Both the position numbers and the translations under genes were made by a program. The notes below the pieces were generated by a model, which was not told the origin of the DNA, ran no database searches, and saw only the letters and a program-made list of their open reading frames with translations. A DNA stretch of 64,000 nucleotides from an uncultured Dehalococcoidia bacterium (GTDB taxonomy: Bacteria > Chloroflexota > Dehalococcoidia > Lucifugimonadales > UBA3495), in assembly GCA_958296385.1 (NCBI GenBank), contig OY282494.1, positions 2,331,537 through 2,395,536 of the forward strand, in the 5' to 3' direction. This document shows positions 1 through 64,000 of the stretch, one piece after another (position 1 is the first letter of the stretch; every line of letters starts with the position of its first letter).

Positions 1-192
1 CATCAACCCGTCAAAGCCCACTTCCTCGGAGTACTGGTACTCGTCCAGGTACATATTGTAGAGGAAATGGCCCTCCTGAGGGTCAAAGTTGGAGTTGGAG
101 AAAGTGAGCCGCACCGCCTCGTTAGGCGAATTGCGGACGTCCTCCTCGGTATAATTGACGTAAGCCCGTTCGGTAAAACGCATCAAAAACAT
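1..192 (-). CDS. LLM-class flavin-dependent oxidoreductase, N-terminal fragment
   Basis: Only the first 64 codons are present; the gene runs off the left edge. The start is the ATG at 190-192, with GGAGG at 200-204, seven bases upstream. The translation begins MFLMRFTERAYVNYT and continues through NMYLDEYQYSEEVGFDGLM. That stretch resembles the first beta-alpha unit of luciferase-like (LLM) monooxygenases, where a similar E-x-G-F-D-G segment precedes the flavin pocket. Such enzymes use FMN or F420 to oxidise small organic substrates; the substrate cannot be told. A second LLM enzyme lies at 22502-23515. Confidence 0.75.
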   Translation of the reverse strand, partial: MFLMRFTERAYVNYTEEDVRNSPNEAVRLTFSNSNFDPQEGHFLYNMYLDEYQYSEEVGFDGLM

Positions 193-204
193 AAACCGGC
201 CTCC

Positions 205-599
205 TTAAGGCGCAGGCTGGATAGCACCGGCAGCAGCGGCGGAGCGGGAAAAGGCCACGATGCCGCGCCGCGCACGCGCGCCCCATAATACACCGAAACG
301 GTGGGGGTGGGGGGCTTGGAGGGGAAGGTGTTCTTAGCTTGCGCTGAAATTGAATTTGGCCCATCGGTTCCAGCAGACAACGCCAGCGAATACACCGGCT
401 CCGCCTCCGGCATCCGCTCGTACAGCCGCAGGAATGGCCAGCCCCGCGCGCAATCACCCGGGCGGATGAGGGTTTCCCACTCCGCACGCACGCCAGCCCC
501 GCGCGCCCCCGCAATCACCGGGCAACGTTCCGTTTTAGGTGGTTTGGTTGTAGGATGCCGGCAAATGTTTGGCCGGCAGTTGGCGGGAGGGGCGTTGCT
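205..599. other. Intergenic stretch without a supportable gene
   Basis: About 400 bases lie between the divergent LLM gene and the transposase remnant. Open frames exist on both strands, but none has a plausible start with a ribosome binding site or a recognisable product. The stretch contains a degenerate direct repeat built on GCCAGCCCCGCGCG (near 438 and 492). It may be decayed coding sequence or flank of the insertion element. Confidence 0.5.
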
Positions 600-1182
600 A
601 TGGGATTGCTTTATGATTTGGAAACCCGGTTGGATCGGCAACTGCCCGTCCGGTTGCAGCCGTCGTTGCGGCAGGCTTTGGATGATTACCAGCCCCTCTG
701 CCCGGACTGCGGCCTGGCGATGCACCGGCATCATCACTACGCCCATACCATCACCACCCATTACGGCACAATTCCGCGTGAGCGACGGGGATGCGGCCAT
801 CGCATCGGCCATCCTGATGGCTATGGCCGGCCTGCGCCGCATCAGCTCTGCCATTTTCACGTGCTGCGGGAGTACCGGCGGAACATTGGGGAGACTGGCC
901 GGCGGCGCAGCGATTGCTGGCGTCATCCGGCCTGATGGAGGCCCGGGGTTACGCGGCGCGGGTGCAGTGTTGACCGGAGGCCAGTGGATGTACTGGTGTC
1001 GGAAAGCCCTGCCGGAGGGACTGCGCCATCTGGCCACTGGGCAAGCGCGCTTCAAGGCAACCTCTCGTTTGGAACGGCACAACCGGGAACTGCGGCGTAG
1101 GGAAAGAATGGGCACGGTCTGGATACCCCACAACCTTATGGCACTGCTCCAAAACCGGGGCCTCATAAACCAAACCGCCTAA
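600..1182 (+). pseudogene. Decayed transposase
   Basis: A start at 600 follows GGGAGGGG and opens MGLLYDLETRLDRQLP, then a zinc-ribbon-like CPDCGLAMHRHH segment typical of the N-terminus of some DDE transposases. The same frame later reads HQLCHFHVLREYRRN, like the HQ-C-H-H segment of a DDE domain, and stops near 935. The C-terminal part continues in another frame from about 960 (TSRLERHNRELRRRERMGT... to the stop at 1182), a common transposase ending. The total is about 190 codons, roughly half a normal transposase, so there is both an internal deletion and a frameshift. I could not assign an IS family or find terminal repeats. Confidence 0.65.
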
Positions 1183-1212
1183 AACGCAACGCTACCAAGT
1201 GACAAAACGGTG

Positions 1213-1242
1213 CTGACAGTTGTCGGGCGCAGGTGCTATAAT
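1213..1242 (+). promoter_or_regulatory. Promoter of the rpsF-ssb-rpsR operon
   Basis: CTGACA at 1213-1218 and a perfect TATAAT at 1237-1242 are separated by 18 bases. The predicted transcription start, near 1249, leaves a leader of about 30 bases before the TTG start of rpsF. It is the first sigma-70-like element after the dead transposase. Confidence 0.7.
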
Positions 1243-1279
1243 CGGTGGCACGCTTGCGCCAAATTATCAGGAGTCTAAC

Positions 1280-2206
1280 TTGCGCCACTTTGAACTTGTA
1301 GCGATTCTCAGTCCCATGCTCAACCAGGATGAAGCCTCGGCAACCTGGGATGACATCAAATCGTTCATCTCCAACCGCGACGGCGCCATCACCGCCGAGC
1401 AGGTTTGGGGCACCCGCCGGCTGGCTTACCCCATCCGCAAGGGGAATTACAATTTCCTGGAGGGGGCGTATTACCTCAGCTCTTTTACGGTTGAGGATGC
1501 GTTCAACCGGGAGTTGGAGAACTATCTGCGCCTTGACGAGCGGGTTTTGCGCTCGCTGGTAGTGAGCTGCGAAGGGCCGCTGCCGGACCGCCCGGCGCCG
1601 GGCCAGTTGACTGCGCCATCCCGTTACATCCCGCCCGGACGGGGGCGGCGGCCCGATGGCGGCGGCCCGATACCGGATGCGCCGGGCGGCGGCTTTGGCG
1701 ATCGTGGGCCGCAACCCGCCCCGGCCGCTCCGGCCCCGGCGGCAGCTCCGGCAGCCCCAACCGACGCAGCGCCGGCACCGCCAGCCGCAACTGCCCCGGC
1801 CGACGCTCCGGCAGCCCCAACCGACACGGCGCCGGTGCCGCCAGCCGCAACTGCCCCGGCCGACGCTCCGGCAGCCCCAACCGCTGCTCCGGCAGCCGAT
1901 GCGCCATCGCCAGCGGCCGAGGCTCCGGCAGTCCCAACCGTTGCTCCGGCAGCCGATGCGCCATCGCCAGCGGCCGAGGCTCCGGCAGTCCCAACCGCTG
2001 CTCCGGCAACCGATGCGCCAGCGCCGCCGGCCGAGGCTCCCGCAGCGGTTGCCGAACCTGCGCCGGCCGCACCACCCGCGCCGCCGGCCGATGCTGTGCC
2101 GGAGCCGGCTCCCCAAGCGGAACCGGCCGCGTCTGCCGAACCACCCGCGCCCGCCGAACCGGCCCCTGAACCCGGGGCCAACGCTGACGCCGACGCTCAG
2201 GCTTAG
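1280..2206 (+). CDS. rpsF: 30S ribosomal protein S6 with a long Ala/Pro-rich tail
   Basis: Residues 1-95 are an S6 domain (LRHFELVAILSPML near the start, then WGTRRLAYPIRKGNYNFLEG, a conserved S6 block); S6 binds 16S rRNA together with S18. The start chosen is TTG at 1280, preceded by AGGAG at 1269-1273; the in-frame start further upstream would put residues within the promoter. S6 is usually about 95-130 residues, but this one is 308. After a Gly/Arg/Pro linker come about 170 residues of Ala, Pro, Asp and Glu built from tandem repeats. It is followed by ssb and rpsR, the classic order. The tail is unlikely to sit inside the ribosome and its role is unknown. Confidence 0.93.
   Translation: MRHFELVAILSPMLNQDEASATWDDIKSFISNRDGAITAEQVWGTRRLAYPIRKGNYNFLEGAYYLSSFTVEDAFNRELENYLRLDERVLRSLVVSCEGPLPDRPAPGQLTAPSRYIPPGRGRRPDGGGPIPDAPGGGFGDRGPQPAPAAPAPAAAPAAPTDAAPAPPAATAPADAPAAPTDTAPVPPAATAPADAPAAPTAAPAADAPSPAAEAPAVPTVAPAADAPSPAAEAPAVPTAAPATDAPAPPAEAPAAVAEPAPAAPPAPPADAVPEPAPQAEPAASAEPPAPAEPAPEPGANADADAQA
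1741..2056 (+). repeat. In-frame tandem repeats in the rpsF tail
   Basis: Two 60-bp units (1741-1800 and 1801-1860, nearly identical, 20 codons each) are followed by three 57-bp units (1886-1942, 1943-1999, 2000-2056, the last degenerate, 19 codons each). Both periods are multiples of three, so the repeats lengthen the S6 tail without shifting the frame. The encoded peptides alternate Ala-Pro with acidic residues. Confidence 0.9.
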
Positions 2207-2214
2207 TACCGACG

Positions 2215-2703
2215 ATGAACAAAATAATCATCATTGGCAACTTGGGCCGCGACCCGGAGATGCGCTATTCCGCCTCCGGCAACCCGATGACGTCTTTCAG
2301 CATTGCAAGCAGTCGTAGGTACACGACCGCCGCCGGGGAGCGCCGGGAGGAAACGGAGTGGTTTAACTGCACCGCCTTTGGCCGTCTAGCGGAGACGTGC
2401 AATCAGTACCTCGGACGCGGCCAGCAAACTTATATCGAAGGCCGTTTGAGCACACGCGAGTATAATCGCCGCGATGGAACGCCCGGATTCTCTCTGGATG
2501 TGACGGTTACCGAAATGCACCTGCTGAGCCGCCGGGATGACCAGATGGACAGCGGCGGCTACGCCGGCCAGGGCAGCGGCAGCAGCTACGGCGGCGACCG
2601 CGGCAGCTATGGCAGCGACCGTGGCGGTTACGGCGGCGATGGCGGCGGCTATGGCAACAGCGGCGCTGATTCGCCAAACGACGTTGACGACCTGCCTTTT
2701 TAG
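2215..2703 (+). CDS. ssb: Single-stranded DNA-binding protein
   Basis: Binds single-stranded DNA in replication and repair and recruits partner proteins through its tail. It begins [18 protein letters not shown], and residues 1-105 form the OB fold ([12 protein letters not shown], then [11 protein letters not shown]). A Gly/Ser/Tyr/Asp linker follows, and the protein ends DDLPF, the conserved acidic tip that docks partners (DDIPF in E. coli). At 162 residues it is normal in length. It starts nine bases after the rpsF stop and lies in the same transcript. Confidence 0.97.
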
Positions 2704-2777
2704 CCGGCCCCTTTCAAAGAGATAAACCAACTAACCAATTCCAGAGTTTTCGCCCCGATTTGGAGAATTTGCCGCGC

Positions 2778-3260
2778 ATGACTACACCCGCACCGTCAAC
2801 CCCGCCTCAACCCTCTGCACCGCCGCCCGCTGCTGCGCCGGCCGGTGCTCCGCAAGGCGCTGCGCCGCCGATGGGCCCGCGTCCGGCCGGCGATGGGCCG
2901 CCCCGTCGTCCCGGCGGGTTTGGGGGTGGGCCCGGGGGGCCACGGCCCGGCGGCGGGCCCGGGGGACGCCCGCCCGGACGGGGGGGGCCGCGCGGCGGTG
3001 GCCGGGGTGGTCGTCGCTATGGGCCGCGCCGGCGGGTTTGCAACTTTACCGTTGAGGGCGTTACGCCTGACTACAAGGACGTTGACCGGCTGCGCCGTTA
3101 TATTTCGGAGCAGGGCAAGATTGAGCCGACCCGCAAAACCGGCACGTCGGCCAAAAACCAGCGGCTGCTGGCCATCGCCATCAAGCGCGCCCGCTACCTG
3201 GCGCTGCTGCCTTACGCACCGGAGCACAGCATCAACATCGGGATGCGCCCCGGCCGTTAG
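2778..3260 (+). CDS. rpsR: 30S ribosomal protein S18 with Pro/Gly-rich N-terminal extension
   Basis: The C-terminal 80 residues are S18 ([20 protein letters not shown], later [20 protein letters not shown]), the partner of S6 on the platform of the 30S subunit. The first 80 residues are an extension rich in Pro, Gly, Ala and Arg ([26 protein letters not shown]) absent from typical S18 of 70-80 residues. I chose ATG 2778, with GGAG at 2762-2765; a TTG at 2760 in the same frame would add six residues. Third gene of the S6-SSB-S18 operon. Confidence 0.93.
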
Positions 3261-3274
3261 CCCGGAGCCTGACG

Positions 3275-4441
3275 ATGCTGAACCTGTCGCTGCCCTGGAA
3301 ACGCGGCGCCGAAACTGCGGACGCGGAACCTCCGGAGCCAACGGGGCCGCGTCCGGCGCGGCGCCGGGGCGGACGCAACCGGCGGCTGGGCGCCGAAAGC
3401 AGCGCAGCGATTGCCGCCGCCCGGGCCCGTCGCCGTCTGGAAAGCCGCCGGCAGCGCATCGCCCTGATTGTCGGGGCCGTGCTGATTCTGGCCATCGTCG
3501 GGGTCGTTGCGGTTGGCGTGTACCAGCAGTTCATCCGCCCGCCGCACATAATGGCCGGCGAAATTCGCGAAGTCCGGTTCACGATGGGCGATTTGGTGGA
3601 GCGCATCCGGGTGCTGCAAGGCATCAATCGCTACCAGGGCGGGCAGGTGGATTTCAGCCGGATACCGTTCCAGCTGCTAACCGACTTGCTGCACGCCGAA
3701 ATACTGCGCCAGGCCGCCCCCGGCTTGCAGATTAACGTCACCGACGAGGACATCGATAACACCATCCGCAACCGATTCCGTCCGGAGGCGCAGCCCGGCC
3801 AGGAGGTTGACGACGCCCAGCTGGACCGGGAGTTTGACAACAACTACACCAACTTTCTAACGCAGGTGAACCTTACCGACGGCGCCTATCGCCGCATCGT
3901 GGAGGAGCAGCTGCAAGAGCAGGGGCTGTTCTTTTTGATGCTGAGCCGGATACCGGAGGAGGCCCCCCAGGTGGAAATCCAGGCCATCACGATGAACGTG
4001 AACAGCGACGCTGACCCGGCGGCGGTGCGCGAGCGGCTGGATCTGGGCGAGGACTTTGGCAGCGTTGCCGCCGAACTAACCGGCACCGACGGCTACATCG
4101 GCTTTGTGCCGCAGGGGGCGTTCCCGGAGTTTGACGCTTACCTGTTCGGAGAGGGCGACAATCCGCCGCTGCTGGATGCCGGCGAAATCTCCGATCAGAT
4201 ATACGTTGACGAAACTATCATCCTGTTGCAGCCGCTCAGCGACATCGAGAACCGGGAAGTCAACCCGCAGATGATGTTTCGGATGGCATCCGGGCTGGTT
4301 GACCAATGGAAGGACGACCAGCTGGCGCAGGGTTCCGATGAGGGGTGGGTCAAGATTAATTTTAACAGCGAGCGCTATCGCTGGGTAACCGATCAAGTGA
4401 AGCTCACGCGCCCGCGGGTCACCCCGCCGCCACAGCAGTAA
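3275..4441 (+). CDS. Membrane-anchored SurA/PrsA-like foldase (parvulin-type candidate)
   Basis: A basic, Arg-rich cytoplasmic segment (residues 1-62) is followed by one membrane helix (about 63-85, IALIVGAVLILAIVGVVAVG) and an extracytoplasmic domain of about 300 residues. The latter looks like a SurA_N chaperone domain (FQLLTDLLHAEILRQAAP, then ITDED-like VTDEDIDNTI) followed by a divergent peptidyl-prolyl isomerase region ending TIILLQPLSDIENREV. Such proteins assist folding of exported proteins. It lies 14 bases after rpsR, so it probably shares the transcript. The isomerase active site is not obvious, so a chaperone-only role is possible. Confidence 0.7.
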   Translation: MLNLSLPWKRGAETADAEPPEPTGPRPARRRGGRNRRLGAESSAAIAAARARRRLESRRQRIALIVGAVLILAIVGVVAVGVYQQFIRPPHIMAGEIREVRFTMGDLVERIRVLQGINRYQGGQVDFSRIPFQLLTDLLHAEILRQAAPGLQINVTDEDIDNTIRNRFRPEAQPGQEVDDAQLDREFDNNYTNFLTQVNLTDGAYRRIVEEQLQEQGLFFLMLSRIPEEAPQVEIQAITMNVNSDADPAAVRERLDLGEDFGSVAAELTGTDGYIGFVPQGAFPEFDAYLFGEGDNPPLLDAGEISDQIYVDETIILLQPLSDIENREVNPQMMFRMASGLVDQWKDDQLAQGSDEGWVKINFNSERYRWVTDQVKLTRPRVTPPPQQ

Positions 4442-4490
4442 GCGGCGCGGGAGCCGGCCGGCGTTGGGAATGGGGAACGGTGCAATCAGG

Positions 4491-4553
4491 ATTGGACGGC
4501 AGGGGCAAGATTGGACGGTGAAATCAGCATTGGACGGTGAGATTAACATTGGA
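4491..4553 (+). repeat. 19-bp tandem repeat before hom
   Basis: Three full 19-bp units starting ATTGGACGG (4491-4509, 4510-4528, 4529-4547) and a fourth partial ATTGGA (4548). Nineteen is not a multiple of three, so the array is not maintained as coding sequence, which bears on the hom start. It is one of several short tandem duplications at gene ends in this window. Confidence 0.9.
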
Positions 4554-5840
4554 TTGATGGGGCTGGGCACCGTTGGCGGCGGCGTGGCGGCGGCTTTGCT
4601 GGACAATGCCGAGGCCATCCGGCGCAAGACGGGCCGCGCGGCCCGGCTCCGGCGCGTGCTGGTGCGGGATGCCGGCCGGACGCGTCAGCCGGCGCTCCCG
4701 CCGGGTACGCTGACCGTCAATCCGGAGGACATCCTGTCCGACCCGCAAGTCCACGTCGTAGTTGAAACTATCGGCGGCGATGCGCCGGCCGGCGAGTATC
4801 TGGAAAGGGCTTTGGCCGCCGGCAAGCACGTGGTTACGGCGAACAAAGAGGTTATGTCCCGGAGGGGCCCGGCTTTGATGGCGCTGGCCCAGGAGCGGCA
4901 AGTCAACCTGCTTTTTGAGGCATCGGCTGGCGGTGGTATTCCCATCGTCGGCTGCTTGATGTCCCAGCTGCTGGCCAACGACATTCATTCCATCCGCTCC
5001 ATCATCAACGGCACGACCAACTACATTCTCACCCGAATGGCCCGCAGCCAGACGGCGTTTGGCGATGCGCTGGCGGAGGCGCAGGAACGGGGGTACGCGG
5101 AGGCTGACCCGACCAACGACATTGAGGGGATTGACGCCGCTTACAAGCTGTCCGTGCTGGGCAGCCTGGCCTTTCACCGGCGCATACCGCATCAGGCCAT
5201 ATTCACCGAGGGCATCAGCCGGCTGGCGCCGGAGGATTTTCGCTACGCCGCCGAGCTGGGCTACGCCATCAAGTCGCTGGCCATCGCCGCCGCCGCGCCG
5301 GATGGCGGCATCCAGGCCCGCGTGCATCCCGCTCTCGTGCCGGAGGACCACCTGCTGGCCAAAGTGGATGGCGTGTATAATGCGGTTGAGGTTACGGGCA
5401 ATCTTTGCGGGCAGATTATCCTGCACGGTCAAGGCGCCGGCCGGGACGCCACGACCAGCGCAGTGATGGGCGACCTGCTGAACATTCTACGCACCATTGA
5501 CAACGCAGACGGGCCGCCGCCGCTGCCCTTGCCCGACGGCGGCAGCCCGGACGCCGCGCATCAGGTACATCCGATTGACCAGTTATCCAGCGCCTACTAT
5601 ATGCGCCTGACCTGCGCCGACCAGGCCGGCGTGCTGGCCCAGATTGCGCGCATCCTGGGCGACGGCAACATCTCCATCGCAACCGTCATTCAGAAAGACA
5701 CCGACCCCGGCAGCGGCACGGCGCAGCTGGTAATCACAACCTACCCGGCCCGGGAAATGGACGTGCAAACCGCGTTGCAGTCGGTGGCCCGGCTGGGCGT
5801 CGTCGCCAGCGTCAACAACCTCATTCGCATCGAGGAATAG
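4530..5840 (+). CDS. hom: Homoserine dehydrogenase
   Basis: Reduces aspartate semialdehyde to homoserine, the branch point to threonine and methionine. The N-terminal Rossmann motif is GLGTVGGG, followed by KHVVTANKEVMSRRG and INGTTNYILTRM, a homoserine dehydrogenase signature. A C-terminal ACT domain (about residues 350-430, YYMRLTCADQAGVLAQIARI) suggests feedback control by threonine. The start is uncertain: TTG 4530, inside the third repeat unit, puts the Rossmann strand at the very N-terminus; GTG 4518 and ATG 4464 are in-frame alternatives. thrC follows after ten bases. Confidence 0.95.
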   Translation: MDGEINIGLMGLGTVGGGVAAALLDNAEAIRRKTGRAARLRRVLVRDAGRTRQPALPPGTLTVNPEDILSDPQVHVVVETIGGDAPAGEYLERALAAGKHVVTANKEVMSRRGPALMALAQERQVNLLFEASAGGGIPIVGCLMSQLLANDIHSIRSIINGTTNYILTRMARSQTAFGDALAEAQERGYAEADPTNDIEGIDAAYKLSVLGSLAFHRRIPHQAIFTEGISRLAPEDFRYAAELGYAIKSLAIAAAAPDGGIQARVHPALVPEDHLLAKVDGVYNAVEVTGNLCGQIILHGQGAGRDATTSAVMGDLLNILRTIDNADGPPPLPLPDGGSPDAAHQVHPIDQLSSAYYMRLTCADQAGVLAQIARILGDGNISIATVIQKDTDPGSGTAQLVITTYPAREMDVQTALQSVARLGVVASVNNLIRIEE

Positions 5841-5850
5841 CAGGAATCTG

Positions 5851-6936
5851 ATGAGCATTGGCGTATTACAGCGCTACCGGGAGCTGCTCCCGCTGAACGA
5901 GGAAACGCCGCTTTTCTCGATGGGCGAGGGCGATACGCCGCTGGTGCGGTCGCGCAGCATCGGCCCGGAACTGGGCTGCCCCGACTTGTTCTTTAAGCTG
6001 GAGGGCTGCAATCCAACCGGCTCTTTCAAAGACCGGGGTATGGTGGTAGCCATCGCCAAAGCGATGGAGGAAAACAGCATCGGCGTGATGTGCGCCTCTA
6101 CGGGCAACACCAGCGCGTCGGCGGCGGCCTACTCCGCCTACTGCGGGCTGGCGGCCTGGGTGCTGATACCCAAAGGGGAGGTGGCGCTGGGCAAACTGGC
6201 CCAGGCGATGGCCTACGGCGCGCGGATTTTGCTGGTGGACGGCAACTTTGACGCCGCCCTGGCCCTGGTGCGGGAGTTCACGCAGCACAACCCCATAACA
6301 CTGGTCAACTCGGTGAATCCGCACCGCATCGAGGGACAGAAAACCGCCGCCTTTGAGATTTCCGACTTGCTGGATGACGCGCCCGATTACCTCTTTATTC
6401 CGGTGGGCAACGCCGGCAACATTACCGCCTACTGGCGGGGGTTTGTGGAGTATCACCAGCTGGGTCACAACGACACTTTGCCCCGGATGATGGGGTTTCA
6501 GGCGGAGGGGGCGGCCCCCATCGTGCGCGGCGAGCCGGTGGCCTTTCCCCAAACCATCGCCTCGGCCATCCGCATCGGCAACCCGGCCAGCTGGAAACAG
6601 GCGGAGCGGGCCCGGGACCAGTCCGGCGGGGTGATTGACGCCGTAACCGACGACGAAATCCTCGAGGCGTACCGGATGCTGGCCTCCCGCGAGGGCATAT
6701 TCGGCGAGCCGGCGTCGGCGGCCTGCGTAGCCGGGCTGCTCAAGATGCGGCGCAACGGGCTTGACTTGGCCGGCAAGCGGGTCGTCTGCATCATCACCGG
6801 CTCCGGGCTGAAAGACCCGGACATGGCGGTGAGCAGCGCGCAGGCCAACACGCTGGAAGTGAAACCCAACCTGGAGGCGATTGAGGCGGCCATAATGGAA
6901 TCCTTACCCTCCGGCAACCGGGCCACCGGACACTAG
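5851..6936 (+). CDS. thrC: Threonine synthase
   Basis: A PLP enzyme converting O-phosphohomoserine to threonine. The Schiff-base lysine is K60 in GCNPTGSFKDRG; CASTGNTSASAAAYSAY binds the phosphate, and IPVGNAGNI and IITGSGLKDPD complete the fold-type II signature. The 361 residues match the short class of threonine synthases. It lies ten bases behind hom, so the two final steps of threonine synthesis are co-transcribed; homoserine kinase is not in this window. Confidence 0.95.
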   Translation: MSIGVLQRYRELLPLNEETPLFSMGEGDTPLVRSRSIGPELGCPDLFFKLEGCNPTGSFKDRGMVVAIAKAMEENSIGVMCASTGNTSASAAAYSAYCGLAAWVLIPKGEVALGKLAQAMAYGARILLVDGNFDAALALVREFTQHNPITLVNSVNPHRIEGQKTAAFEISDLLDDAPDYLFIPVGNAGNITAYWRGFVEYHQLGHNDTLPRMMGFQAEGAAPIVRGEPVAFPQTIASAIRIGNPASWKQAERARDQSGGVIDAVTDDEILEAYRMLASREGIFGEPASAACVAGLLKMRRNGLDLAGKRVVCIITGSGLKDPDMAVSSAQANTLEVKPNLEAIEAAIMESLPSGNRATGH

Positions 6937-6964
6937 CGCAGGAACCGCCGCCGCCGGCATCGCA

Positions 6965-7540
6965 ATGACCACTTTGCACAAAATCAACCAACCCGCCGTT
7001 GCGCTGGCCGTCGGCACCGTGCTGAAATACATTGACGAGGACAGCGCGCGGGAGGGTCTCTGGAACACGCCGGACCGGGTAGCCGAGATGTACGGCGAGC
7101 TGTTCGCCGGGGTGGGCAAAGACCCCGCCGACGAGATTGACGCCATATTCTCCGAGGGCGTTACGCAAGACCCGGTGGTCATCCGCGATATTCCTTTCTA
7201 CTCCATGTGCGAACACCATCTGCTGCCCTTTTTCGGCAGCGCCAGTCTGGTGTACGTGCCGCGTCGTCATATTGCCGGAATCAGCAAGATTGCCCGGGCC
7301 CTGGACACCGCCGCCCGCCGTCTGCAAGTGCAGGAACGCTTGACGGCGCAATGGGCGGACGCCGTGATGCGGCGCGTATATCCGATGGCGGTGGTGTGTC
7401 GCATCGAGGCCGAGCATCTGTGTATGTCAATGCGGGGGATTAGCAAGCCGGGCCACAAGGTGGTTACCACCGCAATTCGCGCTATCGATTACACCGACGG
7501 TTATTCGCGTCGCGAAATTCTGGCCCTGCTGGCGGACTAG
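6965..7540 (+). CDS. folE: GTP cyclohydrolase I
   Basis: Opens the GTP ring to make dihydroneopterin triphosphate, the first step to folate. The zinc-binding block SMCEHHLLPFFG and the second zinc cysteine in EAEHLCMSMRG are present, with VPRRHIAGISKIAR and the C-terminal TDGYSRREILALL. The length of 191 residues is standard for the type IA enzyme. It lies 28 bases after thrC on the same strand. folD, also in folate metabolism, lies 40 kb away. Confidence 0.96.
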   Translation: MTTLHKINQPAVALAVGTVLKYIDEDSAREGLWNTPDRVAEMYGELFAGVGKDPADEIDAIFSEGVTQDPVVIRDIPFYSMCEHHLLPFFGSASLVYVPRRHIAGISKIARALDTAARRLQVQERLTAQWADAVMRRVYPMAVVCRIEAEHLCMSMRGISKPGHKVVTTAIRAIDYTDGYSRREILALLAD

Positions 7541-7559
7541 CCGGGCGGCGAGTGTATCT

Positions 7560-8564
7560 ATGACTGAACTTTCGGCAGCCACCCCCTTAACGTCATTCGG
7601 GCAAATTCGCCCGCAGTGGCAGGAATTGCTGGGCCGGTCGGCGGTGAACAATCTGTACATCACCCCGGCCTGGCAGGAACTCTGGTGGAGCGCCTTTCAG
7701 GATGGCGCGTCGCTGGCCGGGTTTTACCTTACTGATGACCATGGTGACGTGGCGGCGATTGCATCGCTGTCGCGCTCCGGCGACCGCTATTCGCTGGTGG
7801 GCAACAGCGATACCTTTGACTACAACGACTTTATCATCGCCAAAGGGCTGGAGGAGCGCTTTTACCCGGCGCTGCTGGACACCATCGGGGCCAACGGCGG
7901 GCGCCAGCTGGAGCTGTTCTCCATCGGCGAGGACTCGCCCACGCTGGCGCTGCTGCCGGAGCTGGCCCGCGCGCGCGGCTACGCGGTGGACATTGCCGAG
8001 GAGGACGTGGCTCCGCGCCTGATGCTGGCGGGAACGTGGGACGAGTACCTGTCCGGCCTGAGCAAGAAAGACCGCCACGAACTGCGCCGCAAGCTGCGCC
8101 GGCTGGAAGGCCACGAGAACTGGCGCTGGTACTGCGTATCCGACGCCGCCGAAGTTGCCAGCCGGATGGACGACTTTCTGGATTTGATGCGCCGCAGCGA
8201 CGACGCCAAAGCCGAGTTTCTGACCGACGAACGCGCGGCGTTCTTTCGCGACATGGCCGCCACCACCGCCGCCGCGGGCGTGCTGCGGCTGTTCTTTATG
8301 GAGATGGACGGCAAGCCGGTTGCCGCCTCGCTGTGCCTGGATTACGATGACGTGCGGATGCTGTACAACAGCGGCCACGACCCGGAGTACCGCTATTACA
8401 GCGTGGGGCTGCTCCTCCACTCGCTGTGCCTGCGGGATGCGCTGGAAAAGGGCTACCGCTACTTTGACTTTTTGCGCGGCAACGAGCCGTACAAGTACCG
8501 GCTGGGCGGCGCCGACCACCAGCTCTACCGCATCACCCTGGATTGGGCCGGGGCGCCGGCATGA
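7560..8564 (+). CDS. GNAT-like acyltransferase of the FemAB/BioF2 type
   Basis: The 334-residue protein has the layout of the Acetyltransf_6 (CelD/BcsL/FemAB-like) family: an N-terminal half with NNLYITPAWQELWW, a basic helix KKDRHELRRKLRRLE, and a C-terminal GNAT fold with SLCLDYDDVRMLYNSGHDPE and FDFLRGNEPYKYRLGG. These enzymes transfer acyl or aminoacyl groups in cell-surface or small-molecule synthesis. Its stop overlaps the start of the glycosyltransferase gene (ATGA at 8561-8564), so translation is coupled and a shared pathway is likely. The substrate is unknown. Confidence 0.8.
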   Translation: MTELSAATPLTSFGQIRPQWQELLGRSAVNNLYITPAWQELWWSAFQDGASLAGFYLTDDHGDVAAIASLSRSGDRYSLVGNSDTFDYNDFIIAKGLEERFYPALLDTIGANGGRQLELFSIGEDSPTLALLPELARARGYAVDIAEEDVAPRLMLAGTWDEYLSGLSKKDRHELRRKLRRLEGHENWRWYCVSDAAEVASRMDDFLDLMRRSDDAKAEFLTDERAAFFRDMAATTAAAGVLRLFFMEMDGKPVAASLCLDYDDVRMLYNSGHDPEYRYYSVGLLLHSLCLRDALEKGYRYFDFLRGNEPYKYRLGGADHQLYRITLDWAGAPA

Positions 8565-9889
8565 CCATACCGCAGGACGCTTTGATGTCCCAGGACGTTC
8601 CCCTACCTGGAGACGTTCCGCTGGCCGGAGACGTTCCTCTATCCGGAGACGTTCCCCGCGTGGCCCTGCTGGCCTACCACGCCTGCCCGCTGGCCGCGCC
8701 CGGACAGGGCAAGTCCGGCGGGATGAACGTGTACGTGCGGGAACTGGCCCGCGCGCTGGCCGGCCAGGGCGTCATCGTCGATATATTTACCCGTCAGCAC
8801 GATACGCTGGGCGCAGATGCTCCGGGCATCGCCCCCGGCGTCAACGTGGTGCACGTGCCGGCCGGGCCGCCCGATGCGCCCTTGTCAGCGCAAAGCGACT
8901 ACCTGGCCGAATTCGTCGCCGGCATCCACGCCTACCGGCGCCAGCAGGATGCTCAATACAGCGTGGTACATTCCCACTATTGGCTGAGCGCGGCGGCCGG
9001 CGGCGATTTTGCCGAGAGCATCGGCGCGCCCCATCTGGTGACCTTTCACACCCTGTCGCGCATCAAGATGCAGTCCCGTTCCGGCGAGGATGAACCGGCG
9101 GCGCGGCAGCGTTCGGAGCTGGACAGCGTAACCCGGGCCGACCGCATCGTGGCTTTCAGCCCTCACGAACGCGATGCCCTGGTGCGGCTGTACGGCGCCG
9201 ACCGCAGCCGCATCGAGCTGGTGCCGTGCGGCGTTGACCTGTCCCGGTTTCGCCCCCTGGGCCGGGCCGCCGCCCGCAGCGAGCTGGGCCTGAACGGCCA
9301 CAAAATCATGCTCTGCGTGGGCCGCATCGAGGCGCTGAAAGGCGTTGACCTGCTGATTCACACCGCCGCCCAAATGGAATCGGGCGATGATGTGCAGGTG
9401 CTGGTCGTGGGCGCCGGCGATGACGGCGGCCGGGAAGTCACCCGGCTCAAGCACATGGCCGCCGAACTGGACCTTGGCGATTCGGTGGAGTTTGTCGGGC
9501 GGGTGCCGCAGGAAAAACTGGCGTGGTATTACTCGGCGGCCGACGTTTGCGTGGTGCCGTCGTACTACGAAAGTTTCGGGATGGCGGCGCTGGAAAGCAT
9601 GGCCTGCGGCACGCCGGTGGTGGCGGCGCGCGTGGGCGGGCTGCCCACCATCATCCAGCACGGGCGCACCGGCTACCTGAAATCGTGGCGCTGCCCGGAG
9701 GCGTTCGCCAACTCGCTGGAGATGCTGATGGCGAACCGCAGCCTGCGCGACAGCATGGGCAAAGCCGCCCGCCGCCGGGCCGAATCCCTCAGCTGGGACG
9801 GCATCGCACAGCGTTTGCTGGCCCTGTACCAGGAGGCCGCTGACGACGCCGGTCACCTAAGCTCCGGTCAAAGGAACGCTGCTCCCTGA
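8561..9889 (+). CDS. MshA-like family 4 glycosyltransferase
   Basis: A GT4 glycosyltransferase. The N-terminal block ACPLAAPGQGKSGGMNVYV closely resembles the MshA and sucrose-phosphate synthase-like start, with a Gly loop for the sugar nucleotide. Further on are PCGVDLSRFRPLG, IMLCVGRIEALKGVDLLI and the nucleotide-sugar site SYYESFGMAALESMACGTP. MshA makes the GlcNAc-inositol phosphate precursor of mycothiol; a PIG-L deacetylase of the MshB family is two genes away, so a similar route is possible. The first 30 residues are a repeated xGDVPLx peptide; GTG at 8660 would skip it. The start overlaps the upstream stop. Confidence 0.88.
   Translation: MTIPQDALMSQDVPLPGDVPLAGDVPLSGDVPRVALLAYHACPLAAPGQGKSGGMNVYVRELARALAGQGVIVDIFTRQHDTLGADAPGIAPGVNVVHVPAGPPDAPLSAQSDYLAEFVAGIHAYRRQQDAQYSVVHSHYWLSAAAGGDFAESIGAPHLVTFHTLSRIKMQSRSGEDEPAARQRSELDSVTRADRIVAFSPHERDALVRLYGADRSRIELVPCGVDLSRFRPLGRAAARSELGLNGHKIMLCVGRIEALKGVDLLIHTAAQMESGDDVQVLVVGAGDDGGREVTRLKHMAAELDLGDSVEFVGRVPQEKLAWYYSAADVCVVPSYYESFGMAALESMACGTPVVAARVGGLPTIIQHGRTGYLKSWRCPEAFANSLEMLMANRSLRDSMGKAARRRAESLSWDGIAQRLLALYQEAADDAGHLSSGQRNAAP
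8594..8660 (+). repeat. 18-bp repeat at the 5' end of the glycosyltransferase
   Basis: GACGTTCC recurs exactly every 18 bases at 8594, 8612, 8630 and 8648, encoding four GDVP-type hexapeptides before the conserved glycosyltransferase fold begins. The period is in frame, so it could be translated, or it could be leader if the GTG at 8660 is the true start. Confidence 0.9.
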
Positions 9890-10749
9890 TGTTCCGGCGG
9901 CACAGTTCCGGGCCTCCCGATGATTCCGACGGAGTGTCCGACAGGATTGCAGACGTCATCGGGCCGTCGCGGCCCCGCCCGCCCGCCATCCCGCGGCAGG
10001 TGATGCGGCACGTCCAGAGCCGTCTGGTGGCCGGCGTGCTGGTGTTCCTGCCGGTGCTGGTCACCTACCTGATACTCAGTTTCTTTTACGACATCGTCAG
10101 CTCGCTGCTGGACCCGTTCATCGCGGCGCTCAACATTCCCCACGGCCCCGGCTTTGACTGGTCGGACGTGGTCGAAGTAATCGTCATCGCCATCGTCATC
10201 TACATCGCCGGCCTGCTGATTGGCTGGGCCGTCACCAAACTTATCATCAACCGGGTGCACGACATCATTGCCAACATTCCCGTCATCGGCCCGGTGTACA
10301 ACACCACCCGCGTGGGGATTGATTTTCTGTCCGACACGCAGCATCACCAGTACCGGGGCGTAGTGCTGATTGAGTTTCCCCGCATCGGCGTATTCTCCAT
10401 TGGGCTGATAACGTCCAATATCGGCCCCATCAACGAGGTTGAGGACTTTCTGACGGTGTACGTGCCCACCACGCCGGTGCCGTCGTCGGGGTATCTGGTG
10501 GTGATTCCGGAGCGTATGGTGACGCCAACGGACATCTCGGTGGACGAGGCGATGCGGATGATAATATCGGGAGGCATCCTGGCCGGCGAAGTATTCGCGC
10601 AGCGCGCCGTGCTGAAACGGCCGGCTTGCTCCGGCCAAAACTGGCTGTGGGGCGGTGGGCCTGCTGATTCCCCGCCCGATGATGCCCCGCCGGACGAGTC
10701 TGTCATAGACGTTGCCGTCGCTGCCGGGCGGGCCAAGGTCAAAAACTGA
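9889..10749 (+). CDS. DUF502 family membrane protein
   Basis: Two membrane segments (about residues 45-70, VAGVLVFLPVLVTYLILSFF, and 88-110) are followed by the family hallmark IPVIGPVYNTTRVGIDFL and by VLIEFPRIGVFSIGLITS and the VYVPTTPVPSSGYLVVIP block. DUF502 proteins occur widely in bacteria and plants and have no agreed biochemical role. The ATG shares its A with the stop of the glycosyltransferase (TGATG at 9887-9891), after an AAAGGAAC binding site, so it is translationally coupled. Confidence 0.88.
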   Translation: MFRRHSSGPPDDSDGVSDRIADVIGPSRPRPPAIPRQVMRHVQSRLVAGVLVFLPVLVTYLILSFFYDIVSSLLDPFIAALNIPHGPGFDWSDVVEVIVIAIVIYIAGLLIGWAVTKLIINRVHDIIANIPVIGPVYNTTRVGIDFLSDTQHHQYRGVVLIEFPRIGVFSIGLITSNIGPINEVEDFLTVYVPTTPVPSSGYLVVIPERMVTPTDISVDEAMRMIISGGILAGEVFAQRAVLKRPACSGQNWLWGGGPADSPPDDAPPDESVIDVAVAAGRAKVKN

Positions 10750-10785
10750 TTTTGCCGATATTCGGCCCTATGGAGGACATACCCG

Positions 10786-11517
10786 ATGGATTTCACACCG
10801 GAGCGCGCATTGGTGATTATTCCCCATCCCGACGATGCCGAGGCGTGGGCCGGAGGCACCATTGCCCGGTGGGTGCGCGCCGGCGCCGCCGTGCATTACG
10901 TGCTGTGCACCGACGGCGGCAAGGGTTCCGACGACCCGGAGATTAGCCCCGACGCGCTGGCCGCCGCCCGCACCCGTGAGCAAATGGACGCCGCCGCCAT
11001 CCTCGGCGTGTCCAGCGTAGTCGCCTTGGGCCGCCCCGACGGTGAGCTGGAGGACACGGCGGATTTTCGCAAAGACCTGGTGCGTCAAATCCGCATCGTC
11101 AAGCCGGACGTGGTGCTGACTACCGAACCGTACCGGCGCAATATGCAGTGGCACCGCGACCATCGCATCGCCGGGCAGGTGGCGCTGGACGCCGTGTTTC
11201 CCTACGCCCGCGACCACCTGCACTTTGGCGATTTGTTCGCCAACGAGGGCATCGAGCCGCACAAAACCGCCGCCATAATGTTCTGGGGTTCCGAAAACCC
11301 CAACGCTTTTGTGGACATAGCCGCCGACTTTGACGCCAAACTAGACGCAGTGCTGGCGCATACCACCCAGACGGGCCGCCGCACGCGGGACGAAATACGG
11401 GCGTTTATCAGCGCGCGGGCCCAGGAGGCCGCCGCACAAGGCAACGCCTCAACCGAGGACGACGCCAGCGGCCTGGCCCTGGCCGAAGCTTTCCGACGGG
11501 TTACGTTCCGAACCTGA
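10786..11517 (+). CDS. PIG-L/LmbE family deacetylase (MshB-like)
   Basis: A zinc-dependent N-acetylglucosaminyl deacetylase fold. Zinc ligands are in IIPHPDDAEAWAGGTI near the N-terminus and in the QWHRDHR segment in the middle, and LCTDGGKGS and VALGRPDGELED are typical of the family. MshB and BshB members deacetylate GlcNAc-inositol or GlcNAc-malate in mycothiol or bacillithiol synthesis. Here it closes a four-gene plus-strand run with an acyltransferase, an MshA-like transferase and DUF502, so a GlcNAc-conjugate pathway is a reasonable guess. No MshC or BshC ligase is in the window. Confidence 0.9.
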   Translation: MDFTPERALVIIPHPDDAEAWAGGTIARWVRAGAAVHYVLCTDGGKGSDDPEISPDALAAARTREQMDAAAILGVSSVVALGRPDGELEDTADFRKDLVRQIRIVKPDVVLTTEPYRRNMQWHRDHRIAGQVALDAVFPYARDHLHFGDLFANEGIEPHKTAAIMFWGSENPNAFVDIAADFDAKLDAVLAHTTQTGRRTRDEIRAFISARAQEAAAQGNASTEDDASGLALAEAFRRVTFRT

Positions 11518-11566
11518 AACTTGCGCCGGCCAATCAACCCGGCGTCCGGCCGGCGTCCGGGAACGG

Positions 11567-13216
11567 CTACAAAATCCCGGCGCCGGGTTCTTTGAGCATC
11601 GCTTGCCGCAGCAGGGGGACGGGCGGCGCTCCCCAGGATAATGCGGTGTCGTGGAACCGGCGCAGCGTGTAGGCCGAACCCTCCTGCCGGCGCCAGTCGC
11701 TGCGCAGTTTGAGCAGCATCAGCTTGCCCAGCGTGTAGTTCAGATAGCCGGGGTCAAACGCCCCGCGCAGCGCCTCCCGCCGGGCCGGGTGTTCCTCCAT
11801 ATAAGCGTGCGCCTGGAAAAACCGGGCGGCCTCGTCCATCGTCATCCCCTGCGTGTGCATCCCCAGCGAACACAAATACCGGCAGTTCCGCACCAGCGCC
11901 TCCAGCAGCTGCGTCAGCCGCAGCGCCGCATCGCCCCGCCCATACTCCGTCTCCAGCATCATCTCCTCGGCGTAATGCGCCCAACCCTCGCTGAACGCAT
12001 ACGACGTTGCCACGCGGTTGATGAGGGGCAGCGGCGCGCCGTAGCGGTTGTGCAGGTTGTGGACGTAATGCCCCGGATACACCTCGTGGATGCTGACCAC
12101 TTTGAGGGTGCGGTAGTTGAAATTGGACAGCCACTCGGCCTGCTGCTGCGGCGTCCAGTGCGGTTCCACCGGCGTTACGTAGTAAAACGCCTCCGTAGCC
12201 ACCGATTCCAACCCGCCCGGCGAGTCCATTGCGGCGAAAGCGTAGCGCATATAAGACGGCGTTTCAGTAACCTGGCACCGCTCCGCCGACGGCAGGCCGA
12301 CAATATCAAAGTCAATCAGAGCTTGCCGGATTTCCTCCAGCATATCCCGCACGTCCGGGATTAAGCCGTCCGCCGTCGGATGATTGGCGGCGACTTGCGC
12401 CACCGCCTCGCGCACCGACTTGCCGGGAGCGACTATTGACGCCGCCTCATCCAGCCGGCGCAGGTTCTCATCCAGATTGGCCTGCCCGATGGAAAGTACG
12501 TCGTTCAGAGCTGTAGCCACGCCCTCGCCAACCGCCAGCATCCGCCCGTAGAGCGCAGAGCCGATGGCGAACTCCGGGCGGACGGCGCGGGATTCCAGAC
12601 GGCTGGCAAAGGCGTCCACCGCCTGGGCCGCCGCGTCCCGGCGGGCGTCAAAATCGGCGGCAACATCGGGAGCGACGGCGGCGCACTCGGCCGACGCCGC
12701 AGCCAGCCCCGTCCGGTAGTAAGAGGCCATACCCCGGTAAGCCTCCACCGCCATATCCCGCACCGGCGCGCCCAACTCCGGCGCGGTAGCGGCATCCAGC
12801 GTGGCCAGAAAATCGGGCGCCTGGGCCAACGCGGCGGACGCCGAACGCAGCCGCTCCGGTAAAGGCGCATAATCCCGCTGCACATACCCGCTAACGCCCA
12901 AATACCCCACCTGCCGCAGCGGGTTATCCTCCAGCGTCCGCATTTCCTCCAGATTGAACAACTCCCGCCGCAAGAACAATTCCAGCAGACTGCGCGACAA
13001 CCCGGCCATCCGGTCGTCATCGGTTTCGCCCGGCAACGCAGAAAGATGGCCCAAAGATTGATGCAGCTCCGCAACACGCCGCCGCACCCGCCCGTCGGAG
13101 AAATCCGGCAGCCGCCCATCATACTCATGCCGCCCGATACGGCTGCCGGCAGTAGGCAGAAAATCCCAATGCTGGGCAACGGCGCGCTCCGCCAAAGCGT
13201 TGACTGCGTGGTTCAT
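11567..13216 (-). CDS. DUF885 family metallopeptidase
   Basis: The 549-residue protein carries HEVYPGHYVHNLHN, a HExxxGH zinc site, followed by FSEGWAHYAEEM, which supplies the downstream glutamate; both are the hallmark of DUF885. Members are presumed peptidases of a thermolysin-like fold, mostly uncharacterised. No signal peptide is evident, so it is probably cytoplasmic. The gene converges on the PIG-L gene and lies just downstream of the helicase gene on the same strand (74-base gap). The start is ATG 13216. Confidence 0.85.
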   Translation of the reverse strand: MNHAVNALAERAVAQHWDFLPTAGSRIGRHEYDGRLPDFSDGRVRRRVAELHQSLGHLSALPGETDDDRMAGLSRSLLELFLRRELFNLEEMRTLEDNPLRQVGYLGVSGYVQRDYAPLPERLRSASAALAQAPDFLATLDAATAPELGAPVRDMAVEAYRGMASYYRTGLAAASAECAAVAPDVAADFDARRDAAAQAVDAFASRLESRAVRPEFAIGSALYGRMLAVGEGVATALNDVLSIGQANLDENLRRLDEAASIVAPGKSVREAVAQVAANHPTADGLIPDVRDMLEEIRQALIDFDIVGLPSAERCQVTETPSYMRYAFAAMDSPGGLESVATEAFYYVTPVEPHWTPQQQAEWLSNFNYRTLKVVSIHEVYPGHYVHNLHNRYGAPLPLINRVATSYAFSEGWAHYAEEMMLETEYGRGDAALRLTQLLEALVRNCRYLCSLGMHTQGMTMDEAARFFQAHAYMEEHPARREALRGAFDPGYLNYTLGKLMLLKLRSDWRRQEGSAYTLRRFHDTALSWGAPPVPLLRQAMLKEPGAGIL

Positions 13217-13290
13217 TGCGATGCCACCTGTTTAAAATTTTTGCCGGAATGTCGGATGCACGCAATGAGCGAGCGGGCCTGGCGAAAGTC

Positions 13291-16200
13291 TTACTGGGCT
13301 GGCACTACTTCAATACGGCCCAAGGATTTCAGCGCCCAATCGACATGCGGAAAGCGGTATTTTTCTACTTCGGCGATGCGACGCCGGCGTGCCTCGGCCA
13401 AATTTGCTAACACTGCTTCGGCCTGTTGTAAATTGGCCTCCCAAACGGGCAAAATCCGACGCTGCGTTTCGTCATCGCTGGCGTGCAGGCGTGCCAGCGT
13501 GGCCCGGGTAGATTCCACTTTGTCGCTGGCTCCGCGCTCCTTGTAGTCGAACAAAGATGCGAGCCGGGAAACTTCCCGGTCTGTCCTTTCGCCGGCCTCA
13601 TCTTGCGCTCGCCGCTGCATCTTTTCGCTTTCCAGACTGGCAAACTGTTCTGCTAAACGATGAGCCTCATGCAGTAGATGGGTGGGAATCTCATCCACAT
13701 TAATACTCTCTTCGTTCTTATCGAACTGGAAAGCCCGCTCTACAATGCGGCGTCCAATTGCCACGTCAATCTCGCCGTGGTCGTTCACGAAAACCGGCAC
13801 AATGTTTTCCGCAGGACGGATACCGGAAACGGTGAGCTGGTAAGTGAACAGCCAGCCGGTAGTTGGGGGCAAATCACTGTCCGAACCAAGACGCCGAGCA
13901 CCGATTACCCCTTCGTACTCTTCGTCAAGCACTTGGGCCACGATAGCATCAATAACCTTATGACCGAAGGCTAGGAACTCTACGTTCTGGGCGTCCGGGC
14001 GGGCGTCCGGACGGAAAACCGCCTGCATTTTCTGGCCTGTTGGAAAAAGCTGCCGGCGGTTCTTGTCATAGAACCCTCCGTGGAAAGTCAGTTCATACTT
14101 GCTGCCATCCTGCCTGATATAAGTGGACACGTCGCTGAGCAATTGACCGATGAACCGCTCAAAGTCATCGGTGCTGATGGGAGAGGGCTGCCCGATGATG
14201 CGCTCGGCAATTTCCCGGCGGAAGGACTTGGTGTCCATAATGAAGTCCCCCAGCAAGTCGCCAGCCTCCCGGGCATTGTTGATTTCAGCCTCAATTTTGT
14301 TACCGAATTCGTCCAAAGCGGCGGCGCGTTGCTCCTCGGCCCGGCGCATAATTTTCCCCAGGTCGCTTTCCGTCTCGCCCAGGATGGGATCGAGACCACC
14401 GACGGTTTCCTCAAAAACTCTGATGCGGTGTTCCAGGACATCAAGGACGCGCGCCTCAACTGTGTCCTTAACCCACAGGTTGAAGATACTGATGGCTTGC
14501 TCCTGCCCGATACGGTCAACCCGGCCGATACGCTGTTCAACGCGCATGGGATTCCATGGCAAGTCGTAATTGACCAGCAGATGGCAGAATTGCAGGTTCC
14601 GTCCCTCGCCCCCCGCTTCAGTACTGACCAGCACCTGCGGCCCTGCGTCGTTCCTGAAACGTTCAATGGCGCGGTCTTTTTCCTGAGCTCCCATCTGCCC
14701 GTGGAAAAGATTAACTCCCCAGCCCTTAACTGACAGTAACTCTTCCAGATGGCGTTGCGTCTCACGAAACTGTGTGAACACAATCACCTTCTCATCAGGA
14801 CGTTCGCGAAGCAGTTCGTCGAGTTGGGCAAGGAACACTTGCGCTTTGGAATCGTACTCCACCTTAGAGAGGGCTGAGATGGCGCGGTCGAGAAGTTGGA
14901 TTTCCCTGCCAGCCAAGTCAGTTCCGTCCGTGCCCACCGAGCCGACCACATCACTGGCGTCGTCATCGCCATCCAGTCTGTCCGTAAGAGTATCGAGGGG
15001 TTCAGTATCCGCAACGCTGGCAGTAGCCAGAACTTTCTCGCGACGCCGGCCCAGAGATTCCTTTATGGCGGCAATGCTGGATGCCATCAGCTTCTGGAAA
15101 GTGACCATAACAAAGCCTATGGCATTGTTATTGCCGCCTTCCGCCAACTGATAGCCGTACTGAACGTACTCTTCAACCGCTTGCAAAGCCTCCTGCTCTA
15201 GTGGTGTCAACTCTACTTCCCATCGATATGCGGAACGCGGCATAAACCCGCCGACCACTGCCTTGCGGTTTCGGATAAGCACTTCGCTGAGCCGATGCTT
15301 ATCCCCTAGTTCCTTGATGATTTCGTCCAGTAGTTCAGAGTTGTCGTTGCCGGCTTGCAATCGCTGATAAGCCTCTACCAGTTCAGTATCCAGCCATTCT
15401 GCGACCCGCTCAGCAGTTTCAACGGGGGGCTCGTCCGGCACCGGGAACCCGCCCATTTCCAGTTGCTCTACCAGTTTGGAAAGGCCGGGCATTGCGCGTC
15501 GATGCCGCTCGAAGTCATCGGGAGAAGCGAACAGAGCAGGGTCCAGAATCTCCACGAGAGAGTAAAGTTCATGGGTATTCAGCTGCATTGGCGTTGCCGT
15601 GAGAAACAACATACCGCGTCGCTGCATTTGTTCTGCCGGTGAAAGGTCACGCACCAGCCGATACAATCGGGTACTGCCACCGTCAGGATGCCGGCGCGCA
15701 TGGTGAGCTTCATCAATGATGACCAAGTCCCAATCCATTTGTGCGCACTCGCTTGCAACTTCAGGGCGCTCTACCCAACTCGCAGAGCACAACACACTGT
15801 CGGAATATTCGGGATGTGCGAAGGGATTGCTGTTATAGCCCTGGTTTCTAAGGTGACGAACCGTCTGCGTATTCAGTACGGCGAAACTTTCGTTGAATTT
15901 CGTTTTCATCTCAAATTGCCACTGACTAACCAGGTTAGGGGGTACGATGGCCAGCACGCGCAAGCCTGGGTCCCGGGCCCGCAACTCTTTGAGTATCATC
16001 CCAGCCTCAATAGTTTTCCCCAGGCCAACCTCGTCACAGAGCAGGAAACGGTGCGGATAGTTGGAAATCACCCGATGCACAACCGACACCTGGTGCGGCT
16101 TGATGTCCACTTGCGCTTGTCCCAATGATACTAGATCGTTGTGCAAGTGTTGCATCCGATACCACCGGGTTACCTCTTGCAAGCGGTATTTTTGCAACTG

Positions 16201-16569
16201 GCCAATCTTTCCGTCATGGAAACGCTCAACCGGATCGGTCACCGGAAAGGGCCTCAGGTCTGCTTCCGGGACATTGGTAGTTGCCACACCACCACTTGCC
16301 TTAATGACTTGGCAACGCCAAGTGGGCGTCTCCCCTCCCACCTGGTGTATTATGCTAGCGGTTTCCCCCGTCGATCGTCGTTGCGCGACTTTCCCGGTAA
16401 GGTCCACTCGCAGCAGCACCTCAGGAGTCGCAAACTGAGTAGGATTATCCACGTTGTCATCCCAACGGACGATAATCCTGTCACCCATTTCTGTGACTAT
16501 TCCATATCCTTTCTCAGACTCCCATTGCACCAAAGCGCCGCGCATGAGATTCGTTTGATTGTCTGGCAT
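13291..16569 (-). CDS. SNF2/RapA-type ATP-dependent helicase, probable defence gene
   Basis: This 1092-residue superfamily 2 ATPase has an N-terminal KOW/Tudor-like region (1-60), then LLCDEVGLGKTIEAGMIL (Walker A at 182-186), VIIDEAHHARR (motif II at 286-289), LFLTATPMQLN (motif III), VLVSTEAGGEGRNLQ and QRIGRVDRIGQE (motif VI). This is the HepA/RapA arrangement also found in phage-defence helicases such as DISARM DrmD. The gene is visibly poorer in GC than its neighbours, suggesting transfer. No DISARM partner is nearby, so it acts alone or with genes elsewhere. A palindrome lies upstream. A housekeeping RapA role is the alternative. Confidence 0.85.
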   Translation of the reverse strand: MPDNQTNLMRGALVQWESEKGYGIVTEMGDRIIVRWDDNVDNPTQFATPEVLLRVDLTGKVAQRRSTGETASIIHQVGGETPTWRCQVIKASGGVATTNVPEADLRPFPVTDPVERFHDGKIGQLQKYRLQEVTRWYRMQHLHNDLVSLGQAQVDIKPHQVSVVHRVISNYPHRFLLCDEVGLGKTIEAGMILKELRARDPGLRVLAIVPPNLVSQWQFEMKTKFNESFAVLNTQTVRHLRNQGYNSNPFAHPEYSDSVLCSASWVERPEVASECAQMDWDLVIIDEAHHARRHPDGGSTRLYRLVRDLSPAEQMQRRGMLFLTATPMQLNTHELYSLVEILDPALFASPDDFERHRRAMPGLSKLVEQLEMGGFPVPDEPPVETAERVAEWLDTELVEAYQRLQAGNDNSELLDEIIKELGDKHRLSEVLIRNRKAVVGGFMPRSAYRWEVELTPLEQEALQAVEEYVQYGYQLAEGGNNNAIGFVMVTFQKLMASSIAAIKESLGRRREKVLATASVADTEPLDTLTDRLDGDDDASDVVGSVGTDGTDLAGREIQLLDRAISALSKVEYDSKAQVFLAQLDELLRERPDEKVIVFTQFRETQRHLEELLSVKGWGVNLFHGQMGAQEKDRAIERFRNDAGPQVLVSTEAGGEGRNLQFCHLLVNYDLPWNPMRVEQRIGRVDRIGQEQAISIFNLWVKDTVEARVLDVLEHRIRVFEETVGGLDPILGETESDLGKIMRRAEEQRAAALDEFGNKIEAEINNAREAGDLLGDFIMDTKSFRREIAERIIGQPSPISTDDFERFIGQLLSDVSTYIRQDGSKYELTFHGGFYDKNRRQLFPTGQKMQAVFRPDARPDAQNVEFLAFGHKVIDAIVAQVLDEEYEGVIGARRLGSDSDLPPTTGWLFTYQLTVSGIRPAENIVPVFVNDHGEIDVAIGRRIVERAFQFDKNEESINVDEIPTHLLHEAHRLAEQFASLESEKMQRRAQDEAGERTDREVSRLASLFDYKERGASDKVESTRATLARLHASDDETQRRILPVWEANLQQAEAVLANLAEARRRRIAEVEKYRFPHVDWALKSLGRIEVVPAQ

Positions 16570-16610
16570 GATAGTCCCGCCCTTTTTGCGTAAGATTTAC
16601 GAGCTAGCCA

Positions 16611-16640
16611 ATTGTAGCTCGCTACACTAGTGTAGCGAGC
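16611..16640 (-). promoter_or_regulatory. 24-bp perfect palindrome and -10 element before the helicase gene
   Basis: Positions 16617-16640 are a perfect 24-bp palindrome with half-site GCTCGCTACACT. Directly next to it, on the helicase strand, is TACAAT (16616-16611), a good -10 element; the palindrome would occupy the spacer and -35 region. The predicted start site leaves about 40 bases before the ATG at 16569. This layout suggests a repressor site; no regulator gene is adjacent. Confidence 0.65.
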
Positions 16641-16693
16641 CGCTCAAGCGCCGTGCAATGCTGAGAGGGCAACCGTTAGGGCTGCCCCGGCCG

Positions 16694-17008
16694 CTAGGCT
16701 ACCAGTTCGCTGATGAGGAATTTGGGCTCGATTTCGGTGAAGTTTTTTACGTCGCCGACCAGTTCTCGGCCGTGAGTTTTGAAGCCCTCGTGCACGCCGT
16801 CAACGTCGTTAAAGAGCAGGTAGCCGACGGCTACGTACAGCGGCGGCGCGTTGGGGTCGGTGTCGGATATGCCTTTCTCCACGTTGTAGTACCGCATCCC
16901 GAAAGGCGTCAGCCGTTCCTGCACCAGCGGCATATGCGTGTTCACGTAGTAATCCAAGTCAAACGACTTGCCTTCCTCGTTGCCGTAAAAGACGGTTACT
17001 TTAATCAT
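16694..17008 (-). CDS. EthD family protein
   Basis: This 104-residue protein begins MIKVTVFYGNEEGKSFDLDYYVNTHMPLV in meaning, with the YYxxxHMPLV segment of EthD-like dimeric alpha/beta barrels. Members act as small isomerases or accessory proteins in degradation pathways. ATG 17008 is preceded by AGGAG at 17018-17022; the GTG at 17017 would leave no room for that site. It lies 30 bases downstream of the SDR gene and is probably co-transcribed with it. Confidence 0.85.
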   Translation of the reverse strand: MIKVTVFYGNEEGKSFDLDYYVNTHMPLVQERLTPFGMRYYNVEKGISDTDPNAPPLYVAVGYLLFNDVDGVHEGFKTHGRELVGDVKNFTEIEPKFLISELVA

Positions 17009-17038
17009 CTGATGCACTCCTTGTCCGGTATTGCTGGT

Positions 17039-17842
17039 TCAGTGATAGACATTGCTGCCGGCGCCACCGCCGGCGGCGATGGTTTCGCCGCTGAGGGCGA
17101 TGCTGCGGGGGGATGACAGGAAGGCCACCACCCAGGCCAGTTCCTCGGCGTCCACGATGCGGCGGGTGGAGTTGCGCGCGGCAACCCGTCGCTCCACCTC
17201 GGCTACGTCGATGCCTTCTGCCGCCGCTTGTTCGGCGTACATCGGGCCGCTGCGCTCGGTGCGGGTGGTGCCGGGATGCACCAGGTTGACGCAGACCCCG
17301 TGTTCGCCCAGCTCTTCGGCCAGGTACTTGGTGAGATTGGACAGGCCGGAGTTGCGCACGCCGGCGCTGAGGTTGCCAGCGGCCTGCCGCGCCGACAGCC
17401 CGCCGACGTTGACGATGCGCCCCCAACCCTGCTGCCGCATATACGGCGCCACCGCACGGGCGCAGCGCAGGTAGCCCATAACCTTGGTGTCCAAATCCAG
17501 CAGCACGTCCTCATCGCGGATTTCGGACAGCGAGCCACGGGCCAGCCCGCCCGGTGCGGCGGCGTTGTTCACCAGGATGTCAATGCGGCCGCCCAGGGCA
17601 TCGGCGGCGGTGGCCACCATCGCGTTGACCTGCTCGGCGCTGGTCATGTCGGCGACGATGGGCGTCACCCGGCCGCCGGTAGCGGTGGCAATCTCCTCTG
17701 CCGACGTGGACAGCGTATCGGCGTAGCGTCCGGTGATGACCACGCTACAGCCGTCGCCGGCCAGCACGCGGGCCACCGCCTTGCCGATGCCGCGACTGCC
17801 GCCGGTCACGATGGCGGATTTGCCGTTGAGTTCCAAGTCCAT
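17039..17842 (-). CDS. Short-chain dehydrogenase/reductase lacking the catalytic Tyr/Lys
   Basis: A 267-residue Rossmann protein with the cofactor motif TGGSRGIGKAV, NNAAAPGG and the family's VHPGTTRTE. Aligning the usual YxxxK before the LTK-LA helix gives SAGVRNSGLSNLTKYLA: the tyrosine position is Ala and the lysine is Asn. The enzyme is therefore either an atypical reductase using other residues or has lost activity. The classical NVGGLS serine region is kept. It is paired with the EthD gene, suggesting a shared small-molecule pathway. Confidence 0.85.
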   Translation of the reverse strand: MDLELNGKSAIVTGGSRGIGKAVARVLAGDGCSVVITGRYADTLSTSAEEIATATGGRVTPIVADMTSAEQVNAMVATAADALGGRIDILVNNAAAPGGLARGSLSEIRDEDVLLDLDTKVMGYLRCARAVAPYMRQQGWGRIVNVGGLSARQAAGNLSAGVRNSGLSNLTKYLAEELGEHGVCVNLVHPGTTRTERSGPMYAEQAAAEGIDVAEVERRVAARNSTRRIVDAEELAWVVAFLSSPRSIALSGETIAAGGGAGSNVYH

Positions 17843-17952
17843 TCCGGAAACCTCCCGCTGGTGTTGGTTGGCCGCATTTTACACCAGCGGCCCTTGCGCC
17901 CCAACCCTGCGGACGGGCGGCGGCGACGGCGGCGCGATGGCGCACAAATGCC

Positions 17953-17979
17953 AAGCCCCTCCCGGTAAGAGAGGGGCTT
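17953..17979 (-). terminator. Hairpin after rplL
   Basis: AAGCCCCTC at 17953-17961 pairs with GAGGGGCTT at 17971-17979 around a nine-base loop, in the gap between rplL and the SDR gene. It probably ends the rplJ-rplL message, although no clear U-run follows. Confidence 0.5.
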
Positions 17980-18004
17980 CGCTAACGGTGTCGCCGGAAT
18001 CCGG

Positions 18005-18388
18005 TTAGCCGACTTGCACGGTTGCGCCGGCTTCTTCCAGCTTGGACTTGATGCTGTCGGCCTCTTCCTTATTAACGCCCTCGCGGACGCGGGTCGGAGC
18101 GGATTCGACCAGCTCTTTGGCCTCACGCAGGCCCAGGTCGGTAATCTCGCGGACGGCTTTGATGACGTTAATCTTGTTAGCGCCAAAGTCGGCCAAGGTT
18201 ACGTCGAACTCGGACTGCTCTTCCGCCGCCGGCGCGTCGTCGGTAACGATGCCGGCCGCCGGGGCGGCCATGGCCATCGGAGCCGCTGCCGATATGCCGA
18301 ACTCTTCCTCAATGGCCTTGACCAGATCGGCCAAATCCATCACGCTCATTTCTTTGATGGCGTCCAGAACTTCCTGATTTACTGCCAT
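18005..18388 (-). CDS. rplL: 50S ribosomal protein L7/L12
   Basis: The stalk protein that recruits translation factors. It has an N-terminal dimerisation helix ([17 protein letters not shown]), an Ala-rich hinge, and a C-terminal domain with [20 protein letters not shown] and [18 protein letters not shown]. The 127 residues are the standard length. It follows rplJ after 51 bases, the universal order. Confidence 0.97.
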
Positions 18389-18439
18389 GATTGACTCCTC
18401 CGGTAAAGTTGGTGCGGTGGGTTGTTTTGCGAATGATTC

Positions 18440-19009
18440 CTACTCGACAGCTTCCGCCTCGGCTGCTTCCGCCGGCTGCGGCTGGTCAACCGGCTGCAAC
18501 TGGTCGATGCGGGATTGCAGCACGTAGGCCAGGCTGCGCACGGTGCCGTTGAGTACGCTCATCAGGCCGTACAGCGGCGCCTGCATATTGCCCAGCAGCT
18601 GTGCCACCAGCACCGGCTGCGGCGGCAGCGCGGCCAGGCGGGTTACTTCGGGCGGCGGCAGGACGGTATCCCGGTTGACCACGGCCCCGTTGACCCTAAT
18701 CGCGCTGCCCGCGCCGGTAGCATCGGCAAACGCTTTGGCGGCCACCGCTGCATCATCGTAACCCAGCGCAATCGCCGTCTGCCCGTTGATGATGTCCTTG
18801 AGCTGCGGCACGCCAGCAGCATCGGCGGCCAGATGCAGCAGATTGTTCTTGACGACGACAAACTCCACACTGCCGTCGCGCAGCCGCCGCCGCAAATCCA
18901 CCATCTGATTGGCGCCCATACCCGAATACATGGCGGAGATGACGATGGCGCTGTTCGACAGCTTCTCCGTCAGCTCAGCCACCCGATTAACTTTCGCCTG
19001 AGTTGGCAA
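18440..19009 (-). CDS. rplJ: 50S ribosomal protein L10
   Basis: The base of the L7/L12 stalk. PTQAKVNRVAELTEKL opens the protein, then SNSAIVISAMYSGMGANQM, VVVKNNLLHLAAD and the C-terminal helix that binds L12, ending in an acidic Ala/Glu tail. The start chosen is TTG 19009, with GGGAG seven bases upstream; a longer in-frame reading would translate the regulatory leader. rplK and rplA are not upstream, so the usual L11-L1 genes are elsewhere. Confidence 0.95.
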   Translation of the reverse strand: MPTQAKVNRVAELTEKLSNSAIVISAMYSGMGANQMVDLRRRLRDGSVEFVVVKNNLLHLAADAAGVPQLKDIINGQTAIALGYDDAAVAAKAFADATGAGSAIRVNGAVVNRDTVLPPPEVTRLAALPPQPVLVAQLLGNMQAPLYGLMSVLNGTVRSLAYVLQSRIDQLQPVDQPQPAEAAEAEAVE

Positions 19010-19090
19010 GGTCGCACTCCCTATTTTTGACTTGAACGAAACGGGATTTACCAGCGCAAACGCCGGCAACCAACCGGCCTCAACGCCAAA

Positions 19091-19260
19091 CAAAAACCCT
19101 GCGCCCCAGAGACGGCGCAGGGAAAACGACGCCCAATCAAAGACGCCCCAATCACCCAACAGCTGCCGGCTGAACCCGACAACATCGCCTCGGCGGGCGG
19201 CCAAGCCATTATCCAAAACGGAACCCGCTGTCTCAAGCGCTACGGTAGATATTCAACTGA
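19091..19260 (-). promoter_or_regulatory. L10 leader with intrinsic attenuator
   Basis: Between the promoter and rplJ lies a leader of about 250 bases. It holds AGACAGCGGG and GCCCGCCGAGG (around 19187-19226), resembling the L10-binding fold of rplJL leaders. It is followed by a terminator hairpin: CCCTGCGCC (19122-19114) pairs with GGCGCAGGG (19105-19097), then TTTTTG. L10-L12 binding to such leaders represses their own synthesis; here the presence of a terminator implies control by transcription attenuation. Confidence 0.7.
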
Positions 19261-19266
19261 GCAACC

Positions 19267-19295
19267 ATCCTAGCACCATCTCAGCGGGAGCGCAA
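19267..19295 (-). promoter_or_regulatory. rplJL promoter
   Basis: On the minus strand, TTGCGC (19295-19290) and TAGGAT (19272-19267) are separated by 17 bases. Transcription would start near 19260, just before the L10 leader. Confidence 0.6.
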
Positions 19296-19300
19296 GACTA

Positions 19301-19337
19301 CCCCTGTCATTTTGAGCGCAGCGCAGGATGACAGGGG
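19301..19337. repeat. Short palindrome related to the dispersed TCATTCTGAGCGCAG family
   Basis: CCCCTGTCAT (19301-19310) and ATGACAGGGG (19328-19337) flank TTTGAGCGCAGCGCAGG. The core matches the arm of the 109-bp palindromic elements at 37670 and 41560 apart from small changes. It lies between the PPOX gene and the rplJ promoter and may also terminate the PPOX message. Confidence 0.7.
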
Positions 19338-19359
19338 TATGCCGGGATGACGGCCAGCG

Positions 19360-19947
19360 TTACGGGCGCAGTGGTATGGGGCGGTTGGTTTGGTTTTGGG
19401 TTATTTGGTCGGTGTCCCACAGTTTGGCGAAGTTGTAGGCGCGGGGGCAGTGGGTGTAGGACTCGGCTACGTTGATGATGATGCCTTGCAGGTGCCGGGC
19501 GTTGTCGTCGGTCCAGTACAGCGACAGCTCTACTTTTTGCCGCTCCAGCTCCTCTTTGTTCACGATGGAGATGGTGCCGTTGATGCGTACCGTGTCGTTG
19601 ACGCCGGGTATCATGAACAGCAGGCCGACGTTGGGGTTCTCGTCCATGTTCTGATAGGACTGGAACAGCCGGTTGCCGGCTACGTCGGGCAGCAGCAGCC
19701 GCGATTCGTCGATTACCTTGACGAAGCCGGGTTTGCCGCCTTTGGGCGAGGCATCGCAGTTGCCGTCCGGGTCAGCGGTGGCCATCACCACAAAGGGCGC
19801 GGCGGCGATAAACCGCTGCACAAAATCGGACATCTGCCCCTTCACCTTCTCTTTGGCGCGGGGGCTCATATCGCCAAACTGGTCGTTGAACCGGCTGGCC
19901 TGCTGCACAATGGTAGTGTCCGCATCAATGGAAGCCGTAGTAGTCAT
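19360..19947 (-). CDS. MSMEG_1061-type FMN-dependent PPOX flavoprotein
   Basis: A pyridoxamine 5'-phosphate oxidase-like split barrel. FVVMATADPDGNCDASPKGG is the FMN-phosphate contact, followed by LLLPDVAGNRLFQSYQNM and VGLLFMIPGVNDTVRING, characteristic of this subfamily. ATG 19947 has GGAG eight bases upstream, so the protein has 195 residues. Members are thought to be FMN or F420 reductases acting on small molecules; the substrate is unknown. A 15-bp duplication (19966-19995) lies just upstream. Confidence 0.88.
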   Translation of the reverse strand: MTTTASIDADTTIVQQASRFNDQFGDMSPRAKEKVKGQMSDFVQRFIAAAPFVVMATADPDGNCDASPKGGKPGFVKVIDESRLLLPDVAGNRLFQSYQNMDENPNVGLLFMIPGVNDTVRINGTISIVNKEELERQKVELSLYWTDDNARHLQGIIINVAESYTHCPRAYNFAKLWDTDQITQNQTNRPIPLRP

Positions 19948-19965
19948 CTTGTCATCTCCCCTGCC

Positions 19966-19995
19966 GCCGGGCGTCGGTCTGCCGGGCGTCGTTTG
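19966..19995. repeat. 15-bp tandem duplication before the PPOX gene
   Basis: GCCGGGCGTCGGTCT (19966-19980) is followed directly by GCCGGGCGTCGTTTG (19981-19995), 19 bases upstream of the PPOX start codon. Confidence 0.75.
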
Positions 19996-20122
19996 CCGTG
20001 TGATTGCGCTGCCGGTGTGATGCGGCACAGAATAACGGATTTTCCGGGTGTACGCTACTGCCCGCCCCGCAGCGGCGCCGGTTAAGGTACTATTGGGCTA
20101 CCTGAAATCCTGAGGTGTTCCT

Positions 20123-22483
20123 ATGTCTGCCGCTACATCCGCCGCTGCAACCGTTATCACTGCCGACGTTTTGACGGCGGCGCTGCCTCCGCTGGATGGC
20201 GTGGTCAGTCTGCCCGGCCTGCATTCCGACGTGCGGGTTTGGCGGGATGAGTGGGGGGTTCCGCACGTGCGCGCGGCCGATGAGCATGATGCGTGGTTGG
20301 CGCAGGGGTTTGTTACGGCGCAGGACCGTTTGTGGGCGATGGAGTACGACCGGCGGCGGGCCGTGGGCCGCTGGGCGGAGGCGGTGGGCAAGTTTGCCCT
20401 GGGCCAGGATATGCAGATGCGCCGGTTGCGGCTGGCGGACTCCGCTCAAGCCGATTGCGCCGCCGCCGGTTCCCGCGCGCAAGCGATGCTGCAAGCCTAC
20501 GCCGACGGCGTGAACGCTTTTATCAACAGCGGGGCGCCGCTGCCGGCAGAGTACGCCATCGCCGGCATCGCGCCCGAACCCTGGGAACCCTGGCACAGTC
20601 TGGCCATATTCAAGGTGCGCCACGTCTTTATGGGGCTGTTTGAGGGCAAAGCCTGGCGCGCCCGTCTGGTGCGCGCGCTGGGGCCGGAGCGCGCCGCCGC
20701 GCTGTTCCCGTCCTATCCCGCCGGCCAGCCCGTCATCATTCCGACGGGCGCTAATTACGACGGGCCGGTTGACGTGGGCTTGCGGCAGTTGCTGGACGGC
20801 GCCGCCAATCTGAATCTCATCGGCGAGCTGGACAGCGGCTCCAACTCGTGGGCGCTGTCCGGCGAACGCACCGCCAGCGGCAAGCCCATCCTCGCCGGCG
20901 ACAGCCATCGCGGGCTGGACGTGCCGGGCGTGTACTATCAAAACCATCTGGCCTGCGACAAGTTTGACGTGATTGGCAACTCTTTCGCCGGCGTGCCGGG
21001 CTTTCCCCACTTCGGGCATAACCGGCGGGTGGCGTGGTGCGTTACGCACACCAGCGCCGACTATCAGGACTTGTACATTGAGCGGTTCAACGACGCTGAT
21101 GCCTCGCTGTACCAGCGGCAGGATGACTGGTACAACGCCGACGTGCGGGAGGAGGTTATCAAGGTGCGGGATGCTGACGACGTGCGCCTGCGGACGTGGG
21201 CGACGCATCACGGCCCGATTGTCGCCGGCAGTCCGCTGGCCGGCTACGGCCTGTCCCTCCGCTACACCGCCACCGACGCCGGCGACCCGTGGGCCGACAT
21301 CCTGCCGGCGATGCTGGAGGCGGGCAGCGTTACCGAGCTGGCCGATGCGATGGACGGCTGGGTGGACCCGGTGAACAACATCGTGATGGCCGACGTGCAC
21401 GGCAACATCGGCTACCAGTGCCGGGGCGAGATTCCCCGTCGGCCCGGCGATGCGCCCGCGCCGCTGCCCGTCCCCGGCTGGGACGGACGGCACGAGTGGC
21501 AGGGCAGCATCCCCTTTGCCGAACTGCCCCGCTACGTAAATCCCGACGCGGGCTGCATCGTAACCGCCAACAACCGCCCGGTGAGCGCGGATTATCCCTA
21601 CTACATCTCAATGGACTTTGCGCCGCCCTACCGGGCCGCCACCATCCTGGACAACATCCGGCACCGCACCGGGCTTACCGTCGGCGATATGCCGAGCATC
21701 CACGCCCTGTGCCGCTCGATCCCGGCGCAGGCTTACGTCCGGGCCCTGAACGACGTGCCGGCGCCCGACAATCCGGCCGTCGCATCCGCGCTGGAGCGGC
21801 TGCGGATTTGGGATGGCGCGATGCAGCCGGATGTGGTGGCGCCCACCATTTACAGCGCGCTGCGCGACACGCTGCAATACCGCCTGCTCTGCCACAACGT
21901 CGGCGAGGAACTGGCAACCCTGGCGTGGCATCCCGTTGACCGGGGACGGGGCGCGTTCGTCAACCGCTTTAAGATGCTGCTGACCGACGCCATATCCGCC
22001 AACGACACCGCCCTGCTGCCGCCGGGAACGGACTGGCCCACCACGCTGGTGGCGGCGCTGGATGAGGCCGTCCGCATCCTGACTAACCGGCTGGGGCCGG
22101 ATCCGGACGGCTGGCGCTGGCAGCGGGTGCACCGGGTGCGTCCGCAGCATCCGCTGGCCATGGCCCGGCCCGAACTGGCCGCCCGGCTCAACCCGCCGGA
22201 AATACCCATCGGCGGCGATGGCGATACGCCCTGGGCCGGCGGCTACTCACCGGCCGACCTGGCCACCGTAGGCGGCCTGTCGGTGTTCCGCTACGCCTAC
22301 GACCTGAGCGACTGGGAGCAGTCCCTATGGGCAGTGCCGCTGGGCGCGTCCGGCCACCCCGCCAGCAAGCACTACGCCGACCAGTCCGCGATGTGGGGGC
22401 AAGTGCAAATGACCCCCATGCGCTACGACTGGCAAGGCATCGCCGAGGCCGCAGAAACGGCGCAAATCCTGCGGGCGGGGTGA
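20123..22483 (+). CDS. Penicillin acylase family Ntn hydrolase
   Basis: The 786-residue precursor has the family layout: an alpha region with VWRDEWGVPHVRAADEHDAW and FVTAQDRLWAMEYDRRRA, then the self-cleavage site before Ser240 in GSNSWALSG, which becomes the N-terminal nucleophile of the beta chain. Downstream are GFPHFGHNRRVAWCVTHTSAD and later NNRPV. Such enzymes hydrolyse amide bonds of acyl side chains (beta-lactams, acyl-homoserine lactones, aculeacin). I see no signal peptide, unlike most relatives, so it may stay in the cytoplasm. GAGGTG lies before ATG 20123. It converges on the LLM gene. Confidence 0.9.
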   Translation: MSAATSAAATVITADVLTAALPPLDGVVSLPGLHSDVRVWRDEWGVPHVRAADEHDAWLAQGFVTAQDRLWAMEYDRRRAVGRWAEAVGKFALGQDMQMRRLRLADSAQADCAAAGSRAQAMLQAYADGVNAFINSGAPLPAEYAIAGIAPEPWEPWHSLAIFKVRHVFMGLFEGKAWRARLVRALGPERAAALFPSYPAGQPVIIPTGANYDGPVDVGLRQLLDGAANLNLIGELDSGSNSWALSGERTASGKPILAGDSHRGLDVPGVYYQNHLACDKFDVIGNSFAGVPGFPHFGHNRRVAWCVTHTSADYQDLYIERFNDADASLYQRQDDWYNADVREEVIKVRDADDVRLRTWATHHGPIVAGSPLAGYGLSLRYTATDAGDPWADILPAMLEAGSVTELADAMDGWVDPVNNIVMADVHGNIGYQCRGEIPRRPGDAPAPLPVPGWDGRHEWQGSIPFAELPRYVNPDAGCIVTANNRPVSADYPYYISMDFAPPYRAATILDNIRHRTGLTVGDMPSIHALCRSIPAQAYVRALNDVPAPDNPAVASALERLRIWDGAMQPDVVAPTIYSALRDTLQYRLLCHNVGEELATLAWHPVDRGRGAFVNRFKMLLTDAISANDTALLPPGTDWPTTLVAALDEAVRILTNRLGPDPDGWRWQRVHRVRPQHPLAMARPELAARLNPPEIPIGGDGDTPWAGGYSPADLATVGGLSVFRYAYDLSDWEQSLWAVPLGASGHPASKHYADQSAMWGQVQMTPMRYDWQGIAEAAETAQILRAG

Positions 22484-22501
22484 CGCAGCCGGGCCGTTAG
22501 T

Positions 22502-23515
22502 CTATCCATCCCGCAGGTGGGGGGCTACTTGCTCGGCGAACAGCTCCAGGTTGGCTACGCCGTCGGCCAGCGGCATCCCCGGCCACATCATCCGGAAGCA
22601 GCCGTGGGACATTCCCAGCTCCCGGTAGCGGGATAGTTCCTCTACTACCTCGTCGGGGCTGCCGATTACGAAACGGTCGCGGGCCAAGTCCGCAAAGGGT
22701 TCGCGGAAGTTCTCCTCGCCGGGCAGCGCTTTGTCCTGCCCCCATTGGGCGTAGGCTTCGTACTTGCCGCCCAGGTAGGGCGCGGCGCTGGCGAAGGCCG
22801 CCTCGTGCGTGCGTCCTACGAACACCTCCCGTCCCAGGGGCAGGCGTTCCGGGGCGCCGGAACCGGCGGCGCCGGCGGCCTCGTGGTACATTTCCACCTG
22901 CTGGCTGATGGTGTCAAACTTGGCGTGGGGGTTGACGTACCAGGTATAGCCCAGGCGCGCGGCGCGGGTGATGGCGGCGTCGCTGTTGGCGGCAACCCAC
23001 ACCGGCGGGTGCGGCTGCTGGACGGGGCGCAGCATCAGCTGGGCATCCCGCAGCTGGAAATACTGCCCCTCGTAGTTCACCTTTTCGCCCGTCCACAGCA
23101 GGCGCATCGCCTCCAGGCACTCCAGATAGCGGTTGACCCTGGTGCGCCGGGGCACGCCAAAGTTGTCGTACTCCTCATCCCGATAGCCCAGCGCCGCCGA
23201 CAGCGTGAACCGCCCGCCGGTGATGACGTCCATAGTGGCCACCCGCTCGGCCAGGTCAACGGGATGGTGCAGCGGCACCAGCATAGTTGCCACCAGCCCC
23301 ATCCCCCGGGCCTCGGCGGCGATGCGGGCCAGCAGGGGCATAGTTTGCAGCTGCTGGTAAGGGTCGGTCAGATAGTGCTGGCCCTGATAGACCATATCAA
23401 AGCCCAAGTCGCGGGCGGCGCCGACGTAAGTACAGATGTCGGCGAAAGCCTGCTGCATATCAGCGCCGGCCGGCTGTTGGGCAATGGCGGAAAGCGATAC
23501 GCCAAACTGCATCAA
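22502..23515 (-). CDS. LLM-class flavin-dependent oxidoreductase
   Basis: A complete 337-residue luciferase-like enzyme: FGVSLSAIAQQ at the start, DLGFDMVYQGQHYL, then LLARIAAEARGMGLVATMLV and GGRFTLSAALGYRDEEYD, the usual substrate and flavin region, and VWVAANSDAAITRAARLGY. The cofactor (FMN or F420) cannot be decided by eye. The SAR202 group is known for many such paralogues, and two occur in this window. Gene order gives no substrate clue; PncC lies upstream on the same strand. Confidence 0.9.
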   Translation of the reverse strand: MMQFGVSLSAIAQQPAGADMQQAFADICTYVGAARDLGFDMVYQGQHYLTDPYQQLQTMPLLARIAAEARGMGLVATMLVPLHHPVDLAERVATMDVITGGRFTLSAALGYRDEEYDNFGVPRRTRVNRYLECLEAMRLLWTGEKVNYEGQYFQLRDAQLMLRPVQQPHPPVWVAANSDAAITRAARLGYTWYVNPHAKFDTISQQVEMYHEAAGAAGSGAPERLPLGREVFVGRTHEAAFASAAPYLGGKYEAYAQWGQDKALPGEENFREPFADLARDRFVIGSPDEVVEELSRYRELGMSHGCFRMMWPGMPLADGVANLELFAEQVAPHLRDG

Positions 23516-23580
23516 ATTACCTCCATAGGGTGTATTCCGGGGGGTGTAGTGATGGATGTCGGAACCGGCGCGGCCCGACG

Positions 23581-24057
23581 TTAGCCGTGCGACGCCAGTT
23601 CCTGGCCCAGCAGGTTGATGGCGGACTGGACGGCGCCGTGCTTGGTGGCATCCCGGTCGCCGCCGACGCGAATCTCGATAGCGGCGTCCGTGCCATCTTT
23701 GATGGCCAGGCCAATCCAGAACGTGCCGATGGGCAGGCCGCTGCGCCCCGCCGCCGGGCCGGTGACGCCGGTGGTGGAAAGGGCGTAGTCGGTTCCCGTC
23801 AATTCCAGGACGCCGCGGGCCATGGCGATGGCCATTTCGCGGCTGACGCTGCCGGCGGTTTCGTACAGCTCATCGGGCACGCCCAGGATTTTCTCCTTGA
23901 GGCCGCCGGTGTAGGCTACCACGCCGCCGGGAAAGAAACGGGACGCGCCGGGGATGGTGCCCAGCGTATAGCCCAGCAAGCCGTTGGTGCAAGCCTCGGC
24001 CACGGACACCGTCTGCCCACGGGCCAGCAGGGTTTCGGCTACTTGTTGAACATCCAC
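23581..24057 (-). CDS. pncC: Nicotinamide-nucleotide amidohydrolase, CinA C-terminal type
   Basis: Deamidates NMN to nicotinate mononucleotide in NAD recycling. Signature stretches are SVAEACTNGLLGYTLGTIPG, FPGGVVAYTGGLKEKILGV and TTGVTGPAAG. GTG 24057 with AGGAGG upstream gives 158 residues, the usual size of the stand-alone domain; a longer in-frame reading lacks homology. The competence-associated N-terminal CinA domain is absent. Confidence 0.93.
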   Translation of the reverse strand: MDVQQVAETLLARGQTVSVAEACTNGLLGYTLGTIPGASRFFPGGVVAYTGGLKEKILGVPDELYETAGSVSREMAIAMARGVLELTGTDYALSTTGVTGPAAGRSGLPIGTFWIGLAIKDGTDAAIEIRVGGDRDATKHGAVQSAINLLGQELASHG

Positions 24058-24070
24058 AATTGCGCCTCCT

Positions 24071-24100
24071 TGCGGGCGTGCGATGCGATGCGGGCGTGCT
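24071..24100. repeat. 18-bp partial tandem duplication upstream of pncC
   Basis: TGCGGGCGTGCGATGCGA (24071-24088) is repeated as TGCGGGCGTGCT (24089-24100), filling the gap between the stop of the next gene and the pncC ribosome binding site. Confidence 0.7.
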
Positions 24101-24422
24101 ACACGTCCAGCAGCTTGTCGGGAGTCATCAGCTCCATAAACTCGATGCGGTTGCTTTCCACCAGCGGGCGAATCTGCGCGCCCATTTCCAGCGCGGCCGG
24201 CGGCAGCGAATGGCCGCCGCGCATGGGCGACATCAACGCCTCGTCGGTCCATTCCAGCACCACCACGTCGGTTTCGCCGGGCACGGTAGCGCCGTTGAAA
24301 TAAACCTTGAACTCGCTGCGCTGGCCGGCATCGTGGTAAATCTGCGCCTGCCGGTGCAGCAAACTGGCCACCCGCCGGGCCTCCCCCGGCTTAGTCTTGA
24401 AAATCCGGCGTAGAACGTACAT
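24099..24422 (-). CDS. Hypothetical protein, dimeric alpha/beta-barrel-like
   Basis: A 107-residue protein, MYVLRRIFKTKPGEARRVAS..., with a pattern like NIPSNAP or ABM-type small ferredoxin-like barrels: an initial beta strand, a PGE turn, a helix of 15 residues (VASLLHRQAQIYHDA), then VYFNGATVPGETDVVVLEW. No catalytic motif can be named. It lies between the HEPN-like genes and pncC, all on the minus strand; an 18-bp duplication begins at its stop codon. Confidence 0.65.
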   Translation of the reverse strand: MYVLRRIFKTKPGEARRVASLLHRQAQIYHDAGQRSEFKVYFNGATVPGETDVVVLEWTDEALMSPMRGGHSLPPAALEMGAQIRPLVESNRIEFMELMTPDKLLDV

Positions 24423-24451
24423 ATCATCCTCCTTTATTGTGTTGCGTAAAG

Positions 24452-25276
24452 TCAGGCATTCCGGGCGTACTCGTTGACCAGCGCGACCATGTGGTTCACA
24501 TAGCCGTGGACGGCGGGCCGGTCGGCCGCAATTTCATAATCCTCCATTTCGTCTTGACCGTGAATGAAGTTCTGGTGGAACTTTTCAGCGGCTGCGAACC
24601 CGCCGACCAGGTAAAGGTCATTGTACTCGGCGGCCAGCCGGGAGGTGGCGTTGGTAAGGGCGCGGTGGCTGTCGTACTCCCAGCCCCGCTGTTTAGCCGC
24701 CGCGATGACGGCCTGTCTTGCTGCGTCGTAAAGCTTTCCCGAACCCTGCCGGCGGTTGCCAGCGTCGAACTCAACATCGGATTGCGCCAGGAACGCCAAA
24801 GCCTGGGCGGTACACTCCGCAACGCTCTTTGCATCGGCAGCAGTCGGCGCCGGTTCTTTAATCTCGGCAGCGGAACGGGCGGGCGTTTCGGGCGTGCTCT
24901 CGCCGACCAGCGCGACCATGCGGTTCACAAAAAGATGGACAACGGGCCGGTCGGCTACGATTTCGTAATCCTCCATTTCGTCCTGGCCGTAAAAGAAATT
25001 CTCGTAGAACTTTTCAGCGCCGATGAATCCGCCGATCCAGAAAAGGTCATCGTACTCGGCGGCCAGCCGGTAGGTGACTTCTTTAACCGCGCGGTGGCTG
25101 TCATACTCCCAGCCCCGCTGTTTAGCCACCGCGATGACGGCCTGCCGCGCCGCGTCGTAGAGTTTCCCCGAACCCAGCCCGCGGTCACCGGCCTTGAAGT
25201 CAGCATCGGATTGCTCCAGGAATGCTACGGCTTGGGCGGCACATTCCGCAACGGTCTTTGCATCGGCAGCAGTCAT
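24452..25276 (-). CDS. Two-copy HEPN/PaREP1-like protein (tandem fusion)
   Basis: Two homologous domains of about 125 residues (1-125 and 150-274) are joined by a linker of about 25. Each has an Ala-rich helix, KLYDAARQAVIAVAKQRGW, and the motif R-x6-H (R54/H61 in copy one, in QRGWEYDSHRA), which fits the HEPN Rx4-6H signature. HEPN domains often form RNases or toxins, or bind nucleotides, but no MNT partner is adjacent. The linker DNA matches the intergenic spacer in front of this gene, showing that the fusion came from two separate genes. ATG 25276 with GGAG upstream aligns with the start of the single-copy neighbour. Confidence 0.75.
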   Translation of the reverse strand: MTAADAKTVAECAAQAVAFLEQSDADFKAGDRGLGSGKLYDAARQAVIAVAKQRGWEYDSHRAVKEVTYRLAAEYDDLFWIGGFIGAEKFYENFFYGQDEMEDYEIVADRPVVHLFVNRMVALVGESTPETPARSAAEIKEPAPTAADAKSVAECTAQALAFLAQSDVEFDAGNRRQGSGKLYDAARQAVIAAAKQRGWEYDSHRALTNATSRLAAEYNDLYLVGGFAAAEKFHQNFIHGQDEMEDYEIAADRPAVHGYVNHMVALVNEYARNA

Positions 25277-25309
25277 CGTCGGTTCTCCCATAGCTCGGCA
25301 GCGGAACGG

Positions 25310-25699
25310 TCAGGCGTTCCGGGCGTACTCAGTAATCAAGGCAACCATGTGGTTCACAAAGTCATGTACAGCAGGCTGTTCATTCACGATTTCGTAGTCT
25401 GTCATTTCATCGTGAAAGAAGTTCCGGTGAAACTTTTCAGCGGCCAGAAATCCACTGAGCAAAGATGGATCATTGTATTCTGCTTCCAGCCTGATGACCG
25501 CGTTTTTAGTCTCGCGGTGGCTGCGATACCGCCAACCCCGCTGTTGGGCCGCCGCAAAGACGGCTTGGGTGGCGGCGCCGTAGAGCTTTTCCGAACCTTG
25601 CCGGCGATCGCCGGCGGCGAATTCGGCATCGGATTGCGCCAGGAATGCCATAGCCTGGGCGGTACATTCCGCAACGGTTTTTGCTCCGGCGGTAGTCAT
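25310..25699 (-). CDS. Single-copy HEPN/PaREP1-like protein
   Basis: The 129-residue paralogue of the two-domain gene directly downstream. It keeps KLYGAATQAVFAAAQQRGW, the R54-x6-H61 motif (QRGWRYRSHRE), and the ending VHDFVNHMVALITEYARNA. It is likely the ancestral arrangement. The three domain copies vary most in the middle, consistent with recent local duplication. The 105 bases upstream, up to tlyA, hold no gene. Confidence 0.75.
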   Translation of the reverse strand: MTTAGAKTVAECTAQAMAFLAQSDAEFAAGDRRQGSEKLYGAATQAVFAAAQQRGWRYRSHRETKNAVIRLEAEYNDPSLLSGFLAAEKFHRNFFHDEMTDYEIVNEQPAVHDFVNHMVALITEYARNA

Positions 25700-25804
25700 C
25701 GTTGGTTAGCCTAATCAGAATCAGAATCGGAGGGCGGCACGGTTTGGGGTGCGCTAAAACGCTTTTGCATTCCGATTATACTCCATTAGATAGCCGGCGC
25801 CGGC

Positions 25805-26566
25805 TTACCGTTTGCGCAGCAGGGCCAGGTACTCCCGGTTGCCGGCGTCTCCGGTGATGGGGGAGGGTATGGTGTCCAGCAGGGCGATGTCGGCACGGGC
25901 GGTTAGCCAGTTTTGTACTCTGGCAAGGATGTCGGCGCGCCGGGTGTCGCTGCGGATGATGCCGCCTTTGCCTACTTCGCCGCGCTGGGCTTCGAATTGC
26001 GGTTTGATCAGGATGATGGCGTAACCGTTGGGGCGCAGGTGGGCCAGTGGTTCGGGCAGGGCCATGGTTAGCGAGATGAACGATACGTCGGCAACCAGCA
26101 AGTCCACCGGCTCCGGCAGGGGGAAGGGGTAGCGGACGTTCACTTTCTCCATACAGATGACGCGGGCGTCGGAGCGCAGGCGGTAGTGCAGTTGGCCGTG
26201 TCCCACGTCCACGGCGTACACGCGGGCAATGCCCCGTTGCAGCAGGCAGTCGGTAAAGCCGCCGGTGGATGCGCCGGCGTCCAGCGCGGTGACGCCGTCC
26301 AGCGGGATGCCGTAGTCTGCGCTCCAGGCGTCCAAAGCGTGGGCCAGCTTGACGCCGCCGCGACTTACGTAGGGCAGCCGCGCCCGCAGTTCCAGCGGCG
26401 TATCGGGGGGCAGAAACGTGCCGGCTTTCAGCACCCGCCCGGACGGAGCGTACACGGCGCCGGCCATAATCAGGGCCTGCGCCTGCTCCCGGCTCTCCAC
26501 CAGCCCCCGCTCCACCAGCAGCACGTCGGCACGCTGGCGCTTGGGCCGTCGCACTCCGGAGGCCAT
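25805..26566 (-). CDS. tlyA: TlyA family rRNA 2'-O-methyltransferase
   Basis: An S4 RNA-binding domain (about 5-65: RADVLLVERGLVESREQAQA) is followed by an FtsJ-like methyltransferase: SRGGVKLAHAL, the SAM motif LDAGASTGGFTDCLLQRG, then DVGHGQLHY, VADVSFISL and IKPQFE. TlyA methylates 16S and 23S rRNA cytidines and determines capreomycin susceptibility in mycobacteria. ATG 26566 gives 253 residues and starts ten bases after the crotonase stop. Often linked to NAD kinase and recN, which are not seen here. Confidence 0.93.
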   Translation of the reverse strand: MASGVRRPKRQRADVLLVERGLVESREQAQALIMAGAVYAPSGRVLKAGTFLPPDTPLELRARLPYVSRGGVKLAHALDAWSADYGIPLDGVTALDAGASTGGFTDCLLQRGIARVYAVDVGHGQLHYRLRSDARVICMEKVNVRYPFPLPEPVDLLVADVSFISLTMALPEPLAHLRPNGYAIILIKPQFEAQRGEVGKGGIIRSDTRRADILARVQNWLTARADIALLDTIPSPITGDAGNREYLALLRKR

Positions 26567-26576
26567 CGCCCTTGCG

Positions 26577-27431
26577 CTACTCCCCGATGAACTCGGGGCG
26601 GCGCTTTTCCAGAAAGGCGCGGTAGCCTTCCTGGTAGTCGCGGGTGTCAAATTGGGTCAGGGGCAGGCGGGCTTCGTCGGGCGTCAGGTTCAGCGACGGC
26701 TTGGCCAGCACCTGGTTGAGCGTTTGCTTGTTCACGGCGTGGGACAGGGGGGCCAGGGCGGCGATGTCGGCGGCCAGCCGGTAGGTTACCGATTCCAGTT
26801 CGTCGGGCGGCGTTACCTGATTGACCAGGCCGATGCGGAGGGCCTCGTCGGTGTCCAGCAGGCGGCCGGACAGCAGGATGTACATGGCGCTGCCCTTGCC
26901 CACCAGGTTGACCAGGCCGAACATCTCGCGATGGCCGATGGTGATGCCCAGGCGCGCTACCGGGATGCCCATGCGACTGCCGGCGGCGGCGATGCGCAGG
27001 TCGGTTGCCACGGCCAGCTCGCAGCCCCCGCCGGCGGCGAACCCGCGAATCATGGAGATAACCGGCGTGCCAATCTCGGCTACCGTTTCCAGCAGGCCGT
27101 CCACCGCGCGGTTATAGACGCGCCCCCGTGCGGAGTCGCTGCGATGCTGCTCAAAGTCGCTGATGTCAGCTCCCGCCGAGAACGCCGCGTCGCCGGCGCC
27201 GGTAATCACGATGCAGCGGACGGCGCGGTCGGCGTCCAGCTGGCGCATCAAGTCGGCAAGGGTGTTCCACATGGCAAAGGATATGGCGTTGCGCTGGGCG
27301 GGGCGGTTGATGGTAACCGTAGCAACCGCCCCATCCCGGCGCAGCAGGATGTGGCCGTCGGAATCAACGGGCGCAGCTGCGGCGGCGGTGGTGGTAGTAA
27401 CGGCGGCGGCAACGGCGGTGGAATCGGGCAT
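26577..27431 (-). CDS. Enoyl-CoA hydratase/isomerase (crotonase) family protein
   Basis: The crotonase fold is clear: VTINRPAQRNAISFAMW, FSAGADISDFEQ (oxyanion hole) and IRGFAAGGGCELAVATDLRIA. The first catalytic glutamate of true hydratases, normally in a PE motif, is replaced (GIPVARLGITIG), while DTDEALRIGLVNQV keeps the second region, so isomerase or other crotonase chemistry is likely. ATG 27431 follows AGGAGC by nine bases; the N-terminal 30 residues are a low-complexity Ala/Thr segment. Upstream of tlyA. Confidence 0.88.
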   Translation of the reverse strand: MPDSTAVAAAVTTTTAAAAAPVDSDGHILLRRDGAVATVTINRPAQRNAISFAMWNTLADLMRQLDADRAVRCIVITGAGDAAFSAGADISDFEQHRSDSARGRVYNRAVDGLLETVAEIGTPVISMIRGFAAGGGCELAVATDLRIAAAGSRMGIPVARLGITIGHREMFGLVNLVGKGSAMYILLSGRLLDTDEALRIGLVNQVTPPDELESVTYRLAADIAALAPLSHAVNKQTLNQVLAKPSLNLTPDEARLPLTQFDTRDYQEGYRAFLEKRRPEFIGE

Positions 27432-27626
27432 AAGGGCAGAGCTCCTGCGGGTTTTGAGTTTGGCGAGGCCCATCGGGCGCAGCGGCGATCAGGGCCAACA
27501 CAGACTATCGGCGCCAACCCATCCCGTCAACAGACTGGCATTACTGGCGCTTTGCTTATTCGCCGGCGTGATAGGGTTGCTATGCGGTTATGGCAATATC
27601 AAATGTCCTTAATCGCCATAAAATTA

Positions 27627-27655
27627 TTGACTGCCTTGATAACTGCTATTACAAT
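27627..27655 (+). promoter_or_regulatory. Promoter of the first binding protein gene
   Basis: TTGACT (27627-27632), a 17-base spacer and TACAAT (27650-27655). The rest of the 319-base gap from the crotonase start to the binding protein holds nothing else recognisable; the leader is about 90 bases, with AGGAGGG in front of ATG 27751. Confidence 0.75.
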
Positions 27656-27750
27656 TGGGCGGCCTGTTGACGGTTGCCTTGCTGATAGCCGCTGACTTGG
27701 GCTGCCGCTTGTAACCGCTTGCATTTGATTGCTGAGGAGGGTTCCGGTCT

Positions 27751-29634
27751 ATGTTGCACCACCTGAAACTCACCCTGGTTCCCGGTGTTTTGATTGCCGC
27801 TTTGCTGATTGTGGGCGTGGCCTGCGGCGGGGCGGACGAACCGGCGGCCCCGGCAACGGCGGCTCCGTCGGCGGCGCAGCCGGCGGCTCCGGCCACTGCT
27901 ACGCCGGTGCCGGCCGCTACCGCCACGCCGCCGCCGGATGCTACGGTGCGCCCCACCAGCACGCCGGCGCCCACCGTGCAGGCGCGCACCGCGCCCACGC
28001 CGCTGCCCAGCGGCGCCCCCCAATCCGGCGGCCTGGTGCGGATGTCGGCCTACGCCGATACCAAGGACTGGGACCCGCTCGGCTCATCCTCGCTGTCCAG
28101 CGTGATTTCCTACTCGCAGCTGTACAACCAGATTGTGCAGTTTGACACCACCGATACATCTGCGGTGGTGGGCGATTTGGCGGAAAGCTGGGAAATCAAC
28201 CCGGAGGGCACGTCGTACACTTTCCATCTGCGCGATGGCGTGCAGTGGAACGACGGCGAGACTTTGGATGCTGATGACGTGGTGTACAGTATGCACCGCT
28301 ACGGCAACCCCTGTAACGGGCGGGGGCGCTCCGGCCTGTGGCGGGTGTACGCGGTGCCGATTGAAGTCGTGAACATCACCGAGAAAGCCGACTGCACGGC
28401 TACCAACGCCAACGACTCGGTGCGCAAGGTTGACGACCTGACCGTTGAGTTCAACCTGGCCTTTGCCTCCGGCGCGTTCATCAAGTTCCTCGCCATCGAC
28501 TACGTCAAGATTCTGCCCAAGCATCTGCTGGAACAGGATATTGACCTGAACCTGGCGGAGAGCATTCTGGAGCATAACTCCGGCTCCGGGCCTTTCATCC
28601 TGGAGGAATACCAGTCGGGCAACCACTACAAGGTGAACAAGAACGAGAACTACTTCAAGGAAGGGCTGCCCTACTTTGACCGGATTGAGCATTACATCAT
28701 CACCACGCCGGCGACGTTTATCGCGCAGGTGGAGGCCGGGCAGATTGATATGGCCAATGCGGCGGCCAACAACCTTACGGCGACGGAGAACTACGAGCTG
28801 GAGAAGACTACCAACAGCGAGTACGTGGCCCACGACGTGTTTGGCGGCGCCACGCGGGGGCTGATGCTGAACGTGAAGCGGGAGCCTTTCAGCGACCACC
28901 GGGTGCGGCAGGCCATCAACCTGGCGGTGGACCGGCAGAAGCACAATGCGCGCGCGCTGCACGGCGCCGGGCGCGGCCACTGCCCGATGGTGGGGCTGGC
29001 CAACGACCTGGAGGAATGCGCCAGCTGGCCGGGGATGCGCCCCAAGGACACGCCCGGCGGCCAGGAAGACGTGGCCCGCGCGCGGGAATTGATGGCCGAG
29101 GCCGGTTACCCCGACGGCTTTGAAATCCAGTACACCGTCCGGCAGGTGGGAACTTATCCGGCGGAGTGCAGCGTCATCAAGCAGGACTTGGAGGAATACC
29201 TGGGCATTACCGGGAACATTGAGACGCTGCCCAGCGCCGCCGGTTACGCCAAGTACGGCACCTCCCGCCCCGCCGACGCCAGGGGCGATTGGGAGATGTC
29301 GTGCCAGGCCGACGGGATGACGGTGTTTGACCCGGACGCCATCTACGGCGGCATATTCCTGTCCGGCGGCACGCGCAACTACACCGACTGGGAGGCGCCG
29401 GAAGTCAACGCCTGGTTTGAACAGCAGAAGGTTGAGCTGGACCCGGACCTGCGGCGGGAAATCAACAAAGAGGCCGAGCGGTGGCTGCATGATTTCTCCA
29501 ACAACCACTGGGTCAGCCTGACCCTGGGGCGCAACTTCTGGGTAATGCACCGGGACATCAAGGGCTTTAACGCCCCGTCCACCGTGCAGTACGGTTTCAA
29601 GCAAGAGCATCTCTGGTGGGACCGCCCTAACTAG
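27751..29634 (+). CDS. Family 5 oligopeptide/solute-binding lipoprotein, paralogue 1
   Basis: A lipoprotein signal (VLIAALLIVGVACGG, lipid on Cys27) is followed by a Pro/Ala/Thr linker (to about residue 88) and a DppA/OppA-type binding domain: ADTKDWDPLGSSSLSSVISY, VVGDLAESWEINPEGTSYTF, HLRDGVQWNDGE and DHRVRQAINLAVDRQ. Such proteins capture peptides, nickel or other solutes outside the membrane and deliver them to DppBC permeases, which follow after 174 bases. The paralogue at 32510 has the same architecture. No ATPase gene is linked. Confidence 0.92.
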   Translation: MLHHLKLTLVPGVLIAALLIVGVACGGADEPAAPATAAPSAAQPAAPATATPVPAATATPPPDATVRPTSTPAPTVQARTAPTPLPSGAPQSGGLVRMSAYADTKDWDPLGSSSLSSVISYSQLYNQIVQFDTTDTSAVVGDLAESWEINPEGTSYTFHLRDGVQWNDGETLDADDVVYSMHRYGNPCNGRGRSGLWRVYAVPIEVVNITEKADCTATNANDSVRKVDDLTVEFNLAFASGAFIKFLAIDYVKILPKHLLEQDIDLNLAESILEHNSGSGPFILEEYQSGNHYKVNKNENYFKEGLPYFDRIEHYIITTPATFIAQVEAGQIDMANAAANNLTATENYELEKTTNSEYVAHDVFGGATRGLMLNVKREPFSDHRVRQAINLAVDRQKHNARALHGAGRGHCPMVGLANDLEECASWPGMRPKDTPGGQEDVARARELMAEAGYPDGFEIQYTVRQVGTYPAECSVIKQDLEEYLGITGNIETLPSAAGYAKYGTSRPADARGDWEMSCQADGMTVFDPDAIYGGIFLSGGTRNYTDWEAPEVNAWFEQQKVELDPDLRREINKEAERWLHDFSNNHWVSLTLGRNFWVMHRDIKGFNAPSTVQYGFKQEHLWWDRPN

Positions 29635-29664
29635 GCGGCCCGACCAGCCCGGCCTTTGGAGCAC

Positions 29665-29700
29665 GCCCCCGCCGTCATTCTGAGCGCAGCAGCAAGGAAT
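29665..29700. repeat. Solitary arm of the TCATTCTGAGCGCAG dispersed repeat
   Basis: GTCATTCTGAGCGCAGCAG at 29674-29692 matches one arm of the 109-bp palindromic elements, within the 174-base gap between the binding protein and its permease. It seems to be a decayed copy. Confidence 0.65.
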
Positions 29701-29808
29701 GGCCGGTCGGGGGCAACGCTCAAAAATCTGATGCGAATAATCTAATCTGTGCTAATCAATTGGCCTGAGTGAACCCGGTTCTGACCGACGCTTTGGGGAC
29801 GTGCAGCG

Positions 29809-30762
29809 ATGCGACAGTACGCTATTAAGCGCATTGGCCTTTTTATTCCTACGGTGCTGCTGGTGACGGTCATCGTCTTTGTGGTGATGCGGCTGATACC
29901 GGGCGACCCGGCGTTGGCCATTCTCAGCGCGGACGATGCGGGTTACACGCAGGAGGATCTACGGGCCCTGCGGATTGAGCTGGGCACCGACCGGCCAATC
30001 GTAATCCAGTACGTGGAATGGATGGGCGGGCTGGTGCGCGGGGACTTTGGGACGTCTTTCTGGTGGAAAGGGCCGGTAATCGACCGGCTGGGGGAGCGGA
30101 TTCCGGTCACCATTGAGCTGGCGATTCTGGGGATTGCGCTGGCGGTGATTTGCGCCGTGCCGCTGGGGGTGCTGTCGGCCATCAAGCCGGACAGCCCGAT
30201 TGACTATTTATCCCGGGTCTTTACGCTGGTGGGCATATCCATACCGACGTTTTTCAGCGGCATACTGCTGACGCTGGTGCTGATACGGGCGTTTGGGTGG
30301 CTGCCGCCGCTGGGGTATGAGGACATCTGGGAGGCGCCGTGGGTCAACATCAAGCAGCTGATATTGCCGGCGCTGGCGCTGGGCTTTTACGACATGGCGT
30401 TCATCGCGCGGGTAACCCGTTCCTCAATGCTGGAGATTTTGCGCGAGGACTATATGCGGACGGCGCGGGCCAAGGGGCTGGCGGAGCGGCTGGTGCTGTC
30501 GCGGCACGGGCTGAAAAACGCGGTGCTGCCCATCCTGACCATCTCCGGCTGGCAGTTTGGGCGGCTGTTCGGGGGGACGGTCATCATTGAAAAGATTTTC
30601 CTCATCCCCGGTGTGGGGCAGCTGCTGATTGACGCCGTGTTCCAACGGGATTTCCCCACCATCCAGGCCGTCATCGTGATTGTTGCCGTATCAATCGTGG
30701 TCATTAACCTGCTGGTTGACCTGCTTTACGGCTGGCTTGACCCGCGTATCCGCTACGCTTAA
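29809..30762 (+). CDS. DppB-type ABC transporter permease, cassette 1
   Basis: A 317-residue membrane protein with the standard N-terminus RQYAIKRIGLFIPTVLLVTV, the motif MRLIPGDPALAIL, about six helices and the C-terminal coupling-loop region DYMRTARAKGLAERLVL, which contacts the ATPase. It ends YGWLDPRIRYA, typical of DppB. It forms the translocation pore with DppC, encoded 54 bases downstream. Confidence 0.95.
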   Translation: MRQYAIKRIGLFIPTVLLVTVIVFVVMRLIPGDPALAILSADDAGYTQEDLRALRIELGTDRPIVIQYVEWMGGLVRGDFGTSFWWKGPVIDRLGERIPVTIELAILGIALAVICAVPLGVLSAIKPDSPIDYLSRVFTLVGISIPTFFSGILLTLVLIRAFGWLPPLGYEDIWEAPWVNIKQLILPALALGFYDMAFIARVTRSSMLEILREDYMRTARAKGLAERLVLSRHGLKNAVLPILTISGWQFGRLFGGTVIIEKIFLIPGVGQLLIDAVFQRDFPTIQAVIVIVAVSIVVINLLVDLLYGWLDPRIRYA

Positions 30763-30816
30763 GTGCGCCGCAACTCGAGGAATCACGCCGGGCAGAATGA
30801 TGCCGGGAGCTAACCG

Positions 30817-31731
30817 ATGACTACCACCAATACCGGAGCGCCGCTGACGGCGGCGGGCGACGAGCAGCTGCTGGATATGCGCCCCAAGCAGAGCGTGGGG
30901 CAAAAGATTTGGCACTTTGCCCGCACCAAGCCGCTGGGCGCCATCAGCGCAATCATCATCATCCTGACCATTCTGACGGCCATATCCGCCGACGTTATCA
31001 CGCCGTATGACCCGCTGGACCTGGTGCACGAGCCGTTCGAATCCATGTCCCTATCCGCACCGCTGGGCGCGGATGACTTGGGGCGGGACGTTTTGAGCCG
31101 GGTAATTTACGGGGCCCGGGTGTCAATGTACGTGGGGCTGCTGAGCGTGTTTATCGGCATAACGCTGGGGACGATAATCGGCATTTTGAGCGCGTACATT
31201 GGCGGCGTGCTGGATTTGGCGATTCAGCGGGTGGTGGACGCGCTGATGGCGTTTCCGGCCATCATAATGGCGCTGGGGCTGGCGGCGGCGCTGGGGGCGT
31301 CAATCAACAACATCGTGGCGGCACTGGTGGTGATACTGCTGCCGGGCGCAATCCGGGTAATCCGGGCGCAGGTTTTGAGCATCAAGGAGCTGGACTATAC
31401 GCTGGCGGCGCAGGCCATCGGAGCGCGGCCGTGGCGGATAATGCTGCGGCACATCCTGCCCAACGTCACCGCCAGCTACATCGTGCTGAGCACGATTACG
31501 CTGGGCCTGGCGATTATCATTGAGGCATCGCTGACGTTCCTGGGCGTGGGCGTGTCGCCGGACATACCCACCTGGGGCGGGATGCTGACCGACGGGGCGC
31601 AGAAGTACATCCGCAACGCCTGGTGGCTGGCGGTGTTCCCCGGCGTAGCCATCTCGGTAGTGGTGTTCTCCATCAACTTCCTCGGCGACGCGCTGCGCGA
31701 CGTTTTAGACCCGCGCTTGCGGGGACGCTAA
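30817..31731 (+). CDS. DppC-type ABC transporter permease, cassette 1
   Basis: A 304-residue permease with a short N-terminal soluble segment, one helix (AISAIIIILTILTAISADVI), the conserved APLGADDLGRDVLSRVIYGA, and the EAA-type loop LDYTLAAQAIGARPWRIMLR. It ends FLGDALRDVLDPRLRGR, as in DppC. It completes cassette 1; DppD/DppF ATPases would be expected next but are absent. Confidence 0.95.
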   Translation: MTTTNTGAPLTAAGDEQLLDMRPKQSVGQKIWHFARTKPLGAISAIIIILTILTAISADVITPYDPLDLVHEPFESMSLSAPLGADDLGRDVLSRVIYGARVSMYVGLLSVFIGITLGTIIGILSAYIGGVLDLAIQRVVDALMAFPAIIMALGLAAALGASINNIVAALVVILLPGAIRVIRAQVLSIKELDYTLAAQAIGARPWRIMLRHILPNVTASYIVLSTITLGLAIIIEASLTFLGVGVSPDIPTWGGMLTDGAQKYIRNAWWLAVFPGVAISVVVFSINFLGDALRDVLDPRLRGR

Positions 31732-32334
31732 GGGGGGGCGCGGCTTGACGGTGGCATAACGGATTCTCCGGTTGTATCGGGCGGGTGTGGTAATCGGGCT
31801 ATCGGTATCGGGCGGTGGGTTCGGTTGGATTTGGTGTTGGTTGCCGGAGATTCAAGTCGTTGTCAGCCCTTACGGCCGGAAGGTTTGTACGCAACTATTA
31901 CGGACCTTCATTTTACGTGTCCTGCCCTTTGGGGGAGCAGCACGCGGGCTGAAGCTCGATACCCTGCGGAGTACCGCCCACGCCGTGGATGCGTCGATGG
32001 GTCGGCCTGGCCGATTGCGGTTTGGATGCTGACGGGGTGGCCGTGGTGACTTGAATCTCCGGCGGTTGCGCTAGCGGTGTGGTATGCTGGCCCCGCTCGT
32101 CTGGGCCGCTCTCCCGGTGAGAGGGTCAGGGCGGCGGGGATTGGTTGGTTGGTTGAGATGCCCGATGGATGTATGTTACACGAACCGATGTGCGGTTGCA
32201 AGGGGTTGGGGTCGCTGATTTTTTGGATTTGGCGGGGGATTTTGACGAGACGGGCGCAGGCTTTGGGGGTGGGTGGCAGGATGATCTGGGGATGGGCGCT
32301 GATGATGGCGTTGGGGTGGGTGTCAAATGGGCTA
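31732..32334. other. Long intergenic region between the two transporter cassettes
   Basis: About 600 bases between cassette 1 and the promoter of cassette 2. It contains an inverted repeat pair (31843-31858 and 32048-32063), listed separately, and G/T-rich sequence from about 32180 on. Open frames on both strands have no recognisable product or good start, so I call no gene. Confidence 0.55.
31843..32063. mobile_element. Possible small element bounded by 16-bp inverted repeats
   Basis: GCCGGAGATTCAAGTC at 31843-31858 and its exact complement at 32048-32063 bound 221 bases with no convincing gene. The layout is that of a small non-autonomous element or remnant. No target duplication was seen, and chance or a regulatory role cannot be excluded. 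Confidence 0.4.
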
Positions 32335-32363
32335 TTGACAGTGGGTGTTGGCTGGGTTAGGAT
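32335..32363 (+). promoter_or_regulatory. Promoter of the second binding protein gene
   Basis: A perfect TTGACA (32335-32340), 17-base spacer and TAGGAT (32358-32363), about 140 bases upstream of ATG 32510, which has GGGAGG ten bases before it. Confidence 0.7.
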
Positions 32364-32509
32364 TTTGGGCAAAACTGCGGATTGTGGCTTATTTCACAAT
32401 TGCCCTACTCAACTATGCCGGCCGGCGGCGCGTGTTGAACGGTTTGTCCGTTTTAGCGCAGCGCGCGGGTTTTTGGCGCCAGCACTGTTTCCGGGAGGTT
32501 TGAGCGAAT

Positions 32510-34444
32510 ATGAAACCATTTATCACAGGGCGACTGCTTTTGCGGGCGCTGGTGCCGTTGGCGGGGGCGGCGGCGCTGCTGGCCGCTATTGCCTGCGGCA
32601 GTTCGGCTGAACCGGCGCCGGCGGCGGCTCCGGCAGCGCAGCCTACCGCAGCCGCTCCGCAGGCGGCGGCCCCGGCGGCCGACCCTACTCCGACGCCAAC
32701 CCCGCCGCCGGATGCTACGCTGCGCCCCACCAATACCCCGGCGCCGACCTCCACCCCCCGCGCGGTGGCTACGCCCACCCCGGCCGGCGGCCCGCAGTAC
32801 GGCGGCACGCTGCTGATGTCGGCCTACGCCGACACCAAAGACTGGGACCCGCTGGGTTCGTCGTCGCTGTCCAGCGTGATTTCCTACTCGCAGCTGTATA
32901 ACCAGCTGGTGCAGTACGACACGGTGGACACCAACGCCGTAGTGGGCGACCTGGCCGAGTCGTGGGACGTTAGCGCCGACGGCAAGACTTATACGTTCCA
33001 CCTGCGCGAAGGGATGGAATGGACGGACGGCACGCCCGTTTCGTCGGCCGACGTCGTTACTACGATGTCGCGCTACGCCAACCCGTGCAATGGCGCCGGG
33101 CGTTCCGGCCTGTGGCGCAACTACACGGTCAAGATGGAAGTGGCCAGTCTGGACAAGGACAACCGCGACTGCACGCCGACCAATCAGGATGACGTGCTGA
33201 TGGCGATTGACGACCAGACGGTGGTGTTCAACTTGCAGTTTGCCTCCGGCGCGTTCATCAAGTTCCTGGCGGTTGACTACGCCAAAGTGCTGCCCGGCCA
33301 TCTGCTGGACACCGACGAGAGCTGCAAAGTCCGCAATCCGGAATCACCGTGCTTCCTGAACCTGGGTGAGAACATCATCTCCGAAGGCGCCACCTCCGGG
33401 CCATTTGTCCTTGAGGAATACTCGGTTGGCGACTACTACTACGTCAACAAGAACCCGGACTACTTCAAGGACGGGCGGCCCTACGTGGACCGGATTGAGC
33501 ATTACATCTTCCCCGGCACGGCGAAAGACCGGCTGATTGCTCAGTTTGAGGCCGGCGGGCTGGACATGGCCAACGGCGGCTTTACCAACCTGTCGCCGAC
33601 GCAGTACTTTGACCTGGAAAAGAGCACCGAGGGCCGGTACGTGGCCCATCCCATCGCGGCCGGCACCAACTGGGGCCTGATGCTGAACATCAAGAAGCCG
33701 CAGTTCCAGGACAGCCGCGTGCGGCAGGCCATCAACCTGGCGGTGGACCGGCAGGAAGTGGACGAGCGCGTCTTTGACAACTCCGGCGGGAGCTACTGCC
33801 CGCTGATGGGGCTGGCCCATCCTAACGACGAGTGTCTCGACTGGCCCGGCATCCGGCCCAAGGACAGCGCCGGCGGGTTGCAGGACATTGTCGACGCGCA
33901 GGCTTTGATGGCCGAGGCCGGCGTTGCCGACGGGTTTGAGGTGGCGTACACGGTGCGGCAGGTGGGCAACTACCCCGACCAGTGTTCCATCGTCAAGCAG
34001 CAGCTGGAGGATGCCCTGGGCATTACCGGCAACATTGAAACGCTGCCCAGTGCGGCGGGCTATGCCAAGTACGGCACGTCCCGGTCCGCCGACTCCCCCG
34101 GCGAATGGGAAATCAGCTGCCAGGGCGAGGGTATGGTGGTCTTTGACGCCGACGCCGTGTATGGCGGCGTCTATCGCAAGGGCGGCACCCGCAACTACAC
34201 CGACTGGTCAAACCCGCTGGTTGACGAATGGTTCGAGGAACAGAAAGTGGAACTCGACCCGGACGCCCGCCGCGAGATTAACAAGGAAGCCGAGCTGTGG
34301 CTGCACGAGTTCTCGGACAACCACTGGGTAACGTTGCAGCTGGGGCAGCTGTTCTGGATCGTGCATCGCGACGTCAAGGGTTTCAACGCTCCGTCAACGG
34401 TGCAGTACCAGTTCAAGCACGAAGACCTCTGGCTGGACCGCTAG
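32510..34444 (+). CDS. Family 5 oligopeptide/solute-binding lipoprotein, paralogue 2
   Basis: A 644-residue paralogue of the protein at 27751. It has a lipobox (AALLAAIACGSS), an Ala/Pro linker, and a mature domain with the same blocks (ADTKDWDPLGSSSLSSVISY, VVGDLAESWDVSADGKTYTF, DSRVRQAINLAVDRQ). One visible difference is an extra Cys-bearing loop around ESCKVRNPESPCFLNLGE, absent from paralogue 1. It probably serves the DppBC pair that follows; a terminator separates them, which would keep permease levels below binding-protein levels. Confidence 0.92.
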   Translation: MKPFITGRLLLRALVPLAGAAALLAAIACGSSAEPAPAAAPAAQPTAAAPQAAAPAADPTPTPTPPPDATLRPTNTPAPTSTPRAVATPTPAGGPQYGGTLLMSAYADTKDWDPLGSSSLSSVISYSQLYNQLVQYDTVDTNAVVGDLAESWDVSADGKTYTFHLREGMEWTDGTPVSSADVVTTMSRYANPCNGAGRSGLWRNYTVKMEVASLDKDNRDCTPTNQDDVLMAIDDQTVVFNLQFASGAFIKFLAVDYAKVLPGHLLDTDESCKVRNPESPCFLNLGENIISEGATSGPFVLEEYSVGDYYYVNKNPDYFKDGRPYVDRIEHYIFPGTAKDRLIAQFEAGGLDMANGGFTNLSPTQYFDLEKSTEGRYVAHPIAAGTNWGLMLNIKKPQFQDSRVRQAINLAVDRQEVDERVFDNSGGSYCPLMGLAHPNDECLDWPGIRPKDSAGGLQDIVDAQALMAEAGVADGFEVAYTVRQVGNYPDQCSIVKQQLEDALGITGNIETLPSAAGYAKYGTSRSADSPGEWEISCQGEGMVVFDADAVYGGVYRKGGTRNYTDWSNPLVDEWFEEQKVELDPDARREINKEAELWLHEFSDNHWVTLQLGQLFWIVHRDVKGFNAPSTVQYQFKHEDLWLDR

Positions 34445-34499
34445 CCGCTGTGTGAATCCTTTGCGCGCAGAGGTATAACACAGCAGGGACGCACTAACG

Positions 34500-34540
34500 C
34501 AGGGGCGACGCCGGCAACGGCCAGTCGCCCCTGTTTGTCT
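34500..34540 (+). terminator. Intrinsic terminator between binding protein 2 and its permeases
   Basis: CAGGGGCGAC (34500-34509) pairs perfectly with GTCGCCCCTG (34524-34533), followed by TTTGTCT. This ten-pair stem lies between cassette genes meant for the same transporter, so partial read-through is likely. Confidence 0.75.
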
Positions 34541-34566
34541 GAACTGACAATACACAAGGCAAGATT

Positions 34567-35523
34567 ATGCGACAGTATGCCCTGAAACGCATCGCTCTGA
34601 TGATTCCTACGATAATTCTGGTCAGCCTCATCGTGTTCACGGTGATGCGGCTGATACCCGGTGACCCGGCGCTGGTGATTTTGAGCGAAGGCGACGCGGC
34701 TTTCACTCAAGAGGAACTGGAAACCCTGCGCCGGCAGTTGGGAACCGACCGGCCCATCCCGGTACAGTACCTGACCTGGGTCGGCGGGCTGGTGCGCGGC
34801 GACCTGGGCACGTCCATCTGGCGCTCCGGGCAGCCGGTGAGCAAGCTGGTGGGCGACCGCATATTCCGCACGCTGGAGCTGGCCATCCTGGCCATACTGG
34901 TGGCCGTCGTCTTTGCGGTGCCATTGGGCATAGTTTCGGCCATCAAACCGGACAGCGTCATTGACTACTTATCCAGAATAATCGCGCTGGTGGGCATATC
35001 AATACCGACGTTCTTTGCAGGTATTCTGGTGGTGCTGGTGCTTTCCAGAGGGTTTGAGTGGCTGCCGCCGCTGGGGTACGCGGACTTGTGGGAAGACCCG
35101 TGGACGAATGTACGGCAGATGTTTTTGCCGGCGCTGGCCCTGGGCTTTTACGACATGGCCTTTATCGCCCGGGTAACCCGCTCGTCAATGCTGGAAATTA
35201 TCCGCGAGGACTATATGCGGACGGCGCGGGCCAAGGGGCTGGCGGAGCGGATTGTGCTGGTGCGCCACGGCCTGAAGAACGCCGTACTGCCCATCCTCAC
35301 CATCTCCGGCTGGCAGTTCGGACGGCTGTTTGGCGGCACGGTCATCATCGAAAGCATCTTTCGGGTGCCGGGGATTGGCACGCTGCTGATTGAAACCGTA
35401 TTCCAGCGGGATTACCCCACCATCCAGGCCATCATCATCGTCATCGCGGTGTCCATCGTCATCATCAACCTGCTGGTTGACCTGCTGTATGGGCTGCTGG
35501 ACCCGCGCATCCGCTACGCCTAG
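34567..35523 (+). CDS. DppB-type ABC transporter permease, cassette 2
   Basis: A 318-residue paralogue of the permease at 29809, with RQYALKRIALMIPTIILV, MRLIPGDPALVIL and DYMRTARAKGLAERIVL all retained and the same ending GLLDPRIRYA. The long identical blocks, particularly around the ATPase-contacting loop, point to cassette duplication. Its partner DppC lies 50 bases downstream. Confidence 0.95.
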   Translation: MRQYALKRIALMIPTIILVSLIVFTVMRLIPGDPALVILSEGDAAFTQEELETLRRQLGTDRPIPVQYLTWVGGLVRGDLGTSIWRSGQPVSKLVGDRIFRTLELAILAILVAVVFAVPLGIVSAIKPDSVIDYLSRIIALVGISIPTFFAGILVVLVLSRGFEWLPPLGYADLWEDPWTNVRQMFLPALALGFYDMAFIARVTRSSMLEIIREDYMRTARAKGLAERIVLVRHGLKNAVLPILTISGWQFGRLFGGTVIIESIFRVPGIGTLLIETVFQRDYPTIQAIIIVIAVSIVIINLLVDLLYGLLDPRIRYA

Positions 35524-35573
35524 CCCAGCCGAGTCTCGCCGAGCCGCCGACAAACGCTCACGGAGCATTCAGG

Positions 35574-36515
35574 ATGACCACTAGCAACACCAATACCGGA
35601 CAGACTTTGCCGGGGGCAGTAGCGCCAGCGGGTGAGCCGGCGCTGGATATGCGCCCCCGCCAGACGCAGCTCCAGAAAATCGTCAGCTTTGCCCGCTCCA
35701 AACCGCTGGGCGCGGTCAGCGCGGTGATAATCCTGCTGACCATACTGGCCGCCGCCGTTTCCTACGTCGTGCCGGGCGTTTTGCCCCACGACCCGCTGGA
35801 CACCCGGGCCCACGAGGAGAAATACCTGCCGCCGCAGCCGGGGGCGTGGATGGGCAGCGACCACCTGGGGCGGGATGAGTTCAGCCGGGTCATCGCCGGC
35901 TCGCAGATTTCCATTTACGTGGGGCTGCTCAGCGTGGGCATCGGCGTTACGCTGGGGGCGCTCATCGGCATCCTCAGCGCCTACGTGGGCGGCGTCATTG
36001 ACCTGTCCATCCAACGGCTGGTGGACGCTTTGATGGCGTTCCCGCCCATCATCCTGGCGCTGGGCCTGGTGGCCGCCGTCGGCGGTTCCGCCAACAACAT
36101 CATCGTGGCATTGGTGGTAATTCTGCTGCCGGGGACGATACGGGTTATCAGATCGCAGGTGTTGAGCATCAAAGAGCTGGACTACACGCTGGCGGCTACG
36201 GCCATCGGCGCCGGTTCCATCCGCATAATGCTGAAGCACATTCTGCCCAACGTGATTGCCAGCTACATCGTGCTGGGCACCATCACGCTGGGGTTTGCCA
36301 TCATCATTGAGGCGTCGCTGTCGTTCCTGGGCGTGGGCGTGCCGCCGGACATTCCGACGTGGGGGACGATGTTGACGAAAGGCGCGGAGGAAATCCGCAT
36401 CGCCTGGTGGCTGGCCGTGTTCCCCGGCGTGGCAATCTCAATAGTGGTGTTCGCCATCAACTTCCTGGGCGATGCACTGCGGGACGTGCTGGATCCCCGT
36501 CTGCGCGGACGCTAG
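35574..36515 (+). CDS. DppC-type ABC transporter permease, cassette 2
   Basis: A 313-residue paralogue of the permease at 30817, with WMGSDHLGRDEFSRVIAG, LDYTLAATAIGAGSIRIMLK and the identical ending FLGDALRDVLDPRLRGR. The N-terminal peptide TNTGQTLPGAVAPAGEPALD diverges from cassette 1, as expected for a cytosolic tail. A strong terminator follows, and no ATPase gene comes after it. Confidence 0.95.
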   Translation: MTTSNTNTGQTLPGAVAPAGEPALDMRPRQTQLQKIVSFARSKPLGAVSAVIILLTILAAAVSYVVPGVLPHDPLDTRAHEEKYLPPQPGAWMGSDHLGRDEFSRVIAGSQISIYVGLLSVGIGVTLGALIGILSAYVGGVIDLSIQRLVDALMAFPPIILALGLVAAVGGSANNIIVALVVILLPGTIRVIRSQVLSIKELDYTLAATAIGAGSIRIMLKHILPNVIASYIVLGTITLGFAIIIEASLSFLGVGVPPDIPTWGTMLTKGAEEIRIAWWLAVFPGVAISIVVFAINFLGDALRDVLDPRLRGR

Positions 36516-36543
36516 GACGCCGGACAAACCGGGCAAACGGCAA

Positions 36544-36582
36544 GGGGCGGGCACGCAAAACCCGCCCCGATTTGATTTGATT
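36544..36582 (+). terminator. Intrinsic terminator of cassette 2
   Basis: GGGGCGGG (36544-36551) pairs with CCCGCCCC (36561-36568) across a nine-base loop, followed by a T-rich GATTTGATTTGATT tract. Confidence 0.8.
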
Positions 36583-36682
36583 CGCCGGCAATTCCGGCGC
36601 CGGTATCCGGAGTGACGCTGCGAATGAGGCGGGGGGCGGGCAGTCGTGCTAAACTGCGCCCATATTAAGCAGGGGGTGCGTT

Positions 36683-37615
36683 ATGTCGTGGAACTTTGAG
36701 CTGGTGGCCGGGCCTTATGGCGGCACTACCGAGGGGCCGGTTTGGGATGGCGAGGCGATTCTCTTTACGCACATTCCGGCTTCGCGGATTTTGCGCTATG
36801 ACCCCGTATCGGGTGCCGTGTCGGAGTATTTTACCGAGGCTTTCAATACCAACGGCCTGTGCTTTGACGCGCAGGGCAACTTGTACGGGTGCCAGCAGGG
36901 GCGGCGGCGGATTGCCCGTTTTGACGCCGCGACGAATACCGCAACCTCGCTGCCGCATCTGCTGGACGGGCAGCGGCACAACAACACTAACGACCTGGTG
37001 GTGGACAAGTCGGGCCGCATCTGGTTCACCGATCCTTACTCCGGCATCGGCGACAGCGGGCCGCCGGAACTAAACCATATGTCGGTGCTGCGCCTGGACC
37101 CAAAGGGCAACGACCAGTGGGATTTGGTGCGGGCAACTACCGACGTCAGCCGTCCTAACGGGGTGCTGATTAGCCGCGACCAAAAGACGCTGTACGTGGC
37201 GCAGAGCGACTACGGGGCAACGCGGCGGCGGGAGCTGCGGGCCTATCCAATCGCCGGGGATGGCGCCCTGGGCGAGTATCGGGTTTTGCACACTTTCGGG
37301 ATTGACGGCGGCGCGTCCGACGGCGATACGCGGGGGCAGGGCAGCCGGGGGGTGCAGCGCGGGGTTGACGGGATGACGCTGGACGCCGACGGCAACATCA
37401 TCGTGTGCGCCGGCTGGGAGGCCGCCGGGCCGGGGCCGCTGATTTACGTGCTGTCGCCGGACGGCCGGGTGCTGGAAACGCACCCGCTGCGGGTTGACCG
37501 CCCCACCAACTGCTGCTTTGGGGACGCCGACTTGCGCACCCTCTACGTAACCACCGGCGGCGGCCACCTGCTCCGCGCCCGCACCAACCGCACCGGCTGG
37601 ATAATGTGGCCGTAG
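36683..37615 (+). CDS. SMP-30/gluconolactonase-like protein
   Basis: A six-bladed propeller of 310 residues. EGPVWDGEAILFTHIPASRI, NGLCFDAQGNLYGCQQG, NTNDLVVDKSGRIWFTDP and SRPNGVLISRDQKTLYVAQS are the metal-site and blade motifs of the SMP-30/LRE family, lactonases that open sugar acid lactones. There is no signal peptide. AGGGGG lies before ATG 36683. It stands alone between the transporter terminator and the palindromic element; a role with the transporters is possible but not shown. Confidence 0.9.
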   Translation: MSWNFELVAGPYGGTTEGPVWDGEAILFTHIPASRILRYDPVSGAVSEYFTEAFNTNGLCFDAQGNLYGCQQGRRRIARFDAATNTATSLPHLLDGQRHNNTNDLVVDKSGRIWFTDPYSGIGDSGPPELNHMSVLRLDPKGNDQWDLVRATTDVSRPNGVLISRDQKTLYVAQSDYGATRRRELRAYPIAGDGALGEYRVLHTFGIDGGASDGDTRGQGSRGVQRGVDGMTLDADGNIIVCAGWEAAGPGPLIYVLSPDGRVLETHPLRVDRPTNCCFGDADLRTLYVTTGGGHLLRARTNRTGWIMWP

Positions 37616-37669
37616 CAAGCGGCGGCCCCGCCAATATGTCATTGCGTTGCGCTGCCCGGCCATTCCCCA

Positions 37670-37778
37670 TAATGTCATTCTGAGCGCAGCGAAGAATCTC
37701 GATGCCGTAGCATACACTTTGGGGGGCAACGTCGTTGCTACGCTTTCGAGATTCTTCGCTGCGCTCAGAATGACATTA
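37670..37778. mobile_element. 109-bp palindromic element, copy 1 (MITE- or REP-like)
   Basis: Arms of about 32 bases at 37671-37702 and 37746-37777 are exact reverse complements (each reads AATGTCATTCTGAGCGCAGC and on from its outer end). The 43-base centre contains a shorter inner repeat, CGTAGCA/TGCTACG. Copy 2 lies at 41560. The RNA would fold into one long hairpin. No protein is encoded. Confidence 0.9.
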
Positions 37779-37790
37779 GGCTAAAATGGC

Positions 37791-37819
37791 TTGACATCCG
37801 GGGCGGATGCGCCAACAAT
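37791..37819 (+). promoter_or_regulatory. Promoter of the Asp-box propeller gene
   Basis: A perfect TTGACA (37791-37796), 17-base spacer and AACAAT (37814-37819), immediately after the palindromic element and 78 bases before the start codon. Confidence 0.75.
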
Positions 37820-37897
37820 CTGCACTTGAAACTAGCATGGCAGACCGAAAATCTAATCTATGGTACATACGGACACGGAACGCAGGAGGCGAAACTG

Positions 37898-38974
37898 ATG
37901 ACTACTGCTGAGCATCACACCAACGTTTACGTCGGACTGGCCGGCGAGAGCGCGCTTATCGTGGGGATGGAGGGGACGCCGCTGGGCGAGGGCGGGCTGT
38001 ACCGCCTTTCGGAGAGCGAACCCCAATGGGTGGCCAAGGAGAGCGGGCTGCCGGAGCACCCGCAGGTGCGGGCGCTGCTGGTGCATCCCGATGCGCCGTC
38101 CACCATCTTTGCCGGCACGCAGGACGGCGTTTATCGCAGCGACGACCGGGGCGAAAGCTGGAACCGCACCGACGGCATCAGCGCCGAAGTCTGGTCGCTC
38201 ACCGCGCATCCCAACGACGCGTCCATAATGTTCGCCGGCTACGACAAGGGGCGGGTGAGCCGTTCCGACGACGGCGGGCACTCGTGGCGGCAGCTCAACA
38301 CCAAGGGGCTGGTGCATCCGCACATCACGATGAATCCCAACGAAATCGTCAAGCGGGTTATCGGGCTGAGCGTTGACCCCGGCCATCCCGACGACGTGTA
38401 CGGGGCGATTGAGGTGGGCGGCCTGATTGCATCGCGGGACGGCGGCGAAACGTGGTCGTGCATCACCGACGGCCACTATACGCGGCTGGGCCCGGTTGAC
38501 CTCCACGGCGTGCAGGTGAACGCGTCCCAGCCGGGGCTGGTGTACATCATCACGCAGCTGGCGATGTTCCGCAGCCGGGAGCGGGGGCAGGACTGGGAGT
38601 TTGTGCCGATTGACGAGATGTTTGAGGGCGGGAGCTACTGCCGGGATTTGGTGGTTGACCCCAACGACCCCAGCGTGATGTACCTGGCGGCCGGCGCCGG
38701 CGGCGGCAGCGCGCCGGCCGGCACGGTGGACGCCGGCGTGCTGGTGCGCTCGACCGACGCCGGCGAAACGTGGGAACGGGTGGACCTGGGCGAGGTTGCG
38801 CCGTCGCGGATGTTCCAGATTGCCGTTGACCGCAACGCCCCCGGCAACGTGTACTGCTGCGACCGCGATGGCCACGTCTATTGCAGCGCGGACGGCGGCG
38901 ACAGCTGGCAGCGCACCGACGTACCCGTTGAGATGAGCCGGGGCCGCCACGTGTACCCGATGGTCGCCGGCTGA
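37898..38974 (+). CDS. Asp-box (BNR/sortilin-like) beta-propeller protein
   Basis: The 358-residue protein has at least five Asp-box turns: SDDRGESW, SDDGGHSW, SRDGGETW, STDAGETW and SADGGDSW, spaced as propeller blades, as in sialidases, VPS10/sortilin and photosystem assembly factor HCF136. No catalytic arginine triad of a sialidase is apparent and there is no signal peptide, so the function is open. ATG 37898 follows AGGAGG by nine bases; an upstream in-frame start would overlap the promoter region. Confidence 0.85.
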   Translation: MTTAEHHTNVYVGLAGESALIVGMEGTPLGEGGLYRLSESEPQWVAKESGLPEHPQVRALLVHPDAPSTIFAGTQDGVYRSDDRGESWNRTDGISAEVWSLTAHPNDASIMFAGYDKGRVSRSDDGGHSWRQLNTKGLVHPHITMNPNEIVKRVIGLSVDPGHPDDVYGAIEVGGLIASRDGGETWSCITDGHYTRLGPVDLHGVQVNASQPGLVYIITQLAMFRSRERGQDWEFVPIDEMFEGGSYCRDLVVDPNDPSVMYLAAGAGGGSAPAGTVDAGVLVRSTDAGETWERVDLGEVAPSRMFQIAVDRNAPGNVYCCDRDGHVYCSADGGDSWQRTDVPVEMSRGRHVYPMVAG

Positions 38975-39062
38975 TTCCGACGGCCGCCCGGCCGGCCATT
39001 CCACGACTGCGCCCGGAATGGCCGGGCCGGGCTGACTACTGCAAACCGGAGGTGAAACTACT

Positions 39063-39686
39063 TTGGCATCCCAAGCGTTGTGGCAGGCGACATTCCGGAT
39101 TGGCGAGGCGGATTTAGAGTACATGGCCCTGGAGGCGTCCGATTTGCCGGAGGCGCTGCGCGGGTATCAGCTGGCCCGGGCGGGCGTGCTGGACAATGTG
39201 GAGATGGCCGAACACGGGTTTGACGGCAGCACCGCCGCCCGTTTTCGCGACGCGGGCCGCATCAGCGGTTATATGCGGGAGTTCGTCCCCACGGCCGACG
39301 TTGCGCCGGCCGACGGAATGAACTTCGTCGGCGCATCAGTCGTGCATCTGTTCAGCAACCCGGAACAGGTTTCCGGCTGGATGACCGATATTTTCCTGAA
39401 AGACTTTGAGGCCAATCTCGGCGAAAGCGTAGGCTCCGGCCAGCAGATAGTTTCGGTGAACCGGGTCGAGGTCGAGGGGCTGTACGACGAGGCAATCGGG
39501 CTGAACGTGCTGCAAGGCGGGCCCGCCGGGCTGCTGTCGTCAACGGTGATTGACTTCCGGGTGGGCCGGCTGCTGGGGGTGGCTTTCGTGGGCGCAGTGG
39601 GCCAGCACGACCGCACCGACGTGGCTACCGAACTGGCGATAGCCCTGGAACGCCGGATGGTGCAGGTGGCATTGGGGTCGCTGTAA
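39063..39686 (+). CDS. Hypothetical protein
   Basis: I do not recognise this 207-residue protein. It starts at TTG 39063, with GGAGG upstream. It has no membrane helix, but an amphipathic alternation of helices and strands, and a conserved-looking C-terminal half (FDEAIGL-like LYDEAIGLNVLQGG, then VIDFRVGRLLGVAFVGAVG). The codon pattern and binding site support it as a real gene. It stands between the propeller gene and a converging membrane protein. Confidence 0.6.
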   Translation: MASQALWQATFRIGEADLEYMALEASDLPEALRGYQLARAGVLDNVEMAEHGFDGSTAARFRDAGRISGYMREFVPTADVAPADGMNFVGASVVHLFSNPEQVSGWMTDIFLKDFEANLGESVGSGQQIVSVNRVEVEGLYDEAIGLNVLQGGPAGLLSSTVIDFRVGRLLGVAFVGAVGQHDRTDVATELAIALERRMVQVALGSL

Positions 39687-39737
39687 CGGCCCGGGCGTTA
39701 TCAAGACCGGGCCCAAGCGCCGGTTACTCCGGCACGG

Positions 39738-40589
39738 TTACGGCGCGGCGCCAGGCGCGTCGGCGGGCGGCACGGGCACCAGCTCCGGGTAGAACAGGGT
39801 TACCAGCCAGATGCCCCAGAACAGCAGGCCGATTACTACGAGCACTCCCTCAAAGATGGTGGGCGGCGCAAAGGCGAGGCGGGTGCCGACCTGGTGCCGC
39901 CAAAAGCGGTTCAGGTTGTTTTGCGCGCGCCAGACAATCCAGGCCAGCAGGCCCACGTCGGCCACGTTGCAGCCGAAATAGCCCAGGCGATGCAGGTCGG
40001 TCATTTCGGGAGCCGTCGAAAGCAGGTAGGCCGTCCATCCTAAAATCATTGCGCTGACCAGCAGCAGCACCGCCAGCAGGGGGTTCAGCGTGGTGGGCAG
40101 GCCGCGTTGCAGCATCAATTCCTGGTACACCCGCATATGGGCGTGCAGCCGGAAAAACTGGTACACCGGCACCAGCATACACAGCGCGTGCCACACCGGA
40201 AACGCCGTTTCGCCCGTGTAATCCCGGTAATGCCGCCAGGTGAGGTACGTCCAATAGACGAAATACAGCCCGGCGGTCAGCACCGACAGCAGGATGATGC
40301 GGCTGGGCGGGATGTAATAGGGCGCAGCGTCGTCCGCGGTTTGTGCCGGATAGGGAGACCGCGACGGGGCCAGCCGATCGTCGTTAGAGTAGCGGGGGCC
40401 GGCCAGCCGGTTCAACTCCGCATCGGCGGACGGATGGGCCGGCGGCGGGTTCTCCGGCCGGCGCGGCGGCGGAGCATCGTCCCGCGCGCCGCCGGGCAGC
40501 GACTGGCCGCACGTTCCGCAGAAACGATGGGCGGCGTCATAGCGGGCGCCGCAGTGGGGGCAGGATGATACTCCGCCGGCGTTGGTCAT
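39738..40589 (-). CDS. Zinc-ribbon membrane protein
   Basis: An N-terminal zinc ribbon (CPHCGARYDAAHRFCGTCG, residues 10-28) is followed by a Pro-rich disordered linker to about residue 90 and a domain with four to five membrane helices (IILLSVLTAGLYFVYW at the start, resembling DUF4234-type proteins; later FEGVLVVIGLLFWGIWLV). The role is unknown. It starts at ATG 40589 and is followed, on the same strand downstream, by nothing before the hypothetical gene's end. Confidence 0.75.
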   Translation of the reverse strand: MTNAGGVSSCPHCGARYDAAHRFCGTCGQSLPGGARDDAPPPRRPENPPPAHPSADAELNRLAGPRYSNDDRLAPSRSPYPAQTADDAAPYYIPPSRIILLSVLTAGLYFVYWTYLTWRHYRDYTGETAFPVWHALCMLVPVYQFFRLHAHMRVYQELMLQRGLPTTLNPLLAVLLLVSAMILGWTAYLLSTAPEMTDLHRLGYFGCNVADVGLLAWIVWRAQNNLNRFWRHQVGTRLAFAPPTIFEGVLVVIGLLFWGIWLVTLFYPELVPVPPADAPGAAP

Positions 40590-40617
40590 ATCAGTTTGGC
40601 CTGGCCACTCACGCGGG

Positions 40618-41403
40618 TCATGCTTTGCCCCAGACTACCGGGTTGCTGAGGGTGCCGATGCCGTTGACGCTGATGTCGCACACGTCGCCGTCCTGCATAT
40701 TCTCGGTGGCGCCGTCGGTGCCCATCCACAGCACGTCGCCCGGCACCAGCGTAAGGTACCGGCTCATCTCGCTGATGTACTCCCGCACGCCAAAAATGGC
40801 CGTGTTCAGGTCGTACTCGCCAACCACCCGGTCGTTGACCTTGATGACCACGTGGAGTTCGTCCGGGTCAAGGCCGGTGGCAATCCAGGGGCCCATGGGC
40901 TTGAAAGTGTCGGTGTTCTTGGCGCGCCACATGGTGCGGTCGTTGCGCTGCCAGGTGCGCTCGCTGACGTCGTTGCCGATGGTGTAGCCGAACACGTAAT
41001 CCAGGGCCTCATCCTGGCTGACGTTGCGACACTCTTTGCCGATGACGACGACGACTTCGCCCTCGTACTGCAACAGCTCGGTAGCGTCGGCGGGAACGAG
41101 GATGGGGTCGCCCTGGCCGGTCAAGGCGTTGACGGCGCGGTAGCCGACGTCGGCTTTGCTGGGCAGGTTGGGTTCCTCGCCGCGCATCTGCGCCGCCCAG
41201 GTGACGTGTTCGGGAAAGTTGATGCCGGCGGCGTAAAAAGTGGGGGGAATCACCGGCGGCAGCAGCTTGACGGACGACAGCGCGTACTTGCTGCCGGTTT
41301 GCGTCAAGCCGTCAAACAGGCCGCCCTGAACCTCCAGAACGTTATCGCCGTCAACGATACCGTAGGCTTCCCGGTCTCCGGTGCGGAACTTACAAATCAG
41401 CAT
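40618..41403 (-). CDS. Fumarylacetoacetate hydrolase family protein
   Basis: The FAH fold: LYEGE-like LLQYEGEVVVVIGKECRNVS supplies the metal-binding glutamates, YTIGNDVSERTWQ and FKPMGPWI follow, and GDVLWMGTDGATENMQDGD ends the active site. Such enzymes cleave C-C bonds of diketo acids or isomerise/decarboxylate them in aromatic degradation. ATG 41403 follows AGGAGG; the longer reading into the upstream region lacks homology. 261 residues. Confidence 0.9.
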   Translation of the reverse strand: MLICKFRTGDREAYGIVDGDNVLEVQGGLFDGLTQTGSKYALSSVKLLPPVIPPTFYAAGINFPEHVTWAAQMRGEEPNLPSKADVGYRAVNALTGQGDPILVPADATELLQYEGEVVVVIGKECRNVSQDEALDYVFGYTIGNDVSERTWQRNDRTMWRAKNTDTFKPMGPWIATGLDPDELHVVIKVNDRVVGEYDLNTAIFGVREYISEMSRYLTLVPGDVLWMGTDGATENMQDGDVCDISVNGIGTLSNPVVWGKA

Positions 41404-41559
41404 GGCCCTGGCCTCCTGGGGGATGGGTTCGTGCGCGCCGGCAGCGGCGCGGGGGTGATTAGCAAAAGTCCGCTGCAATTCTGGCATCATCGCAACGGAC
41501 GGTCAAGCCGGGATACCCCCAATCTGTCATTCCGGACACCCCCGCATGGCTGTTCCCCC
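41404..41559. other. Gap upstream of the FAH gene
   Basis: Together with copy 2 of the palindromic element and the following 100 bases this makes a 368-base gap between divergent genes. It holds a degenerate GTCATTC arm at 41526 (before copy 2), and a possible -10 TAAGAT at 41708-41713 for the next plus-strand gene. Nothing else was seen. Confidence 0.4.
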
Positions 41560-41667
41560 AATGTCATTCTGAGCGCAGCGAAGAATCTCGACGGGGTAAC
41601 GCACACTTTGGGGGGCAACGCCGTTGCTACGCTATCGAGATTCTTCGCTGCGCTCAGAATGACATTA
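41560..41667. mobile_element. 108-bp palindromic element, copy 2 (MITE- or REP-like)
   Basis: The same element as at 37670: arms at 41560-41591 and 41635-41666 are exact reverse complements and identical to the arms of copy 1. The centre shares the stretch CACTTTGGGGGGCAACG with copy 1 but differs at other positions. Perfect arms with a drifting centre suggest that pairing is maintained or recently renewed. Confidence 0.9.
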
Positions 41668-41771
41668 TGGGGTAACAGAATAACGGTAGGGGGCGTGCGG
41701 GATGTGGTAAGATAGCGGCTGTTGCGCCGGAAATTAGGCACGGGGCGACGGACAGGCACGGTGAGCGAAGT

Positions 41772-42584
41772 ATGCAGCAGTCGGAAACCCAACTCATTTA
41801 CTGGTCGCCCAGCCGGGTGCGATTCAACCTGACTCTGATCCTGGCGGCGGCCGTCATTCTGTTCGGGCTGTACCAGTATTTCTTTACTGGCGGCGGCGAT
41901 GAAGTGCCGGCCGAAGGGACGGCGCAGACGGCAGAGGGCGAAACGGCGGACAGCCAGCAAACTCGTGGCCGTAGCAACAACGCCTGGCTGCTCATCATCG
42001 TGGGCCTGGGCGTGGGCGGCTACTCGTGGCTCACCGGGCCGCGCCAGTACCGGGTTTATTCCGATGCGCTGGTCATCATGTACGGTATGCCCCGCAGCCG
42101 GCAGATTCACTTCAGCCAGATTCGCGAGGCGGTGAACGACCGGGGGTTTATGGGCGACCCGCTGCGGGTGTACACCAGCAACCGCCGCCGCATCGCCATC
42201 CAGGTGCGCGAACCCGAGGAGTTTCACCGCTACCTGCAAGGCGCACTGGACGAATACTGGCGCGCCTACCCGGAGCACGCCCCGCCGCCCCGCGAGGAGG
42301 ACGAGGCCGGTTCCGGCGGGAGCGGTTCCAGTTCCGGTTCCGGTGAGATGGCCCGGCCGGCCGACGTAGTAGAGTCGGCGGCAGCCGACCCTCCCGATGC
42401 GCCTGCCCCTCCGTTCACTCCGGAGGCGGACGCCGACGCCGCCGCACCCGACGACGACGCGCCCACCCGCCGCACCCGCCGCCGCAGCCTGCGCGACGAC
42501 AGCGGCAGCAGCAGCGGCAATGGCGGCAGCAGCGATGGCGGCTACGACAGCAACACCGACGACTCCAGGCCGCGCTTTAGCTGA
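41772..42584 (+). CDS. Hypothetical membrane protein with acidic Ser/Gly tail
   Basis: A 270-residue protein with two membrane helices (about 20-38, LTLILAAAVILFGLYQYFF, and 73-88, AWLLIIVGLGVGGYSWL), then a cytoplasmic domain (YRVYSDALVIMYGMPRSRQI, IHFSQIREAV) that resembles bacterial PH-like YdbS/YdbT domains, and a disordered acidic, Ser/Gly-rich tail of about 100 residues. The function is unknown. It converges on mcrC with only seven bases between stops. Confidence 0.65.
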   Translation: MQQSETQLIYWSPSRVRFNLTLILAAAVILFGLYQYFFTGGGDEVPAEGTAQTAEGETADSQQTRGRSNNAWLLIIVGLGVGGYSWLTGPRQYRVYSDALVIMYGMPRSRQIHFSQIREAVNDRGFMGDPLRVYTSNRRRIAIQVREPEEFHRYLQGALDEYWRAYPEHAPPPREEDEAGSGGSGSSSGSGEMARPADVVESAAADPPDAPAPPFTPEADADAAAPDDDAPTRRTRRRSLRDDSGSSSGNGGSSDGGYDSNTDDSRPRFS

Positions 42585-42591
42585 GCGCAGT

Positions 42592-43725
42592 TTAGGATAG
42601 CGGGCTGCCTTGCGCGACGGCCAGCAGCCGGCAGCGGATTGATGCGCTGTCGGCTGCCAAGTCAACAGTGGCAAAACGCACCGCGTGGCCCTGGATGACG
42701 GCGGCCTCGTCAACGTGGGCGTCAATTGCCGGGTACAGCAGAACCCCGGTGGAGTTGGCCGATAGGGGGTCGTCGGGCCTTTCCTGAGAACGCAGGTAGG
42801 CGTACATCTGGTAGATGTGGCCGGATTTTAACGACTGCTGGCGGTGATAGCCGGGGTTGATTACCGACGTGAACTTGGTATCAATGATGATGCGCTGCTG
42901 TCCCGGTCGTTCCAGCATGACGTCGGTTTGCATTGACGGTAAGATTGCGTGCAGGCCGGTCGTCTGACGCTCTGCGGGCCAGTAAATCCGGTTCCCGCTG
43001 CTGACGCGCCAGCCTTGATGGGACAGCGTTACGTCGTAGAATCCGGCTACTGCGTGCTCGAACAACCGTCTGGCCCACCGCTCCTCCCGGTACGGGGCGG
43101 CGAAGTGAGACGTTCCGACGTCCTCGGTGGGCAGGGCCAGGTCAAAGGCAAGGCGGGCGGCGGCCAGCATTCGCCGGTCCTCGTTGTCCCCGCGGCCCGG
43201 CGGGATTTCCAGCCGGGCCTGACGGTGCGTTGACGCCGGGATGTCGGCGACGCCGGCCCGTTCCAGCGCGGCCGCTTGCACCCGGCACCGCCGGGCCAAA
43301 TCGGGCTTTTGCACCACCCGCGCCAGCCGGAGCAGCGCCGCCTTGACGAAACGGTTGCGGGGCGTGTCCACCGTCAGCTCATCGTACACGCACGCCACCC
43401 GCCCCAATTGCAGCAGCTGGCGGCGTTCCGTGCGCAGCAGGTTGATGCGGCCCCGCACGCGGTTCAAGTCGGCATACCGGCGCCGGTAGCCAAAGCTCAA
43501 ATTGCGCCGCAGCCGCCGCTCCACCGCATTGGTAAGCAACTTGGCAACCAGATTGGGAATGTCGTCGGGAGCATCCTCAACGGCAACCCGCTCCGACTCC
43601 GGCAACTCCCGGTAAATATGAGGGTAAAGATGCGAGGCGTACAGCAGCAGCAGCCAGATGTTGCGGACGGGGATGCGGCCAATGTAGCCGGCGGTGTGGG
43701 GAATGTCGCTACGGATGTTCAGCAT
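42592..43725 (-). CDS. mcrC: McrC family restriction nuclease subunit
   Basis: The nuclease partner of McrB. IPVRNIWLLLLYASHLY near the N-terminus, YRRRYADLNRVRGRINL and VDTPRNRFVKAALLRLAR are McrC blocks. The PD-(D/E)xK site is D268 in MQTDVML and D282-x-K284 in IIIDTKF. McrBC cleaves DNA carrying modified cytosines, as a type IV system. It is the last gene of the minus-strand island and starts 13 bases after the small membrane gene before it, so it depends on that transcript. 377 residues, no truncation. Confidence 0.92.
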   Translation of the reverse strand: MLNIRSDIPHTAGYIGRIPVRNIWLLLLYASHLYPHIYRELPESERVAVEDAPDDIPNLVAKLLTNAVERRLRRNLSFGYRRRYADLNRVRGRINLLRTERRQLLQLGRVACVYDELTVDTPRNRFVKAALLRLARVVQKPDLARRCRVQAAALERAGVADIPASTHRQARLEIPPGRGDNEDRRMLAAARLAFDLALPTEDVGTSHFAAPYREERWARRLFEHAVAGFYDVTLSHQGWRVSSGNRIYWPAERQTTGLHAILPSMQTDVMLERPGQQRIIIDTKFTSVINPGYHRQQSLKSGHIYQMYAYLRSQERPDDPLSANSTGVLLYPAIDAHVDEAAVIQGHAVRFATVDLAADSASIRCRLLAVAQGSPLS

Positions 43726-43738
43726 TATCCAGCTGCCG

Positions 43739-43933
43739 CTAACGCCGCCGGCGCGAGTGAATGACCAGCGCGAACAGAAGCCCCGTTGCGCTTATCAGGA
43801 TACCGACGACAGTGAGGATACGGTCAACGTTGAAATTAGCGATTAGCCATATTGTGGCCAGTACAATCAGCGTGGTGCACAGAGCGGCAAAGACGACGAG
43901 CAGGGTCGTCACTATCGCTCTAAGCCCGTGCAT
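43739..43933 (-). CDS. Small two-helix membrane protein between McrB and McrC (second)
   Basis: 64 residues: MHGLRAIVTTLLVVFAALCT leads into a first helix, then a short FNVDR turn, a second helix (ILTVVGILISATGLLFALVI) and a basic end HSRRRR that would remain in the cytoplasm. The start codon lies inside the preceding small gene (14-base overlap), which implies coupled translation, and mcrC follows 13 bases later. No family is recognised. The position makes it a candidate component of this McrBC system. Confidence 0.65.
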   Translation of the reverse strand: MHGLRAIVTTLLVVFAALCTTLIVLATIWLIANFNVDRILTVVGILISATGLLFALVIHSRRRR

Positions 43934-44114
43934 CGGGAGACCAAATCATCACTCCTCCCGACACTGCCATTACGATGCCGGAAACACCGGCTACAAATGC
44001 GCCGGCCGGCAAGGCAAAAGGCGCCAAACCCGGCAGCAGGAAGTCTCCCGTAAAGAACACGAAAATGCCGAGAAAAAAGGCTATGTTGGATGCGATGAAT
44101 ACCCGATACCACAT
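43920..44114 (-). CDS. Small two-helix membrane protein between McrB and McrC (first)
   Basis: 64 residues: MWYRVFIASNIAFFLGIFVF starts a first helix; ALPAGAFVAGVSGIVMAVSG forms a second; the protein ends WSPDARA. It lies 88 bases after mcrB and overlaps the second small gene by 14 bases. A purine-rich GGAGAGGG precedes the ATG by about eight bases. No homologue is recognised; holin-like or pore-forming activity is only a guess from size and topology. Confidence 0.65.
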   Translation of the reverse strand: MWYRVFIASNIAFFLGIFVFFTGDFLLPGLAPFALPAGAFVAGVSGIVMAVSGGVMIWSPDARA

Positions 44115-44202
44115 AACATTAGCCCTCTCCGTTGTTTTAAAACGTTAACCCGTCGGGTTGCCGATGTCAACGATCGGAGGCTGGCAACAGCCCTCCCCAT
44201 CA

Positions 44203-45615
44203 CTACACCCCGTTTAACAGTTCCAACTTGGCGTCGTCAGCTGCCTTTGGGTTGTCAAACCAGTATTCGGCCAGCAGGGGGACAATCTCGGTTTCGACAA
44301 CCTGCTTGAACCACTCGGCCGGGGCGTCAATCGTCGTGCCGGGCGGTGGGGTTACTACGCTGTGGCCGATGCGGAACTGCGGGCCCAGGCTGCGGTCATC
44401 GGCGATTTGTTCGTTGAGCGCCGCCAGACGCCGTTCAATGTTGGACAGAAAGCCGCCGTCAATCCCGCATTGTGCGCTGACCCAATTGCGCCAGACGCTG
44501 CCGAAGGTGGGTTCCAGGTCAAAGAAAGCGAACCGCCGGCGCAGGGCCAGGTCAACCAGCGCGATGGAACGGTCGGCAACGTTCATCGTGCCGATGACGT
44601 ACACGTTGGGCGGGATGTGGAACCGCTCAGCGTCGGCGCGGGGGTAGGCCAGCGCCAGCGCCTCATCCGGATTGCGCTTGTCGGATTCCAGCAGGGTAAG
44701 CATCTCGCCAAAAATCTGCGCCGGGTTGCCCCGGTTGATTTCCTCGATGACCATAACGTAGCTGCTGTCCGGGTCTTGCCGGGCATCCTGGGCCAGCCGC
44801 AGAAACGGGCCGTCAACGAGAGACAGACGACCGGCGCCGTCCGCACCGCTCTGCGGCCGCCAGCCCCGCACAAAATCCTCGTAAGACAAGTTAGGGTGAA
44901 ACTGAAACGGCCTTACCAAGTCGTCGTCCCTGCTGCCCACCAGCGCATACGCCAGCCGCTTGGCCAGCCAAGTCTTGCCCGTGCCAGGCGGGCCTTGCAG
45001 GATGATGTTTTGCTTGGCCTCCAACCGCTCCAACATAATCTCAAGTTTGGCCGGTTCCAGAAAGCAGCCATCCTCTAGGATGTCATCGAGCGTATAGGGT
45101 TGCTCAGTATGTTCCGCATCAAGTTCGGATGGGTCGCCAAAACGCTCCCGCCAATATGGGTCATTTCGGAATCTGTTGATAGGCTGGGGCTGATTATCGA
45201 AAGCAAAACTGATTAGCTGGTTCTTGGCCCAAGTGCCGGGCTCCACTTTCCAGATGGTTCCCCGGTAGGTATAGAAATACCATTCCCGTGGCGGCTTCAC
45301 GGGTGTCCAGTCAACCCGCAAGTGACGACCGTTACCCATATTTTCCTTGACGATGCCAGTAGCCGTAATGACCATCACCGATACGAAATGCCCGCGACTG
45401 TTAAAGGGGAACGTACCGTTCTTGCGGGGGTAGGATTTCTTGATGGCGATGCGGTCACCCGGCAAGATAGAATTGACGAGGTCCAAATGGCGGTCTTCCC
45501 AACCGTTCTCCCAAATGCCTTCGGCCAGAAAGCGCTCGCTTTGATCGCCCTCGTCCTGATAAAAAGCGCCGACGAACCAAACCGGGCGTTCGCTGTTGTT
45601 CGCTATCGAAACCAT
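44203..45615 (-). CDS. mcrB: McrB-type AAA+ GTPase
   Basis: The motor subunit of a type IV restriction system. Residues 1-130 are a substrate-recognition domain (VWFVGAFYQDEGDQSERFL, then REWYFYTYRGTIWKV), similar to the N-terminal reader in some McrB homologues and different from the E. coli DUF3578 domain. Then come Walker A GPPGTGKT (208-215), Walker B VMVIEEINRGN (about 288-297) and the McrB signature MNVADRSIALVDLALRRRF. ATG 45615 follows GAGG; the GTG at 45618 is an alternative. It lies 34 bases after vapC. Confidence 0.93.
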   Translation of the reverse strand: MVSIANNSERPVWFVGAFYQDEGDQSERFLAEGIWENGWEDRHLDLVNSILPGDRIAIKKSYPRKNGTFPFNSRGHFVSVMVITATGIVKENMGNGRHLRVDWTPVKPPREWYFYTYRGTIWKVEPGTWAKNQLISFAFDNQPQPINRFRNDPYWRERFGDPSELDAEHTEQPYTLDDILEDGCFLEPAKLEIMLERLEAKQNIILQGPPGTGKTWLAKRLAYALVGSRDDDLVRPFQFHPNLSYEDFVRGWRPQSGADGAGRLSLVDGPFLRLAQDARQDPDSSYVMVIEEINRGNPAQIFGEMLTLLESDKRNPDEALALAYPRADAERFHIPPNVYVIGTMNVADRSIALVDLALRRRFAFFDLEPTFGSVWRNWVSAQCGIDGGFLSNIERRLAALNEQIADDRSLGPQFRIGHSVVTPPPGTTIDAPAEWFKQVVETEIVPLLAEYWFDNPKAADDAKLELLNGV

Positions 45616-45649
45616 CACTCGACCTCACTCGTAAAAGCATCCGCCACGT

Positions 45650-46057
45650 TCAGGGGGTTGCGAATGGATTTGCCAATTCTACACCGAATTGTTGGAAGTC
45701 GCGCACGTTTCTAGTGACAACCACCAGTCCGCTAACGATGGCAGTAGCGGCAATCATCGCATCATTAGTCAGCGTATCCGACTGGCGGTGCATGAGCCGT
45801 GCCCATTCGCGAAAGATGGGGGCGTCCATAGGCAGCACGGTGAAAGTTGCCAGCACTGCGTCAAGCCACGTTTCCAGCTCCGCAGCTCTGGCCGCGTTCT
45901 GCTCGCGGGTAATCTCAATGCCGGCCTGAATTTCCCCGATGGTTACGGCGGATACAAAAAGCCGGTGCGCGGGGATGCTGGCAATCCATTCCGAAACCAG
46001 CGGATGGGGACGGGGGCGGCGCAGTTCAGAGACGACGTTGGTATCAAGGAGATACAC
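45650..46057 (-). CDS. vapC: VapC-type PIN domain toxin
   Basis: A probable RNase toxin of 135 residues. The PIN acidic residues are D5 (YLLDTNVVSE), the glutamate of TIGEIQAGIE, the aspartate in TNDAMIAATA and the late one in TRNVRDF. It resembles the FitB branch. GTG 46057 lies four bases after the antitoxin stop, so translation is coupled. Directly downstream on the same strand is mcrB. Confidence 0.92.
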   Translation of the reverse strand: MYLLDTNVVSELRRPRPHPLVSEWIASIPAHRLFVSAVTIGEIQAGIEITREQNAARAAELETWLDAVLATFTVLPMDAPIFREWARLMHRQSDTLTNDAMIAATAIVSGLVVVTRNVRDFQQFGVELANPFATP

Positions 46058-46061
46058 GGCG

Positions 46062-46322
46062 CTAGTCCAAGACCGGCGGTTCACGGCGCCGGCGTGTGGC
46101 ACTCGGTGGGGTTAGTTGCTCAACGCGGGGTTCCGGGGCGAGCAGCAGTTCTTTGAGGTTGCGTTGGGGTGTTTGTTCCCGCTGCTGCCACTGGTCAATG
46201 GGTACGAGCACGGCGGCGGGTATGCCGTTCCGGGTGACGATTTGCGGGCCGTCAACCAGGGCTGCCTCCAGAAATTCGTTGAACCCATCTTTGGCATCTT
46301 GAACCGACCATACTTCGTTCAT
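46062..46322 (-). CDS. Phd/YefM-type antitoxin
   Basis: An 86-residue antitoxin: MNEVWSVQDAKDGFNEFLEA followed by GPQIVTRNGIPAAVLVPIDQW is the Phd/YefM DNA-binding fold; the rest of the protein would wrap around the toxin. ATG 46322 follows GGAGG; the longer in-frame reading is unlikely. These proteins repress their own promoter, and the TATAAT at 46380-46385 is 58 bases upstream. Confidence 0.92.
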   Translation of the reverse strand: MNEVWSVQDAKDGFNEFLEAALVDGPQIVTRNGIPAAVLVPIDQWQQREQTPQRNLKELLLAPEPRVEQLTPPSATRRRREPPVLD

Positions 46323-46379
46323 ATTGCCTCCGGGTTTGCCCGTTAGGGTTAGTTGCCGGACAGCACGCCGGTATCCGGC

Positions 46380-46385
46380 ATTATA
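46380..46385 (-). promoter_or_regulatory. -10 element of the toxin-McrBC island
   Basis: A perfect TATAAT on the minus strand lies 58 bases upstream of the antitoxin gene, within the short gap after the queA stop. The -35 (TAATCA at 46408-46403, 17 bases away) is poor, consistent with a repressor-controlled promoter. Confidence 0.6.
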
Positions 46386-46397
46386 CACTGCGCCCGG

Positions 46398-47525
46398 TTA
46401 GATGATTAGCATGGCGTCGCCGAATGAGTAGAAGCGGTATTCCTTTGCTATGGCCTCTTGGTAGGCGGCCAGTATGCGTGCGCGGCCGGCGAAGGCGGAT
46501 ACCAGCATCAGGAGGGTGGAGCGGGGGAGGTGGAAGTTGGTTAGCATGGCGTCCACCAGGCGGAATTGGTGGCCGGGGAGGATGAACAGGTCGGCATCGC
46601 CGGCGGTGGGCTGGATGTTGGTTGTGCTGTTGCGGTGGGCGTTTTGGGCGGCCTGTTCCAGCGTGCGCACGGTGGTGGTGCCGACGGCGATGATGCGGCG
46701 GTTTTCCCGGCGCGCCCGGTTGATGGCGGCGGCGGTGTCGTCGGGCAGTTCGTACCATTCGGTGTGGATTTTGTGTCCGGCAATGTCCTCGCCGTGGACG
46801 GGGCGGAACGTGTCCAGGCCCACGTGCAGCGTTACTGATGCCGTGTCAACGCCCATTTTGCGGATGGATTCCAGCATCTCATCGGTAAAGTGCAGCCCCG
46901 CCGTCGGCGCCGCCACGCTGCCGGGGGCGTCGGCGTACACCGTCTGGTAACGCTCCGGGTCGGCGGGCGTTTCCCTGATGTAGGGCGGCAGGGGCAGCTC
47001 GCCAATCTCGCCCAAAGCGGCCTCGTCCGAAATCCGCACCACCCGCAGGCCGTTCTCGCCGGCGCCGATTATGCTGACGTGAACGGCATCCGGATGCACC
47101 AAAATCATCCCGCCGGTTGCAGCGGCCGGATTGACGACGGGGTTGACGGCGGCCGGATTGACGATTACCTGGGTGTCCACGCGCAGGCGGCGGCCGGGGC
47201 GGCCCAGGGCTTGCCAGATGCCCGGTTCTTTGCGGCGCACCAGCAGAATCTCCACCGCTGCGCCGGTGCGGGTTTCTACGCCGTGCAGCCGCGCCGGTAT
47301 CACGCGACTGCGGTTGAAAACCATCAAGTCGCCGGGTTGCAGATAATCCGGCAGATTCCGAAAGTGCCGATGCTCAATGTCTCCGGGGGCCAAGCCATCG
47401 CCAGCGCCGGCGTCAGCGCCGGGGCTGCGGCGCAGGGCCAGCATCCGGGAGGCGTCCCTGGGCTCCGCCGGGGTTTGGGCGATGCGCTCCGGCGGCAGGT
47501 GGTAGTCGAAATCGCTGGTACGCAT
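46398..47525 (-). CDS. queA: tRNA preQ1(34) S-adenosylmethionine ribosyltransferase-isomerase
   Basis: Makes epoxyqueuosine in tRNA wobble positions. It begins MRTSDFDYHLPPERIAQTPA, then DLMVFNRSRVIPARLHG, VAAPTAGLHFTDEML, VTLHVGLDTFRPV and TNFHLPRSTLLMLVSAFAGR, all QueA blocks. 375 residues, with an internal Ala/Asn repeat (NPAAVNPVVNPAAATGG) inserted in the barrel region. It follows folD after 54 bases on the same strand. Confidence 0.95.
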   Translation of the reverse strand: MRTSDFDYHLPPERIAQTPAEPRDASRMLALRRSPGADAGAGDGLAPGDIEHRHFRNLPDYLQPGDLMVFNRSRVIPARLHGVETRTGAAVEILLVRRKEPGIWQALGRPGRRLRVDTQVIVNPAAVNPVVNPAAATGGMILVHPDAVHVSIIGAGENGLRVVRISDEAALGEIGELPLPPYIRETPADPERYQTVYADAPGSVAAPTAGLHFTDEMLESIRKMGVDTASVTLHVGLDTFRPVHGEDIAGHKIHTEWYELPDDTAAAINRARRENRRIIAVGTTTVRTLEQAAQNAHRNSTTNIQPTAGDADLFILPGHQFRLVDAMLTNFHLPRSTLLMLVSAFAGRARILAAYQEAIAKEYRFYSFGDAMLII

Positions 47526-47579
47526 CGGATCTGGCGGTGTGGCGCAAGCCAGCGCCGGGCGTGCGGGCCGGTGGGCTAA

Positions 47580-48473
47580 TCAGGCGGCGACGGCGGCGGA
47601 GCGGCGGGCGGCGTCCAGGGTGTTGCTCAGCAGCATGGCGATGGTCATGGGGCCGATGCCGCCGGGGACGGGGGTAATCGCGGCGGCTTTGGCGGCTACT
47701 GCGTCAAAATCTACGTCGCCCACCAGCCGGTAGCCGCGCCGTCGGGCAGCGTCGTCAACCCGGTTGATGCCCACGTCAATGACGACGGCGCCGTCGCGCA
47801 CCATGTCGGCGGTGATGGCGCCCGGCACGCCCATTGCGGCCACGAGAATATCGGCCTGGCGGGTGATGGCGGGCAGGTTGCGCGTGCGGGTGTGGCACAC
47901 GGTTACGGTGGCGTTGCCGCCGGGCGCGCGCTGCATCAGCAGGGCCGACAGCGGCTTGCCGACGATGTTGCTGCGCCCGACGATGACCACGTGCTGCCCG
48001 CCGGGGTCGTAGCCGGAGCGCAGCAAAACCTGCTGGACGCCGGCCGGGGTGCAGGGCAGATAGGCGGGCTGCCCCTGCAACATCCGCCCCTGGCTGATGG
48101 GGTGCAGGCCGTCCACGTCCTTTGACGGGGCGATGCGCTCGATGGCGGCGGATTCGCTGATGCCGTCGGGCAGGGGCAGCTGCACCAGGATGCCGTGAAA
48201 GCGGGCATCGTCGTTCAGACGGTCAATCAGCGCCAGCAAGTCGGATTGAGCGGTAGCGCCGTCCCGCTGGAACGTTTCGGAGAACATACCGGCCTCAGCG
48301 CAGGCCCGCCCCTTGTTGCGGACGTACACCGCCGAGGCCGGGTCATCGCCCACCAGCACCGCCGCCAGGCCGGGCGCCGGGCCGCCGGACGCAGCCAAAT
48401 CGGCCACCCCCTGCGCCACCTCAGCCCGCAGCGCGGCGGCGATGTCGTTGCCGTTGAGAATCCGTGCCGTCAT
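47580..48473 (-). CDS. folD: Bifunctional methylene-THF dehydrogenase/cyclohydrolase
   Basis: Interconverts one-carbon folates. The catalytic YVRNKGRACAEAG (with Tyr and Lys), LVQLPLPDGI, KDVDGLHPISQGRM, CTPAGVQQVL and the NADP-binding VGRSNIVGKPLSALL and VIDVGINRVDD are all present. The 297 residues are the standard length. It follows the Uma2 gene by 26 bases. Confidence 0.96.
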   Translation of the reverse strand: MTARILNGNDIAAALRAEVAQGVADLAASGGPAPGLAAVLVGDDPASAVYVRNKGRACAEAGMFSETFQRDGATAQSDLLALIDRLNDDARFHGILVQLPLPDGISESAAIERIAPSKDVDGLHPISQGRMLQGQPAYLPCTPAGVQQVLLRSGYDPGGQHVVIVGRSNIVGKPLSALLMQRAPGGNATVTVCHTRTRNLPAITRQADILVAAMGVPGAITADMVRDGAVVIDVGINRVDDAARRRGYRLVGDVDFDAVAAKAAAITPVPGGIGPMTIAMLLSNTLDAARRSAAVAA

Positions 48474-48499
48474 ATATCTAGCGCCGTCTATCGGACTGC

Positions 48500-49177
48500 T
48501 TACTGCAAGTCAAAAACGTACTGCCGCACCGGGAACACAAACCCCGGCAGCACGTCCGCGCCGTCCAGCGTCTCCGGGTCATCGAGAACGGCCGGCTCAG
48601 ATTGGCCGGTGCGGTAGATGTGCGCCTGCCGGTTGGCCGCGTCAATCAGCCAGCCCAATCGGGCGCCGGCGGCCATCCACAAGGCCATCTTGTCCTGCAA
48701 CGGACGCAGGCGGTCGGTGCGCGAACGGATTTCCACCACAAAATCAGGCGCGCCCTCAATCACCGTTTCCCGCTGCTGCGGCGTCTGCGCGTCGTAGCGT
48801 TCCCGCGTCAGCCAAGCCGCATCGGGGCCTCTTATCTCTCCCGACGGCAGGCGAAAGCGGCTGGTTTGCGATGCTCCTACGCCCCCGTTGTTCAGCTCCC
48901 ACTCGGTGAGGAAATAGGCCAGGTACATCTCTCGTCGGTTGCCGCGAAATCCGGTCATAGGCAGTATTATCAAATCCCCGTCGGCGTTCATTTCCATCTC
49001 ATAGTCGTCGTTCTGTTCGCAGAACGCGATGAACCGGGCCGGAAAGTCCGGGGCGAGATGGTCAATTCCTAATGCAGACAGCTTGAGTTGCCAGGCGCCG
49101 GTGCGCTCGGAGTAAGCGGCGCCGGAGTCCAAAACGTCGGGTACAGGTTTGGGCTTGGTAGTCATATTGGTAGTCAT
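48500..49177 (-). CDS. Uma2 family endonuclease
   Basis: A 225-residue PD-(D/E)xK-like protein of the Uma2 (DUF820) family: LIILPMTGFRGNRREMYLAY, SRFRLPSGEIRGPDAAWLT, and the conserved APDFVVEIRSRTDRL followed by a MALWMAAGARLGWLIDAAN block. Members are abundant in cyanobacteria and Chloroflexi; few have been studied. The active Asp in GPDAAW, the Glu-x-Arg in VEIRS (where Lys is common) and the Lys in QDKM can be seen. It is first in a three-gene run with folD and queA. Confidence 0.88.
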   Translation of the reverse strand: MTTNMTTKPKPVPDVLDSGAAYSERTGAWQLKLSALGIDHLAPDFPARFIAFCEQNDDYEMEMNADGDLIILPMTGFRGNRREMYLAYFLTEWELNNGGVGASQTSRFRLPSGEIRGPDAAWLTRERYDAQTPQQRETVIEGAPDFVVEIRSRTDRLRPLQDKMALWMAAGARLGWLIDAANRQAHIYRTGQSEPAVLDDPETLDGADVLPGFVFPVRQYVFDLQ

Positions 49178-49223
49178 AGCAGTAATGATACCACTTGCGC
49201 GCGGTGTGGTGACGCCGCCCCGT

Positions 49224-49252
49224 TTGCCAAGCGGCGGTGTTGGGCCTACAAT
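49224..49252 (+). promoter_or_regulatory. Promoter for a leaderless btuF-like message
   Basis: TTGCCA (49224-49229), 17-base spacer and TACAAT (49247-49252) end only six bases before ATG 49259. Transcription would begin at or next to the start codon, with no ribosome binding site, so the message is likely leaderless. Confidence 0.7.
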
Positions 49253-49258
49253 GCCGCT

Positions 49259-50197
49259 ATGCGCATCGTTTCCTTACTGCCCAGCGCCACCGAAACCGTC
49301 TTTGCCCTGGGGCTGGGCGGTTCGCTGGTGGGCGTGTCGCATATGTGCGACTACCCCGCCGCCGCCCGCAGTCTGCCCGTCGTCAGCCGCAGCATCCGCA
49401 GCAAGTCGCACCTTTCCAGCCTGGAAATTGACGCCATCATCCAGCAGGCCCGGGCCAGCGGCAACCCGCTGTACATTATTGACGGCGATTTGCTGCGCCG
49501 GTTGCAGCCCGACCTGATTTTGACGCAGGAACTTTGCGACGTGTGCGCGGTGGGCGCCGGTTCGGTGTTCGAAACCGCCGCCCGGTCGCTGGATTACACG
49601 CCCGATATATTGAGCATCCGCCCGGCCGGTCTGGATGACATCTTTGACAACATCCGCCGCATCGGAGAGGCCGCCGGCGTACCGCAAAACGCCGCCGTCT
49701 TGCTGGATAATCTCCGCAGCCGCGCCGGTTACGTGGCGGCCCGTACCGACGACGGCCAGCGGCCCCGGGTGTTCTGCATCGACTGGCTGGAACCGCTGCG
49801 CAACACCGGGCAATGGACGCCGGAGCTGGTGGAGCTGGCCGGCGGCGCCGAGGGGCTGGCCGAGAAATGGGGCAAGTCGCGGGAGGTGGCCTGGGCTGAG
49901 GTGCTGGAATATCAGCCCGACTACGTGATGGTGATGCCCTGCGCGTTCAACATGGAACGCACCATCACCGAGGCGGCGCAGCTGGCGGCGCAACCGGAGT
50001 GGCGCGGCCTGCCCGCAGTGCAGCGCGGCCAGGTGTACCTGTTCGACGGGCAAATACCCAGCCGCCACGGCCCCCGCGTCATCGACGTGCTGGAAGGACT
50101 GGCCGAGGCAATGCGCCCCGAACGGTTCTCCGGACTGGCCGGGCCGGGCATCTTTCAGCCGGCCGGGGTCGGAATCCGGGCCGGGTCAACAGACTAG
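49259..50197 (+). CDS. BtuF-like cobalamin/metal-chelate-binding protein without signal peptide
   Basis: A 312-residue periplasmic-binding fold of the BtuF/FhuD (Peripla_BP_2) type: MRIVSLLPSATETVFALGLG, VSHMCDYPAAARSLPVVS, LILTQELCDVCAV. It lacks a signal peptide or lipobox, as in the cytoplasmic 'cobalamin-binding protein' subgroup that occurs without BtuCD. The ATG at 49259 is set by the promoter just upstream. The role (sensor, chaperone or unorthodox transport protein) is unknown. The next genes are a small hypothetical and a Rieske protein. Confidence 0.85.
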   Translation: MRIVSLLPSATETVFALGLGGSLVGVSHMCDYPAAARSLPVVSRSIRSKSHLSSLEIDAIIQQARASGNPLYIIDGDLLRRLQPDLILTQELCDVCAVGAGSVFETAARSLDYTPDILSIRPAGLDDIFDNIRRIGEAAGVPQNAAVLLDNLRSRAGYVAARTDDGQRPRVFCIDWLEPLRNTGQWTPELVELAGGAEGLAEKWGKSREVAWAEVLEYQPDYVMVMPCAFNMERTITEAAQLAAQPEWRGLPAVQRGQVYLFDGQIPSRHGPRVIDVLEGLAEAMRPERFSGLAGPGIFQPAGVGIRAGSTD

Positions 50198-50216
50198 ACG
50201 GACGGAGGACGCGGCG

Positions 50217-50522
50217 ATGGGCCTGTACATGGTGTCGTTGGAACACGCTCCGGAGCGCTGCCCCGGCGTGGACTTGGGAGTGCGCGACCGGGTGTTGCGG
50301 ATGTCGGCGGAGCTGACCGAAACGCTGGCCACGCGGGGCTGCGAGTATCGCGGCGGCTGGGTCGGCAAGTCGTCCCATCAAACCTGGCTGATACTGGAGG
50401 GCCCGGACGCCCACGCCGTGGATGATGCCGTCATTGATATGGGGCTGGCCACCTGGAATCGCACGGCAATTTACCCCATCATCACAATGGAAACCGCCTT
50501 TGGCGGCCTGCCCACCGACTGA
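50217..50522 (+). CDS. Hypothetical protein of 101 residues
   Basis: A soluble, probably ferredoxin-like protein: MGLYMVSLEHAPERCPGVDL, then RGCEYRGGWVGKSSHQTWLI and a conserved-looking LEGPDAHAVDDAV. It starts 19 bases after the BtuF-like gene and ends 27 bases before the Rieske gene, so the three probably form an operon. GGAGG lies seven bases upstream of the start. I do not recognise the family; a DUF3303-like monooxygenase fold is conceivable. Confidence 0.7.
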   Translation: MGLYMVSLEHAPERCPGVDLGVRDRVLRMSAELTETLATRGCEYRGGWVGKSSHQTWLILEGPDAHAVDDAVIDMGLATWNRTAIYPIITMETAFGGLPTD

Positions 50523-50549
50523 ATCCGGGAACTAGACAGGAGACGCGCG

Positions 50550-50984
50550 ATGAGCCAGGATATTTACCATCCCCGCCGGCGAGCGGTAATCGATCCGGCC
50601 GGCACCGCCCGGGACAAGTACGCGCCCGCCCGCTCGGTTGACCTGGGCGCAGTGGGCGACTTTCCCACCCTGCCGGCGCGGGTGCGGCTGGACAACGGCG
50701 AGGAGCACTGGCTGGCCAAAGACCGGGACGGGCAGTTCCGCCTGCTGTCAATGATCTGTCCCCACGCTTTCGGGCGGGTGGTGAAATGGGACAAGAGCTT
50801 CCTCTGTCCGGACCACGGCTGGCGGTTTGAGGAAAGCCAGGGCATCTGCGTCAACGGCCCCCGCGCGCAGCTGTTCTACCACAAAGTAGCCGTAACTAAC
50901 GGCCGCCTGGTAGCCCACATCGCCGCCGACGCCGACAACAACATAACCCACGCGCCGCCGCCGGAGTGGGCCATACCCAAGTAA
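50550..50984 (+). CDS. Rieske [2Fe-2S] domain protein
   Basis: A 144-residue protein with the Rieske ligands in ICPHAFGRVVKWDKSFLCPDHGW: CxH and CxxH separated by 15 residues. This is shorter than in bc1 Rieske proteins and lacks the structural disulfide cysteines, so it resembles soluble dioxygenase-type ferredoxins. It has no membrane anchor. It follows the hypothetical gene by 27 bases. It could supply electrons to an oxygenase encoded elsewhere. Confidence 0.88.
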   Translation: MSQDIYHPRRRAVIDPAGTARDKYAPARSVDLGAVGDFPTLPARVRLDNGEEHWLAKDRDGQFRLLSMICPHAFGRVVKWDKSFLCPDHGWRFEESQGICVNGPRAQLFYHKVAVTNGRLVAHIAADADNNITHAPPPEWAIPK

Positions 50985-51000
50985 CCGGCGCGCCAAGTGT

Positions 51001-51029
51001 TCCGCAGCGCAGGCTTTTTGTTGTACAAT
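51001..51029 (+). promoter_or_regulatory. Candidate promoter of moeB-cysM
   Basis: TACAAT at 51024-51029 is a good -10. The expected -35 (TCCGCA at 51001-51006) is weak. It lies about 100 bases before moeB, in a gap otherwise without features. Confidence 0.45.
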
Positions 51030-51131
51030 CATACGGTCAACCCGCCGCACTGCTGAATATCCGGCGGTGGTTGGTTGGCCGGCATACCGGCCGTCGGGAA
51101 TATCGCTTTATCGCATCGGGAGGCATCCGCA

Positions 51132-51980
51132 ATGGTCCAACCCCTTCGCTTGACCCCGGAGCAGGTCAAACGCTACAGCCGCCACATCATTATGCAGGAC
51201 GTGGGCAGCGCCGGGCAGCGCAAGATGATGGAGGCCAGCGCCCTGATTATCGGCGCCGGCGGCCTCGGTTCCCCCTCGGCCGTGTACCTTTCCCTCGCCG
51301 GCGTCGGCAAGCTCGGCATCGTTGACTTTGACGTGGTGGAGCTGTCCAACCTGCAACGCCAGATTCTGCATCACACCCCCGACGTCGGGCGGCCCAAGGT
51401 GCAGTCGGCCAAAGACAACATCCTGTCTTACAACCCGGACATTGACGTGGTGCTGCACGAAGCCTGGCTGACGTCGGAGAACGCTTTTGACATCATCAGC
51501 CAGTACGACATCGTGATTAACGGCGCCGACAACTTTGCCACGCGCTACCTGGTCAACGACGCCTGCTATCTGCTGAACAAGCCTTTGATTGACGGCAGCA
51601 TCCTCATCTTTGACGGGCAGGCTACCGTGTTCCTGCCGGGCCAGGGCTGCTACCGCTGCCTGTTCCCGGCGCCGCCCCCGCCGGGCATGGTGCCCAACTG
51701 CGCCGAGGCCGGCGTGCTGGGCGCCCTCACCGGGCTGGTTGGTTCCATCCAGGCTACCGAGGCGCTGAAACACATCCTCGGCATCGGCGAAAGCCTGTCC
51801 TCCCGCCTGCTGGTGATTGACGCGCTGAGTATGCAGTTCCGCGAGGTGCGCCTGCGCCGCAACCCCAACTGCCCGCTGTGCGGCGACAATCCCACCGTTA
51901 CCGAACTCATCGACTACGAGGTTTTCTGCGGCGTTGCCGAAATCCCCGAACCCGTCGCTGTCGGCGCCGGCGCCATCTAG
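51132..51980 (+). CDS. moeB: MoeB/ThiF-type adenylyltransferase
   Basis: An E1-like enzyme that adenylates the C-terminus of small sulfur carriers. The nucleotide motif is IIGAGGLGSPSAVYLSLAGVG, with DFDVVELSNLQRQ; KPLIDGSILIFDGQATVF follows, and zinc is held by CYRCLF and CPLCG. Length is 282 residues, with no rhodanese domain. ATG 51132 with GGGAGG eight bases upstream is preferred over a longer reading. The neighbour cysM, 48 bases on, suggests thiocarboxylate-dependent cysteine synthesis; no sulfur carrier gene is adjacent. Confidence 0.9.
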   Translation: MVQPLRLTPEQVKRYSRHIIMQDVGSAGQRKMMEASALIIGAGGLGSPSAVYLSLAGVGKLGIVDFDVVELSNLQRQILHHTPDVGRPKVQSAKDNILSYNPDIDVVLHEAWLTSENAFDIISQYDIVINGADNFATRYLVNDACYLLNKPLIDGSILIFDGQATVFLPGQGCYRCLFPAPPPPGMVPNCAEAGVLGALTGLVGSIQATEALKHILGIGESLSSRLLVIDALSMQFREVRLRRNPNCPLCGDNPTVTELIDYEVFCGVAEIPEPVAVGAGAI

Positions 51981-52028
51981 CCGCCGGTCCGTCCCATCCG
52001 CAGACATCATCCCGCAGGAAATCCGCCC

Positions 52029-52979
52029 ATGCCCGCCCCGGCAACATACAAGGGAATCCTGGCCACCATCGGCAACACGCCCCTGGTGGAGCTGCAAAAC
52101 CTGTCGCCCAACCCCAACGTCCGCATCTACGCCAAGCTGGAGGGGCAGAACCCCACCGGCAGCGTCAAAGACCGCATCGGCCTCAAGATGATTGAACTCG
52201 CTGAGGCCGACGGCGAGATTACTCCCAACCGCACTATTCTGGAGCCAACCTCCGGCAACACCGGCATCTCGCTGGCGATGATTGGCCGCATCAAGGGCTA
52301 CAAGGTCAAAGTCGTTATGCCGGAGAACGTTTCGGCGGAGCGCACGCAGCTGCTGGAGGCTTACGGCGCGGAGATTGTCTATTCCGATGGCACCCTCGGC
52401 ACCAACGGCAGCGTCGTCGTCGCGCAGGAAATGGCCGCCCAAAACCCCCACGACTACCTGATGCTGTACCAGTACGGCAACGACGGCAACCCCGCCGCCC
52501 ACTACGAGGGCACCGGGCAGGAGATTGTGGACGCCCTGCCCGACGTGGACGTTTTTGTGGCCGGGCTGGGCACCGGCGGCACGCTGATGGGCAACGCCCG
52601 CCGCCTCAAGGAACACCGCAGCGACATCCGCATCATCGCCGTAGCCCCGGAGCCGGACGATTTCATCTCCGGATTGCGCCGCCTTGAGGACGGTTTCATA
52701 CCGCCCATTCTGGACATCAACCTGCTGGACAACCGCCTGCTGGTCAACAGCTTTGATTCCTTTTATATGACTAAGGAACTGATGGACAAAGAGGGCATAT
52801 TCGCCGGCATATCCTCCGGTTCGGTAATCGCCGGCGCCGTCAAGCAGGCCGAGCGGATGGAGGGCGGCAACGTAGTGTGCCTGCTGGCCGACGGCGGCTG
52901 GAAATACCTGAGCAGCCAGCTGTGGACGAAAGACTACGAAACGCTGGCCCGCGAGGCCCAGGGCAAAATCTGGTGGTAG
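52029..52979 (+). CDS. cysM: Cysteine synthase (CysK/CysM type)
   Basis: A fold-type II PLP enzyme: IGNTPLVELQNL, the PLP lysine K47 in NPTGSVKDRIG, EPTSGNTGISLAMIGR and GTGGTLMGNARRLKEH. The 316-residue length and the C-terminal ...GKIWW resemble the CysM branch that accepts thiocarboxylated CysO in actinobacteria, in keeping with the MoeB neighbour. It could equally use sulfide. A perfect 16-bp duplication begins at its stop codon. Confidence 0.9.
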   Translation: MPAPATYKGILATIGNTPLVELQNLSPNPNVRIYAKLEGQNPTGSVKDRIGLKMIELAEADGEITPNRTILEPTSGNTGISLAMIGRIKGYKVKVVMPENVSAERTQLLEAYGAEIVYSDGTLGTNGSVVVAQEMAAQNPHDYLMLYQYGNDGNPAAHYEGTGQEIVDALPDVDVFVAGLGTGGTLMGNARRLKEHRSDIRIIAVAPEPDDFISGLRRLEDGFIPPILDINLLDNRLLVNSFDSFYMTKELMDKEGIFAGISSGSVIAGAVKQAERMEGGNVVCLLADGGWKYLSSQLWTKDYETLAREAQGKIWW

Positions 52980-53011
52980 CCGGCTGGCCCTGACCCCGGC
53001 TGGCCCTGACC
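52980..53011. repeat. 16-bp perfect tandem duplication after cysM
   Basis: CCGGCTGGCCCTGACC occurs at 52980-52995 and again at 52996-53011, beginning immediately after the cysM stop codon. Confidence 0.9.
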
Positions 53012-53066
53012 GGAGATTTTACCCCCGCAATCTCGCATTTTGCGCCGGGCCCAGCATCAAACAGTA

Positions 53067-53193
53067 TTGCCCCGCCGCCGCCGGCGGTGCTATACTGTCG
53101 GCGCACAAACGCCCGGCTGGGGTGCGGCTTGCCCGCCCGCAGCGAGAGGTCTATCGGTTCAGCAAGCGGGGCGTCAACCCGCTTTCTTGCTGT
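53067..53193 (+). promoter_or_regulatory. Promoter and hairpin leader of the nusA operon
   Basis: TTGCCC (53067-53072), 18-base spacer and TATACT (53091-53096) form a promoter. In the leader, CAGCAAGCGGG (near 53160) pairs with CCCGCTTTCTTGCTG ending near 53193, with a small bulge. Such structures precede rimP-nusA operons in several phyla; rimP itself is missing here. The leader is about 145 bases. Confidence 0.6.
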
Positions 53194-53246
53194 TTGACGC
53201 ACGGGTAGAACGCAATCCGGTACAGCTCAGCCAGCGGAGGACGACG

Positions 53247-55067
53247 ATGAAAAGCGATTTCATGATGGCCTTGAATCAGCTGTCCGCCGAACGCGGCCTG
53301 GCCAAAGACCAGGTGCTCAGCGCCATCGAGGTCGCCCTGGCCTCCGCTTTCCGCCGCGATGACCCGGCCGGCGGCCAAAACCTGTCCGTCAAACTGAACC
53401 CCAACACCGGCGACATCAGCATCTTTGCCCTCCGCACCGTCGTTGACGAAGTGGAGTTCCCGGAAACCGAAATCAGCCTGGACGAAGCCCAGATTACCCG
53501 CCCCAACATCCAGGTGGGCGACGAAATTGCCGAGTCCGAGGAAGTTCCCCACGACGCCAGCCGCATCGCCGCCCAAACCGCCCGCCAGGTTATTATGCAC
53601 CGCCTGCGCGAGGCCGAACGCGAAAAGATTTTTGAGGAATACTCGGCCTACCAGGGCGAGCTAATCAGCGGCAACATTGAGGGCATCGAGAAAGGCCCCA
53701 CCGTTTTAGTCAACCTGAACCCGCACCAGGCCCAGAATCAGAACCGGGCCCGGGGCATCATGCGCCTGGATAACCAGGTGGGCAACGAACGCTACCGCAA
53801 GGGGCAAAATCTGAAAGTCCTGCTGGTTGAAGTCCAGCAGACGCCCCGCGGCCCGGAAGTGGTGGTCAGCCGCTCCCACCGCGATTTGCTGCGCCGGCTG
53901 ATGGAGGCCGAAGTGCCGGAAATCGGCAACGGCACCGTTGAAATACGCGCCATCGCCCGCGACCCCGGCATCCGCAGCAAGGTTGCCGTCGCCTCGCATC
54001 AGGACGGCGTTGACCCCGTCGGTTCCTGCATCGGCTTGCGCGGCAACCGCATCCAAAGCATCGTCAACGAACTCCAGGGCGAGAAAATTGACGTCATTGA
54101 ATGGGACTCCAACCCCCGCGTGCTCATCGGCCGCGCCCTCAGCCCCGCCGACGTGGGCGCCGTTGAGCTGGACGAGAACGAGAACACCGCCTACGTGGTA
54201 GTGCCGGAGAGCCAGATGTCGCTGGCCATCGGGCGCGACGGCCAGAACGCCCGCCTTGCCGCCCGGCTGTCCGGCTGGCGGCTGGACATCAAGAACGTTG
54301 AGCAGTGGAACGCCCTGCGCGAGGCCCGCGCCGCCGAAGCCGCCCGCGTTGCCGCCGAGCAGGCCGCCGCCATCGCCGCCCAGCAAGCCGCCGCCGCTGC
54401 CCTGGCCGCCGCCGCCGTTGCCGATGGCGCCGTTGCCGGCGTTGCCGGCGATGCCGCCGCTGCTGCCGCCGAGGTAATGCCCATCGCCGCCGCTGCCGAA
54501 GCCGCCATCGCCGATACCGGCCTGGGCATTGAAACATCCGAAACCGCCGCCGCCAGCGCCGCCGACGCTACCCCGGCCGACGCGGACACCCCGGCCGACG
54601 CCGCCGCAGACGTGGCCGCCGCCCCCGAAACCGCCGCCGCGCCGGACGTATCCGTCGCGCCGGAGCCGATAGTTGAAGCCGACGCCATTGACGAGGACGC
54701 CTTGTTGGAAGCCCTGATTGCCGAAGAAGAAGCCGTAGCCGCCGCCACCCCGGAACCGGCCGCCGCCGGCGCCGGCCTGAGCGTGGACGCGCTGGATTCG
54801 TTCACGCTGGATGACGTCATTGAGGACGTGGCAGAATTAGACGACGCCGCCGAGGAAGAGTACGAAGCGGAAGAGGAAGACGTGGGGGACGTGGGGGACT
54901 TGCTGGCCGGGCTGCCCAACCTGGCGCCCGACGCCGGCAAGATCCGGTTCGCCGAGGATATTGTCGGTGAGTTCCGCGGCGGCGAGGGCCGCCGGCGCCG
55001 GGGCGGTGGCAACCGTCGCGGCGGCAACGTCCCCGGCGCACGCGGCCCCGGCGCACGCCGCCGCTAA
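53247..55067 (+). CDS. nusA: Transcription termination/antitermination protein NusA with long tail
   Basis: NusA modulates pausing, termination and antitermination. The N-terminal RNA polymerase-binding domain (1-125, [19 protein letters not shown]), S1 domain (about 130-200), and KH1/KH2 (about 225-345; [10 protein letters not shown] and [14 protein letters not shown]) are complete. A further 260 residues follow: first Ala-rich, then acidic (Ala/Asp/Glu), ending in an Arg/Gly-rich stretch ([12 protein letters not shown]). ATG 53247 follows GGAGG by six bases. ylxR overlaps its 3' end; rimP is absent upstream. Confidence 0.96.
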
Positions 55068-55404
55068 GCGGGTTACCGTTATTCCCAAATCGCGACACAT
55101 CCCCGAACGGAGCTGCGTCGCCTGTGGCCGCAAAGCTGCCAAAGGCGAGTTGCTCCGGGTTGTCTGCACCCCGGCCGGCGCCGTTGCCATCGACCGGACC
55201 GGACGGCAAAACGGGCGGGGCGCCTATCTCTGCCGGCAGGCCGGCTGCTGGGAGAAAGCCCTCACCCGCCGCTCCCTGGAACGCACCCTGCGCCGCCCCG
55301 TCTCCGATGCCGACGTCAATCTGCTGAAACAAAATCTGATTGAAACTTTCGCATCCGCCGCCGCCAACCGCACGCCCGGCGGCCCCGGCCCGGATACGGC
55401 CTAA
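54967..55404 (+). CDS. ylxR: YlxR family RNA-binding protein (DUF448)
   Basis: The C-terminal 100 residues are YlxR: IPERSCVACGRKAAKGELLR, then NGRGAYLCRQAGCWEKA. YlxR binds RNA and is linked with RNase P and control of gene expression in Bacillus. There is no start codon between the nusA stop and the YlxR core, so translation must begin inside nusA, in another frame. GTG 54967 with GAGGA (54954-54958) eight bases upstream fits best; GTG 55006 is an alternative. The first 40 residues are Ala-rich. Confidence 0.85.
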   Translation: MSSAAARAAGAGAVATVAAATSPAHAAPAHAAAKRVTVIPKSRHIPERSCVACGRKAAKGELLRVVCTPAGAVAIDRTGRQNGRGAYLCRQAGCWEKALTRRSLERTLRRPVSDADVNLLKQNLIETFASAAANRTPGGPGPDTA

Positions 55405-55451
55405 TCCATGCGATTGCCTAATCCCTGCGACTATCTAATCCATGCGGCGGC
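55401..55451. repeat. 17-bp tandem triplication at the end of ylxR
   Basis: Units starting CTAATCC at 55401-55417, 55418-55434 and 55435-55451; the first contains the ylxR stop codon (TAA at 55402-55404). The array fills part of the gap before infB. Confidence 0.9.
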
Positions 55452-55507
55452 AGCGGCCCGGCGGGCGCGGCTCGGCCGGCCGTTGCGCCGACAAGGAGAT
55501 GTTGAAC

Positions 55508-57319
55508 ATGACTACTGAACAGCGCACTGCGGGAACCAGGCGCGCCCGGCGCGGCGAACCCCGCCGCAACCCCAACCGGGTGCTTACCCTCCCCGAAACC
55601 CTTACCGTCAAGGAACTGGCCCAGCTCCTGGACCAATCCGACGTGGACGTCATCAAGCAGCTCATGCGCCACGGCATAATGGTGTCCGTCAACCAGGTTG
55701 TTGACCATCAGGTTGCCGCCGTCGCCGCCGCCGCTTACGGCACCCGCACCCGCCTGGCCGAGCCGGCCGAGGACACCGCCGCCATCACTGCGTCGGTGGG
55801 CCGGGAGCGGGACGAACTGCTCCGGCCCCGGCCCCCGGTCGTCACCATCCTGGGCCACGTTGACCACGGCAAGACCAGCCTGCTGGACTACATCCGCAAC
55901 ACCTCGGTGGTGGACAAGGAGGCCGGCGGCATCACCCAGCACATCGGCGCCTACCAGGTGGAGCGCGACGGGCAGCCGATTACCTTTCTGGACACGCCCG
56001 GCCACGCCGCCTTTACCGCCATCCGCTCCCGGGGCGCCCGCGTAACCGACATCGCCGTGCTGGTGGTGGCCGCCGACGACGGCATTATGCCCCAAACCGA
56101 CGAGGCCATCTCCCACGCGCAAGCCGCCGAAGTTCCCATCGTTGTTGCCATCAACAAGATGGACTTGCCCGGCGCCCAGCCCGAAGTCGTCAAGCGCCAG
56201 CTCAGCGAGCGCAACCTGCTGGTGGAGGATTGGGGCGGCGAGGTCATCGCCGTGCCGCTGTCGGCGCAAACCGGCGACGGCGTGGATGACCTGCTGGAAA
56301 ACCTGTCCGTGCTGGCCGAGATTATGGAACTCAAGGCCAACCCCGACCGGGAGGCCGCCGGCGTAATCGTCGAGGCAACCCTGGACCGCCGGCGCGGCCC
56401 GACGGCAACCGTCCTGGTGCAGGCCGGCACGCTCCACGTGGGCGACCACATCGTAGCCGGCGCCGCCTCCGGCCGGGTGCGCGCCATCCACGACGAGAAC
56501 GGCGCTCCGCTGGACGCCATCAGGCCCGGTTCCCCCGGCGTTATCACCGGACTTAACACCACCCCGGAGGCCGGCGACATTCTGCAAGTGATGCGCGATG
56601 ACCGGGCCGCCCGCCAGGTCGCCAACCGGCACGGCCAGCGCGCCGCCACCGGCAACCTGGACACCGTGCTGACCCTGGACAGCGTGGTCAAGCAAATTGA
56701 CGCCGGCGACATCAAAGAGCTGGTGCTGGTGCTCAAAGCCGACGTCCAGGGCAGCGTTGAGGCCGTCGTCCACTCGCTGGAAAAACTGTCCGAGGGGGGC
56801 GACGTCAAGGCCCGCGTCATCCACGCCGGCTCCGGCTCCGTCAGCGATTCCGACATCCAGCTGGCCGCCGCCTCGGGGGGTATCGTCATTGCGTTCAACG
56901 TCGGTTTTGAGATTGGCGCCGAGCGCACCGCCGAGCGATTGGGCGTGCAAGTCCGCAACTATCAGATTATCTACCGTCTGCTGGAGGACATCGAGCAGGC
57001 GTTGCAGGGGATGCTCGAGCCGGAGTTCCACGAAGTCGTCGTCGGGCGCGCCGAAGTGCGCGAAATCTTTGACGGCCGGCGCGGCGTCCGCATCGCCGGC
57101 TGCCGCATCCTGGATGGCCGCATCGTCCGCCAGGGTTCGGTGCGCGTGATGCGCGCTGACCAGATGATGACCGAAACCGGCATCGGCAGCCTGCGCCATT
57201 TCCGCGATGAGGTCAACCAGGCCACCGCCGGCACCGAGTGCGGCATCGTCCTGGAGGGTTTCAACGACTACGCGGAGGGCGATGTCATCGTGGCCTACCG
57301 CATGGAGCGCGTGAACTGA
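55508..57319 (+). CDS. infB: Translation initiation factor IF-2
   Basis: A GTPase placing initiator tRNA. An IF2N-type domain (about 30-80: [18 protein letters not shown]) is followed by the G domain: [14 protein letters not shown] (G1), [13 protein letters not shown] (G3), NKMD (G4) and SAQ (G5), then domains II-IV to RMERVN. The protein is short (603 residues) because the long linker between the N-terminal and G domains of other IF-2s is absent. ATG 55508 has AAGGAG nine bases upstream. rbfA starts two bases after the stop. Confidence 0.97.
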
Positions 57320-57321
57320 CA

Positions 57322-57756
57322 ATGAGCGACCGCCGCCGGGTTGAACGAGTCAACGGGCTGCTGCGCCAGGAAATCTCCGCCCTGGTCGCATCGCAGCTCA
57401 ACGACCCCCGGCTGCGCGGCGTCATCACCATCACCCGCGTCAGCACCGCGTCCGACCTGCGCAACGCCCGCGTGTACGTCAGCATAATGGGCAGCGACCA
57501 GCTGCGGAAAGAGGCCCTGGAAGGCATCCGCTCCTCCGCATCCTACCTGCGCCGCGAGCTGCGCGACCGCATATCCCTGCGCTACGTGCCGTTCCTGAAA
57601 TTCGAACTTGACGACGCCATGCTGGAAGCCGACCGCCTAATGCGAATCATCGACGACCTGCACCCCGCCGAACCCGGCCCGGAGAACGCCAACGCCGACA
57701 GCGCAAACCGGGCCGACGGCGCAAATCAGCCGGTCAATCCGGCGCCGCGGACGTGA
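57322..57756 (+). CDS. rbfA: Ribosome-binding factor A
   Basis: A KH-like 30S maturation factor: DRRRVERVNGLLRQEISALV, DPRLRGVITITRVSTASDLR, VYVSIMG and LRRELRDRISLRYVPFLKFE. 144 residues, with a variable tail after about residue 115 containing an 18-bp duplication (57694-57729) coding ADSANR/ADGANQ. It begins two bases after infB. Confidence 0.95.
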   Translation: MSDRRRVERVNGLLRQEISALVASQLNDPRLRGVITITRVSTASDLRNARVYVSIMGSDQLRKEALEGIRSSASYLRRELRDRISLRYVPFLKFELDDAMLEADRLMRIIDDLHPAEPGPENANADSANRADGANQPVNPAPRT

Positions 57757-58733
57757 CGCCGATGCCCGGCAGCAGCCCCGCAGCGGCGGCGGTCAACGGG
57801 TTCCTCAACTTCTACAAGCCGGTGGGCATCACCTCCATGGGCGCCCTGCGCCGCGTCAAGCGCATCACCGGCCAGCGCAAAAAAGTCGGCCACGCCGGCA
57901 CCATGGACCCCCTCGCCGAGGGCGTGCTGCCCGTCTGCTTTGGCCAGGCCACCCGCCTGATGGAGCAGGTCGTCTCCGGACGCAAACAATACAAAATGAC
58001 CGTCCGCCTCGGCGCCGCCAGCGCAACCTACGACGCCGAGGGCGAAATCACCCCCGTAGCCAACCCCGCCGGCATCGCCATCGCCAACATCCAAAGTGCC
58101 CTGGAACCGTTCCTCGGCGAGATTGACCAACTCCCCCCAATGTACAGCGCCCTCAAAGTAGATGGGCAGCGCCTCTACGACTTGGCCCGAGCCGGCAAGG
58201 AAATTGAACGCCGCCCCCGTCCCGTAACCATCCACGCCATCAGCATTGACGCGCTGGACTTGCCCGATGTGCAGCTCACGGTAGATTGCGGCAAGGGCAC
58301 CTATATGCGCTCGCTGGCCCACGATTTGGGCCAATCCCTGGGCTGCGGCGGCTACGTAACCGCCCTGGCCCGAACCTACTGCGGCGGTTTCCAAGCCACC
58401 GACAGCATAACCCTGGACGCCCTCGAGGACGCCGCCGACCGTTGGCAGGAACTAATCCACCCGGTGGACTGGGCCTTGCGCGCGGTGCCGGCGTTAGCCC
58501 TGACCCCCGCCGCCGCCCAGGGCGTGCGCAACGGACAAAGCTTCGCTGCCACTGATACGGATGCCCATAATATCGCTGCCAATAGTATCGCCGCCGGCGA
58601 GCAGCGCCGGGCTTACGACCCGGATGGCGCGTTCCTGGCGTTGGTTCAGTTTGACCCCGGCCCGCGCGCCTGGCAGCCCATCCGCGTATTCCGCAGCGCT
58701 GGCCCATCGCCCTACGCGCCCCCGCCCGCGTAA
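57753..58733 (+). CDS. truB: tRNA pseudouridine(55) synthase
   Basis: FLNFYKPVGITSMGALRRVK, the catalytic Asp in HAGTMDPLAEGVLPVCFG, QLPPMYSALKVDGQRLYDLA and CGKGTYMRSLAHDLGQ are TruB hallmarks. The GTG at 57753 overlaps the rbfA stop (GTGA); ATG 57762 is an alternative that removes three residues. 326 residues. The C-terminus contains a 15-bp in-frame duplication (58566-58595, encoding NIAA/NSIAA). Confidence 0.95.
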   Translation: MTPMPGSSPAAAAVNGFLNFYKPVGITSMGALRRVKRITGQRKKVGHAGTMDPLAEGVLPVCFGQATRLMEQVVSGRKQYKMTVRLGAASATYDAEGEITPVANPAGIAIANIQSALEPFLGEIDQLPPMYSALKVDGQRLYDLARAGKEIERRPRPVTIHAISIDALDLPDVQLTVDCGKGTYMRSLAHDLGQSLGCGGYVTALARTYCGGFQATDSITLDALEDAADRWQELIHPVDWALRAVPALALTPAAAQGVRNGQSFAATDTDAHNIAANSIAAGEQRRAYDPDGAFLALVQFDPGPRAWQPIRVFRSAGPSPYAPPPA

Positions 58734-58776
58734 GCGCGCCGACTCTGCCCTAACCGCCCAACGACGGGTGCCGCCG

Positions 58777-59088
58777 ATGTCCGACACTAGCCTCCATTGC
58801 CAGCGCTGCCGGCGCGGATTGGCCGGCCGGCAAAGCTACACCTTCCGCGCGCGGGGCGGCAGCGACGGCCTCCGCAAGTGCGCGCGGTGCGCCGTCCGGC
58901 ACTGGCCCATGCTCCGCCGCTCGCTGATTGCCAGCGCAGTAGTAGGCACGGCCCTGACCGCCCTGAACCAGGGCGACGTCATCCTGGCCGGCCAGTTAAC
59001 CGGCGCCCTGGCCTGGAAAATCCCCCTGACCTACTGCGTGCCGTTCCTCGTAGCAACCTACGGCGCCCTGTCCAACAACCGCAGCTAA
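58777..59088 (+). CDS. NrtS-like small transporter
   Basis: A 103-residue protein with an N-terminal Cys-rich segment (CQRCRRGLAG... CARCAVRHW), followed by two membrane helices: SLIASAVVGTALTALNQGDVIL and IPLTYCVPFLVATYGALS. The helical half strongly resembles NrtS, the small nitrate/nitrite transporter described in cyanobacteria. The cysteine pairs look like a zinc ribbon, an unusual addition. It follows truB by 43 bases. A second plausible role is a general small channel. Confidence 0.7.
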   Translation: MSDTSLHCQRCRRGLAGRQSYTFRARGGSDGLRKCARCAVRHWPMLRRSLIASAVVGTALTALNQGDVILAGQLTGALAWKIPLTYCVPFLVATYGALSNNRS

Positions 59089-59128
59089 CGCCGCCGCCGT
59101 CATTCTGAGCGCCTCCCGGAACCACCGC

Positions 59129-59773
59129 CTAGTACTGGCGGATAACCTCAACGACTTTCCCGCGCACTTCAACGTTTTTGGCGGCGGCGTAGATGGGTTC
59201 CATCGTGATGTTGGCGGGTTGCAGGCGTACCTGGGAGCCTTCCCGGTAGAACTTTTTGAGCGTGGCCTCTTCCTCTTCCCGCAGCCAGGCCACCACCATC
59301 TCGCCGTTGCGGGCGGTGCTGGTGGGCTTGATGACTACCACGTCGCCGTCGTCAATCAGCGCGTCAATCATTGACGTGCCTTTCACCGAAAGGGCAAACA
59401 GGGTGCCGTGCTGCTTTTTGAGGTCGGGGCGAACTTCCACCGTGTCCAGCCCGGCGGCGCCTTCGTAGGAGAACGCGGGTATCGGTTCGCCGGCGGCGAT
59501 GGTGCCTACGATTTGCACCCGCACCGCGCCGTTGATAACCGGCTGCCCCATTTCATCCAGCAGCTCAATCCCCCGCGCCACCTCGGAGCGACGCTTCAGA
59601 TAGCCGTCCCGCTCCATCAGCCGCAAGTTGTAGTCCACAACCGACGTGCTGCTGATGTCGCAGCCCCGCTGGATGTCCCGGACGGTGGGCGGAATACCGT
59701 TCTCATCCAGAAACTGCTGGATGAACTCCCGCATCAACTTCTGTCGTGGTCGCAATCCTTTTTGTGATGGCAT
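59129..59773 (-). CDS. lexA: LexA repressor
   Basis: An SOS repressor of 214 residues. A winged HTH domain (IPPTVRDIQRGCDISSTSVV) is followed by the self-cleavage site A94-G95 (GTIAAGEPIPA) and the Ser134/Lys173 dyad in VKGTSMIDALI and ATLKKFYRE. RecA filaments trigger cleavage. Its own promoter carries two inverted repeats with GAAC/GTTC half-sites, consistent with autoregulation. Gene order after truB and an NrtS-like gene, convergent, is not informative. Confidence 0.95.
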   Translation of the reverse strand: MPSQKGLRPRQKLMREFIQQFLDENGIPPTVRDIQRGCDISSTSVVDYNLRLMERDGYLKRRSEVARGIELLDEMGQPVINGAVRVQIVGTIAAGEPIPAFSYEGAAGLDTVEVRPDLKKQHGTLFALSVKGTSMIDALIDDGDVVVIKPTSTARNGEMVVAWLREEEEATLKKFYREGSQVRLQPANITMEPIYAAAKNVEVRGKVVEVIRQY

Positions 59774-59819
59774 CAGTCAAACCTCCGGCCTAATCTATTG
59801 CCCAACACCAACAAACCAA

Positions 59820-59862
59820 TGTTCGGCACGAACATACTAAACGATGTTCAAGGCTATGTCAA
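59820..59862 (-). promoter_or_regulatory. lexA promoter with operator palindromes
   Basis: On the minus strand: a perfect TTGACA (59862-59857), 17-base spacer and TAGTAT (59839-59834). Between and over them lies GAACAT-N8-ATGTTC (59830-59849), and directly downstream TGTTCG-TGC-CGAACA (59834-59820). Both repeats use GAAC/GTTC half-sites, but their spacing differs from GAAC-N4-GTTC of Bacillus. They are the obvious LexA-binding candidates. Confidence 0.8.
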
Positions 59863-59943
59863 CTACTAACGCACCCCAATCTGTCACTCCGTTTCAATCA
59901 GAATGACCGCCGCCGGACGGCCCGCATGGCCGGCCGCCGGGCG

Positions 59944-60198
59944 TCAGCGGGCTTCCAGCCGGTTCAGGGCGGCGGCCAGCCGGGCCTTGCGGCGCGATGC
60001 GTTGTTCTTGTGCAAAATGCCCTTGCGAACCGCAATGTCCAGCAGGCTCATCGCCTTGCGCACGGCTTCGGCGGACTCATCGTCCCCGGTCGCCAGCGCG
60101 CGCCGGGCCTGGACTATGCCGGTGCGGGTGGTGCGGCGGATGCTCATATTGCGCGCATAGCGTTTCACGGACTGGCGCGCGGCCTTCTGGGCAGGCAA
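59944..60198 (-). CDS. rpsT: 30S ribosomal protein S20
   Basis: An 84-residue helical protein of the 30S body: PAQKAARQSVKRYARN, a central helix, then KGILHKNNASRRKARLAAAL, the S20 signature. TTG 60198 follows AGGAG by eight bases and gives the usual length; a TTG at 60216 is in frame but lies on top of that site. It is another ribosomal gene with a TTG start. Confidence 0.93.
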   Translation of the reverse strand: MPAQKAARQSVKRYARNMSIRRTTRTGIVQARRALATGDDESAEAVRKAMSLLDIAVRKGILHKNNASRRKARLAAALNRLEAR

Positions 60199-60276
60199 AA
60201 GGGCAACTCCTCTCAATTCGGTAATCGGTTCAGTAATATGCAGGACAACATCCTACCAAATCCCGCCCCAAATGTC

Positions 60277-60307
60277 ATCCCGCGCGCCGCTAATCCCGCG
60301 CCCGCTA
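60277..60307. repeat. 16/15-bp tandem duplication upstream of rpsT
   Basis: ATCCCGCGCGCCGCTA (60277-60292) is followed by ATCCCGCGCCCGCTA (60293-60307), between the end of the membrane protein gene at 60321 and rpsT. Confidence 0.7.
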
Positions 60308-60320
60308 ATCATCAGGATGC

Positions 60321-60821
60321 TCACCCCGGCCGCTGCGGGTGGGTGTGCCAGTGGTAGCTGAACGCCCCTTGCGCCCCGCGCAGAAACAGCGCCAGCAGCA
60401 GCACGTACACGACCAGCCACAGCGCCCGCGCGTCGCTCAAGTCCAGCGGCTCCAGCCGGGTCAGCGCGATGATGCGGGCGATTAGGAACACGGCGGGCAG
60501 CAGCGCCGCCGCCAGCCGCCAGCGCAGGTTCACCCCCAGCGCCAGCACGCCCACCAGAAAGCCCTCCACGCCGTGATAAATGATTATCCGCACCGGAAAG
60601 TCGGGGATGCTCTGCTCCGGCGACTGCGGTTCGATGCCGGCAATCAGCCATACCAGCAGCAGGCCGGTGTTCCAGACCCACCACGCCAGCCCGCCCAGCC
60701 ACGCCCAGCGCATCCACCGCAACGACTGCTCCAAATCTCGGGCCATCAGGCGGCCCACCCAGCCGTCCGGACGGGGATAGCCGGGTTCGTCCTCCGGCGG
60801 CCGGCCGGCGCTGCCCGTCAA
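60321..60821 (-). CDS. Hypothetical membrane protein
   Basis: A 166-residue protein with about four membrane helices (WMRWAWLGGLAWWVWNTGLLL; IYHGVEGFLVGVLALGV; AAALLPAVFLIARIIAL; ALWLVVYVLLLALFL). The start is uncertain: TTG 60821 directly after the upstream stop, or ATG 60746 at the hydrophilic-to-helix boundary. It follows the 74-residue gene by three bases, so they are coupled. No known family. Confidence 0.65.
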   Translation of the reverse strand: MTGSAGRPPEDEPGYPRPDGWVGRLMARDLEQSLRWMRWAWLGGLAWWVWNTGLLLVWLIAGIEPQSPEQSIPDFPVRIIIYHGVEGFLVGVLALGVNLRWRLAAALLPAVFLIARIIALTRLEPLDLSDARALWLVVYVLLLALFLRGAQGAFSYHWHTHPQRPG

Positions 60822-60824
60822 GCC

Positions 60825-61049
60825 CTACTCGTCAAGCAGGGGAATAGTCGTCCAGGTAACGCCGTCGGCATCGGACGACAGCCCCTGTTCCTGCAACATA
60901 CCGCGAATGTCCAGCAGGGTAGAGTTCACCGCGCGGGTAACCATCTGCCACTCCGGTTCCGGCGGGAACCAGTAGGGCGAGTTGATGCGGACGACCTGAT
61001 TATCGGCGGCGTTGTAGTAGATGCCGAACCTGGCTGCTTGCTGCTGCAT
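60825..61049 (-). CDS. Hypothetical protein of 74 residues
   Basis: A small soluble protein: MQQQAARFGIYYNAADNQVV, then INSPYWFPPEPEWQMVTRAV and a C-terminal ADGVTWTTIPLLDE. AGGAAAG precedes ATG 61049. The sequence is not low complexity and its reading frame is clean, so I accept it, but cannot assign a role. It lies between purA and the membrane protein, all on the minus strand. Confidence 0.6.
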   Translation of the reverse strand: MQQQAARFGIYYNAADNQVVRINSPYWFPPEPEWQMVTRAVNSTLLDIRGMLQEQGLSSDADGVTWTTIPLLDE

Positions 61050-61114
61050 TGCTTGACTTTCCTTTTAATGTCGGATTAGCGTCGCACGTTCCAGCGCCGC
61101 CGGCGCGCGGCTAA

Positions 61115-61162
61115 TGGATTACCGGGTCAGTGGATTACCGGGTTAGTGAATTACCGGGTCAA
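61115..61162. repeat. 16-bp tandem triplication at the end of purA
   Basis: TGGATTACCGGGTCAG (61115-61130), TGGATTACCGGGTTAG (61131-61146) and TGAATTACCGGGTCAA (61147-61162). The third and part of the second unit encode the last residues and stop codon of PurA; the rest lie just past the stop. Confidence 0.9.
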
Positions 61163-62429
61163 TAGCGATGGTTTCATCCCGGCTGGGGCCGGTGGAGATA
61201 ATCTGCACCTCGCAGCCCACCAGTTCCTCAATCCGGCGCACGTAGGCCAGGGCTTTGGCCGGCAGCTGGTCGGTGCGGGTAGCCGAGGCCGTCGGCGCGT
61301 CCCAGCCCGTCATCTTTTCGTAAATCGGCTCGCAGCGTTCCAGCAGCCCGGTGTTGGCGGGAAAGCGCGCCACCTCCTGCCCGTCGGCCCGGTAGCCCAC
61401 GCAGATTTTCACCGACTCCATCCCGTCCAGAATGTCCAGCCGGGTCAGCACGATGCCCGTAAAGCCGTTAATCTGCCGGCTGTACCGCGCGGCGACGGCG
61501 TCAAACCACCCCACCCGGCGCGGCCGCCCGGTGGTGGTGCCGTACTCGTGGGCTTTCTCCCGCAAATCCTTGCCGGCCTCATCGTGCATCTCGGTAGGCA
61601 TCGGGCCGCCGCCCACGCGGGTGGAGTACGCCTTGAACACGCCCACCACGCCCTTGATGGCCTGCGGATGGATGCCCAGGCCGGTGATTGCGCCGCCAAT
61701 GGACGGCGACGACGACGTTACGTAAGGATAAGAGCCGTGGTCAACGTCCAGCAGCGTGCCTTGCGCGCCCTCCAGCAGCACCCGCTTGCCGTCGGCCAGC
61801 AGGTCTTGCACCAGCTGCTCCGTCGGACGGACGAACTCCCGCAGCTGCTCCCCCCACTGACGGCAGAGGTCAATGACCGGCTCCACCTCCAGCGGGTCGC
61901 CGTTAAACACGCCCTGAATCAGACGGTTTTTCATCTCCACCGCTGCCGTCACCCGATCCGGCAGCTGCCGGGTGTCCAGCAAATCGCCGACGCGGATGCC
62001 GTCGCGGGATGCCTTGTCCACGTAGGCCGGGCCGATGCCCTGGCCGGTAGTGCCGATGGCGCCCTCGCCCCGGGCCTGCTCTTGCAGGGCGTCCAAAGCG
62101 ATGTGATACGGCATTATGACGTGCGCCCGGTCGCTGATAAACAGCCGCTCGGTGTCAATCCCCTGCTGCCGCAGCCCGGCCATCTCGCCCAGCAGCACCT
62201 CCGGATTCACCACCACGCCGTTGCCGATGACGCCCGTCACGTCGGGCCAGCAAATCCCTGATGGCACCAGATGCAGCTGGAACTCGCCCCGTTCGTTAAC
62301 GACGGTATGGCCGGCGTTGTTGCCGCCGGCAAAACGGACTACGCAATCGGAGCGCCCGGCGAGATAGTCAATGACTTTCCCCTTGCCCTCGTCACCCCAT
62401 TGTCCCCCGATTACGGCATAGGCCGGCAT
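61143..62429 (-). CDS. purA: Adenylosuccinate synthetase
   Basis: GTP-dependent first step from IMP to AMP. The P-loop IGGQWGDEGKGKVIDYLA, GGNNAGHTVV, TTGQGIGPAY, LLEGAQGTLLDVDHGSYPYV and RVGGGPMPTEM are all PurA. ATG 62429, nine bases after GGGAG, gives 428 residues, the typical size; the longer in-frame reading to 62930 has no homology. Its 3' end lies in a 16-bp tandem repeat. Confidence 0.97.
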   Translation of the reverse strand: MPAYAVIGGQWGDEGKGKVIDYLAGRSDCVVRFAGGNNAGHTVVNERGEFQLHLVPSGICWPDVTGVIGNGVVVNPEVLLGEMAGLRQQGIDTERLFISDRAHVIMPYHIALDALQEQARGEGAIGTTGQGIGPAYVDKASRDGIRVGDLLDTRQLPDRVTAAVEMKNRLIQGVFNGDPLEVEPVIDLCRQWGEQLREFVRPTEQLVQDLLADGKRVLLEGAQGTLLDVDHGSYPYVTSSSPSIGGAITGLGIHPQAIKGVVGVFKAYSTRVGGGPMPTEMHDEAGKDLREKAHEYGTTTGRPRRVGWFDAVAARYSRQINGFTGIVLTRLDILDGMESVKICVGYRADGQEVARFPANTGLLERCEPIYEKMTGWDAPTASATRTDQLPAKALAYVRRIEELVGCEVQIISTGPSRDETIAIDPVIH

Positions 62430-62645
62430 TATGCTTTGCTCCCGATTGATATTTGCAGAATTAGCGCAGGGCCCAGCCACCGGCCGCCCAAAACGGCCCA
62501 CGGCTCCCTGCGTAAAAGCGGCAGGCAACGCCCCACCGCCGCCAGTATAGCAGAAACCACCCCCCGGCAAAAGAACCACCCCGTCACTCTGAAACATCCC
62601 GCTGAACGTCCCGCCCCAAACGCCCGCCCCCGCGTTACCGCACGA
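62430..62645. other. Gap between divergent purA and the DUF5678-like gene
   Basis: About 215 bases up to the promoter at 62646. A frame open on each strand crosses it, but with no credible start or homology. The base composition is C-rich on the plus strand; no hairpin or motif stands out. Confidence 0.4.
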
Positions 62646-62674
62646 TTGCATTTCACGCCGCCCGATGCTATACA
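62646..62674 (+). promoter_or_regulatory. Promoter of the DUF5678-like/aspartic protease pair
   Basis: TTGCAT (62646-62651), 17-base spacer and TATACA (62669-62674), 50 bases before ATG 62724. Confidence 0.65.
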
Positions 62675-62723
62675 ATTGATGTACGATCACTCTGACGCTA
62701 CGCCCGATTGCAACGGAGGAACC

Positions 62724-63002
62724 ATGGCATATACTGAAACGCTCACGGATCCTTACTGGGAGCAAGTGATGGCGTATAAGGACTTGCGGGAGGAACTGGA
62801 GAGCGCCTACCCAAAGCGCTGGGTAATCATCCACGACTGTAAGTGCGTGGGGGATTACGGGTCTTTCAACGAAGCCGTGGCCGCAGCAGATGAAATGGGA
62901 ATCAACATTCTGGACTGCTATATCCGGCAAGTGGGCGTAGAACCTGCTCTCTTCATACCCACGGGAGTAGGGCCTCCCATCATCATCGGCTATGGCCGAT
63001 AG
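62724..63002 (+). CDS. Small DUF5678-like protein
   Basis: A 92-residue protein: MAYTETLTDPYWEQVMAYKD, then YPKRWVIIHDCKCVGDYGSF and NEAVAAADEMGINILDCYIR. The pattern of a short beta strand (KRWVIIHDCKCVG) followed by a helix (FNEAVAAADEMG) fits DUF5678. GGAGG lies five bases before the ATG. It overlaps the protease gene by 11 bases. Pairs of such proteins with retroviral-like proteases occur in several bacteria; their function is unknown. Confidence 0.75.
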   Translation: MAYTETLTDPYWEQVMAYKDLREELESAYPKRWVIIHDCKCVGDYGSFNEAVAAADEMGINILDCYIRQVGVEPALFIPTGVGPPIIIGYGR

Positions 63003-63399
63003 GGTGTCGCCGGTGCAAGTTGAATTCTACGTTAATCCCGCGCAACTGCTAGATGACGGGCCAAGCATTTTCGTCGCCGTTGCTGGCAGTCAGTTGACAG
63101 CTCTACTGGACACCGGAGCGCCCTTTTCCGGCATCGACATCGGAACCGCCCGGAGTCTGGGATTGCCCGAAGCTGGCACGCGGGATATTACCAGCGCTAC
63201 GGGTGAGGCCACTTACCCCAATTTCAGCGCTACTCTGGCCATCCCCGGTCTAGGCGCCACCGTTCCATCGCCGGTCATCGGTTTGCCCCTGCTTGAATAC
63301 GGACACCCATGGAGGGCCATCATCGGGCGGGATGTGCTGTGTTCGTATGAGCTGACTATCAATGGACGAACCGGGCTAATCCGGTTCGTTGCGGCGTAG
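62992..63399 (+). CDS. Retropepsin-like aspartic protease
   Basis: A 135-residue single-domain protein with the active-site motif D40-TG in TALLDTGAPFSGIDIGTARSL, and the Gly-rich second half LLEYGHPWRAIIGRDVLCSY. The size suits a homodimeric retropepsin-type protease. No signal peptide or membrane helix. The start overlaps the upstream gene's stop. Substrate unknown; the upstream protein is an obvious candidate partner. Confidence 0.8.
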   Translation: MADRVSPVQVEFYVNPAQLLDDGPSIFVAVAGSQLTALLDTGAPFSGIDIGTARSLGLPEAGTRDITSATGEATYPNFSATLAIPGLGATVPSPVIGLPLLEYGHPWRAIIGRDVLCSYELTINGRTGLIRFVAA

Positions 63400-63450
63400 C
63401 GCCGGCCGGGCCGGCCCTTTCGTATTCCGTCACTGTGCCAACGAAATGCG

Positions 63451-63479
63451 TTGACGCCCGCCGCCGCCGGTGCTATAAT
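63451..63479 (+). promoter_or_regulatory. pepP promoter
   Basis: TTGACG (63451-63456), 17-base spacer and a perfect TATAAT (63474-63479), one of the best promoters in the window; the leader is about 55 bases. Confidence 0.8.
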
Positions 63480-63538
63480 GCCCCCGCTTGCCTGATACAA
63501 AATATCCCACCGATGGCTACCCCGCAGTAGGTGTTACG

Positions 63539-64000
63539 GTGAACCACCGCAGCCTTGCTATATCGTCCGCCGAATTCGCCCGCCGCCGCCGGCGGCTGAT
63601 GGATTCGCTCCCCGGCGGCGCCATCGTCCTCGCCGCCGGCCACGACGCCGCCCGCAACAACGACGTTGACCACGAGTACCGGCAGGCGTCATCTTTCTGG
63701 TATCTCACTGGCTTTGACGAACCCGACGCCGTTGCCGTGCTGCGCCCCGGCTCCCATACCCCCTACGCCCTGTTCGTGCGGCCTTACGACCCCACCTTTG
63801 AAATCTGGGTGGGCCATCGCGCCGGCGTGCGCGGCGCCGTGGGGCCGCTGGCCGCCAACGCCGCCTACCCCCTGGAGCAGCTGGACGCCCAACTGCCCAA
63901 GCTGCTGGCCGACTGCGACACCATCCATTACGCCCTGGGCAGCGACGACCGTCTGGATGGCATCATCTCCGGCCTGGTCAAGCGCCGCCGCAGCATGGCC
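63539..64000 (+). CDS. pepP: Xaa-Pro aminopeptidase, N-terminal part
   Basis: The first 154 codons; the gene runs off the right edge. VNHRSLAISSAEFARRRRRL and RNNDVDHEYRQASSFWYLTG followed by FDEPDAVAVLRPG are the N-terminal domain of aminopeptidase P, which precedes the metal-binding pita-bread domain. The start GTG 63539 has AGGTG five bases upstream and agrees with the promoter. The enzyme removes residues N-terminal to proline. Confidence 0.88.
   Translation, partial: MNHRSLAISSAEFARRRRRLMDSLPGGAIVLAAGHDAARNNDVDHEYRQASSFWYLTGFDEPDAVAVLRPGSHTPYALFVRPYDPTFEIWVGHRAGVRGAVGPLAANAAYPLEQLDAQLPKLLADCDTIHYALGSDDRLDGIISGLVKRRRSMA

Follow-up and report, generated by a model that had tools for sequence, protein, structure and literature searches.

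A solitary SNF2 helicase of RapA architecture in a Dehalococcoidia bacterium, a probable horizontal acquisition with a candidate role against mobile elements

The window that we analysed, 64,000 nucleotides long (contig OY282494.1 of an uncultured Dehalococcoidia bacterium, positions 2,331,537 to 2,395,536 of the forward strand), carries a single gene for an SNF2 helicase/translocase of RapA architecture. Comparing sequences across genomes, we lean towards reading it as a horizontally acquired, stand-alone gene from a rare lineage associated with DISARM, probably one directed against mobile elements. Its repeated arrival as a single gene, its intact motor and its scattered distribution suggest that it works alone, and a role in defence is favoured because several members of its lineage have DISARM-type neighbours. 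Both this role and the translocation of the protein along DNA are putative.

The gene occupies 13291..16569 on the minus strand and is one uninterrupted reading frame of 1092 codons. Its product has an N-terminal domain (residues 1-112; 16234..16569, minus strand), an SNF2 motor core (residues ~155-720; 14410..16107, minus strand) delimited by Pfam and motif comparison, and a C-terminal region (residues ~773-1092; 13294..14253, minus strand) placed with the structural model and a Pfam RapA_C match below its cut-off. The SNF2-rel_dom and Helicase_C matches exceed the Pfam cut-offs, and no nuclease domain was recognised by Pfam. The motor is intact: motifs I (EVGLGKT, 180), II (DEAH, 286), III (LTATP, 323), V (EAGGEGRN, 651) and VI (EQRIGR, 678) are identical in all eight sequences compared. 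Between the window and its relative L032, 28%, 21% and 60% of codon positions 1, 2 and 3 differ (1081 codons). Judging by the invariant motifs and by the divergence being strongest at third positions, the helicase is a maintained protein with a purifying pattern and no decay.

Searches against PADLOC and NCBIfam returned models of BrxHI/HII, DrmD, RapA and DpdE for this protein, with NCBIfam scores far under the curated cut-offs, and the nearest solved structure by sequence is RapA. We also noticed that the PADLOC model PDLC02500, described as BrxHI, matches RapA-like helicases best; excerpts of PMC12839542 present BrxHI as Ski2-like and BrxHII as RapA-like, and the label of the model may be swapped or mixed. 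The model of the whole protein was poor (pLDDT 52.7), hence only the N-terminal domain was used in fold searches. Modelled alone with AlphaFold2, residues 1-112 gave two tandem small five-stranded beta-barrels (pLDDT 79, pTM 0.70), like NTD-A and NTD-B of RapA. Foldseek placed RapA at rank 1 (E 8.5e-4), and VIA-align superposed 100 residues on RapA 8t0l_F with Z 10.8, rmsd 2.6 and 11% identity, the runner-up among the families listed reaching Z 7.9 over 60 residues. The N-terminal fold is thus predicted to be RapA-like. In the C-terminal region a low-confidence model shows long helices at 963-1072.

The order of genes in the window, with names assigned by eye from translations, is L10, L7/L12, SDR, EthD-like, helicase and DUF885-like, and the immediate neighbours of the helicase lie at 11567-13216 and 16694-17017. 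We compared the interval from the DUF885-like to the EthD-like gene (13217..16693) across loci of the same genus. The DUF885-like gene was found in 11 of the 12 same-genus genomes searched (E <= 1e-50), and all 11 loci fetched have the same block of genes without the helicase. The initial annotation had described an insertion between housekeeping genes and proposed to look for the empty site in relatives, which is what these 11 loci hold. None of the 13 same-genus genomes has an orthologue, the best match reaching 30% identity (E 1.3e-76). Vertical inheritance, and with it the presence of the gene at the same site in relatives, is clearly ruled out by this lack of orthologues and by the 11 junctions.

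The EthD-DUF885 junction is a turnover point in the genus, because the gap holds differing DNA in five of the 11 loci. In these it is filled by 0.9-3.1 kb of other DNA, and in the other six it measures 5-103 bp. G009 carries a Uma2 endonuclease there, and G006 the truncated C-terminal part of a UvrD protein; three further frames in the gaps of G010 and G004 have no Pfam match. The gap of G003 holds an N6/N4 methylase after an uncharacterised frame of 250 residues (L057:5153-8120), and the two are perhaps a restriction-modification pair. The 7-bp repeats that border the insert of the window are within chance.

Full-length orthologues of the helicase (55-64% identity) are rare and scattered across phyla. 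In a scan of genome_contigs covering 84,980 species, where 76 stretches in total matched a search pattern, six loci had relatives, five of them full-length (55-63% identity) and one partial (49%). Searches of whole genomes, with thresholds that differ between searches and with the centre genome of each search included in the counts, gave matches in 6 of 400 genomes of the phylum (E <= 1e-120), 3 of 393 of the class (1e-100), 1 of 244 in the order of the genome with L034 (1e-100), and 2 of 386 and 1 of 388 in two other phyla (1e-110). No relative was confirmed in 2.9 million viral contigs. An origin in phages or plasmids was considered and rejected: the top-listed plasmid match is only 29% identical, and all 100 matches in phage records are below 60% identity, none reaching 80% query coverage.

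The gene stands alone at other places too, namely L032, L035 and L036 in the clade of the window and G649 in its sister clade. No DISARM genes were found near L032, L035 and L036 across 10 kb upstream and 0.8-10 kb downstream, nor beside G649 in flanks of 7-8.5 kb per side. Two of these copies show how the gene may have arrived. Relative to G310, of the same genus, L032 has some 3.54 kb of extra DNA that starts 80 bp past a tRNA-Phe, has 8-bp direct repeats at its ends and contains the helicase as its only gene; G310 had no match in the search of the phylum (its membership of that set of 400 genomes is inferred). The genes flanking the helicase in L036 are adjacent in 8 of 10 relatives, separated by less than 300 bp in six and by ~0.5 and 1.1 kb in two, and the helicase is at this junction in none of the 10, within 1.5 kb on each side. 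With the window this makes three independent insertion sites. Given the rarity of the gene, the carriers probably gained it, rather than their relatives having lost it.

None of nine proteins flanking the helicase in the window, L032, L033, L035, L036 and G649 has a PADLOC match (the gene upstream of L032 was not among the nine). The enrichment in defence islands that the initial annotation proposed to look for was thus not found around the solitary copies, and a recognised defence island is rejected there. In L035 a pentapeptide-repeat protein with a TIR domain (L035:8448-9728) is encoded 272 bp from the solitary helicase, in divergent orientation. In L033, a contig of 6.2 kb, a ParE toxin adjoins the helicase, and the status of this copy as solitary is not confident. 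L037 reaches a contig edge. Elsewhere, G437 has two RapA-like helicase genes in tandem (L076:3369-10671), and a relative in G116 adjoins genes resembling type III restriction-modification (by eye) and a PDC-S68 protein (L075:1563-13382).

Composition agrees in part with the claim that the gene is unlike its neighbours. Against 111 ORFs of at least 400 aa in ~460 kb of the same genome, the helicase gene has GC 0.550 and GC3 0.603, for means of 0.644 and 0.761, and on GC as on GC3 only one other ORF among the 111 is as low. The gene is indeed AT-richer, and in 8 of 8 relatives compared it is also lower in G+C than its own flanks, by 0.011 to 0.120. Yet its departure in codon usage is ordinary (rank 45 of 111), and normal codon usage is one of the two findings that the initial annotation named as counting against its proposal.

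As initially annotated, a perfect palindrome of 24 bp precedes the helicase; we place it between the start of the gene and the EthD-like gene (16617..16640), 47 bp before the ATG. With up to one mismatch allowed, its 14-bp core has a single occurrence in the whole genome of 3.3 Mb, and in a genome sample of 398 kb the perfect palindromes reach 18 bp at most. The palindrome is unusual, yet not beyond chance, because 2 of 60 simulated windows have one of at least 24 bp. Its proposed use as a control site overlapping the promoter found no support: a sigma-70 scan gave no promoter, and no counterpart, as a conserved operator would have, is present upstream of the five full-length orthologues (L032-L036) or of L078. 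By eye there is a TACAAT just after the palindrome, lacking a -35. An intrinsic terminator is also rejected, since the scan found none and the RNA folding predicted there is unexceptional (z -1.61).

The initial annotation guessed at a link with DISARM and remarked that no partner is present at this place. The link holds for the lineage, not for the window. In three genomes DrmA-DrmB adjoin a member of the lineage. In G049, SNF2, DrmA and DrmB follow in a row; in G062 a Vsr-like gene (by eye) and then a cytosine methylase come before SNF2, DrmA and DrmB. In L034 a cytosine methylase is fused in frame to the C-terminal half of DrmA (521-2707), followed by DrmB, NERD-UvrD and the helicase; the joint might be a deletion, a natural fusion or an assembly fault. 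We searched DrmA and DrmB under 16 handles, two of which are apparently the same genome; five of the 16 matched and the positive controls were found. At E <= 0.001 neither protein was found in the complete genome of the window, so the remark is correct for DISARM, nor in the genomes of L032, L033, L035, L036 and L037. No DNA methylase adjoins the window helicase, whose DUF885-like and EthD-like neighbours have no PADLOC match, to Dpd models or any other.

In a tree of 24 rows, reference DrmDs among them, the window groups with L032, L033, L034, L035 and L036 (100/100) and then with L037 (100/99) in a clade of seven, the sister of which comprises G049, G062 and the solitary G649 (100/100). The reference DrmDs (Deinococcus, Sphingomonas, G001 and G010) group together in another clade, far from these. 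Solitary and DISARM-linked copies are intermixed, L034 falling in the clade of the window and G649 in its sister. Since the two states are mixed, several branches are long and the order within the clade of the window is loose, the tree does not settle the direction of change between them.

Other DISARM operons came to light in these searches. Two genomes of the same genus, G001 and G010, have class 1 DISARM with DrmA, DrmB, DrmC and a methylase, together with an SNF2 subunit that differs from the one in the window (27% identity; L086:4264-17540 and L087:568-13813). In L074 and L078 the SNF2 subunit of DISARM-type operons falls under the NCBIfam cut-off for DrmD, so that annotation would miss it. 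The genome of the window has a second SNF2 helicase, of 958 aa and GC 0.54 (G000:C1:3045052-3054288, L088:53-9289), with an uncharacterised gene of 271 aa ahead of it and a UvrD-PD-(D/E)XK protein of 911 aa nearby; this looks like another AT-rich locus of defence type.

How could the gene act? For RapA, excerpts of PMC8501970 report that the N-terminal domain restrains the motor until RNA polymerase opens it, and also that deleting this domain raised activity only slightly. By analogy, the pair of N-terminal barrels in the window helicase might restrain its motor, which would be released on meeting invading DNA, or the transcription or replication machinery working on the invader. The SNF2 core would then use ATP to travel along double-stranded DNA and strip or block the proteins on it, and the invader would be neither expressed nor copied. 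As no nuclease domain was recognised, any cutting would be left to nucleases of the host. A bolder version, which we hold as a tentative idea and rather doubt, is that of a nuclease-free, single-protein immune motor of RapA architecture that, having split from DISARM-type operons, travels between phyla as a one-gene cassette and silences invading DNA by displacing RNA polymerase or replication proteins, with no cutting involved.

The initial annotation left the choice between a single-gene defence system and the remains of one. Of these, we favour a self-sufficient single gene, intact, under selection and moving alone, for which defence is the probable role. A functionless remnant, the SNF2 subunit left behind after loss of DrmA, DrmB and methylase from a DISARM-type operon, might be suspected from the neighbours of the lineage members in G049, G062 and L034, and from the joint in L034, where a deletion seems to have crossed the operon. 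Yet every full-length copy is intact with a purifying pattern, six carriers retain no trace of DrmA or DrmB at E <= 0.001, and a relic would not re-insert alone at unrelated sites, so that we regard this as the most improbable of the readings. Slightly less improbable, to our mind, is a gene that is solitary by location only and works with an unlinked methylase or nuclease partner elsewhere in the genome. The SNF2 subunits of DISARM, type 3 BREX and ARMADA do belong to multi-gene systems, according to excerpts of PMC12839542 and PMC12458937, but DrmA and DrmB are absent genome-wide and the gene was transferred alone at the L036 and L032 sites.

The third reading, unlikely as well if a little less so, is a RapA-like factor for recycling of RNA polymerase or for transcription, spread by transfer and foreign to defence. 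RapA itself is a transcription factor, and a housekeeping-like role is possible by analogy. RapA is the closest solved structure, the N-terminal fold matches its tandem barrels well above the next rows, and the NCBIfam model of RapA (NF003426) scores 351 bits. However, this score is under the cut-off of 576, RapA_C (PF12137) reaches 21.9 for a Pfam cut-off of 26.8, and the pattern of presence and absence and the DISARM-type neighbours are unlike those of a housekeeping factor. Against defence itself would speak the solitary copies outside recognised defence islands and the viral contigs, with their lack of a confirmed relative.

Our literature search, which drew on excerpts of papers, turned up no paper that describes a RapA-like helicase of this lineage standing alone. 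In such excerpts, SNF2 motors are parts of DISARM, type 3 BREX and ARMADA (PMC12839542, PMC12458937), a cyanobacterium has drmD and drmMII in the absence of a complete DISARM (PMC9716671), and the interplay of DrmD with the DISARM core complex awaits study (PMC9142583). A lineage whose motor travels alone would allow testing the motor without its partners. If protective alone, it would reveal defence by translocation in a protein with no recognised nuclease; if not, it would point to a hidden partner.

We also compared the window helicase with known systems. Hna is encoded by one gene, a helicase-nuclease. Both it and the window helicase are thus one gene with a helicase motor, but no nuclease domain was recognised in the latter; excerpts of PMC13381803 describe Hna as a single-system defence that degrades DNA. 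BrxHII of type 3 BREX, RapA-like with a Tudor-SNF2-C-terminal layout in excerpts of PMC12839542, resembles the window helicase in this layout, yet it carries a single Tudor domain and is accompanied by BREX partners, whereas the latter has two predicted barrels and is adjoined by no recognised partner (no BREX core gene among the two flanking genes). RapA (HepA) shares with it the tandem barrels, as predicted, the SNF2 core and, in a low-confidence model, a C-terminal region of long helices, but a housekeeping gene would be common to relatives and this gene is not. DrmD of class 1 DISARM (NF038317) is also an SNF2 protein, matching residues 152-1075 with 346.1 bits for a cut-off of 610, which L078, L074 and L034 miss too. 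A further parallel is within the lineage. Whereas the genome of the window has neither DrmA nor DrmB, the SNF2 proteins of G049 and G062, both of the phylum Chloroflexota, and of L034, from a Gammaproteobacterium MAG, adjoin both; these proteins belong by the tree to the lineage of the window helicase, with 44-57% identity, similar length and the same motifs.
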